Below, piece by piece: positions 1 to 48,322 of a stretch of DNA of 48,322 nt. Source of the DNA: an uncultured Pelagibacteraceae bacterium (GTDB lineage: Bacteria; Pseudomonadota; Alphaproteobacteria; Pelagibacterales; Pelagibacteraceae). The notes beneath the pieces are model-generated. The model saw only the letters and a list, made by a program, of their open reading frames with translations, made no database searches and was not told where the DNA came from. Location of the stretch: assembly GCA_902541515.1 (NCBI GenBank), contig CACBRD010000005.1:1-48322 (forward strand). Direction: 5' to 3'. Position numbers and translations under genes: made by a program. Every line of letters starts with the position of its first letter. Within the stretch, counting starts at the first letter, position 1.

Positions 1-1
1 G

Positions 2-2164
2 GCAATTTCAAACGCTGAAGACAGAAAAAAGTTTAGAAAAAATATGATAGAAATTGGTTTAGATTTACCTAAATCTGAAATCGTAAACAACAATAACCAG
101 GCTACAAAGGTTCTAAAAAAAATTGGTTTGCCCGCAATCATAAGACCTGCTTTCACACTTGGCGGGCTTGGCGGAGGAATAGCAAAAACAAAGAAGGAAT
201 ATTTAAAAATTGTAAAAAACGGACTACATGAGTCACCTGTTAGCCAAGTTTTGGTTGAAGAATGCTTGGAAGGTTGGAAAGAATTTGAGATGGAAGTCGT
301 TAGAGATAAGAAAGATAATTGTATTATTATTTGTTCCATTGAGAATATTGATCCGATGGGCATACATACAGGTGACTCGGTTACAGTTGCACCAGCACTA
401 ACCCTCACTGATAAAGAATATCAGGTCATGAGAAATGCATCTATCGCATGTTTAAGAAAGATTGGAGTTGAGACAGGTGGATCCAATGTTCAATTCGCAA
501 TTAATCCTAAAAATGGTCGAATGGTTATAATTGAGATGAACCCACGTGTATCAAGATCATCAGCTTTGGCATCTAAAGCAACTGGATTTCCAATTGCAAA
601 AGTAGCAGCAAAATTAGCTGTCGGATATACTTTAGATGAACTCAAAAATGAAATTACTAAAATCACCCCTGCATCTTTTGAACCAAGTATCGATTATGTA
701 GTAACCAAAATACCAAGATTTACTTTTGAAAAATTTTCATCCTCTCCAACCACTCTTGGTACTTCAATGAAATCTGTTGGTGAGGCTATGGCGATAGGTA
801 GAAATTTTAAAGAGTCTCTTCAAAAAGCTTTGATATCATTAGAAACTGGTTTCTCGGGTCTTGATAGAATATTTAATTTATCAAAACGACAAATTGAAAA
901 AAAACTGAAAGAAAATATTCCAAACAAAATTTTACTAGTTGCTGAGGGGATAAGAAAAAAAATTAGTTTAGATAAGATTTTTAAATTATCTAAAATTGAT
1001 CCTTGGTTTCTAGGCCAAATTAAAGAAATTGTTGATTGTGAAATAAATTTAAAAAAAGTAGGATTACCAAAAAATTTTACAGAATTTAATAGGATTAAAT
1101 CTATAGGTTTCTCAGACAAAAAATTATCAGAATTAACAAATCTTTCTGAGGATGTTGTTAGAAAAAAAAGGATAGCACTAAAAATATTACCTGTTTATAA
1201 AAAAGTTGATACTTGTGCTGCAGAATTTAAATCTTTCACTCCATACATGTACTCAACTTATCAAAGAAACTTTTCAATAGTTTCAGAATGTGAGGCAGAG
1301 CCGACTGGTAAAAAAAAGATTATTATTCTGGGGGGTGGACCGAATAGAATTGGTCAAGGAATAGAATTTGATTATTGTTGTTGTCAAGCAAGCTTTTCTT
1401 TAAAAGACGCTGGTTTCGAAACAATCATGGTAAATTGTAATCCTGAGACTGTCTCTACCGATTACGATACTAGTGATCGACTTTATTTTGAACCCTTAAA
1501 AGAAGAATTCGTTTTTAATATCATCAAAAAAGAACAAATGAATGGAAACTTAATTGGTATAATTGCCCAGTTTGGAGGACAAACTCCAATTAAACTTGCT
1601 AAATTTTTACATCAAAACAAATTACCTATTTTAGGAACTCAATACAGCTCTATAGATTTAGCAGAGGATAGAGATAGATTTAGAAATTTATTAAATAAAT
1701 TAAAATTAAAACAAGCAGAAAGTGGAATTGCCAAAACTTATAAAGAAGCAATCAAGATTGCTGATAAAATTGGATTACCTTTAATGGTAAGACCATCATA
1801 TGTTTTAGGTGGAAGAGCAATGGAAATAGTTTATGAAAAAGGTCAATTAAGAAATTTTATTGAAGAAGCATTTAAAGCTGCAGAGAAAAATCCAATTTTA
1901 ATCGACAAATTTATTGATCATGCAATGGAAGTTGATGTTGATGCAATATCTGATAGTAAAGAGGTATATGTAGCTGGTATTATGCAGCATATTGAAGAAG
2001 CTGGTATTCATTCTGGGGACTCTGCTTGTAGTTTGCCTCCAATATCAATCAAACCATTTTTAGTTAAGGAGATTGAAAATCAAACTAAAAAACTAGCGTT
2101 AGCTTTAAAAGTCAAAGGTTTCATGAATGTTCAATTTGCAATAAAAAAGATGAAATTTATGTGA
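2..2164 (+). CDS. carB: Carbamoyl-phosphate synthase large subunit, 5'-truncated by window edge, first fragment before a frameshift
   Basis: Open from nt 2 ([20 protein letters not shown]...). Typical CarB ATP-grasp motifs ([21 protein letters not shown]-like, [38 protein letters not shown]). ORF stops prematurely at 2164. Confidence 0.95.
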
Positions 2165-2865
2165 TTGAGGTAAATCCTCGAGCTAGTAGAACTGTCCCCT
2201 TTGTGTCTAAAGCAAAAGGTTTGCCATTAGCAAAGATTGCATCAAGAGTAATGGCTGGAGAGAAATTATTGAAATTTAATTTAAAAGAAAAATCAAAAGG
2301 AATGTATGCAGTTAAAGAAGCAGTATTTCCTTTTAACAAATTTCCAAATAGCGATTTACTTCTTGGTCCAGAAATGAAATCAACAGGTGAAGTAATGGGG
2401 TTTGATAAAAATTTTGGCATGGCATTTGCAAAAAGTCAAATTGCTGCTGCGAATTCACTTCCAAAAAACGGTCTTGCATTTATATCTTTGAAAAACTCTC
2501 ATAAGGATGAGGGGATAGATCTAGCTAAAGATTTAATTAAATTAAATTTTAAGTTAAGTGCAACAAAAGGTACTGCAGAGTATATTCGAAAACATGGAAT
2601 GAAATGTAAAATTATAAATAAAGTCAGCAGTGGAACACCTCACATAGTAGATATTTTAAACTCAAAAAGAATAGCACTTGTAATCAATACTGGTGGAGGA
2701 AATAGTGAGCATCGAATAAACGATGCCATTGCACTCAGAAGAGCAACTTTAAAAAACAAAGTTCCATATTGTACAAATATGTCAACTGCTCAAGCATGTT
2801 TAGAGGCAATAAAATCTCTTAAAACAAAAAAACTTGATATCATTGCACTGCAAGAACTAAAATAA
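2161..2865 (+). CDS. carB: Carbamoyl-phosphate synthase large subunit, C-terminal fragment (continues CarB in the -1 frame)
   Basis: [32 protein letters not shown] is the direct continuation of CarB; ends with the MGS-like allosteric domain. Confidence 0.93.
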
Positions 2866-2867
2866 TA

Positions 2868-2896
2868 TTACAATTGAAAGTTGTAAAATTTTTTTT
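2868..2896 (+). terminator. Rho-independent-like terminator after carB
   Basis: TTACAA-TTGAAAG-TTGTAA stem-loop followed by AATTTTTTTT, directly after the carB stop. Confidence 0.6.
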
Positions 2897-2969
2897 CTGA
2901 GGAATAATTGCCCAAAATGAATAATCGTTAGGTTGTATTCATCAAATTTATTTTTTAAAATTTATTCAT

Positions 2970-3230
2970 ATGAGTTCAGAAGTTCGTCAATATATTATCG
3001 AAGACGCATCTAAAAAAAGTGAAATTTTTAGTGCTCAACTATTAAAACTTCCTATCAAAAAAAAAATTTTAAAATCAAAGACCACTAATCTAGATGAATG
3101 TGCCTATTGGAAACTTTATGACAAAACAAATATTCATGAAGATGGTGACCAGTTGAAAGCAGTGACAGGAATTTGTTTAGTATTGGGAGTATTTAGTTTT
3201 ATTGGTTTATATTCGAGTTTATTAAGTTAA
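2970..3230 (+). CDS. Small hypothetical protein with one C-terminal TM helix
   Basis: 86 aa ORF with ATG start; C-terminal hydrophobic stretch AVTGICLVLGVFSFIGLYSSLLS. Confidence 0.6.
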   Translation: MSSEVRQYIIEDASKKSEIFSAQLLKLPIKKKILKSKTTNLDECAYWKLYDKTNIHEDGDQLKAVTGICLVLGVFSFIGLYSSLLS

Positions 3231-3893
3231 TTACTCAACTTTCCAATCAGTGGGAAAGGTGACATAATTTACCTGAATACATCTTCTTTCCTTGATAATC
3301 TTCTTTTTTTCCATACCATGCCAAGTATTAGGTCCACTAGTGAATAGATATCCATAATTATGTTTATAAGGAACTGTTTTAACTTTTTCTAATTTTTCAT
3401 TATAAAAATCAGTGCCTAGATCCTCAGACTCTTTTGCATTATTAACAAAAATCAAACCTGACATTAATTTCTCTTTAATATCGCAATGCGGTTTAAGCCA
3501 AAAACCCTCACGATCACATATAATTTCAACTCTAACATATGAATTAGATAAATCTTTATCAATCATTTTTGAAATTGCATTACAGGTAGCCTTTGATTGA
3601 AGCTCAGTAATAAATTTTACCAAATTTGGAAATTGTGAAGCATTTTCTTTTGTGACAAAACATCTAAAATTAATTGCTTTTCCCCCAGATGCTATTCCTT
3701 CTCTAAATTCTGCCGCACCACCATCGATAGCTCTTGTTCCATCATAATTAAGATTATGTTTACTGATGTCGGGGATGTCTGCATTTTCAATTTCTTTAAT
3801 TGCTTCATCGCTTAAGGCATTATTGTATTCCCAATGATTAAAAGGAGATTCATATTTTTTGGAGTTGTTTAAAATGGAATTAAGAAAAGTCAT
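3231..3893 (-). CDS. 2OG-Fe(II) oxygenase-like protein
   Basis: HxD (PHCDIKE), distal His (NTWHGM) and following Arg (ERRCIQVNY) arranged as in 2-oxoglutarate/Fe(II) dioxygenases. Confidence 0.6.
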   Translation of the reverse strand: MTFLNSILNNSKKYESPFNHWEYNNALSDEAIKEIENADIPDISKHNLNYDGTRAIDGGAAEFREGIASGGKAINFRCFVTKENASQFPNLVKFITELQSKATCNAISKMIDKDLSNSYVRVEIICDREGFWLKPHCDIKEKLMSGLIFVNNAKESEDLGTDFYNEKLEKVKTVPYKHNYGYLFTSGPNTWHGMEKKKIIKERRCIQVNYVTFPTDWKVE

Positions 3894-4830
3894 AATTTTG
3901 AAATTTTTTTTCTATATAACCTGCTATTCTATCAGTTTCATTAAGTTTTTTATAATCCCAACTTTCAACAGAAGACTCCAGATTTCTTATAATATCTAAA
4001 GATTTGAACAACTCAAAAAATTTTTTGAAGCGATAATTGTTCTTAATAGGTGGCATATCTGCTACATATATAGGTTTACCTGTTATTGCAGCTTCAGATA
4101 TCATGGACGTTGAGTCACAAGTTACCACTATATGGTCTGCTAACTTCAGTGATGATAAATAAGCTTTTTTATCAACATCTGAAATAATGATTTGATCCCC
4201 ATTATAAAAATCTTTAGCTTTATCAATAATTCTTTGAGGGGTTCTCATTGAAGGAATAAAAATTAATTGGTAGCCATTATCAAGAAAATTTTTTTTGATT
4301 TTATAGAAAATTTCTTCAACTAAATTATCCCTAAAATTATAATATTTATTTGGACCACCAACAACAAGTACCACTACTTTTTCTTTTTGAATTTTTGGTT
4401 TTAAATAATTTATATTATCATCTAATTCACTTTCTCGTAGATAGTGGATGGCTCCTTTAGTTGATAATACGTTTTCACCTTTTAGATCATCATGTTCTGG
4501 GGTAATTACAAAATCGAAATTATTTAAAGATACCTTTGGATCTTGGATATGAATATTCATGATTCTATTTCCAAACTTTTTTTTTAAGAAAATTGAAGGA
4601 ATTACACTTTTTCTGCCGCAAGATATCACAACATTAAATTTTTCTAAAATATCATTTTTAAAAACAAACCTTTTAATTGGCGTGATTTTTGGGGGGATCA
4701 TTTTCCAAAAATTATTCAGTTCAATTTTCTCGTGTATAAAATCTAAATCTAAAGCTTTGGCAAGTCCTTCAACTTGGCTAATCATGCCATGCATGCCCTC
4801 GGTCAATAATAAACCTTTTAATTTAGTCAT
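3880..4830 (-). CDS. ELM1/GtrOC1-family (DUF1022-like) putative glycosyltransferase-fold protein
   Basis: GLLLTEGMHGMISQVEGLAKAL, VVISCGRKSVIPSIFLKK, HIQDPK, VVGGPNKYY, VTCDSTSMISEA, GKPIYVADMP motifs. Confidence 0.75.
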   Translation of the reverse strand: MTKLKGLLLTEGMHGMISQVEGLAKALDLDFIHEKIELNNFWKMIPPKITPIKRFVFKNDILEKFNVVISCGRKSVIPSIFLKKKFGNRIMNIHIQDPKVSLNNFDFVITPEHDDLKGENVLSTKGAIHYLRESELDDNINYLKPKIQKEKVVVLVVGGPNKYYNFRDNLVEEIFYKIKKNFLDNGYQLIFIPSMRTPQRIIDKAKDFYNGDQIIISDVDKKAYLSSLKLADHIVVTCDSTSMISEAAITGKPIYVADMPPIKNNYRFKKFFELFKSLDIIRNLESSVESWDYKKLNETDRIAGYIEKKFQNYDFS

Positions 4831-4851
4831 TAATCACTATATAGCTTTCAT

Positions 4852-5796
4852 ATGAGTCAAAATCCAACTAAACACACAAAAGTGTTAATAATTGGGTCTG
4901 GTCCAGCTGGATATACAGCAGCTGTTTACGCAGCAAGAGCAATGTTAAATCCAATTTTAGTTTATGGTTCAGAGCCAGGTGGACAATTAACTACAACAAC
5001 AGATGTTGAAAATTTTCCAGGGTTTGCTGATGTTATTCAGGGTCCTTGGCTTATGGATCAAATGAAAGAGCAAGCAAAAGCAGTTGGAACAGAAATGATT
5101 GAAGATCATATAAGTTCTGTCGATTTAAAAAAAACACCTTTTGAAGCTATCGGAGATACTGGTCAAAAATACACTGCTGATAGCATAATAATTTCAACAG
5201 GGGCACAAGCAAGATGGTTAAATTTAAAATCAGAACAAGAGTTCAGAGGTTTTGGAGTATCCGCATGTGCAACATGTGATGGTTTTTTCTTTAAAGACAA
5301 AGAAGTTGCTGTTGTTGGAGGAGGCAACGCAGCTGTTGAAGAAGCGATGTTTCTTACGAAATTTGCATCAAAAGTAAAATTAATTCACAGAAGAGATAAT
5401 TTAAGAGCTGAAAAAATGCTTCAAAAAAAACTTATGGAGAATAAAAAAATTGAAATTATTTGGGATAGTGTTGTTGAAGACGTTATTGGTGATAAAGATC
5501 CAAAAAATGTTAAAGGAATTAAAATTAAGAATGTTAAAACAAATAAAATTGATGAAATTAAACTAGATGGTGTCTTCATCGCAATTGGACATGATCCTGC
5601 TACGCAATTATTTAAAAATCAATTAAGTATGGATAAAGAGGGGTATTTAATAACAAAACCAGATTCAACAGAGACTAATGTACCAGGCGTTTATGCGGCT
5701 GGAGATGTAAAAGATAAAACATTTAGACAAGCAGTGACTGCTGCTGGTATGGGTTGTATGGCAGCACTAGAGGCTGAAAAGTTTTTATCACATTAA
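4852..5796 (+). CDS. trxB: Thioredoxin reductase
   Basis: FAD motif GSGPAGYTAAVYAARA, redox CATCDG, NADPH GGGNAAVEEA, C-terminal GVYAAGDV. Confidence 0.97.
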   Translation: MSQNPTKHTKVLIIGSGPAGYTAAVYAARAMLNPILVYGSEPGGQLTTTTDVENFPGFADVIQGPWLMDQMKEQAKAVGTEMIEDHISSVDLKKTPFEAIGDTGQKYTADSIIISTGAQARWLNLKSEQEFRGFGVSACATCDGFFFKDKEVAVVGGGNAAVEEAMFLTKFASKVKLIHRRDNLRAEKMLQKKLMENKKIEIIWDSVVEDVIGDKDPKNVKGIKIKNVKTNKIDEIKLDGVFIAIGHDPATQLFKNQLSMDKEGYLITKPDSTETNVPGVYAAGDVKDKTFRQAVTAAGMGCMAALEAEKFLSH

Positions 5797-5797
5797 A

Positions 5798-6745
5798 GTG
5801 AAAAATAACCTTCATGTATTTTTAGGAGCAACAGTTGCTGATGCAGCTGCAAGACCATTACACTGGGTATACAATCAAAAAAAACTTAATTCCTATATTA
5901 AAGGTAAAAAAGACTTTACTTTTTTAAAAAAAAATAAAAGTCCTTTCTACAATATAAAAACTGGGAAAGTATCAGGTTATAATGAAATTGGACAAGTTAT
6001 GTTTCAAACACTTCTAGAAAATTATGAAGATATAGATAAAGAATTTAAAAAAAATATTCTGAAGAATTTTGGTCCTGGAAGTGGATATTGGAAAAATTTG
6101 AATCTCAGATCAAAATATAAAAAAGTAAAAGATTGGCGTGGTATGGTCAAAGGACCATGGATTCACCAAAATATTATAGAAACTGTAAACAATATTAAAT
6201 CAAATAAGAAGATTTCGGGTGGAGTAAAAGTTAATGAATCTGATGGGTTTTGTGCTGCACTTCCATACTTTCTTTATGGTTATGATTTCAAAAGTCTAGA
6301 AAAAATCATAAGAATTGTGACTGCTTCAAAAATTAGTTTAAAATATGCATTAGCAAAATTTTATATAATTGATTTTGCTCTTAAAGGAGCTAAAGATCCA
6401 GTTCATGAATTTATTAAAAGATTTAAAAAAAGTACATCATTTAAAGTTATTGTTAATGATATTAAAAAAATAAGAAGATTAAATTCAAAATTTCATCCTA
6501 TTACTATTAAAAAGCTTGGCATGGCATGTAGTTATCCAGGAACTTTTAATAGTTCAATATACACAATAATTAATTCAAGAAATTATAAAGAAGCTATATT
6601 AAAAACAATAAAGGCAGGTGGTTGCAATTGCTCTAGAGCGAATTTCACTGGAGCATACTTCGCTGCATTAAAAGGATTTAATTCAATTCCGAATTCTTGG
6701 ATAAAAAAAACGATTCCGGCAAAAAAGATTTTAAGTCAAAAATAA
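5798..6745 (+). CDS. ADP-ribosylglycohydrolase / J1-crystallin-like family protein
   Basis: GTG start 1 nt after trxB stop. N-terminal LGATVADAAARPLHWVYN and C-terminal AGGCNCSRANFTGAYFAALKG resemble the ADP-ribosylglycohydrolase superfamily; most metal-binding Asp motifs absent. Confidence 0.6.
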   Translation: MKNNLHVFLGATVADAAARPLHWVYNQKKLNSYIKGKKDFTFLKKNKSPFYNIKTGKVSGYNEIGQVMFQTLLENYEDIDKEFKKNILKNFGPGSGYWKNLNLRSKYKKVKDWRGMVKGPWIHQNIIETVNNIKSNKKISGGVKVNESDGFCAALPYFLYGYDFKSLEKIIRIVTASKISLKYALAKFYIIDFALKGAKDPVHEFIKRFKKSTSFKVIVNDIKKIRRLNSKFHPITIKKLGMACSYPGTFNSSIYTIINSRNYKEAILKTIKAGGCNCSRANFTGAYFAALKGFNSIPNSWIKKTIPAKKILSQK

Positions 6746-10128
<3,383 letters not shown>

Positions 10129-10147
<19 letters not shown>

Positions 10148-10884
10148 TAATTACTGGTGGAGCAACTAGAATAGGTGCTGCAATAGCTGAAAAATTATCA
10201 GGGCCAAACAAACAAATTATAATTCATTATAATAAATCAAAAGCAAAAGCTGAAAATTTAAAAAAGAAACTTCAAAATTATGGGTCTAAAATTTATTTAG
10301 TAAAAGGAAATCTTAGTAAAGAAAAAGATGTCATGAAAATTATGAAGTTTGCTAAATCAAAATTAAAATATTTTGATTGTCTAATTAACAATGCATCTTT
10401 ATTCGAAAATGATAAACTTGAAAACTTTAGTTCTAAAAGTTGGGAAAATCACATTTCAACAAATCTTAAAGCCCCTGCCCTTTTATCGAAAGAATTCTCA
10501 AAAAATATAAGAGGTAAAAATAATAACATAATTAATATAATTGATCAGAGAGTTTTTAAACTAACTCCTTTCTTTTTTTCATACACAATTAGTAAAACTG
10601 GACTTTATACTCTTACAAAAACTAGTGCTATGAGTTTAGCACCTAATATAAGGGTAAACGCTATAGCACCTGGACCAACAATTAAGAATAAAAGACAATC
10701 CGAAAAACACTTTAAGAATCAATATTTAGCAACACCTCTCAAAAAACAAGTTGCTGTAAAAGAGATTTGTGATGCAGTTGACTTTTTTATTAAAAACAGC
10801 TCTATTACTGGTCAAGTTTTAGCTATTGATAGTGGTCAAAGTTTGAATTGGCAGACACCCGATATAATGCGAGGAAAAGAATGA
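10129..10884 (+). CDS. SDR-family oxidoreductase, possibly pteridine reductase (FolM-like)
   Basis: [18 protein letters not shown] Rossmann motif, [13 protein letters not shown] catalytic motif, INAIAPGPT; near folB. Confidence 0.8.
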
Positions 10885-11813
10885 AAAAAATATTTTTAAT
10901 TTCAATTTTTTTACTTGTCTCAAGTAATCTTTTAGCAAATACCTTAGAATATAAAGGTTTAGAAAAATTATCAAAAAATAATACTTTCATGAATAATAAG
11001 GGTGAACCTTATTCAATTGAAGAAATATCTGATAAAAAAAATTCTTTGATAATAATTTATAATCATGGAAGTACTCAAGATCATAAGCAGGATCCATGCA
11101 AATTTAAACCTAAATTTGGATATGTTTGGAATGGTGCAGTAGTACCAGCTATCTTAAAATTACATAATAAAAAAATTAATGGGTTAGAGGTTAAGATTTA
11201 TCGTGTATGCTCAGGAGTAAAAGGTATGTCAGTCAAGAACCAAAAAAAATACAGAAAAGAATTGAAATCAAAAGGAAAAATTAATTTAGTAGATGAGCAT
11301 AAAATTATTAAAAGACCAAAGATAATTTTAAATGAAGTTGAAAATTTGAAGAATCTTGGATTTGATAAAATAATATTATCAGGATATTCGGCTGGTGGAT
11401 GGTCATCTCTAGTTTTACAATCAAAATATCCAGAAAAAATTATAGGAACAATTGCTTTTAACCCTGCATTTGCTGGACCAAAAAAAGAATGGCAAAAAAA
11501 ATATCCTGAATGGGGTGCTTTTAGAGAAGATTCAATAAATAAATTAAAAAAAACAGATACAATAAACGCAATTGTTTTTGCACATAAAGACGACACTTTT
11601 GAAGATCCTAAAACTTTATCATTTTTTGAAAATTTTAAAGATTTAAATCTTATTGATTATAGTGAATTAAAACCAACCACATGCACTTATGCAGATGGAG
11701 ATAAAAAAATGTCTTCAGATAAAGGACATAATATTCCACAATCAAAATGTTTTACAAAATATTTAGATGATAAAAATTATCTGATTTCATTTCTTGAAAA
11801 TATACTTAGATGA
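10881..11813 (+). CDS. Secreted alpha/beta hydrolase-like protein
   Basis: ATGA overlap with upstream gene; signal peptide [19 protein letters not shown]; nucleophile elbow GYSAGG. Confidence 0.7.
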   Translation: MKKIFLISIFLLVSSNLLANTLEYKGLEKLSKNNTFMNNKGEPYSIEEISDKKNSLIIIYNHGSTQDHKQDPCKFKPKFGYVWNGAVVPAILKLHNKKINGLEVKIYRVCSGVKGMSVKNQKKYRKELKSKGKINLVDEHKIIKRPKIILNEVENLKNLGFDKIILSGYSAGGWSSLVLQSKYPEKIIGTIAFNPAFAGPKKEWQKKYPEWGAFREDSINKLKKTDTINAIVFAHKDDTFEDPKTLSFFENFKDLNLIDYSELKPTTCTYADGDKKMSSDKGHNIPQSKCFTKYLDDKNYLISFLENILR

Positions 11814-12235
11814 AAAAAAATAATTTGAAGATTGTTAAAATAGACAAAAATAAAAGCTTATTTAATTATGAGAAGAAAATTCTTATTAATGAATTAATTT
11901 TGAATTTAAAACTTGGGTACTATGATTTTGAAAAAGAAAAACCTCAAAAAGTTAAATTTAGCCTTGAAATTGACTATCAAGACAAAAAGCCTTCAAATGA
12001 CAAGGATATTAAATCTATTGTCAACTACAGCACAATTGTCAAATTAATTACAAAACTAGTAAAAAAGAAACATTATAATTTTTTAGAAACGCTTGCGGAG
12101 TCTGTTTTTGATGAATTGTTTAAGGATAAAAGGATTGCAAAAATAATGCTTAAAATTGAAAAATTAGAAATTTTAAAACAATGCTCATCCGTTGGTATAC
12201 AGATTACCAAAAAAAGAAGTTATGATAAGTTCTGA
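11810..12235 (+). CDS. folB: Dihydroneopterin aldolase family protein
   Basis: [54 protein letters not shown] typical of FolB. Confidence 0.82.
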
Positions 12236-14057
12236 AATTGGAAAAGAAGTAATTAAAAAAGAACTTCCGTTAATACCGAAACTGCCCGGTGTTTACCGCA
12301 TGCTTAACGATAAAGGAGAAATTCTTTATGTTGGTAAAGCAAAAAATTTACCTAATAGACTTAAAAGTTACATTTCAGAAAAAAACCATATTATCAGAAC
12401 AGAAAGAATGTTATCTCAAACAAAAAAACTTGAGATTACAACTACCTCGAATGAAAGTGAGGCTTTACTGCTTGAAGCCAACTTAATTAAAAAGCACAAA
12501 CCAAAATTTAATATTTTACTAAGAGATGATAAATCTTTTCCTTTTATATTTATTGGTAATAAAGATGTCTGGCCTCAGATAAGACGACATAGAGGAAAAA
12601 AAACCAAGGAAGGTTTTTATTTTGGTCCATTCGCATCAGCTGGCTCAGCAAATTGGACTATAAAGATGATACAAAAAATTTTCCATTTAAGAGTATGCGA
12701 TGATACAGTTTTCAAAAATCGGGAACGACCATGCATTCTTTATCAAATTAAAAGGTGTTCTGGACCTTGCGTTGGATATGTCGAAAAGGAAGACTATAAT
12801 AAAACTGTTGATGATGCGATAGAATTCGTTTCAGGAAAATCAAGAAAAATTCAAAAAAGTCTTTCAGATCAAATGGAAAAAGCTAGTGAAAATTTAGATT
12901 TTGAGAAGGCTGTAATTTTGAGAGATAGAATAAAATCATTAAATATTATTCAATCTTCCCAAAGAATCAATGAAGCAAATTTAATCGAGGCCGATGTGAT
13001 TGCGGGTTATAAAGAGTCTGGAAAAACTTGTATTCAGGTTTTTTTTTATCGTTCAAAACAAAATTGGGGTAACCAGGCATTTTTTCCAAAACATGATCCA
13101 GATGAAAGTCTAAGTAACATACTTAATTCTTTTGTTTCACAATTTTATGAAAATAAAAGTGTGCCTTCTTCGATAATAATTTCCGAAGAAATAAAAGAAA
13201 AAAATCTGATAGAAAAAACTCTCTCTAAAAAAGAAGGTAAACAAGTAAATTTATCTGTTGCAAAAAAAGGGTCAAAACTGAAAGTTATCAATCAAGCAAC
13301 CAAAAATGCAAAAGAAAGTTTAAATCGAAAACTTTATGAAAGTCAGAATAATAGAGAATTATTTGACTCAGTTGCGAGTAAATTTAATCTTGAGACAAAT
13401 ATAAATTTAGTAGAGGTTTATGATAATAGCCATATTCAAGGAACAAATAGTGTCGGGGCCTTAATTGCATTCGGTGAAGAAGGTTTTATTAAGAAAAGAT
13501 ATCGAAAATTTAACATTAAATCAAAAAAGAATGAACAAGATGATTACGGAATGATGCGAGAAGTATTGAACAGAAGGTTTAAAAGAGCAATTCAAGAAAA
13601 AGACAATTATCTCTCCTTTCCTGATTTAGTAATAGTTGACGGCGGAAAAGGTCAATATTCTGTTGCAAGAGACTCTTTAAATGAATTAGGACTTCACGAA
13701 ATACCGATTATCGCGATTGCTAAGGGAAAATTTAGAAATAGCGGTAATGAAACTTTTTTTCATAATGGCAAAGAATATAAATTCAATAAAAATGACCCTA
13801 CTCTTTTCTTTCTTCAAAGAATAAGAGATGAGTCTCATCGTTTTGCAATTAGTGCTCATAGAGCAAAGAGAAAAAGAGGTATAAGTAAGTCTTTGTTAGA
13901 CCAGATTGAGGGCATTGGATCTATCAGAAAAAGAGCTTTATTAAATCATTTTGGGTCTGCTCGAGCAGTAGAGTCTGCCAGTCTAGATGAAATAAAATCA
14001 GTTGATGGTGTTGAGGAAAAAGTTGCAAAAAAGATATATAACTTCTTTCACGAATAG
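12222..14057 (+). CDS. uvrC: Excinuclease ABC subunit C
   Basis: GIY-YIG domain [57 protein letters not shown]-terminal HhH. ATG at 12222 preferred over TTG at 12192. Confidence 0.97.
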
Positions 14058-14062
14058 AGATT

Positions 14063-14647
14063 ATGCTTAGAAAAATACCAAACATATTAACTGTCGGTAG
14101 AATTTTAATTGTACCCTTTTTTGTTTTAGCTTTCTATTTACCTGGATTTTACGGAGATCTAACTGCTTTAGTGTTATTTATAATTGCATCATTTACAGAT
14201 TTTTTAGATGGAATGTTGGCTAGACTACTTGGAGAAGAGTCTAAATTGGGGGAATTATTAGATCCAATAGCAGACAAAATTATTGTAGCTGCAGCTCTAA
14301 TTTTATTAGTTATGGATGGCACAATTAAAAATTATGAGGTTATTGCTGCAATTATAATTTTAACAAGAGAAATATTAATATCTGGTCTTAGGGAATTTTT
14401 AGCAAAAGGTAAAATTAAACTACCTGTATCTAATCTAGCAAAATTAAAAACAGTTTTACAAATGGTCTCAATTGGTCTTTTACTTTCTGGAGATACAGGA
14501 AATAAAATTATCAATTTTCAAGACTATAATGCTCAAACTATTGGTATAATTTTATTATGGCTATCAGCAGCTTTGACTCTGTTTACAGGTTATGAGTATA
14601 TACGAAAAGGAATAGACCACGCTATATCAGAAGACAATAAAGATTAA
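14063..14647 (+). CDS. pgsA: CDP-diacylglycerol--glycerol-3-phosphate 3-phosphatidyltransferase
   Basis: CDP-alcohol phosphatidyltransferase motif TDFLDGMLARLLGEESKLGELLDPIADK. Confidence 0.93.
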   Translation: MLRKIPNILTVGRILIVPFFVLAFYLPGFYGDLTALVLFIIASFTDFLDGMLARLLGEESKLGELLDPIADKIIVAAALILLVMDGTIKNYEVIAAIIILTREILISGLREFLAKGKIKLPVSNLAKLKTVLQMVSIGLLLSGDTGNKIINFQDYNAQTIGIILLWLSAALTLFTGYEYIRKGIDHAISEDNKD

Positions 14648-15525
14648 GCAGCTTTTTTCTTTTTCACCAAAGCTAAATAGCTCTCATTTAAATCAATTAT
14701 CAAATCGCAAACTTTAAATTGATAATCTGCAATAGTAGATACAGGGGTTACTTCAGCTGCAGTGCCTGTTAAAAAACATCCAACGAAATCTTTTAATTCT
14801 TCTGGTTTTATTTTTCTCTCATGTACTTTGATGTTTTTAGATTTTGCAATTTGAATCACAGTTCTTCGAGTAATTCCATCTAAAAAAGAATCTGGTATTG
14901 GAGTGTGTAGTTCACCATTTTTATCTTTGAAAAAAATATTTGCTCCAGTCGCTTCTGCGATATTATCCTCATGATCTAACATAAGTGAGTCTGTATAACC
15001 TTGCTTTTCAGCTTCGTGTTTTGAAAGGGTACAAATCATATATAATCCAGAAGCTTTTGTGTCCCAAGGAATAGTATTAGGGGCGGGTCTTCGCCAGTTA
15101 GAAATATTTAATTTAATACCTTCAACCTTAAGTTTAGGATCAAAATATGAACCCCACTCCCAAGTTGCAATTGCTACATGAATTTTTGTTTGCTGAGCTG
15201 AAATAGCCATCATTTCACTACCTCTCCAAACTACGGGTCTAACATATCCATTCTCTACTTTTTGAGTAGAAATTATTTTATTGCTTGCTTTGTTAATTTC
15301 ATCTTCGCTATATGGTATCTCAATTCCCATTCTCTTTGCTGAATAAAATAATCTTGAAGTATGTTCTTCTAATTTAAAAATTGAACCATCATACACACGT
15401 TCTCCCTCGAAAACACAGCTTGCATAATGTAATCCATGGCTGAGAACATGAACCTTAACATCAGACCAATCGACTAATTCGCCATTGTACCATATTTTAC
15501 CTGATCTTTTATCGTAGGGTATCAT
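14644..15525 (-). CDS. ilvE: Branched-chain amino acid aminotransferase
   Basis: WYNGELVDWSDVKVHVLSHGLHYASCVFEGERVY, KASGLYM, EATGANIFF, GITRRTVI. Confidence 0.95.
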   Translation of the reverse strand: MIPYDKRSGKIWYNGELVDWSDVKVHVLSHGLHYASCVFEGERVYDGSIFKLEEHTSRLFYSAKRMGIEIPYSEDEINKASNKIISTQKVENGYVRPVVWRGSEMMAISAQQTKIHVAIATWEWGSYFDPKLKVEGIKLNISNWRRPAPNTIPWDTKASGLYMICTLSKHEAEKQGYTDSLMLDHEDNIAEATGANIFFKDKNGELHTPIPDSFLDGITRRTVIQIAKSKNIKVHERKIKPEELKDFVGCFLTGTAAEVTPVSTIADYQFKVCDLIIDLNESYLALVKKKKAA

Positions 15526-15551
15526 TATGAAATAAAAAAATTCTTACTGAA

Positions 15552-15580
15552 AAAATATCTTTGTATCTGTAATATGTCAA
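15552..15580 (-). promoter_or_regulatory. Candidate sigma70-type promoter for ilvE
   Basis: On the minus strand: TTGACA (15580-15575), 17 nt spacer, TATTTT (15557-15552). Confidence 0.45.
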
Positions 15581-15595
15581 TATAACTTACCAATA

Positions 15596-16033
15596 ATGAA
15601 ACAACTTTTATATCTAAAAGATGATCAATTAAAAGATTTGATCGAAAAGCTTTTTATAGGTTACAGAGAAACATTTTCAGACTCAAAAAAAATATTAAAT
15701 AAGTATAAAATTGGCCTAGCGCACCAAAAAGTCATTCATTTGTTATCCATGTATGAAGGGATCACTATTTCAGAATTGCTCAAAAGACTTAAAGTTACCA
15801 AGCAAAGCCTTAATAGAGTTTTAAAAGATCTAATTAAACTAGACATAATAATTTTTAAAAAAGATGAGCAGGATACAAGAATAAAACATGTATTTCTTAA
15901 TGATAAAGGAAAAAAAATATTTAATGAAATTTTTGAAATTCAAAAAAAAAGAATTCACAGCGCGTTACTTAACTCAAGCTCAGAAGAAGTCATTAACTTT
16001 GACAACGTTTTAAAAAAAATAATTAATGGATAA
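15596..16033 (+). CDS. MarR-family transcriptional regulator (PetP-like)
   Basis: Winged-helix MarR architecture: MYEGITISELLKRLKVTKQSLNRVLKDLIKLDIIIFKKDEQDTRIKHVFLNDKG. Confidence 0.85.
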   Translation: MKQLLYLKDDQLKDLIEKLFIGYRETFSDSKKILNKYKIGLAHQKVIHLLSMYEGITISELLKRLKVTKQSLNRVLKDLIKLDIIIFKKDEQDTRIKHVFLNDKGKKIFNEIFEIQKKRIHSALLNSSSEEVINFDNVLKKIING

Positions 16034-16703
16034 TTTTGTAGCTCATATTTTAGTTGTTGATGATGATGAAGGTATCAGAACTCTTGTTAAAAAATATTTA
16101 AATGAAAATAATTACCTAGTTACAACTGCAAATAGTGCAGAAGATGCTTTTGAAAAAATACAAATAATCAAATTTGATCTAATCATACTAGATATTATGA
16201 TGCCTGGAAAAAATGGCTTAGAGTTTATTAAAGAAAATCAAAAAAAATTGGATACACCTGTTATTTTATTAACTGCGAAAGGTGAAGCAAATGAGAGAGT
16301 TGAGGGTTTAGAGGTTGGTGCTGATGACTATCTTCCAAAACCTTTTGAACCTAAGGAGTTAATATTGAGAATTCAAAATATAATTCAAAAAACAAAAAAA
16401 AGTGATCAAAAACGGGTAATACAATTTGAAAATGTTAAAATCGATTTAAATAAACAACTAATAATCAAAAAAAATACAGAGTACAAAATTAATAACACAG
16501 AGAAAAAAATTTTAGAAAAAATGATTAATAATCCTGGTAAAACTTTTTCACGGGATGATATTGGTATTTTAACTGAGCTTGATAAAGAGAGATCAATAGA
16601 TGTTATTATCACAAGACTTAGAAAAAAAATTGAAATTGATCCAAAAAATCCAAAGTTTTTACAAACAATAAGAGGAGCTGGATATGTTCTATGGATTGAG
16701 TAA
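16026..16703 (+). CDS. OmpR/PhoB-family response regulator (PetR-like)
   Basis: Receiver domain ILVVDDDEGIR, DIMMPGKNGLE, LTAKGEANERVEGLEVGADDYLPKPF; C-terminal winged helix VIITRLRKKIE...TIRGAGYVL. Confidence 0.93.
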   Translation: MDNFVAHILVVDDDEGIRTLVKKYLNENNYLVTTANSAEDAFEKIQIIKFDLIILDIMMPGKNGLEFIKENQKKLDTPVILLTAKGEANERVEGLEVGADDYLPKPFEPKELILRIQNIIQKTKKSDQKRVIQFENVKIDLNKQLIIKKNTEYKINNTEKKILEKMINNPGKTFSRDDIGILTELDKERSIDVIITRLRKKIEIDPKNPKFLQTIRGAGYVLWIE

Positions 16704-18003
16704 ATTTTTTAAAAATATACTTCCAAAAAGATTATTTTACAGAGCTTTATTAATTGTTGCTGTTCCAGTCATAGTTTTACAATTGGTAATTACTATTGTT
16801 TTTTTTGATAGCCTTTGGATCAAGACAAACAAAGGTATGACTAAAGCGTTAGTGAATGAAATTAATACTTTCATAGAAGTTTATTCTGATGAAATTTATA
16901 AAAAAGATGAAATAAAAAATGTTTTTTCAGTTTACCAGGATTTAAATATAGATTTTATAGATAATGAAAAATTTACTTATATTGTTGATGAAAGATGGTT
17001 TAGCCCAATAGATAGAACTTTAAGAAGGGAACTTAAGTCAAAGTTTGGAAATGGAAATTATTGGTTTGATACAACCTCATACAAAGAGTTAATTGATATT
17101 AGAATAAAATATCAGTCTGGGTATTTTAAGTTTTTAGTTCCAAGAGATAGAGTGACGACTTCCTCGGCTCGTATCTTTGCACTTTGGATAACAGTTCCTG
17201 CAATCATAATGATTTTAATTTCATTAATTTTTCTAAAAAATCAAACTAGACCAATAACTAATCTTGCAAAAGCAGCTGAAAAATTTGGTCGTGGAGAAGA
17301 AATTGATGAATTTAAACCTTCTGGTGCAGCAGAAATCAGACAAGCTGGTTATGAATTTGATAGAATGAGAAAAAGAATTTTAAGACATCTTAATCAAAGA
17401 TCAGAAATGTTGTCTGGCATTAGCCACGACTTAAGAACTCCTTTAACAAGAATGAAATTACAAATAGCATTTATAAAAGATAAAGAATTAAGTAAAAAAT
17501 TATCAGAAGACATTAACGAAATGGAAAAAATGCTCAATGAATATTTGCAATTTACAAGCTCGTCATACCTTGAAAAAGACGAAGAATTTAATATTAGCGA
17601 ATTAGTGGATGAAATAGTTAAAAAATACGAAAATGAAAATATATCATCCAAAATTGCACCTAGAATTTATATAAGTGGTAGAAAAAACTTAATCAAAAGA
17701 TGTGTTAATAATCTTATAGATAATGCAATTAAATACGCGGAAAAAGTAAATGTAGATATTACTAAAAGTAGTAACAACTTATTCATTAAAATTGAAGACA
17801 ACGGACCAGGTATACCTGAAGCAGAATATGATAATGTTTTCAAACCTTTTTACAAAATTGATAAAGGTCGAGCTGAAACAAAATCAAGCGTTGGACTTGG
17901 ATTATCCATAGCTTCAGACATTATCAGATCACACGGAGGAAATATTAAATTAGCTAAGTCGCCAATGGGTGGTTTAGAAGCTAAGATCTTTTTGCCTTTT
18001 TAG
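16684..18003 (+). CDS. Sensor histidine kinase (EnvZ-like)
   Basis: Two TM regions, HAMP, H-box SGISHDLRTPLTRMKLQ, N-box NNLIDNAIKYA, G-boxes EDNGPGIP and GLGLSIA. Confidence 0.93.
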   Translation: MFYGLSKFFKNILPKRLFYRALLIVAVPVIVLQLVITIVFFDSLWIKTNKGMTKALVNEINTFIEVYSDEIYKKDEIKNVFSVYQDLNIDFIDNEKFTYIVDERWFSPIDRTLRRELKSKFGNGNYWFDTTSYKELIDIRIKYQSGYFKFLVPRDRVTTSSARIFALWITVPAIIMILISLIFLKNQTRPITNLAKAAEKFGRGEEIDEFKPSGAAEIRQAGYEFDRMRKRILRHLNQRSEMLSGISHDLRTPLTRMKLQIAFIKDKELSKKLSEDINEMEKMLNEYLQFTSSSYLEKDEEFNISELVDEIVKKYENENISSKIAPRIYISGRKNLIKRCVNNLIDNAIKYAEKVNVDITKSSNNLFIKIEDNGPGIPEAEYDNVFKPFYKIDKGRAETKSSVGLGLSIASDIIRSHGGNIKLAKSPMGGLEAKIFLPF

Positions 18004-18232
18004 TTTTCTTTTTTTTTGTAAGTTTTAATTGATCAATTTTTTTTTCTAAATTTTCAACTCTTTTTGAAAGAACTTCAAACTCATCTTTACTTGTTAACTT
18101 CATTCTAAAAACTATTTCATCTCTTTTAGATTTTAAAATAGTCATAATTTCATTGGCTATATCTTTTGATGATACTAAGCCTTGTTCAAATAATTTAGCA
18201 AGTTTTTCAATTACAAACTTTGAGTTTTTCAT
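17981..18232 (-). CDS. ubiK: UbiK-like accessory factor (BMFP/DUF526 family)
   Basis: 83 aa with N-terminal amphipathic segment and C-terminal coiled coil KDEFEVLSKRVENLEKKIDQL. Confidence 0.72.
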   Translation of the reverse strand: MKNSKFVIEKLAKLFEQGLVSSKDIANEIMTILKSKRDEIVFRMKLTSKDEFEVLSKRVENLEKKIDQLKLTKKKKTKKAKRS

Positions 18233-18282
18233 ATATTAATCTAATAACTTATTATAATTATAACTTATATTTAAAAATAAAA

Positions 18283-19065
18283 ATGTTCATTAATAATTTT
18301 GACCCAGTCGCATTTCAAATTTTTTCATTTGAGATTAGATGGTATTCTTTAGCTTATATTGTTGGTATTTTATTGGGGTGGTTTTTAAGTAAAAAATTTT
18401 TTATTTCTGAACTAAAAGTAAGGGAAAAATTTGACGATTATTTAACTTATCTAATTTTAGGTTTAATTATTGGTGGCAGATTAGGGTATGTTGTATTTTA
18501 TAACTTTGAATTTTATATCAATAATTTATCAGATATTTTTAAAATTTGGCAGGGTGGTATGTCATTTCATGGGGGAGTTATAGGGATCATAATTGCAAGT
18601 TACCTTTTTGCGAAAAGAAATTCACAAAGCTCATTTAGTTATTTAGATATTGTGTCTTTTGTTGCACCCATAGGTATTTTTTTTGGCAGAATAGCAAATT
18701 TTATAAATTCAGAACTTTATGGTGTCGAAACAAATGTTGCTTGGGCTGTCCAATTTGCACAAATAGATAATTTATATCGACATCCTACTCAGTTATATGA
18801 AGCATTTTTTGAGGGTATAGTTCTATTTTTAGTTCTATTATATTTCAAAAATAAGAGTTTCGCCAAAAGACATGGATTTATCTCTGGCATATTTTTAGTT
18901 TTTTACTCAATTTTTAGATTTGCAATTGAGTTTTTAAGAGTTCCTGATGACCAACTGGGCTATTTATTATTCAATTTAACTATGGGACAACTTATAAGTA
19001 TCTTTTTTTTAATAATCGGATGTTATTTATTAATCTCTAAATATGAAAACAGACAAAATAGTTAA
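18283..19065 (+). CDS. lgt: Prolipoprotein diacylglyceryl transferase
   Basis: RWYSLAYIVGILLGW, GGRLGYVVFYN, GGMSFHGGVIG, GRIANFINSELYG, RHPTQLYEA. Confidence 0.95.
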   Translation: MFINNFDPVAFQIFSFEIRWYSLAYIVGILLGWFLSKKFFISELKVREKFDDYLTYLILGLIIGGRLGYVVFYNFEFYINNLSDIFKIWQGGMSFHGGVIGIIIASYLFAKRNSQSSFSYLDIVSFVAPIGIFFGRIANFINSELYGVETNVAWAVQFAQIDNLYRHPTQLYEAFFEGIVLFLVLLYFKNKSFAKRHGFISGIFLVFYSIFRFAIEFLRVPDDQLGYLLFNLTMGQLISIFFLIIGCYLLISKYENRQNS

Positions 19066-20086
19066 TTTACCCTTAGACAAGTTTATCAATATCTCTCTGT
19101 ATAATAAAAAGTCTGGGTACTATATTAAAAAAAATCCATTTGGCAAAAAAGGAGATTTTATTACAGCTCCTAATATATCAAGATTATTTTCTGAAATGAT
19201 TGCTATTTGGGTTGTAAGTTTTTGGAAAAGTATAGGGTCACCAAAAGAATTTAACGTAATCGAACTTGGAGCAGGAAATGCTGCAATGATGAAAATTCTT
19301 TTAGAAAGTTTTAAAAAGTTCCCATCGTTTTTCAAATCCTGCAGATTGGTAATTTATGAGATAAGTCCTACTTTAAAAAAAATACAAAAAAAAGAATTAT
19401 TAAATTCAGATGTAAATTGGGTAAGTGATTTAAAAAAAATTAAAAAAATTCCTAGTATATTTATTGCAAATGAGTTTTTTGATGCACTTGCAATTAAACA
19501 ATTTCAAAAAAAAGGAAATTTATGGTTTGAAAAGTTCGTTAGTTTAAACAAAAAAAAAACCTCTTTCTTGGAAAAAAAAATTAATATGAAAAATTACGAA
19601 AAAAAGATTAATTTTAAAATATCTAAAAATCAGAATTTTATAGAATATTCAGAGCTTGGTATTGATTACCTGAAACAAATTTCAAAAATTATCAAAGCAA
19701 GATCTGGAGGAATTTTGATCATAGATTATGGGTATAATGAAGATAAAATGAAAAATACTTTACAAGCATTATATAAACACGAATATTCAGATGTTTTAGC
19801 TAAAATTGGGAACTCAGATATCACGCATAATATAAATTTCCGATTATTTGAAAAAATAATAAAAAAACTGGGTGGATTAAAGCATAGTTTAACAACACAA
19901 AAAGAATTTCTTACAAAAATGGGTATCTACGAAAGAGCTGAGATGATTGCAAAAAATCAAAACTTTTTAAAAAAAGCAGATATTTATTACAGATTAAAAA
20001 GACTAACAGATGATAAACAAATGGGAAAATTGTTTAAAGTTATGTTAATAAAAAATCAAAAAAACAATTTTAATTTAGGATTTTGA
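19043..20086 (+). CDS. MidA/NDUFAF7-family SAM-dependent methyltransferase
   Basis: SGYYIKKNPFGKKGDFITAPNISRLFSEMIAIW, ELGAGNAAMM, FIANEFFDALAI. Confidence 0.88.
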   Translation: MKTDKIVNLPLDKFINISLYNKKSGYYIKKNPFGKKGDFITAPNISRLFSEMIAIWVVSFWKSIGSPKEFNVIELGAGNAAMMKILLESFKKFPSFFKSCRLVIYEISPTLKKIQKKELLNSDVNWVSDLKKIKKIPSIFIANEFFDALAIKQFQKKGNLWFEKFVSLNKKKTSFLEKKINMKNYEKKINFKISKNQNFIEYSELGIDYLKQISKIIKARSGGILIIDYGYNEDKMKNTLQALYKHEYSDVLAKIGNSDITHNINFRLFEKIIKKLGGLKHSLTTQKEFLTKMGIYERAEMIAKNQNFLKKADIYYRLKRLTDDKQMGKLFKVMLIKNQKNNFNLGF

Positions 20087-20087
20087 T

Positions 20088-20846
20088 CTGATCACCTCTC
20101 GAAAATTATTAAAAAACAAAAATATAAGTCATGGTTTTTTTAATAAAAATGGAGGTACATCAAAAGGGATATATAAAAGTCTAAATTGTGGTCCCGGTTC
20201 TCATGACAACAAAAATAATATTTTAAAAAATTTAAAGATTGTCAAAGATAAAATAGGGAAAAAAGCAAAAAATATTTATTTAGTACATCAAGTGCATAGC
20301 AATAAGTTGGTTTTTCTAAATGAAAACTCTAAATTAAAAAAAAAAATTAAAGCTGACGCAATTATAACTAATCAAAAAAAACTGCCAATAGCTGTATTGA
20401 CCGCTGATTGCGTACCAGTGTTATTATATGACTATGAAAAAAAAATTATCGCAGCTATCCATGCTGGTTGGAAAGGTGCGTATAGAGGGATAGTCAGAAA
20501 TGTTATTAATTTTATGCATAAAAAAGGATGTAATCCAAAAAATATAATTGGAGCAATTGGTCCGTCAATTACTCAAAAAAACTACGAGGTAAAAGCTGAC
20601 TTTAAAAAGAAATTTATTAAAAAACACAAAAAAAACAAAATTTTCTTTAAAAATAAAAACAAATTAGTTTATTTTGATTTACCAAATTATGTCAAATCTC
20701 AACTTAAATTACAAAAAATCAATAAAATTGATATGATCAAAATTGATACATTCGATGAAAAAAATAATTTTTTTAGTGCAAGAAGATCATTAAAATTAAA
20801 TCTAAATGATTATGGTAGAAATATTTCAATAATTATGATTAATTAA
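20088..20846 (+). CDS. pgeF: Laccase-domain (YfiH/PgeF) family protein with non-canonical start (CTG 20088 or ATC 20091)
   Basis: ORF-track start at 20292 is N-terminally short; manual translation upstream gives [40 protein letters not shown]..., followed by [27 protein letters not shown] and [14 protein letters not shown]. Confidence 0.85.
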
Positions 20847-20853
20847 ACTTTTC

Positions 20854-21786
20854 ATGAAATTATTAACTGGAAATAGTAATAAAATCCTAAGTAAAAATAT
20901 CGCTAAATATTTAAAATCTAAACTTGTCAATTCTAGTATAAGAAAATTTGCAGATGGTGAAATTTACATTGAAATAAATGAAAATATAAGAGGGAATAGC
21001 ATTTTTATAATTCAATCTATTTCTTCACCAGCTAATGACAATTTAATGGAATTATTATTATGTATTGATGCTTTAAAAAGATCATCAGCAAAAAATATAA
21101 CTGCCGTAATTCCTTATTTTGGTTATGCGAGGCAAGATAGAAAAGTTGTACCAAGAACATCTATATCAGCAAAGCTTGTTTCAAATTTAATAACTCAAGC
21201 AGGGGCAGACAGAGTTGTGACAGTCGATCTCCACGCTGGTCAAATTCAAGGTTTTTTTGATATTCCTGTCGATAACCTTTTTGCAACTCCAATCTTTGCA
21301 CGACACATTAAAAAAAAGATTAAAAATAAAAATAAAATCTGTGTTGCCCCAGATGTTGGTGGTACAGAAAGAGCGAGAGCACTTGGTAAAATTTTAAACA
21401 TTGGTTTAGCTATTGTAGATAAGAGAAGACCAAAGCCTGGACAATCACAAGTAATGAATATTATTGGAGATGTAAAAGGTAAAACATGTATCTTAGTTGA
21501 TGATATAATTGACTCTGGTGGTACTATCGTCAATGCAGCTAAGGCATTAAAACAAAGAGGTGCAAAAGAGGTTTATGTTTATATTACTCATGGAGTATTG
21601 AGTGGGGACGCGGTTAAAAAAATTAAAAATTCAGTTATCAAAAATTTAGTTATTACAGACACGATAGATAACAGTGAAAAAACAAAAAATGTTAAAAACA
21701 TAGAAGTTTTACCAATTTCTGCCCTTATGGGAGAAGCTATAAAAAGAATTTCTAATTCAACATCAGTTTCAGATTTATTCAAATAA
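20854..21786 (+). CDS. prs: Ribose-phosphate pyrophosphokinase
   Basis: [52 protein letters not shown]. Confidence 0.98.
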
Positions 21787-21829
21787 TTACCTTGATTATT
21801 TATGAACATGGGTTAAAAACCTCTGTTTT

Positions 21830-22558
21830 ATGAATTCTTTAGAAGCAAAGATCAGAGATAACAAAACTAAAGGTCAACTTAATGCCATCAGGAATGATGG
21901 TGGTGTTCCAGGGATTATCTATGGAGGTAAAGACCAAAATCAAAAAGTATCTATATCTAAGAAATTATTAAAAACCTTGATTGAGAAAGAAAACTTTTTA
22001 TCAAATATCATTACTTTAAATGTAGATGGAAAATCTCAAAATGTATTACCTAGAGAAGTAAAATATCACATCATAAGTGATGAACCTACTCATGTAGATT
22101 TTCTAAGAGTTCTTCCTGGAGTAAAAATTAAGATTGAGGTTCCGGTTAACTTTATTAATCATGAAAAATCTCCAGGTTTAAAAAGAGGTGGAGTACTTAA
22201 CATTGTAAGAAGAAAAGTTGAATTAAAATGCCCAAGTGAAAAAATACCAGAAAGTATTACTTTAGATTTGGATGGTATCGATATAGGGTCAAGTTTTAAA
22301 ATTTCCTCAGTAAAACTAGATGCAGAAGTAACACCAACTATTCAAGGAAGAGATTTCGTAATTGCAACCTTAGCAGCACCGACAGTAATGAAAGAACCAG
22401 AAAAACCAGCAGAAGCAGAAGCCGCAGAGGGTGAAGAGGGTGCTGAAGGAGCAGAAGCAGCTGCAGCTGAAGGAGATAAACCAGCTGCGGAGGGCGATAA
22501 AAAAGAGGGTGATGATAAAAAACCTGCAGACAAAAAAGCTTCAGAAGAAAAAAAATAA
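21830..22558 (+). CDS. rplY: 50S ribosomal protein L25/Ctc, with acidic Ala/Glu-rich C-terminal tail
   Basis: GQLNAIRNDGGVPGIIYGG, HVDFLRV, VPVNFINHEKSPGLKRGGVLNIVRR. Confidence 0.95.
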   Translation: MNSLEAKIRDNKTKGQLNAIRNDGGVPGIIYGGKDQNQKVSISKKLLKTLIEKENFLSNIITLNVDGKSQNVLPREVKYHIISDEPTHVDFLRVLPGVKIKIEVPVNFINHEKSPGLKRGGVLNIVRRKVELKCPSEKIPESITLDLDGIDIGSSFKISSVKLDAEVTPTIQGRDFVIATLAAPTVMKEPEKPAEAEAAEGEEGAEGAEAAAAEGDKPAAEGDKKEGDDKKPADKKASEEKK

Positions 22559-22592
22559 TCCACTAAATTTGAAAAACTAATTTTAACAGTTT

Positions 22593-23153
22593 ATGCTTTT
22601 ATTTGTAGGTTTAGGTAATCCAACTCCAGATAGTGAAAATAATAGACATAATGTTGGTTTTAAAATTATAGATTCCATCAACAAAAAGTTCGGGCTTACA
22701 AAACAAAAACCAAAATTCAAAGGTTTGTTAACAACTGGTAATATTGATAGTAAAAAAGTTTATGCCATCAAGCCTTTAACTTTCATGAATAACTCTGGAA
22801 TATGTATTAGAGAACTAATTGAATATTTCAAAATTGAACCTGAAAATGTAATTGTTTTTCACGATGATCTTGATGTTGAATTTGGAAAAATAAAAGCAAA
22901 ATTTGGTGGATCGAGTGCTGGCCACAATGGAATATCCTCTATTGATAAATTTATTGGAAAAGATTACTCAAGAGTAAGAATTGGTATAGGTAAACCGAAA
23001 GGACCCATTGAAGTATCTGATTATGTTTTGCAAAATTTTGATGATGAAGAAATTATGGGTGTAGAAAAAATATCCAAAAATATAACTGAATCACTTTCTA
23101 TACTTGTAGAAAAAAAATTAGATTTATTTTCAAGCACAGTTAATAATAAATAA
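22593..23153 (+). CDS. pth: Peptidyl-tRNA hydrolase
   Basis: LFVGLGNPTPDSENNRHNVGF, KPLTFMNNSG, VFHDDLDVEFGKIKAKFGGSSAGHNG. Confidence 0.97.
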   Translation: MLLFVGLGNPTPDSENNRHNVGFKIIDSINKKFGLTKQKPKFKGLLTTGNIDSKKVYAIKPLTFMNNSGICIRELIEYFKIEPENVIVFHDDLDVEFGKIKAKFGGSSAGHNGISSIDKFIGKDYSRVRIGIGKPKGPIEVSDYVLQNFDDEEIMGVEKISKNITESLSILVEKKLDLFSSTVNNK

Positions 23154-24226
23154 TGAGTTTTAAATGTGGGATCGTTGGATTACCTAATGTTGGTAAATCA
23201 ACTCTTTTCAATGCACTAACAAATTCAAGCAAGGCACAGGCAGATAATTTTCCTTTTTGTACAATTGATCCAAATATTGGAGTTGTAATAGTGCCTGATG
23301 AAAGATTAAATAATTTAGCTAAAATTTCAAAATCAAAAAAAATAATCAATACCACTATCTCTTTTGTTGATATTGCTGGACTGGTAAAAGGAGCGTCTAA
23401 AGGTGAAGGTTTGGGTAATAAATTTCTCTCTCATATTAGAGAAGTTGATGCAATTATTCACATGATCAGGTGCTTTGACTCTAATGATATTCAAAATGTA
23501 AACCCATCTGTTGACCCGGTTAGAGATATAGAAATTATAGAAACAGAGATGATGCTTGCAGATCTTGAATCTATTCAAAAAAGGTTAGAGAAAAATAATA
23601 AAAAAAATGTTGATGAGGATCAAATCAAAATTCTTGAAATAGCTATGGATTGTATAAATAATAATAAAAGTTTTGATGATTTAAGAACCCAATTTAATAA
23701 AAAACAACTTACTCAATCTGGATTATTATCTCTTAAACCTAAAATTTTTGTTTGTAACGTAGATGAACAAAGTGTTCAAAGTGGAAATAATTACACTCAA
23801 TCATTTATTGATAAGTATGGAAACAATAATACTTTAATCGTCTCTGCAGACATAGAAAATCAAATAAATGAATTGGATAGTAATGAGAAAAAAAATTATA
23901 TGGAAATGATTGGATTAAAGGAAACAGGATTGAATAAATTAATTAAGAAAGGTTACGAAATTCTTGACCTAGATACATACTTTACATCTGGGCCCGAAGA
24001 AACTCGAGCATGGACAATTGAAAAAAATTGTACTGCTCCAAAAGCTGCAGGTGAAATTCATACTGATTTTGAAAAAGGATTTATTCGGGCTGAAACTATT
24101 TCTTACGATGACTTCATATCCAATGATGGTTGGGTAAATTCAAAAAATAATGGAAAAATGAGATTAGAAGGGAAAGATTATATAGTTAAAGATGGAGACG
24201 TTCTAAACTTCCGTTTCAATACGTGA
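23153..24226 (+). CDS. ychF: Redox-regulated ATPase/GTPase YchF (Obg family)
   Basis: GIVGLPNVGKSTLFNALT, NFPFCTIDPNIG, DIAGLVKGASKGEGLGNKFL, C-terminal TGS domain. Confidence 0.97.
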   Translation: MSFKCGIVGLPNVGKSTLFNALTNSSKAQADNFPFCTIDPNIGVVIVPDERLNNLAKISKSKKIINTTISFVDIAGLVKGASKGEGLGNKFLSHIREVDAIIHMIRCFDSNDIQNVNPSVDPVRDIEIIETEMMLADLESIQKRLEKNNKKNVDEDQIKILEIAMDCINNNKSFDDLRTQFNKKQLTQSGLLSLKPKIFVCNVDEQSVQSGNNYTQSFIDKYGNNNTLIVSADIENQINELDSNEKKNYMEMIGLKETGLNKLIKKGYEILDLDTYFTSGPEETRAWTIEKNCTAPKAAGEIHTDFEKGFIRAETISYDDFISNDGWVNSKNNGKMRLEGKDYIVKDGDVLNFRFNT

Positions 24227-24982
24227 CCATATTCTTTTCATACTAAAATAAACTAGGATAGTTAAAATAATTAAATACACGATAGCTTTAAAACCCATTT
24301 GATGTCTTGACTCTAAATGAGGTTCGGCTGACCACATCAAGAATGTTGTTACATCTTTTGACATTTGCTCAACAGAAGCTATTGTACCATCAGAGTATTC
24401 TACTAATCCATCTGATAACTGATTAGCCATTTTAATTTTATTCCCATACATATATTTATTATAATACACACCATCATCTAAAGTAACTCCAGCTGGTGGG
24501 TCTTCATATCCTTGAAGCAATGAGTAAATATAATCTACCCCACCCCCTCTTGCTTTAACTAGCACAGACATGTCTGGTGGATAAGCACCTCCATTTGCAG
24601 CTTGAGCAGCTTGAACGTTATCATAGGGCATTACAAACTTATCTGATAATCTGCCCGGACGAGTAAACATATCACCATCTGAATTAGGTCCATCCTTGAC
24701 TTCAAAAGATGCAGCAATAGCTTTTGCTTGCTCTATAGAAAATTCTGGTCCCCCTTTCTCAGCTAAGTTTCTATAACTTAAATATTTCATTGAATGACAA
24801 GAAGAGCACACCTCTGTGTAGACTTGATAACCTCTTTGAAGTGCAGCTCGATCAAACTTTCCAAAGAGTCCTTTGAAGCTCCAATCGGTTTTTAAATATT
24901 CAACTTTTTCTGCAGCTTGAGTGCTTAATGAAAGTCCAGAAAATAAGATAATAAATGAAAATATTTTAATAAAATTTTTCAC
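24203..24982 (-). CDS. petC: Cytochrome c1
   Basis: Signal peptide, heme motif CSSCH, C-terminal membrane anchor; last gene after petA and petB. Confidence 0.96.
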   Translation of the reverse strand: MKNFIKIFSFIILFSGLSLSTQAAEKVEYLKTDWSFKGLFGKFDRAALQRGYQVYTEVCSSCHSMKYLSYRNLAEKGGPEFSIEQAKAIAASFEVKDGPNSDGDMFTRPGRLSDKFVMPYDNVQAAQAANGGAYPPDMSVLVKARGGGVDYIYSLLQGYEDPPAGVTLDDGVYYNKYMYGNKIKMANQLSDGLVEYSDGTIASVEQMSKDVTTFLMWSAEPHLESRHQMGFKAIVYLIILTILVYFSMKRIWSRIETEV

Positions 24983-26245
24983 TTATTTATTTAAACTTTC
25001 CTTGTTCTTTGCTGTGGCTAAATTAGGTGAACCACCTAGTATCGGTTCGGTAATACTTAATGGAATTGGAAGAGTTTTTTCTTTCCAACCTAAAACTGGA
25101 AGTATCACTAAAAAATGTAAGAAATAGTATGCTGTAGCTACTCTAGCAACTAACAGATATAATCCCTCTGCTGGCATAGCACCAACATATCCCAGGATCA
25201 AAACATCAGCGACAAGGATCCAATAAAATTGTCTGTATAAAGGTCTAAATACTGCTGATCTAATTTTTGAGGTATCGAGCCATGGAAGAGCTGCTAAAAT
25301 TAAAATAGCAGATAACATTGCAACTACTCCTAAAAGTTTATCCGGGACCGATCTTAAAATTGCGTAGAATGGTAATAAATACCACTCCGGAACAATATGT
25401 GCCGGCGTAACTAACGGATTAGCTTCAATATAATTATCTGCATGACCTAAAATATTTGGCGTATAAAAAACAAAAAATGCAAAAACAATCATAAACATTA
25501 GTAAAGCAAAACCATCTTTTATTACAATGTATGGATGGAATGGTACTGTATCTTTTGAAGGTTTTTTAATGTCAATTCCAACTGGATTATTATTTCCAGG
25601 AACATGAAGTGCCCATATGTGAAGAACAACTAAACCTAAAATTAAAAAAGGTATTAAATAGTGAAGTGTAAAAAATCGTGTTAAAGTAGGATTATCAACT
25701 GAGTAACCTCCCCATAACCAAGTAACAATACCCTCGCCTACTAAAGGAATTGCACTAAATAGATTTGTAATTACAGTTGCACCCCAGAAACTCATTTGGC
25801 CCCATGGAAGTACATAACCCAAAAATGCAGCTGCCATCATTAATAAATAAATGATGATACCTATTATCCAAATTATTTCCCTAGGAGCTTTGTAAGAACC
25901 ATAAAATAATGATCTAAATATATGAATATAAACAGCCAAAAAAAACATTGAAGCACCATTTGCATGAATGTATCTAATTAACCAACCATAGTTAACATCT
26001 CTCATAATATGCTCGACACTATCAAAAGCCATATCAGCATGAGCAATATAATGCATTGCAAGAACTAAACCCGTTACAATTTGAGTAATCAAACAAAAAG
26101 TTAATATTCCACCAAACGTCCACCAATAATTTAAATTTTTAGGTGTTGGATAATCAGTTAAGTGATTTGCAAGAGTTAATAATGGTAAACGATCGTTAAA
26201 CCATTTTCCAAATTTTGATTTCGGTGTGTATTCGTGATCACTCAT
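24983..26245 (-). CDS. petB: Cytochrome b of the bc1 complex
   Basis: [60 protein letters not shown]. Confidence 0.98.
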
Positions 26246-26250
26246 AATAA

Positions 26251-26760
26251 TTATCCAATTTTAATTGTATTAGCATTAACAAATTCGTATTTAGGGATCT
26301 CCATATTAGTCGGAGCTGGTCCCTTTCTAATTCTTCCAGAGATATCATAGTGCGAACCATGACAAGGACAAAACCATCCATTGTATTCGCCTTTTTGATC
26401 TAAAGGAACACAGCCTAAGTGAGTGCACACTCCAAGCATGACTAACCACTCGGGGTTCGCTGCACGATCCTCATCTTTTTCTGGATGTTTTAAATCTTCT
26501 AACTTTACAGATCTTGCTTCAGCTATCTCATCTTGTGTTCTTCTACGAATAAAAACTGGTTTACCTCTCCATAAAACTGTAATTGTTTTACCTGGATTAA
26601 CCGCACTTACATCAACCTCAGTGCTCGCCAAAGCTTTGACTGATGCGTCTGGGTTCATCTGATCAATCATTGGCCATATCGTTGCACCAACACCAACCGC
26701 ACCAACTGCATAAGTTGCTGTGAATAAGAAATCTCGTCTATTAGTTTTTTTTTCTGACAT
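26251..26760 (-). CDS. petA: Ubiquinol-cytochrome c reductase Rieske iron-sulfur subunit
   Basis: Tat-like [17 protein letters not shown]; Rieske CTHLGC and CPCHGSHYD. Confidence 0.98.
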
Positions 26761-26850
26761 TAATAATAGTTAAATATACTCAATAATGCTTTTTTCTACT
26801 TAAATATATGATTTCATATAATATAAAATCATAAATTTACTACTGAAAGA

Positions 26851-27324
26851 ATGACACAGAATTTGATAAATCATGGCCCAAAAATTGCTTTATTTGAACC
26901 AGACATACCTCAAAATACAGCAGCAATAATCAGAACCTGTGCGTGCCTAGGTGCAAAACTTGAAATAATAGAGCCTTGCGGGTTTATGCTAAATGATAGA
27001 AGATTTAAGCGAGTCGTTATGGATTATATGAATGAAAAAGACATTAAATTCCATCAAAGCTCAGACGATTTTTTTAAATCGAAAAAAGATCAAAGAATAG
27101 TTCTAATGACCACAAAAGCCTCTGTTTCTTACACAAAATTTAAGTTTAATAAAAATGACACTATTCTTTTTGGTAGAGAAAGTGCGGGAGTTCCAAATGA
27201 GGTTCACAAAAAAATTAAAGATAGACTCAAAATTCCTATGAAAAACAATAAGCGCTCACTTAATATTGCATCTTCTGTTGCAATCATATTGGCAGAAAGT
27301 TTAAAACAAACTAAATTAATCTAA
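26851..27324 (+). CDS. trmL: tRNA (cytidine(34)-2'-O)-methyltransferase (SPOUT family)
   Basis: IALFEPDIPQNTAAIIRTCACLGAKLEIIEPCGF, LFGRESAGVPNEV, RSLNIASSVAIILAE. Confidence 0.92.
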   Translation: MTQNLINHGPKIALFEPDIPQNTAAIIRTCACLGAKLEIIEPCGFMLNDRRFKRVVMDYMNEKDIKFHQSSDDFFKSKKDQRIVLMTTKASVSYTKFKFNKNDTILFGRESAGVPNEVHKKIKDRLKIPMKNNKRSLNIASSVAIILAESLKQTKLI

Positions 27325-27325
27325 T

Positions 27326-28153
27326 ATGGATTTAGAAATTAAAAAAGACATCACAAGTAACTGGTTCAAAATGCTACAAGAAGCTATTTGGCACACTATA
27401 ACCAACCTTGAAAGAAAAGATGCGAATATCAAGACCACTGTTTGGAACAGAAGTAAAAAAAGAGATGAAGGAGGCGGAGAATTTAGAATTTTAGAAAATG
27501 GAAAAATATTTGATAAAGTTGGAGTAAATTTTTCTAAAGTTCATGGAAAATTCCCAAAACAATTCCAAAAAAATATTTTAGGTGCAAAAAAAGATCCCAG
27601 TTTTTGGGCTTCTGGTATTTCTGTTGTGATGCATATGAAAAATCCTATGATCCCTGCCATGCATTTTAATACAAGATATATCTGCACAACTCAGGACTGG
27701 TTTGGTGGTGGTATGGATGTAACCCCATCAATAAAAGATGATAAGGAAAAAAAAGAATTTCATAAAACCCTAAAAAAAATGTGTGATCAACACAATAAGA
27801 AATATTACACAAAATATAAGAAATGGTGTGATGAATATTTTTATTTACCTCATAGAAAAGAACCGAGGGGTATTGGTGGAATTTTTTTTGATTATAAAAA
27901 AGATAATTTTGAGAAAGATTTTAAATTTGTAAGAGATGTGGGGATCACTTTTCAATTTATTTTTGAAAAAATCATTAGAAAAAAAATGAAGAAAAAGTGG
28001 ACTAAAAAACATAAAGAATTACAATTCATAAAAAGAGGTCGTTATACAGAATTTAACTTACTCTATGACCGAGGAACAAAATTTGGTTTGCAAACTGGTG
28101 GAAACGTTGAAGGTATTTTAATGTCATTACCTCCGTTAGCAAAATGGAAATAA
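27326..28153 (+). CDS. hemF: Oxygen-dependent coproporphyrinogen III oxidase
   Basis: GGGEFRILENGKIFDKVGVNFS, MHFNTRYI, WFGGGMDVTP, GGIFFDY, RGRYTEFNLLYDRGTKFGL. Confidence 0.96.
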   Translation: MDLEIKKDITSNWFKMLQEAIWHTITNLERKDANIKTTVWNRSKKRDEGGGEFRILENGKIFDKVGVNFSKVHGKFPKQFQKNILGAKKDPSFWASGISVVMHMKNPMIPAMHFNTRYICTTQDWFGGGMDVTPSIKDDKEKKEFHKTLKKMCDQHNKKYYTKYKKWCDEYFYLPHRKEPRGIGGIFFDYKKDNFEKDFKFVRDVGITFQFIFEKIIRKKMKKKWTKKHKELQFIKRGRYTEFNLLYDRGTKFGLQTGGNVEGILMSLPPLAKWK

Positions 28154-28154
28154 C

Positions 28155-28631
28155 ATGGACAAAGAACCAATTACTTTAAATGGCCTAAATAAACTTAAAG
28201 ATGAATTAATCTTTTTAAAAGAAAAAAAAAGACCTGAGATTGTTGCGGCGATTGCTGAAGCGAGGTCACATGGTGATCTAAAAGAAAATGCAGAGTACCA
28301 CGCTGCAAAAGAAGAACAGTCTCATAATGAGGGAAGGATTACTGAAATTAATGATATCATTGCTAGAGCAAATGTCATTGATGTTACGAAATTAAATAAT
28401 GATGGAAAAGTTATCTTTGGCTCGACTGTGTTTTTAGAAAATTTAGATACTGGAGAAAAAATAAATTATAAGATTGTAGGAAAAGATGAAGCTGATCTCA
28501 AACAAAAATTAATTTATTTTCAATCGCCTATAGGTAAAGGTTTAATAGGAAAAAATAAAAATGATTTAGTTGAAATAAAAACTCCTGCCGGGGTCAAAAA
28601 TTTTGAAATTAAAGACGTAAAATATATCTAA
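28155..28631 (+). CDS. greA: Transcription elongation factor GreA
   Basis: LNGLNKLKDELIFLKEKKRPEIVAAIAEARSHGDLKENAEYHAAKEEQ. Confidence 0.97.
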   Translation: MDKEPITLNGLNKLKDELIFLKEKKRPEIVAAIAEARSHGDLKENAEYHAAKEEQSHNEGRITEINDIIARANVIDVTKLNNDGKVIFGSTVFLENLDTGEKINYKIVGKDEADLKQKLIYFQSPIGKGLIGKNKNDLVEIKTPAGVKNFEIKDVKYI

Positions 28632-29902
28632 TTGTTAACAATTTGACTTACTTGTTTATCTGAAATTTGAAAATTATTTTTCACCCATTCTTCCTCAATT
28701 ATTTTTAATTTTGCACCCAATTCTTTACCCTCAGGAATATTGAATTTTTCCATTAAAAATTCTGCACCCACAGGCATTTTTGGTATTGTTTTATCTTTGT
28801 AGAAATCAATTAATCTTTGAATATTTTCAGAATTTTTTTTTGATTTTATAAAATAATAATTGAGAATATCAGTTACAGCTTGTTTTCCATTATAATAAAA
28901 AATACCATTAAAGTTTTCCTCTCTAAAAGTTTTTGGTCCAATTTTTTCCTTAAAAAAATTATCAATAATTTTAATTCTTTTTTGATCTTTTTTAGAAATA
29001 TTAAATTTGTACATAAAATAATCTGCATTATCTGTCTCATCAATAATCATCAAAGATAATAGAAAGACAAAATCAGCCTTATTAATTATTTGTTTTTTTT
29101 TTGAGTTTAATTTTGAAAAAGTTTTTAAATTATTTAATTCAGGAAAAACAATTAAAAATAATTCTGAGCTCAATTTATCATCAGCTAATTTTTCTAATAT
29201 TTCTAAGTGAGTTATTTTTTTTAGCTCATCTAATAGTCTCTCTTTAGATAATTTTGAGATACCACCGATATTAATTTTAAGTTTTCTGATTAATTCTGGA
29301 TTATGCGGATGCTTTGAGTAATGGGCGAAAAATCTTAAATATCTTAAAATTCTCAAATAATCTTCTTTAATTCTTTTATCAGCGTCTCCTATAAAATTTA
29401 CGAAACCGTTTTCTAAGTCTTTTTTACCCTCAAAAGGATCGAACAAGTTTCCATCTTCATCCGCGTAAATGGAATTGATGGTAAAATCCCTTCTTAATGC
29501 ATCCTCTTTCCAATTTTTTGAAAATTTCACTTTTGCATGTCTTCCATCTGTTAAAATATCTTCTCTCAATGAGGTAATCTCAAATTTGTACCCTTCTATA
29601 AGTGCTGTAATTGTTCCATGTTCAATACCAGTTTCGTAATAATCAATTTTATTTTCTTTCAAAACTTCACAAACCTTTTGAGGATCAAGGTTTGTAGCCA
29701 TATCAATATCATTTACTATTTCTTTATTTATGATTTTTCTTATGCAACCTCCTACAAATCTTACTTCACTATCTGATGAATAAGAATTTATGGCTTTAAA
29801 TATTTTATTTGCCGGAGTATTTTTTGTTAAATCTCGAATACTTTGACTTATATAATTTAAATTATTTGATCTAAAAAAAATTGTATCTAAAAAATTTTTC
29901 AT
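28628..29902 (-). CDS. cca: CCA tRNA nucleotidyltransferase
   Basis: RFVGGCIRKI, NDIDMATNL, ALRRDFTINSIYADEDGNLFDPFEGKKDL, RIKEDYLRILRYLRFFAHY. Confidence 0.93.
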   Translation of the reverse strand: MKNFLDTIFFRSNNLNYISQSIRDLTKNTPANKIFKAINSYSSDSEVRFVGGCIRKIINKEIVNDIDMATNLDPQKVCEVLKENKIDYYETGIEHGTITALIEGYKFEITSLREDILTDGRHAKVKFSKNWKEDALRRDFTINSIYADEDGNLFDPFEGKKDLENGFVNFIGDADKRIKEDYLRILRYLRFFAHYSKHPHNPELIRKLKINIGGISKLSKERLLDELKKITHLEILEKLADDKLSSELFLIVFPELNNLKTFSKLNSKKKQIINKADFVFLLSLMIIDETDNADYFMYKFNISKKDQKRIKIIDNFFKEKIGPKTFREENFNGIFYYNGKQAVTDILNYYFIKSKKNSENIQRLIDFYKDKTIPKMPVGAEFLMEKFNIPEGKELGAKLKIIEEEWVKNNFQISDKQVSQIVNN

Positions 29903-29905
29903 ACT

Positions 29906-29979
29906 TGGCTGGGGCGCTAGGATTCGAACCTAGGATGCAGGTACCAAAAACCCGTGCCTTACCGCTTGGCTACGCCCCA
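29906..29979 (-). tRNA. tRNA-Gln (anticodon TTG)
   Basis: Minus strand TGGGGCGTAGCCAAGCGGTAAGGCACGGGTTTTTGGTACCTGCATCCTAGGTTCGAATCCTAGCGCCCCAGCCA: 7-bp acceptor, anticodon loop TTTTGGT, T-loop TTCGAAT, encoded CCA. Confidence 0.95.
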
Positions 29980-30012
29980 ATATTAAGTTCGTATAACACA
30001 AAAAAATCAAAT

Positions 30013-30858
30013 TTATATAGTTTTTGAGGCTATACACCAGATATTTTTGTATTTTTGAATAAACCTTTTTTTCGCACGTTCACATCTTTTTTTTGTTTGA
30101 AAATATGCAACTAAAGCTGATCCCGATCCAGTCATTCTTACAAAAACTGGGTTTAGAGAATTCTCTAAATAAAGTTTCATATTTTTTAATCTTGGGTATT
30201 TTAAAAAAACTATTGTTTCTAAGGAATTTTTCATATCTTTTAAAAAATTGATATCAAACATTTTTTTTGCCCCCTTGCCAAATTTTGCTTTATCAAACTT
30301 TCTAACCTTTGAATAAATATCCTTAGTCGAACAACCAAAATTTGGTTTTACGATTAATGGGTAAATTTTTTTTACATTATTGAAATACTTTATTTTATTT
30401 CTTGAATTTATAATCTTACTTTTATGATTTAAGCCTAAAATCACATCTGAACCAATTAGCTTAGAAATTTTTAACATTTCCTTATTTTTGATATTGATTA
30501 TTCTCTTATGTGCCAAATACCTTAGTATACTTGCTGCATTCATTGAGCCGCCTCCAAGACCAGCTTTATCAGGTATAAATTTTTTGATTTTGATTTGAAA
30601 TCTTTGGTTTTTTAAAATTTTTTTGTTTTCTAGGATCTCAAATAATTTAGAAACAGTATTTTTCTTACCTATCTTTCGAGAAAATTTTCCATTGAATGAA
30701 ATTAAATGTTTTTTTGATTTAATTTTTTTGATCAAAATTATGTCGTGTAAATCTACAAAGCTTATTATGCTCTCTATATTGTGCAAAGATTTACTTTTGC
30801 TTATAACATTTAATGCCAAATTTAATTTCGCGTGTGATTTTATTCTGAAAAAGGGCAT
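30013..30858 (-). CDS. ispE: 4-diphosphocytidyl-2-C-methyl-D-erythritol kinase
   Basis: SHAKLNLALNVISK, GHMP-kinase motif PDKAGLGGGSMNAA, RMTGSGSALVAYF. Confidence 0.93.
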   Translation of the reverse strand: MPFFRIKSHAKLNLALNVISKSKSLHNIESIISFVDLHDIILIKKIKSKKHLISFNGKFSRKIGKKNTVSKLFEILENKKILKNQRFQIKIKKFIPDKAGLGGGSMNAASILRYLAHKRIINIKNKEMLKISKLIGSDVILGLNHKSKIINSRNKIKYFNNVKKIYPLIVKPNFGCSTKDIYSKVRKFDKAKFGKGAKKMFDINFLKDMKNSLETIVFLKYPRLKNMKLYLENSLNPVFVRMTGSGSALVAYFQTKKRCERAKKRFIQKYKNIWCIASKTI

Positions 30859-32544
30859 TTAAGAGCTTTTAAGACCTTCGATCAACTTAATATTAATTTT
30901 TTCAATTAATTCTTTTTCAGTATCTTTCATTTTCAATACATTGGTCCAAAAATATCTAGCCTGGATTTTTCTATTGAGCTTCCACAAAATGTCACCGTAA
31001 TGGTCATTCACTATCGGATCATCTGGCATCAATTCTACGGCTCTTTTCAAAAATTTTTCAGCTTTTGGATAATCATCAGTTAAATAATAAGCCCAACCAA
31101 TAGAGTCTATTATATACGGGTCATCACTCTCAAGTTCGTAGGCTGTTTCAAGCATTTTAATCGCTTCATTAATTTTATAATCCCTCTCAAGCCATGAATA
31201 AGCAAGGTAATTTAGTATATAAGCATCGTCAGGTGTAATTTGAAGTGCATCAATTAAATCTTTATCGGCTTTTTCATAATTTTTAATTCGTTCATATGTA
31301 CCTCCTCTTCGATAAAGAATATCTGACTTGATATCCGAATTATCATCCAAATTTTCAATAATTTTAGAGTAATATCTTATTGCTTCTTCGTAATTTTTTG
31401 CTTTTTTGTAAAAATTAGCGACATCAAATAATATTTTTTCATTTGGATTCTCAATTTTATCAAAATTAAATTTAATAAAGTTAAGAGACTCTTGATTATT
31501 TCTTTGCGCTGAAATTATTTGCGCTTCTTTTTTTAATCTAAACCAATAGTAAAAATCATCATCCTTTTTAAATTTTTTAAGAACCTTTTTTGCCTTTTCA
31601 TAGTCTTTATTAAAATAATGATTTTCTGCAACTAGTGATAAATTAAATACAAATCTAGGATTGAGAAAATTTGACAGATTTAAGTAAAAATTTGACATCT
31701 CATAATTGTCTTGTGCAGAATACAGATTTGATATTAAAAACAAAAATTCAGCAATTAAATCATTATGATTTTTGCATGAAAAAACCTCTTGAAATTTTTG
31801 CAAGTTTCCATTGTCAATCCAACTTTTACCTTGTGATAGTAGCAATGTTGAATTTAAAAATTCTATTTCGTTAGTAATTACTTTTGCTTCATTTAAATTA
31901 TCGTTTTCAACTAAGTAACTTATATAAAAATAAATATACCTAGTAAAATCAGACTCAGGATCATTTATCAATTTTGAGAAATATCTCCCTGTATTAGGAT
32001 CATCTAAATAACACTTTTGAAATGTTTCTGAAATATAAGATAGTCTTCCAAAGTTTTTCTTATCGTCTAAAAATTTTTTTTCTTTAAAGAGGTAAACATA
32101 TTGTTTTAAGCTTTCTAAAATTGCTAAATTAAACCTATCCTGTTCTGTAAAATTATTTGCAATAGAAATGTATTCATAGGCAATATCTAACTCATTTTTT
32201 TTTAAACTATCAATTATTAATAATAAATAAGAGTCGAAAAAATCTATATTTTCATTTTCATAATTTTGTTTAATAATTTGAATCGCTTGCAATACTTTAT
32301 TCTCCAATACCAATGAAGATACATACCTTTTTAAAAATGGATCATGGGCATTAATCAAAATTTTAGATGAATTAAAAAAATTTAAAGCTTCAGAATTTTT
32401 TTTATTACCAAAAGCAACTATACCTGAAAAATATTTTGATAAATTTTTAGAATCAATTTTTTCAAAAGAATTACTTTTCGTAAACAAAGTGTTCTGATAA
32501 AATAATAATATAATAAGTATAAATTTTATATTTTTAAGAAACAT
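30859..32544 (-). CDS. TPR-repeat protein with N-terminal hydrophobic signal/anchor
   Basis: MFLKNIKFILIILLFYQNTLF; C-terminal TPRs (YLTDDYPKAEKFLKRAVELMPDDPIVNDHYGDILW). Confidence 0.85.
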   Translation of the reverse strand: MFLKNIKFILIILLFYQNTLFTKSNSFEKIDSKNLSKYFSGIVAFGNKKNSEALNFFNSSKILINAHDPFLKRYVSSLVLENKVLQAIQIIKQNYENENIDFFDSYLLLIIDSLKKNELDIAYEYISIANNFTEQDRFNLAILESLKQYVYLFKEKKFLDDKKNFGRLSYISETFQKCYLDDPNTGRYFSKLINDPESDFTRYIYFYISYLVENDNLNEAKVITNEIEFLNSTLLLSQGKSWIDNGNLQKFQEVFSCKNHNDLIAEFLFLISNLYSAQDNYEMSNFYLNLSNFLNPRFVFNLSLVAENHYFNKDYEKAKKVLKKFKKDDDFYYWFRLKKEAQIISAQRNNQESLNFIKFNFDKIENPNEKILFDVANFYKKAKNYEEAIRYYSKIIENLDDNSDIKSDILYRRGGTYERIKNYEKADKDLIDALQITPDDAYILNYLAYSWLERDYKINEAIKMLETAYELESDDPYIIDSIGWAYYLTDDYPKAEKFLKRAVELMPDDPIVNDHYGDILWKLNRKIQARYFWTNVLKMKDTEKELIEKINIKLIEGLKSS

Positions 32545-32555
32545 TGCTACATTGT

Positions 32556-33272
32556 ATGATTAAAAAGACTTTAAATCAAAATGCTAAATATGCTCAAGAA
32601 TTCATGAAAACAATTGAAACTGATTTTATTTTTAGCGATAAACCAATCAATAGATTTAAAGTCGACTCAGCTAAAAATAATGAAACTTTAATAAATAAAA
32701 ATAAATTGCTGAATGATCTTAGAACAAAGATCAATTCAATTGAAAATTGTAATTTAAAAAATAATTCTAAGAATTTGGTCCTGGGTGAAGGTAACCCTAA
32801 TGCTGATGTGATGTTAATTGGAGAAACTCCAGGCGAAATAGAGAATGAAACTGGCTTATGCTTTCAAGGAGAAGTGGGCAATCTCTTGAACAAAATGTTA
32901 CTAGCAATCAATTTAAAAAGAGAAAATATTTACACTACCTACTCAATTAATTTCAGACCACCAGAAGACAGAAAACCCACCGGACAGGAGATAAAACGTT
33001 ATGCAATATTTCTAAAAGAACACATTGCGATAATAGATCCAAAAATTTTAATTTTAATGGGCAGCACAGCAATGGAGGCAATTACAGGATTAAGCAAAAT
33101 ATCTAAAGAAAGAGGTAAGTGGAAAGAAATAATTTTAAAGAACAAAACTATTCCTATCATGATTTCTTTCAGCCCCTCCTATCTAATTAGATTTCCAGAA
33201 AATAAAAAATTTTCATGGGAAGATCTAAAAAAGATTAAACAAAAAATTCAAGATTTAAATATTAGGATTTAA
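32556..33272 (+). CDS. Uracil-DNA glycosylase superfamily, family-4-like (divergent)
   Basis: GEGNPNADVMLIGETPGEIENETGLCFQGEVGNLLNKML; NFRPPEDRKP; SPSYLIRFPENKKFSWEDL. Confidence 0.82.
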   Translation: MIKKTLNQNAKYAQEFMKTIETDFIFSDKPINRFKVDSAKNNETLINKNKLLNDLRTKINSIENCNLKNNSKNLVLGEGNPNADVMLIGETPGEIENETGLCFQGEVGNLLNKMLLAINLKRENIYTTYSINFRPPEDRKPTGQEIKRYAIFLKEHIAIIDPKILILMGSTAMEAITGLSKISKERGKWKEIILKNKTIPIMISFSPSYLIRFPENKKFSWEDLKKIKQKIQDLNIRI

Positions 33273-33832
33273 TGAAAACTATTGCTGGAGTTGATGAAGT
33301 TGGCAGAGGTAGCTTAATTGGACCTGTTTATGCAGCAGCTGTAATATTGAACAAGTCCATCAATAAAAAATTATTAAAAGACTCAAAAAGTTTGAGAAAA
33401 AATAAGCGAGAATTTTTAGCTAAATACATTAAGAAAAACTCTATTTGGGCTACAGGTAAAGCTTCTGTCTCAGAAATTGAAAAAATAAATATTCTTCATG
33501 CAAGCCTATTAGCTATGGAAAGAGCGATTAAAAAACTCAAAAAAAAACCAAAACTGATTTTGGTAGATGGAAATAAAACACCAAATTTAAAAAATTATAA
33601 ACTTCAATCAGTCATTAAAGGTGATCAAAAAATACCATCTATTTCTGCAGCATCAATCATAGCAAAAGTTACACGTGATAAAATGATCTCTAAGTTAGGT
33701 AAGAAATTTAAAAGTTATTATTGGAGTAAAAATTATGGATATGGAACAAAACAACATCTTAAAGCTATAAAAAAATTTGGGATTACTTCTCATCATAGAA
33801 AAACTTTTTTACCAATCCGCAAGATAAAATAG
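33272..33832 (+). CDS. rnhB: Ribonuclease HII
   Basis: AGVDEVGRGSLIGPVYAAAVIL, ILVDGNK, SAASIIAKVTRDK; starts in a TAATG overlap with the UDG. Confidence 0.95.
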   Translation: MKTIAGVDEVGRGSLIGPVYAAAVILNKSINKKLLKDSKSLRKNKREFLAKYIKKNSIWATGKASVSEIEKINILHASLLAMERAIKKLKKKPKLILVDGNKTPNLKNYKLQSVIKGDQKIPSISAASIIAKVTRDKMISKLGKKFKSYYWSKNYGYGTKQHLKAIKKFGITSHHRKTFLPIRKIK

Positions 33833-33847
33833 GTTTCACGTAGAAAC
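33833..33847. promoter_or_regulatory. Imperfect parS-like palindrome GTTTCACGTAGAAAC
   Basis: Differs from the core of consensus parS TGTTTCACGTGAAACA by one inserted A in the centre; could equally be a simple stem-loop. Confidence 0.25.
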
Positions 33848-33909
33848 ACCAGATGTAGTTGTTGTGAAACACCATCATACAATTGAAGTCCAAATAATTC
33901 AATCCTAGG

Positions 33910-33938
33910 TTGACCCAAGAATCTTTTTGGAGTCTAAT
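33910..33938 (+). promoter_or_regulatory. Candidate ccrM promoter: TTGACC-N17-TCTAAT, with GANTC sites at 33919-33923 and 33930-33934
   Basis: Direct reading of TTGACCCAAGAATCTTTTTGGAGTCTAAT 14 nt upstream of the ccrM ATG. Confidence 0.55.
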
Positions 33939-33951
33939 TTATTTTTATAGA

Positions 33952-35022
33952 ATGAATTTGGACTTTAAAAACAAATTAAAAAATGGAGATAGTTTAAGGG
34001 AACTTAAAAAAATCCCTAGTGAATCTTTTGATTTAATTTTTGCTGACCCTCCTTACAACTTACAATTAAAAAATGAGCTTATAAGACCCGATAGGTCTAG
34101 GGTAAATGCAGTCAATGATAAATGGGATCAATTTGAAAATTTTAAAAAGTATGATGAATTTACCTACTCGTGGTTAACAGAATGTAAAAGAATTTTGAAA
34201 AAAAATGGAGCTATTTGGGTGATTGGCAGTTACCATAACATTTTTAGAGTTGGCACCGCTATTCAAAATTTAGGTTTTTGGATTTTGAATGACGTTATCT
34301 GGAATAAAAAAAATCCTATGCCAAATTTCAGAGGGACACGTTTTACTAATGCACATGAAACGTTGATTTGGGCATCAAAATCAGAAAAATCAAAATACAC
34401 TTTTAATTATCAATCTTTAAAATGTTTAAATGATGATCTTCAAATGAGATCGAACTGGGAGTTGCCGATTTGTAATGGTTCTGAAAGACTTAAAAAAAAT
34501 GGTAAAAAAGTGCATTCTACTCAAAAACCTGAGGCTCTACTTCACAGAATTTTATTAGCAACCTCAAATAAAAATGATTTAGTTTTAGATCCTTTTTTAG
34601 GATCAGGAACAACAGCAACGGTTGCAAAAAAATTGGGTAGAAATTATTACGGAATTGAAAAAGAAAAAACCTATTATAAGGTAGCTGAACAACGAATAAA
34701 AAATACAAAACCTATAGAAGATGATTATTTAGATACTTTGCAAAATGGTAGATCTAAGCCAAGAATACCTTTTGGGTCATTGGTTGAATTAGGAATAATT
34801 AAACCAGGCACTTCTATTTTCGATAATAAAAAGAAAATCAGCGCAAAAATTATGGCTGATGGAAGTATAAAACATGCCAAAAAAGAGGGCTCTATTCACA
34901 AGGTAGCTGCATCAATATTAGGAGCAGAAAGTTGTAATGGCTGGACTTATTGGCATTATAATCTTAATGGGCAAATAGTGCCTATAGATAATTTAAGACA
35001 AAGATTAATTTCAAAAAATTAA
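33952..35022 (+). CDS. ccrM: CcrM-type adenine-N6 DNA methyltransferase (GANTC specificity predicted)
   Basis: [48 protein letters not shown]-terminal CcrM domain. Start placed at [15 protein letters not shown] rather than TTG 33910. Confidence 0.93.
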
Positions 35023-36161
35023 TTATTATAAATTTTACCTAAATAAGAATCTAAAAACTTTTTGTTTTTAATAAATTTTTTCAAAAAAATATTTCTAAAA
35101 AAAACAGCCACAGGATTAGACAAATGAAATGCGAATTGATTTAGTTTAGATCTTTTATTAACCATTTTAGTTTTATTAACTCTATTCTTAAAGAAATCCC
35201 CTTCTAAGTTATTTTCAATACTTTTAAATAATTCATAAGCACCCTCTATGGATTGAGATGCCCCTTGAGCAAATGAAGGTGGAAAAGCAAAAAAAGCATC
35301 ACCTATAAAATTAATGTTATCATCATTTGTTTTAAAAAAGTCCTTACTTACAAATACTGGGAATATTTTTAATTCCTGAATTTTATCAAAAAATTCTTTA
35401 TTTTCTTTTGGAACCTTTTCTAAAACTTTTCTAATGAAGGAATTTTCTTTGAATAAAGAATAATTTTTTTGTTGTTCTAAAGTAAGTTCATACTTCATAA
35501 TTGCTATAAAATTTAAGTCTCCATTTTGATTTACTGGATAAATTACCTGATGAAAATCAGAGCCTAAAAATAATGAAATATTTTCATTATCGATTTCAGA
35601 AAAATTTGTTATCTTTCCTCTAATGGCTAGTGTGTTGTTGTATTTTGGTTGACTTTTATTGTTGGAAATCAAACTTCTACTTTTTGAAAAAACTCCATCT
35701 GAAATGATTAAATAATCACATTCAAAAATTTCATTGTTTTCAAAAGTAAGTTGAATTTTCTGATTTTCTTTATTTATACTCGAGACATTATGATTAAATT
35801 TAATTAAATTTTCTATATCCTTTTTCAAAAAATTTATTAAATCAGATCTTTTCAAAGTAGTGTACTGACAATTCTCTGAATTAAAATCAGAGATATTCAA
35901 ATCACATATCTTTTTGAAGTTTTTAGTTGAAAAAAAAATAATCTTTTTTGGATTAAACTTTCTTGCATTTTCAAATTTATTAAATTCAATTTCATTTAAA
36001 AGCTTGACACTATTAACGGATAATTGAATTCCATAACCTTCCTCAAGATTAATCGAATTACTTTTCTCATAAATTACCACTTGATAATCTGAGTTTTTCT
36101 TGAACAAATTAGCAATAAATAATCCTGAAATACCAGCTCCAATAATTGCTATTTTTTTCAT
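35019..36161 (-). CDS. FAD-dependent monooxygenase (UbiH/PHBH-like)
   Basis: [19 protein letters not shown] dinucleotide-binding motif, [39 protein letters not shown]. Confidence 0.88.
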
Positions 36162-37141
36162 AAGTTGCTCTCTAAATACTTAACAACTTTTTTTGTAAAT
36201 GTTGGCAACATAGAATTGCCAATTTTTTTTTGATCAACCCAATAAGAAGAGGATATTTCTCTAACAATTTTTGGATATTGAATTTTGATGTTCATATTCA
36301 TGTTGGACATTTTAAAATTTATTGTTTTATTAAATTTTTTGGGTTTAGATAATTCCTGCATTGGAAATATTCTTAAGTTTTTGAGAAATTTAAATTTTGT
36401 ATTTTTAACCAACAGATATTTTTTATCTTTTTTATAAACATTTAAAATAAAATACTTATCTATATTTTTTTTACTGTTCTTTACAAGTTTGAAATCTTTT
36501 TTACGAAATGATTCACATTTTTTTGAGATTGGACATTTTAAACAGTTAGGATTTGTAGGTTTACAAATCAAAGCCCCTAATTCCATTAAAGCCTGCGCAT
36601 AATCGCTGGACCTTGGGGATGTTCCTAATATTGATTTTTTTTTGTGGAGATTTTCCTTAGTAATTTCTTTTTCTTTTTTTAGAAAAAGATATCTTTTTAA
36701 AACTCTCTCAACATTTCCATCTAGCGGTATGAAAGACTTATTAAATGCAATCGCCAAAATTGCACTAGCAGTATAATTTCCAATTCCTGGTAAAGAAATT
36801 AAATCATCAAAAGTATCTGGTAATTTCCCTTGAAAATTTTTTTTTACAACTTGAGCAGTTTTTCTTAAATTTTTTACTCTAGAATAATATCCAAGACCTT
36901 CCCAGAGTTTATATAATTTTTTGTCACTAGTTTTGGCAAGTGAGCTAAGATTTGGAATGTTTTTAATGAAGCGATTAAAATAAGGAATAACTGTTGCAAC
37001 CTGAGTTTGTTGTAACATAAATTCACTTACTAATGTAAAATATTGCTTTTTAGTGGGTGAAACATTTTTTCGCCATGGTAATGATCTTTTATTTAAATCG
37101 TACCAATTAAGAATTTTTTTTGTTACAAATTGATCTTTCAT
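36158..37141 (-). CDS. mutY: A/G-specific adenine glycosylase
   Basis: ILNWYDLNKRSLPWRKN, EFMLQQTQVATV, LPGIGNYTASAI, Fe-S motif C-x6-C-x2-C-x5-C (CKPTNPNCLKCPISKKC). Confidence 0.95.
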   Translation of the reverse strand: MKDQFVTKKILNWYDLNKRSLPWRKNVSPTKKQYFTLVSEFMLQQTQVATVIPYFNRFIKNIPNLSSLAKTSDKKLYKLWEGLGYYSRVKNLRKTAQVVKKNFQGKLPDTFDDLISLPGIGNYTASAILAIAFNKSFIPLDGNVERVLKRYLFLKKEKEITKENLHKKKSILGTSPRSSDYAQALMELGALICKPTNPNCLKCPISKKCESFRKKDFKLVKNSKKNIDKYFILNVYKKDKKYLLVKNTKFKFLKNLRIFPMQELSKPKKFNKTINFKMSNMNMNIKIQYPKIVREISSSYWVDQKKIGNSMLPTFTKKVVKYLESNL

Positions 37142-37630
37142 ATGCAATATAAAAAATATATTAAGCAGAGAACTGGTAGCATTCAAGGATTAAGGTCTTT
37201 CAATGACACTTTGCCAAAAAATATTAAAAAGTTTATTAATAAAAGAGGTCATATTTATTCCGAAACACTCAATAATTGGAAATTCATTGCTGGTGAAAAA
37301 TTATTTAAAGTTTGTTATCCAAAGTCTTTTAAGAATACTAACAAGTTCAGTGTAAGCACGCTCTTAATAATGGTGCAAAGAGGTCATGAAGTTGAGTTAG
37401 AATATTCAAAAAAAGAAATTATGGATAGAATGAATGCTTTTTTTAAAGATGAAGTTGTAAAACGGATTAAATTTACAAGTTTTAACGATGAAAATAAAAT
37501 AGACAATCAGAAGATAATTCAGAATAAACCTGTGACAAACAATAAATATAAAAATAAACTTAATGATGTTAAAAATGAAAAAATCAAAAATTCTTTAATT
37601 GAATTAACTAAAGTTTTTAAAGAAAAATGA
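37142..37630 (+). CDS. DUF721/DciA-like protein
   Basis: Basic N-terminal region then LNNWKFIAGEKLFKVCYPKSFKNTNKFSVSTLLIMVQRGHEVELEYSKKEIMDRMNAFF, a DUF721-like pattern. Confidence 0.75.
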   Translation: MQYKKYIKQRTGSIQGLRSFNDTLPKNIKKFINKRGHIYSETLNNWKFIAGEKLFKVCYPKSFKNTNKFSVSTLLIMVQRGHEVELEYSKKEIMDRMNAFFKDEVVKRIKFTSFNDENKIDNQKIIQNKPVTNNKYKNKLNDVKNEKIKNSLIELTKVFKEK

Positions 37631-38202
37631 ATAAATTATTTCTATTTTTAATATTAATTTTTGAATTAAGTACTAGTGCTAACGCAGAAATAAAGAGAAT
37701 AGTTTCAGGAAATCAAAATGCGAAGATTACAATAATTGCCTACGAGTCTCTAACATGTAGTCATTGTGCAAATTTTCATAAAGATGTTTATCCCTCTCTT
37801 AAAAAAGATTTCATAGATACAGGACTAGTCAAAATAGAATTTCGACACTTTCCTTTAGATATTGCTGCTTTAAATGCTTCAAAAATTTCTCTGTGTAAAC
37901 AAGATCAAAGCTTAGAAATTTTGGAAAAACTTTACTCTAATCAACAAGCTTGGATTAAAGGTAAGGAAATAGAAGAGGTAAATAATAATTTAAAAGAATT
38001 TCTAAAAAACGCCGGGTTTAATATTGATTTTGAAAAATGTATTAACAATAAAGAAATAGAGGATTATGTTTTAAATGATCGAATCGAGGGGACAAAAAAC
38101 TTTAAAGTTAATTCTACTCCTACGATAATAATTAATAACGAAAAGTTCGAAAAATCTCTTAATTATAAAAATTTAAAAAAAACATTAGAAAAACTGATAT
38201 AA
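37627..38202 (+). CDS. DsbA-family secreted thiol:disulfide oxidoreductase
   Basis: Signal peptide; CxxC (LTCSHCANFHKDVYP); C-terminal VNSTPTIIINNEKF. Confidence 0.88.
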   Translation: MNKLFLFLILIFELSTSANAEIKRIVSGNQNAKITIIAYESLTCSHCANFHKDVYPSLKKDFIDTGLVKIEFRHFPLDIAALNASKISLCKQDQSLEILEKLYSNQQAWIKGKEIEEVNNNLKEFLKNAGFNIDFEKCINNKEIEDYVLNDRIEGTKNFKVNSTPTIIINNEKFEKSLNYKNLKKTLEKLI

Positions 38203-38210
38203 GTTAATCC

Positions 38211-40607
38211 ATGGAGTTTAAAAAAATCCAACTCAATGGATTTAAGTCATTTGCAGATAAAACTAATTTCTTAATTGAAAATGGTTTAACAGGCATTGTT
38301 GGCCCAAATGGTTGTGGAAAATCAAATATTGTTGAATCTTTAAGATGGGTAATGGGTGAAACTTCTGCAAAAAGCATGCGAGGATCAGGCATGGAAGATG
38401 TCATATTTTCAGGAACATCAAACAAACCTTCTAAAAATATTGCTGAAGTTTCGGTAACTGTTGCAAATGAAAACAACGAGGGTCCAGTGCAATTTAGAGA
38501 GTTAGACGAAATAAATGTTAGAAGAAAAATAGAAAAAGATAAAGGTTCGAAGTTTTATATCAATGATAAAGAAGTTAGAGCAAGGGATGCTCAAATGTTT
38601 TTCGCAGATTTATCAACTGGAGCTCACTCTCCATCAATGATTAGTCAGGGCAGAATTGGTGCCCTTGTTACTGCAAAACCTACTGATAGAAGAGCAATTT
38701 TAGAGGAAGCTGCAGGAATTTCTGGGTTACATGTTAGAAGACATGAAGCTGAACTAAGGTTGAGTGCTGCAGAAAATAATCTAAAGAGAGCTGATGAATT
38801 AAGAAGGCAACAGGAAAGGCAATTAGCAAATTTACAAAAACAGGCTGAAGAGGCTACAAAATACAAAAATATTTCGGATGAAATAAAAAAAATTGAAGCA
38901 GGATTATATTATCTAAAATTACTAGAGATCGATAAAGAAATTAAAATAGAAAATGAAATTAATACAGAAGCAGAAACTGAAGTCAGTGGTTTTAATAATA
39001 AAATTAACGAATTAGAGAAACTGATTAAAACTGAGGTTGATAAAATAACTCCTCTTCGAGAAAAAAATATTGAAAATTTATCAAAGATACAAAGGCTAAA
39101 CTTAGAGCTTAAAAATCTTGACGAGGAAAACAGTAGAATTCAAGACGAAATAGAAAACGTTAAAAAATCTCTACAAACAATAGATGATGATATTAGTAGG
39201 GAAAGAGGAATAGTGATTGATGCAAATTCAAATGAAAAAAGACTGAAAGAAGAAAAAAGTGAGCTTATTGAAATCGACTCAAAATATTATCAAACTGAGA
39301 AACAATCAAATGAGGATTTGGTAAATAGCAAAAATAAATTAAAATCAGAAATTGATAAAATTAAAAAATTAATTAATTCACAAAAAAATGAAGATGCAAT
39401 TAAATCACTAGATGATTGCCAATTTGTCATTGAAGAATACGCAGATAGTTATAGTAAAAACCAAAATATCAAAAGAGAGTCTGTCAAAAGAAATGAGAGA
39501 ATTGCAATAATTGATAAAGAGATTGAGAGTTGGAAAAATCTTTTATCTAATTCGGAAAAAATGGTTGCAGAATTAAGTGATAGAAAAAATAAACTTAATG
39601 CGCAACTAGATAAACTTGATAATCAACCAAAATTTCAGGCAGAAAAAAAAGGGCAAATTTCTGAAAATTTGAGAATTTCTGAAAATGAAAAAAATGAAAA
39701 TGAGCAAATTATCAATACCACAGATGAAAAAATCGACACTCTTAGAAATCAACTAAACGAGATACAAGAACAATCTATTCAGATAAGAGAACGAAAAGCA
39801 AGTTCAGGGGCAACAATTGAAGGACTTAAAAAAAGAAAAAATGATTTAGTTGATAGAATAATTTCTGAGCTAAATCTTACAGAAGAAAATATTTTAGAAA
39901 ATTCAAATTTATTTGGTGTGGAAGAACTGCCTGATGCTGTTAATCAAGAAGACTTATTAGATAAAAAAAAACAAGAGAGAGAAAAATTAGGCTCGGTCAA
40001 CCTGAAGGCTGACGAGGAGACTGTAAAATATGAAACAGAAATTAAGAAAATGGAACAAGATAGAGCAGACTTAGTTACAGCAATTGTAAAACTCAAAGAT
40101 AGTATTAATGAGTTAAATCAAAAAGGAAGGGAAAGACTAATTGAGGCCTTTGATAAGGTAAATAGAAAATTTAATGAGGTTTATACAAAATTATTTAATG
40201 GAGGAAATGCTAAGCTTGAATTGGTTGACTCTGATGACCCTTTAGAAGCTGGTTTAGAAATGTTAGTAAGTCCTCCTGGAAAAAGACTTCAATCAATAAC
40301 TTTATTGTCAGGTGGTGAGCAGGCTTTGACTGCACTATCTTTAATTTTTGCAGTTTTTTTAACTAACCCCTCGCCTATATGTGTTTTGGACGAGGTTGAT
40401 GCACCTTTAGATGATGCCAACGTAACAAGATTTTGTGGCTTGCTTGAGGAACTAATAAAAATTACAAATACTAAATTCATCATAGTCACTCACCATGCTT
40501 TAACAATGTCAAAAATGAATAGACTTTATGGCGTCACCATGCCTGAAAAAGGAATTAGTCAACTTGTGGCTGTTGATTTACAAAAAGCAGAAAGCATGGT
40601 CGCTTAA
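38211..40607 (+). CDS. smc: SMC-family chromosome segregation ATPase, short (798 aa)
   Basis: Walker A GIVGPNGCGKSNIVESLRWVMGE, signature LLSGGEQALTALSL, Walker B PICVLDEVDAPLDDANV, coiled-coil middle. Confidence 0.93.
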   Translation: MEFKKIQLNGFKSFADKTNFLIENGLTGIVGPNGCGKSNIVESLRWVMGETSAKSMRGSGMEDVIFSGTSNKPSKNIAEVSVTVANENNEGPVQFRELDEINVRRKIEKDKGSKFYINDKEVRARDAQMFFADLSTGAHSPSMISQGRIGALVTAKPTDRRAILEEAAGISGLHVRRHEAELRLSAAENNLKRADELRRQQERQLANLQKQAEEATKYKNISDEIKKIEAGLYYLKLLEIDKEIKIENEINTEAETEVSGFNNKINELEKLIKTEVDKITPLREKNIENLSKIQRLNLELKNLDEENSRIQDEIENVKKSLQTIDDDISRERGIVIDANSNEKRLKEEKSELIEIDSKYYQTEKQSNEDLVNSKNKLKSEIDKIKKLINSQKNEDAIKSLDDCQFVIEEYADSYSKNQNIKRESVKRNERIAIIDKEIESWKNLLSNSEKMVAELSDRKNKLNAQLDKLDNQPKFQAEKKGQISENLRISENEKNENEQIINTTDEKIDTLRNQLNEIQEQSIQIRERKASSGATIEGLKKRKNDLVDRIISELNLTEENILENSNLFGVEELPDAVNQEDLLDKKKQEREKLGSVNLKADEETVKYETEIKKMEQDRADLVTAIVKLKDSINELNQKGRERLIEAFDKVNRKFNEVYTKLFNGGNAKLELVDSDDPLEAGLEMLVSPPGKRLQSITLLSGGEQALTALSLIFAVFLTNPSPICVLDEVDAPLDDANVTRFCGLLEELIKITNTKFIIVTHHALTMSKMNRLYGVTMPEKGISQLVAVDLQKAESMVA

Positions 40608-40620
40608 GTAATTAATTAAA

Positions 40621-40896
40621 ATGTCCAAAGATCCATTCAAAACTCGCTTAGAGATTGCAAAGAAAAAGGTTTCAAAAAGAGATCTAGAAAATAAAAAAGA
40701 TAATCAATCTCCAATTGGCACTGCTTTTAAGCTAAGTACTGAGCTAGTTTCAGCAGTCGCTGTAGGGACAATTATTGGGTTTCTTTTGGACAAGACCTTT
40801 GGTACTAAACCCTGGTTAATTTTAATATTTTTTTTTGTAGGGGTAGTTGCAGGGATAATTAATGTAATTAGATCCGCAAAAAAAATGCAAAAATAG
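40621..40896 (+). CDS. atpI: ATP synthase protein I (AtpI/AtpZ-like)
   Basis: Two TM helices: STELVSAVAVGTIIGFLLDKTFGTKPWLILIFFFVGVVAGIINV; directly precedes atpB. Confidence 0.83.
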   Translation: MSKDPFKTRLEIAKKKVSKRDLENKKDNQSPIGTAFKLSTELVSAVAVGTIIGFLLDKTFGTKPWLILIFFFVGVVAGIINVIRSAKKMQK

Positions 40897-40906
40897 ATAA
40901 GGATTT

Positions 40907-41641
40907 ATGGCAGCTAACCCAATGACACAATTCGAAGTTTATAGGATTGGTCCAGAAATAAAAGTAGGCGCTTTTGATATTTCTTTTACCAACGCGAGTT
41001 TATTCATGGTCATAAGTTCTCTTGCAATTTTAATAATATTCAACCTTGGTTCAAAGAAAAACTCAATACTTCCAAATAAGATCCAGCTCTTAGCTGAATT
41101 AAGCTATTCATTTGTCTCAAAAATGATCAGCGATACTGCTGGTTCAAAAGCTAAACCATATTTTTCATTTATCTTTTCATTATTTATGTTTGTTTTGTTT
41201 TGTAACATGTTCGGCATGATACCTTACACTTTTACAGTGACTAGTCATATCATTGTGACTTTCATATTAGCAGCTTTTATTTTTATTGGAGTGACAGTTA
41301 TTGGTTTTATAAAACATGGCTTTGGTTACTTAAAACTATTTGTTCCAAGTGGTGTTCCTATCGTACTTTTACCATTAATTGTGGTCATTGAAATTATTTC
41401 ATATTTAAGTAGACCTATCAGCTTATCAGTTAGATTGTTTGCAAACATGATGGCAGGACACACTATGATGAAGGTTTTCGGGGGCTTTGTTGTAAGTCTC
41501 GGAATTGTTGGTGGATGGCTTCCACTGAGTTTTTCAGTTGCTTTAACTGGTTTGGAGATACTAGTTGCTTTTCTTCAAGCTTATGTTTTTGCAATTTTAA
41601 CATGCATTTATTTAAATGATGCATTAAATTTACACCATTAA
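40907..41641 (+). CDS. atpB: F0F1 ATP synthase subunit a
   Basis: FCNMFGMIPYTFTVTSHI, RPISLSVRLFANMMAGH, LTGLEILVAFLQAYVFAILTCIYLNDAL. Confidence 0.98.
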   Translation: MAANPMTQFEVYRIGPEIKVGAFDISFTNASLFMVISSLAILIIFNLGSKKNSILPNKIQLLAELSYSFVSKMISDTAGSKAKPYFSFIFSLFMFVLFCNMFGMIPYTFTVTSHIIVTFILAAFIFIGVTVIGFIKHGFGYLKLFVPSGVPIVLLPLIVVIEIISYLSRPISLSVRLFANMMAGHTMMKVFGGFVVSLGIVGGWLPLSFSVALTGLEILVAFLQAYVFAILTCIYLNDALNLHH

Positions 41642-41658
41642 CTTATAAGGAGGATATA

Positions 41659-41886
41659 ATGGAATTAGAAGCAGCAAAAATGATTGGAGCAGGACTTGCG
41701 GCTATAGCTTTAGCTGGAGCTGGAGTAGGCATCGGAATAATTTTTGGAAATTATTTATCTGGTGCAATGAGAAATCCATCTGCAGCTCAAAAACAATTTC
41801 CTAATTTGCTTTTAGGATTCGCTCTTGCAGAAGCAACAGGATTATTTGGATTAGTTGTTGCATTGATTATTCTTTTTGCGTTTTAA
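41659..41886 (+). CDS. atpE: F0F1 ATP synthase subunit c
   Basis: GAGVGIGIIFGNYLSGAMRNPSAA, ion-binding Glu in LLGFALAEATGLFGLVVALI. Confidence 0.98.
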   Translation: MELEAAKMIGAGLAAIALAGAGVGIGIIFGNYLSGAMRNPSAAQKQFPNLLLGFALAEATGLFGLVVALIILFAF

Positions 41887-41889
41887 TTA

Positions 41890-42480
41890 ATGTTTAAAAA
41901 TCTATTTTTATATTCATTAATTGCAAATTTCTTTTTTACAAAAAAGATTTTTGCAGCGGAGAGTGGAGGAATGCCTCAATTAGATCCGGAGTTTTGGATT
42001 TCACAAATTTTCTGGCTCGTACTCACTTTTGGAGTTTTGTATATTGTTTTATCGAAACTTATATTGCCCAAAATAAGTGCAAACTTAGAATTGAGAAAAT
42101 CACAAATCCAGGAAAACATTGAGGCAGCTGAAAAACAAAGAGAAAGTAGTGAAGCTAAACTTAAAGAATTTGATGGTATTATTCTTAAAAGCAAAATTGA
42201 AGCAAAGAACATTTTCAAAGATGCTAGAGAAAAAGTAATCAAAAATATTAATTCTAAAAAAGAGATTTTAGACAAACAAATTGATGATGAAATTAAAAAA
42301 GCTGAAGTAGAAATAGATACTTTAAGACAAAGTGCTTCAGAAAAAATTAGTAAAATTGCAGTTGTAACATCTACTGAAATTTTAAAAAAATTAATTGGAG
42401 CAGAAGTTAATAATAGCAGTATCTCTGCGATTGTTGATGATCTAGTAAAAAAAAACGGAGATAAATATTATGGTCATTGA
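41890..42480 (+). CDS. atpF': F0F1 ATP synthase subunit b'
   Basis: FWISQIFWLVLTFGVLYIVLSKLILPKISANLELRKSQIQENIEAAEKQR. Confidence 0.92.
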   Translation: MFKNLFLYSLIANFFFTKKIFAAESGGMPQLDPEFWISQIFWLVLTFGVLYIVLSKLILPKISANLELRKSQIQENIEAAEKQRESSEAKLKEFDGIILKSKIEAKNIFKDAREKVIKNINSKKEILDKQIDDEIKKAEVEIDTLRQSASEKISKIAVVTSTEILKKLIGAEVNNSSISAIVDDLVKKNGDKYYGH

Positions 42481-42967
42481 TTCAACTTTTTGGGTCGCAG
42501 TTTCTTTTGTAATATTTTTTGGGGGTCTGATATATTTAAAAGTACCTCAAAAAATTAATACTATTCTTAATAAATTAATCTCAGACATAAAAAATGAGAT
42601 TGATGAAAGTGAAAAACTGAGAAGTGAAGCAAAGATATTATTAGATAATGCTCAGAAAAAATTAGACACAGCGCAATCTGAAAGTAAGGAAATACTTGAT
42701 CAGGCAAAGAAAGATGCTGATAAATTAATCATTGAGCTTAATGACAAATTTCATAAATCTTCAGAAATTAAGAAAAATTTGGCTAAAAATAAAATTAATC
42801 AAATGAGAGAAGTAGCGATTAAAGAGATTAAAGATGCATCTGTTAAAATAGCTATAGACTCTGTAAAAAAAATAATAACAACCTCAGTTGATAAATCTAA
42901 ACTTGATACGCTGTTTCAGAAAAATTTAGAAGAAACTAAAGAAGAGTTAAAAAAAATTAACTCATAA
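42470..42967 (+). CDS. atpF: F0F1 ATP synthase subunit b
   Basis: FWVAVSFVIFFGGLIYLKVPQKINTILNKLISDIKNEIDESEKLRSEAK. Confidence 0.92.
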   Translation: MVIDSTFWVAVSFVIFFGGLIYLKVPQKINTILNKLISDIKNEIDESEKLRSEAKILLDNAQKKLDTAQSESKEILDQAKKDADKLIIELNDKFHKSSEIKKNLAKNKINQMREVAIKEIKDASVKIAIDSVKKIITTSVDKSKLDTLFQKNLEETKEELKKINS

Positions 42968-43007
42968 TACTTTTTACAATTTATCCAAAAAAATATAAAT
43001 TATCATT

Positions 43008-44468
43008 ATGAATTCTGTAGTTATAGGATCTGGTTTTGGGGGTATAGCAGCCGCTCTTCGCCTAAAAGCTAAGGGTCACAATGTTACATTAATTGAAAAA
43101 CACAAAGACCTAGGGGGTAGAGCAAGAGTTTTTAAAAGGAATGGTTTCATTTACGATGGTGGTCCAACAGTAATTACAGCTCCATATTTAATTAATGAAT
43201 TATTTGAATTATTTCAAAAAAATCCAAATGATTATATTAAATTAACACCTCTTAAAGTTTGGTATCAATTTATTTTTGAGGATAAATCAAAGTTCAATTA
43301 CTCTGGTGACGAAAATGAAATGAAGAGACAAATTGAGCTTATTAATAAAGAGGATGCTCAAGGATATGAAAAACTTGTTAATTTCACCAAAAAAATTTTT
43401 GATAAAGGTTTTACAGAACTAGCTGATGTACCCTTTGACAAGCCTTCAGTGATGATGAAACAATTACCCGCATTACTCAAACTCAAAAGCTATAAGTCAG
43501 TATATTCACTAGTATCATCTTATATTAAAAATGAAAAATTAAGAAGAATGTTGAGCATGCATCCTCTTTTAGTTGGTGGAAATCCATTTACCACAACTTC
43601 AATATATGGATTGATTTTGTACTTAGAAAAAAAATGGGGGATTCACTATTCTATGGGTGGAACAGGAAATATCATAAGTGGTTTTGAAAAGTTAATGAAT
43701 GAAGAAGGTATCGAGGTAATAAAAGGTTCTGAGGTGACTAAAATAATTTCAAACCAAAATGAGATTACTGGAGTTCAATTGGACAACTCAAAAAAAATTG
43801 ACGCCAATAAAGTTATTTGTAATGCAGATCCACCGGGTGTTTATGAAAAAATGTTAAACGGCCAGAGTAGTAATTCTTTTATGTTTAAATGGAAAAAAAA
43901 TAGAATGGAATATTCAATGGGTTTATTTGTTTATTATTTCGGAACCAAGAAAATTTACCATAACGTTGAACATCACACCATTAAATTTGGCAATAAATAT
44001 AAAGAGCACCTTGATGACATTTTTAATCATAAAAAATTAAACAACGATATAAGTTATTATCTACATAGACCCACTGCCACTGATAAATCCATGGCACCGG
44101 ATGGACATGATTGTTTCTATGTTCTAGTTCCTGTTCCCAATAACCAATCAAAAATTGATTGGTCGTTAGAAGGTGAAAAAATGAAAAATTTAGTAGTAGA
44201 GAAAATGGAGAAAGACTTAATGCCAAACTTAAAAGAAAATATTGTTGAAGATTTTTATTTAACACCAGACTACTTTGAAAAAGATCTCAATACAAAATAT
44301 GGTTCTGGTTTTTCTATACAACCAAAATTCTCGCAGTCTGCTTACTTTAGATTTCATAACAAATCTGAAATTTATAACAATTTATATTTTGTTGGTGCGG
44401 GAACTCATCCGGGGGCAGGTGTACCTGGAGTACTTTCCTCAGCAAAGGTTTTAGATAAAATTTTATAA
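43008..44468 (+). CDS. crtI: Phytoene desaturase
   Basis: VIGSGFGGIAAALRLKAKGHNVTLIEKHKDLGGRARVFKRNGFIYDGGPTVITAPYL; YFVGAGTHPGAGVPGVLSSAKV. Confidence 0.95.
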   Translation: MNSVVIGSGFGGIAAALRLKAKGHNVTLIEKHKDLGGRARVFKRNGFIYDGGPTVITAPYLINELFELFQKNPNDYIKLTPLKVWYQFIFEDKSKFNYSGDENEMKRQIELINKEDAQGYEKLVNFTKKIFDKGFTELADVPFDKPSVMMKQLPALLKLKSYKSVYSLVSSYIKNEKLRRMLSMHPLLVGGNPFTTTSIYGLILYLEKKWGIHYSMGGTGNIISGFEKLMNEEGIEVIKGSEVTKIISNQNEITGVQLDNSKKIDANKVICNADPPGVYEKMLNGQSSNSFMFKWKKNRMEYSMGLFVYYFGTKKIYHNVEHHTIKFGNKYKEHLDDIFNHKKLNNDISYYLHRPTATDKSMAPDGHDCFYVLVPVPNNQSKIDWSLEGEKMKNLVVEKMEKDLMPNLKENIVEDFYLTPDYFEKDLNTKYGSGFSIQPKFSQSAYFRFHNKSEIYNNLYFVGAGTHPGAGVPGVLSSAKVLDKIL

Positions 44469-45319
44469 TGTCGTCTAAAAATTATTTATCTATTTACGCA
44501 AAATCGTTTAATTGGGCTGGTTTTTTTTTACCAAAAAAAACCTATAAAAATTGTTCTTATTTATACGATTTTTGTAGAGTTGTAGATAATATTGCAGATG
44601 ACGAAGGCGAAATAGAAATAAAAAAAATAAAATTCCAAAAATTTGTAAGTGATTTTAAACAAAAAAATTTTGAGGATCCTGTTATTCAAAATATGTGGAA
44701 TATTATTCATGAATTCAATATTTCTCTGGAAATAATTTATGATTTATTTGACGGGATAGAGTCGGACATAAAACAAAATGTAAAAATAGATACTCGAAAA
44801 GATCTTTTAATCTATTGTTATAGAGTAGCTGGAACAGTCGGACTGATGATGGCAAAAATTTTAAAAGTGAGTAAAAAACAATCCCTTAAATCTGCAATCG
44901 ATCTTGGTATAGCAATGCAACTCACTAATATATCAAGAGATGTGATTGAGGACTCAAAAAAAAATAGATCTTATATAAATGGAAATTTTGATGAAATTAA
45001 CTCAACTATTAAACTTGCAGATACATTTTATAATAATTCATTTTATTCCATAAGAGAAATTCCAATTAGCTTTAGATTTAGTATTTTAGTTGCTAGAAGA
45101 ATATACAGAAAAATTGGATATAATATTTTGAAAAAGAAAACCTTTGAAAATTATAGTAAATCTGGAAAGATTTATGTTTCAAACTTTGAAAAAGTTTTGG
45201 AGACGATTTTATCTATTTATGATCTAATTATACTTTCTTTAATAAATAAAAATGATGATCAAATTGAACACGATCATTTATTGATTAATAAAGAAATTAA
45301 TCTTGATGAAAGAATTTGA
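44468..45319 (+). CDS. crtB: Phytoene synthase
   Basis: Asp-rich YDFCRVVDNIADDEGE and LGIAMQLTNISRDVIEDSKKNRSYI. Confidence 0.94.
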   Translation: MSSKNYLSIYAKSFNWAGFFLPKKTYKNCSYLYDFCRVVDNIADDEGEIEIKKIKFQKFVSDFKQKNFEDPVIQNMWNIIHEFNISLEIIYDLFDGIESDIKQNVKIDTRKDLLIYCYRVAGTVGLMMAKILKVSKKQSLKSAIDLGIAMQLTNISRDVIEDSKKNRSYINGNFDEINSTIKLADTFYNNSFYSIREIPISFRFSILVARRIYRKIGYNILKKKTFENYSKSGKIYVSNFEKVLETILSIYDLIILSLINKNDDQIEHDHLLINKEINLDERI

Positions 45320-46373
45320 TTACATAATTATTGGAGGTGGTTGTGCTGGTTTATCTCTAGCCTATGAATTAGAGATCCATAATAAATTGGAAAATAAAAC
45401 CTTAGCAATAATCGAGCCTCGAGATGAGTACAAAAGAGATAAGACCTGGTCTTTTTGGAGAGTATCTGAGCATAATTTTGATGATTGTGTTATAAAAAAT
45501 TGGAAAAACTTTTCAGTTAATGCACCTAATAAAACTAATTTTCTTGAATGTGAAAATTATCCATATCAAAGCATCGATAGTGGTTTGTTTTATGAGAAAA
45601 TAAATAATTCATTAAAGAAAAATAAAAATATCTTTTTTTTAAAAGAACTGAAAAACATCAACACCAAAAATTCATTTATATTCAATAGTGTTCCTTCTAT
45701 CAAAAAAGACTTTAGAAATTTATGGCAACACTTTTGTGGGGTTGAAATAGAGACAGAAAATAATTATTTCGATGAAAATATTTTTAATCTTATGGATTTT
45801 GATTGTGATCAAAGGGAAAGTGTCCATTTTTTTTATACACTTCCCTTCTCAAAAAAAAAGGCATTGATTGAAAGTACTTGGCTTTCAAAAATGAATGATG
45901 ACTCTCAAAAAGATTATGATCAACAAATTAAAGAATATATCGAAAAGAAATTAAATTTAAAAAATTATAGAATTACTTATAAAGAGATAGGCGCAATTCC
46001 ACTTTTTTATCCATCATTTAGAAATGAAAAAAATAAAATTAATATTGGAACTGCTGGTGGTATGACAAGATTAAGTACAGGATATACTTTTTTGAATATA
46101 CAAGAACATAGTAAATTTATCAGAAAAAATATTGAAAATATTCATAATACTAAAAAATTTGAAATCGGTAAAAAGTATCAATTTTTGGATGAAATATTTT
46201 TACGTGTTCTTGAAAAACATCCAAAAAAAATGTCGGAAATTTTTTTTAAAATGTTTCAAAGTTCACCTAAAACAATTATCAAATTTCTTTCCAATAATAG
46301 TAATTTTCTTGAGGATTTGACTATAATTTTAAAAATGCCAAAATGGATTTTTATCAAAGCTTTATTTTATTAA
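45306..46373 (+). CDS. crtY: Lycopene beta-cyclase (CrtY type)
   Basis: DYIIIGGGCAGLSLAYEL, IEPRDEYKRDKTWSFWR, FFYTLPFSKKKALIESTWLS, NIGTAGGMTRLSTGYTFLNIQ. Confidence 0.93.
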   Translation: MKEFDYIIIGGGCAGLSLAYELEIHNKLENKTLAIIEPRDEYKRDKTWSFWRVSEHNFDDCVIKNWKNFSVNAPNKTNFLECENYPYQSIDSGLFYEKINNSLKKNKNIFFLKELKNINTKNSFIFNSVPSIKKDFRNLWQHFCGVEIETENNYFDENIFNLMDFDCDQRESVHFFYTLPFSKKKALIESTWLSKMNDDSQKDYDQQIKEYIEKKLNLKNYRITYKEIGAIPLFYPSFRNEKNKINIGTAGGMTRLSTGYTFLNIQEHSKFIRKNIENIHNTKKFEIGKKYQFLDEIFLRVLEKHPKKMSEIFFKMFQSSPKTIIKFLSNNSNFLEDLTIILKMPKWIFIKALFY

Positions 46374-46379
46374 GCCTAA

Positions 46380-47324
46380 ATGAATATGAATATAAAAAAA
46401 ATAAATCTTAATCATTCTTTTATTTTTTTTTTATTCTGTAATATTTTTTCTTTAATACTATTTAAATTTAGTAACTTTATATTGTCACCATTATTTTGCT
46501 TATTTTTAATTTTAATTATTGGTGTATCACATGGGTCTTTGGATCATGTCAAAGGTGGTAAGCTTCTAAAGATTTTTAAAATTGAAAATATATCTCTATT
46601 TTATATTTCATATATCTTATTAGCTGTAATGGTTGTAACACTTTGGATATTTATACCATCTATCTTGTTAATAATATTTCTACTAGTTGCCTCATATCAT
46701 TTTGGTAAAGAGGATACGCAATTTTTACATGGCTATAATTCACACTTTATAGGGATATTGTATTTCCTAAAGGGATCTCTCGTTATTTTGGCACCATTAT
46801 ATTTTCATTTTGATGAAACCATAGCAATATTTAAATTATTATTAATTGATAATGAAAATTTTTACTCAAGTTTGAGTTTTATTGAGAATAATAGATTAAT
46901 AGATTTAGGGATAATCTTAAGTTCTATTTCGAGTATTATTTTGTTTGTTAAAAAATTTACATTAAGGAATTTTTCTATTTTTTTTGATTATTTTTCTATA
47001 TTAATTTTAAATTACTATCTCTCTCCTTTAATAGCATTTACTGCTTATTTTTGCTTTTTACATTCTGTAAGACATAGCATCACATTAATTTACGAGTTAG
47101 ATAACAATAATATTAAAAATGGGTTATTGATTTTTATTCGAAAGGCTATGCCACTTACTATATTAACTGCTATTATTTGTTTAGTTGGTATTTATTTGCT
47201 CAATTTTAAATATGATTTTGATAACTCAATTATTAAAGTCATTTTTATAGGTTTGGCGTCTTTAACATTTCCACATATATTACTTGAGTATCTTTTAGAT
47301 AAAAATGAAAAACAAAGAACTTAA
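46380..47324 (+). CDS. blh: Brp/Blh-family beta-carotene 15,15'-dioxygenase
   Basis: Multi-TM protein with conserved His motifs GVSHGSLDHVKGG, ASYHFGKEDTQF, CFLHSVRHS, FPHILLEYL; follows crtY. Confidence 0.92.
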   Translation: MNMNIKKINLNHSFIFFLFCNIFSLILFKFSNFILSPLFCLFLILIIGVSHGSLDHVKGGKLLKIFKIENISLFYISYILLAVMVVTLWIFIPSILLIIFLLVASYHFGKEDTQFLHGYNSHFIGILYFLKGSLVILAPLYFHFDETIAIFKLLLIDNENFYSSLSFIENNRLIDLGIILSSISSIILFVKKFTLRNFSIFFDYFSILILNYYLSPLIAFTAYFCFLHSVRHSITLIYELDNNNIKNGLLIFIRKAMPLTILTAIICLVGIYLLNFKYDFDNSIIKVIFIGLASLTFPHILLEYLLDKNEKQRT

Positions 47325-48249
47325 AATATTGTTATCTGCTCCACGAGGATTTTGTGCCGGTGTTGAACGGGCAATTGAAATTGTTGAAAAATCAATTCAA
47401 AAGTATGGTTCTCCAGTTTACGTTAGACATGAAATAGTACACAATAAATTTGTTGTTGATGACCTAAGGAATAAAGGTGCAATATTTGTGGAAGAGCTTG
47501 AGGAAATTGAAGACAAAACAAGACCAGTTATTTTTTCTGCACACGGTGTTCCAAAAAAAATTCCACAAGATGCAAAAAACTATAATATGACTTATGTTGA
47601 TGCAACATGTCCCTTGGTTTCTAAAGTTCACAGAGAAGCTGAAAATCTTCATAAGTCTGGATACCATTTAATCTTAATAGGACATGAAAATCATCCGGAA
47701 GTAATTGGAACAATGGGGCAACTGCCTAAAGGGTCTATCGATCTTATCCAAAATGAGGACGAAGCCAATAATTATGATCCAAAAAATTTTGAAAAAATTG
47801 CCTATGTTACCCAAACAACACTATCAGTAGATGATACAAAAGAAATAATATCAATACTTAAGGAAAAATTTTCAAATATTAGAGAGCCTGCGAAAGAAGA
47901 TATTTGTTACGCGACAACTAATAGACAAATGGCTGTTAAAAACATTGCAAAAAAGTGTGATATATTTTTTGTTATTGGTAGTCGAAATTCATCTAACTCA
48001 GTAAGACTTGTCGAAGTTGCTAAAAAATCAGGGTGTGAAAACTCAATACTGATCCACTCACAAAGTGAAATTCCATTCAACTTAATTGAAAATTCAAATA
48101 TAATCGGAATTTCATCTGGTGCGTCTGCCCCTGAAATACTTGTTGAAAATTTCATTAAAGAATTGAAAAATAAATTTACAGTCACTATAGAAGAAGTGGA
48201 AATTATAAAAGAAAACGTTGTTTTTCGTGTTCCGAAAAAATTAAATTAA
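47305..48249 (+). CDS. ispH: 4-hydroxy-3-methylbut-2-enyl diphosphate reductase
   Basis: APRGFCAGVERAIEIVE, YVRHEIVHNKFVVDDL, FSAHGVP, DATCPLVSKVH, IGHENHPEVIGTMGQ. Confidence 0.98.
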   Translation: MKNKELKILLSAPRGFCAGVERAIEIVEKSIQKYGSPVYVRHEIVHNKFVVDDLRNKGAIFVEELEEIEDKTRPVIFSAHGVPKKIPQDAKNYNMTYVDATCPLVSKVHREAENLHKSGYHLILIGHENHPEVIGTMGQLPKGSIDLIQNEDEANNYDPKNFEKIAYVTQTTLSVDDTKEIISILKEKFSNIREPAKEDICYATTNRQMAVKNIAKKCDIFFVIGSRNSSNSVRLVEVAKKSGCENSILIHSQSEIPFNLIENSNIIGISSGASAPEILVENFIKELKNKFTVTIEEVEIIKENVVFRVPKKLN

Positions 48250-48322
48250 ATGGCTGTTTACACCAAGATAAATAAGAAAGATATTTCGTATATTAATAAA
48301 AAATTTGAAAATCAAAAATTTT
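48250..48322 (+). CDS. thrB: Homoserine kinase, N-terminus only (runs off window)
   Basis: MAVYTKINKKDISYINKKFENQKF matches the typical MAVYT N-terminus of alphaproteobacterial ThrB; immediately after ispH. Confidence 0.6.
   Translation, partial: MAVYTKINKKDISYINKKFENQKF

Follow-up and report, generated by a model that had tools for sequence, protein, structure and literature searches.

An open reading frame of an uncultured Pelagibacteraceae (SAR11) bacterium raises the question of why a uracil-DNA glycosylase (UDG) gene should be maintained after nearly all of the residues that recognize and excise uracil have been exchanged for others. The gene lies in a stretch of 48,322 nucleotides that was analysed as a whole and is termed the window here (Table 1). 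Few cell groups on Earth are as abundant as SAR11, whose set of repair genes is minimal, so that a repair gene conserved in a rebuilt form points to a repair activity, or a partner function, that has gone unnoticed.

The family-4-like nature of the encoded protein, proposed in a preliminary description of the sequence, is borne out by profile and by predicted fold. The protein matches PF03167 (E 1.6e-31) and scores 158 bits against TIGR00758, the model for family-4 UDGs (cutoff 125.3). In a Foldseek search with its AF2 model (pLDDT 83.6, with core blocks mostly above 90), the top PDB matches were Thermus 1ui1 and 1ui0 and Thermotoga 1vk2, all of family 4, with TM values by target of 0.87–0.88 for family-4 structures (0.87 for 1ui1), and family-4 enzymes are the nearest solved structures both by sequence and by predicted fold. 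The ATG at 32556, which is shared with many relatives, is the best choice of start, a TTG at 32544 also being in frame. The closest named relatives (92–96% identity) come from single-cell genomes of uncultured Pelagibacteraceae, and the gene is present in 21 of the 22 near-complete genomes of the genus. No relative was found on viral contigs, and a viral origin was rejected on these grounds.

Four motifs were located where they had previously been placed, NCNLKNN at residue 64, SINFRPPEDRKP at 130, EIKRYAIFL at 145 and SFSPSYLIR at 204. When aligned to Thermus (Tth) UDGa (1ui0), the reference whose numbering is used here for positions 13–162, the protein has only one of the four Fe-S cysteines (C16, as C65), with C13, C84 and C100 replaced by I62, F133 and Y149, and the histidine of motif 2 (H155) is replaced by S206. 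Both losses had been recognized in the preliminary description; two further changes in the pocket, N80 to Y129 and N89 to D138, are absent from it. None of the ligands, nor the catalytic histidine, has merely shifted: apart from C65 and C102 the protein has no cysteine, and apart from H156 no histidine, and C102 pairs with P53 and H156 with Q108. Shifted motifs were rejected on the basis of an alignment of 208 distinct orthologs and of the lack of any other histidine or suitable cysteine. Sequencing error is ruled out, because about 100 distinct orthologs, taken from single-cell genomes and MAGs that are independent of one another, show the same pattern.

Table 1. Coordinates of the UDG-like gene, its diagnostic residues and its neighbours in the window (Thermus UDGa equivalents in parentheses)
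Feature	Position	Strand	Length	Basis or remark
UDG-family-4-like gene, S/N-type (rebuilt pocket)	32556..33272	+	238 aa	PF03167, TIGR00758, AF2 model
Former CxxC: I62 (C13), C65 (C16, kept)	32739..32750	+		Alignment
T91 at motif-1 position G42	32826..32828	+		A/T/S in S/N clade, G in Pelagibacteraceae H-type
Pocket residues kept: E96 (E47), F103 (F54)	32841..32864	+		98% and 99% conserved in S/N clade
Y129 replacing N80	32940..32942	+		Tyr 100/100 S/N-type, Asn 65/65 H-type
F133 replacing Fe-S ligand C84	32952..32954	+		W in other alphaproteobacteria, Y/F in Pelagibacteraceae
D138 replacing N89 (water-positioning Asn)	32967..32969	+		D 95, E 4, N 1 of 100
Y149 replacing Fe-S ligand C100	33000..33002	+		Alignment
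Motif 2: S206 (H155), P207, S208 (A157)	33171..33179	+		Alignment of both types
Divergent TPR-protein gene	30859..32544	-		TPR families; ancestral alphaproteobacterial neighbour of UDG, shared synteny
rnhB (RNase HII)	33272..33832	+		PF01351; start codon overlaps UDG stop; neighbour in both types and sister family
bablM RNA element	33886-33955	+		RF01784, 69.8 bits
CcrM-like N6 adenine methylase with RAMA domain	33910-35022	+		PF01555, PF18755
DciA-like protein	37130-37630	+		PF05258

On comparison of the orthologs, the loss of the cysteines and the loss of the histidine are two separate events of very different age, since a sister subclade within the Pelagibacteraceae has the same cysteine pattern and yet has kept FHPAYLLR. 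A survey covered 165 Pelagibacteraceae sequences, 13 of the sister family f2 and 30 alphaproteobacterial ones (L134–L163). No cysteine occurred at position 13 in any of them, position 84 was W, Y, F or, once, H, and C16 and usually C100 were retained outside the Pelagibacteraceae. A wider alphaproteobacterial sample contained a few copies with a cysteine at position 13 (L246, L255, L257); the full set of four is present in L246 alone, which is a separate copy in genome G250. With C13 and C84 missing from essentially all sampled alphaproteobacterial orthologs, the Fe-S cluster was lost long before SAR11 arose. In a sister genus within the Pelagibacteraceae (G258), the copy L244 has lost all four cysteines (L, F, F, Y), and RLQDNK stands where RPPxNR is expected, with Asn80, Asn89 and the motif-2 histidine retained.

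The great age of the cysteine loss bears on the suggestion of iron sparing made in the preliminary description, considered here as an adaptation to iron-poor ocean water. The habitat of SAR11 is iron-poor and three of the four ligands are indeed absent in Pelagibacteraceae, but the class-wide absence of C13 and C84 extends to large genomes of non-marine type, and the same genome retains two other Fe-S repair enzymes, a family-5 UDGb and a MutY in which the C-x6-C-x2-C-x5-C cluster reported earlier is found at residue 208 of the ORF. Iron sparing is accordingly very improbable; what stands of the earlier interpretation is the loss of the ligands and of the motif-2 histidine, with a change in specificity as a live explanation.

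The second event is seen when the orthologs of the genus are compared, 65 distinct sequences of H-type, with the motifs GEGPG, YITN, PPxNR and FHPAYLLR, and 100 distinct sequences of S/N-type, with GE[A/T/S]PG, Y..Y, PPxDR and F[S/N]PSYLIR (a few have D for E or an altered last G). The two types share about 57% identity and are set apart almost completely at nine of 172 columns (42, 78, 80, 81, 89, 149, 155, 157 and 162). The pocket of Tth UDGa has been defined by seven residues (PMC5387724), of which four, namely 42, 80, 89 and 155, are among these nine (hypergeometric P ~1e-4). Asn80 is replaced by Tyr, and Gly42 by Ala, Thr or Ser, in every S/N-type sequence and in none of H-type; Asn89 has become an acid in 99 of the 100 (Asp in 95, Glu in 4), with Asn in the remaining one; and His155, invariant in H-type, has been exchanged for Ser (53 sequences) or Asn (47), and which of the two is present varies inside the clade. 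Position 157 is Ser in all 100 and Ala in all 65. E41 is 96% conserved and the arginine of PSYLIR is kept.

A tree of both types, built with ten diagnostic columns removed, places the S/N-type sequences in a single clade (SH-aLRT 99) nested among those of H-type. Both types occupy the same locus, in the order divergent TPR gene, UDG, rnhB, CcrM-like N6 methylase with RAMA domain and mutY, and the UDG-rnhB-methylase order is kept in f2. In HTCC1062 the locus is directly ahead of rnhB (SAR11_0108; PMC2704228), and the adjoining locus tag is presumably the UDG gene. The shared locus and the single nested clade together indicate that the pocket was changed in place, and once, and horizontal replacement is not supported. 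Approximate Nei-Gojobori estimates of dN/dS for close pairs have medians of 0.164 in the S/N clade, 0.122 in H-type and 0.101 in f2, and a value near 0.16 shows that the S/N-type gene is maintained by purifying selection. This, with reading frames intact in about 100 relatives, led to rejection of a pseudogene. In two sequences, L194 and L207, the frame is interrupted early, after codon 7, and ATGs are available further on.

Two other features of the neighbourhood were observed. The bablM RNA element between rnhB and the methylase gene, which has been described for Pelagibacter (PMC2704228), overlaps the methylase ORF at its 5' end, where that ORF begins with TTG; the true start of the methylase probably lies further downstream than the element, at an internal ATG. 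The DciA-like gene adjoins mutY and is a conserved neighbour in Pelagibacteraceae.

What the exchanged residues do is known from the Thermus enzyme, in which N80 forms two hydrogen bonds to uracil (N3/O4), H155 stabilizes the leaving group and N89 positions water (PMC5387724). The H155S change in Tth UDGa reduces k2 by more than three orders of magnitude (2.3e-1 to 7.2e-5 per s), and N80A lowers k2/Km about 40-fold (PMC5387724), while in UDGX the substitutions N91A and H178A, at the positions of N80 and H155, abolish activity with the fold kept (PMC10776899). Judged from its residues, the SAR11 protein has probably lost the ability to excise uracil efficiently. As selection keeps the gene even though its uracil residues have been swapped, it probably has a new function, the former one being left to a second enzyme of uracil repair.

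A candidate for that second enzyme is encoded in the same genome (L059; G000 contig C4:41099-41596, minus strand). It has four cysteines and an HPSPRN motif, its best PDB match is Tth UDGb 2d3y (E 3.7e-43), and it is the family-5 enzyme of the pair, the protein of the window fitting family 4 far better by sequence. In both types, most of the near-complete Pelagibacteraceae genomes carry UDGb; it was not found in three of the 12 high-quality S/N genomes examined (G128, G143 and G081, 88–93% complete). Uracil excision in these genomes is probably carried out by this Fe-S-containing UDGb. The f2 genomes searched have a single family-4-like gene and no other UDG. Compensation by gain or loss of other repair enzymes was considered and rejected, since the repertoires are alike in both types and point to no lesion: the HhH-GPD genes number three in either type, with two in a few of the draft genomes, and endonuclease V and Tag were found in neither.

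The reading that we prefer, with a probability of roughly 0.45, is that the rebuilt protein binds DNA and flips a base but is a glycosylase for a base other than uracil, which is left to UDGb. The gene itself is the family-4-like UDG of the alphaproteobacteria, inherited vertically and devoid of Fe-S, and its pocket was rebuilt in the common ancestor of a single Pelagibacteraceae subclade, the base-reading Asn80 giving way to Tyr, the leaving-group-stabilizing His155 to Ser or Asn and the water-positioning Asn89 to an acid, with alterations alongside in the flanks of motifs 1 and 2. Tyr129 and Ser/Asn206 may then read a different base, and Asp138, at the place from which the attacking water is positioned in family 4, may serve as a base that activates water or may stabilize the oxocarbenium ion in place of the histidine. 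We also propose, more tentatively, that the S/N-type proteins form an unrecognized UDG subfamily with a Tyr, acid and Ser/Asn site and a new target base, probably widespread in marine SAR11, a core family-4 gene having been converted in place once UDGb covered uracil. No description of the S/N variant was found in the open-licence literature, and automatic annotation by TIGR00758 will label all of these orthologs as family-4 UDGs.

The main competitor, somewhat less probable but a serious one, is a pseudoenzyme that no longer removes bases and is kept to bind lesions or AP sites, to recruit or protect, or as an ancestral structural partner. Three main catalytic and recognition residues are gone, the tyrosine could simply block the pocket, and the retention of E47 and F54 is weak evidence for base binding since both are partly kept in degenerate copies elsewhere. 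The lowest-scoring alphaproteobacterial orthologs (L245, L247-L254) also have broken motifs in open frames, about 11 of the 25 genera of family f27 have broken-motif copies, and many of these lie at the ancestral locus, adjoining genes for TPR, putative IspE-like, ETF-QO-like or transglycosylase-like proteins. Every genome checked that has a broken copy holds at least one other UDG-superfamily gene, an example being G250 with its Fe-S-complete copy elsewhere, and the single-UDG genomes whose motifs were read (f2, G278, G186, G171, G254, G271, G182) have them intact, a pattern that is uncorrected for phylogeny. This recurrent motif loss poses its own question of why the gene is kept once uracil cutting is gone. 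However, the broken copies are long-branched with scrambled motifs, unlike the short-branched SAR11 clade, which fixed new residues, the acid at 138 among them, and then evolved slowly. This contrast is the chief ground on which a new catalytic function is favoured over decay. A re-specialized glycosylase is preferred, tentatively, to a non-catalytic DNA-binding protein. The orthologs with lost catalytic motifs in open frames comprise L282-L284, L288, L289, L291, L297-L299, L305 and L306 in addition to L245 and L247-L254.

The protein might instead still act on uracil by another catalytic solution, for example one driven by Asp, more slowly than classical family 4 enzymes. The conserved E41, E47, F54 and PSYLIR arginine fit such activity, and MUG, which lacks both the His and the Asn, excises uracil slowly (PMC10776899, PMC5387724). 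On the other hand, most of these genomes already have UDGb, and the Thermus substitutions H155S and N80A are severe, making this reading unlikely.

Compared with known systems, the S/N-type protein shares with family 4 UDGa (1ui0/1ui1; Thermotoga TM0511, 1vk2) the fold, the GE-PG form of motif 1, RPP, PSYLxR, E47 and F54, and differs from it in the cysteines and pocket residues, being probably inefficient as a UDG. Family 2 (MUG/TDG) and family 6 (HDG), the latter acting on hypoxanthine, likewise lack the motif-2 histidine (PMC5387724), and MUG also lacks the motif-3 Asn (K68, PMC10776899), but both families have a different motif 1 and low sequence similarity to the SAR11 protein, to which no kinship was found beyond the superfamily; TDG is also a weaker fold match (TM by target ~0.6). 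UDGX is the next-best fold match at about 25% identity, but it keeps its motif-2 histidine (H178) and has a KRRIH loop and cross-linking histidine that the SAR11 protein lacks, and the score against TIGR03914 (UDGX) of 112.7 bits is below the cutoff of 189.95. BdiUng reportedly has a GQDPA motif and belongs to a different family. Brig1, a UDG-superfamily enzyme with a changed target base (PMC11078745), demonstrates that targets can be switched within the superfamily, although it is a phage-defence gene acting on alpha-glucosyl-hmC whereas the SAR11 gene belongs to the core genes and has a fixed locus. A further comparison is with the H-type and other alphaproteobacterial Fe-S-poor UDGs, which are orthologous, lie at the same locus and have lost the same C13 and C84 but retain the YITN, PPxNR and HPAYLLR that the S/N-type does not, such that H-type and S/N-type orthologs provide a natural before-and-after pair for a change in DNA glycosylase specificity.
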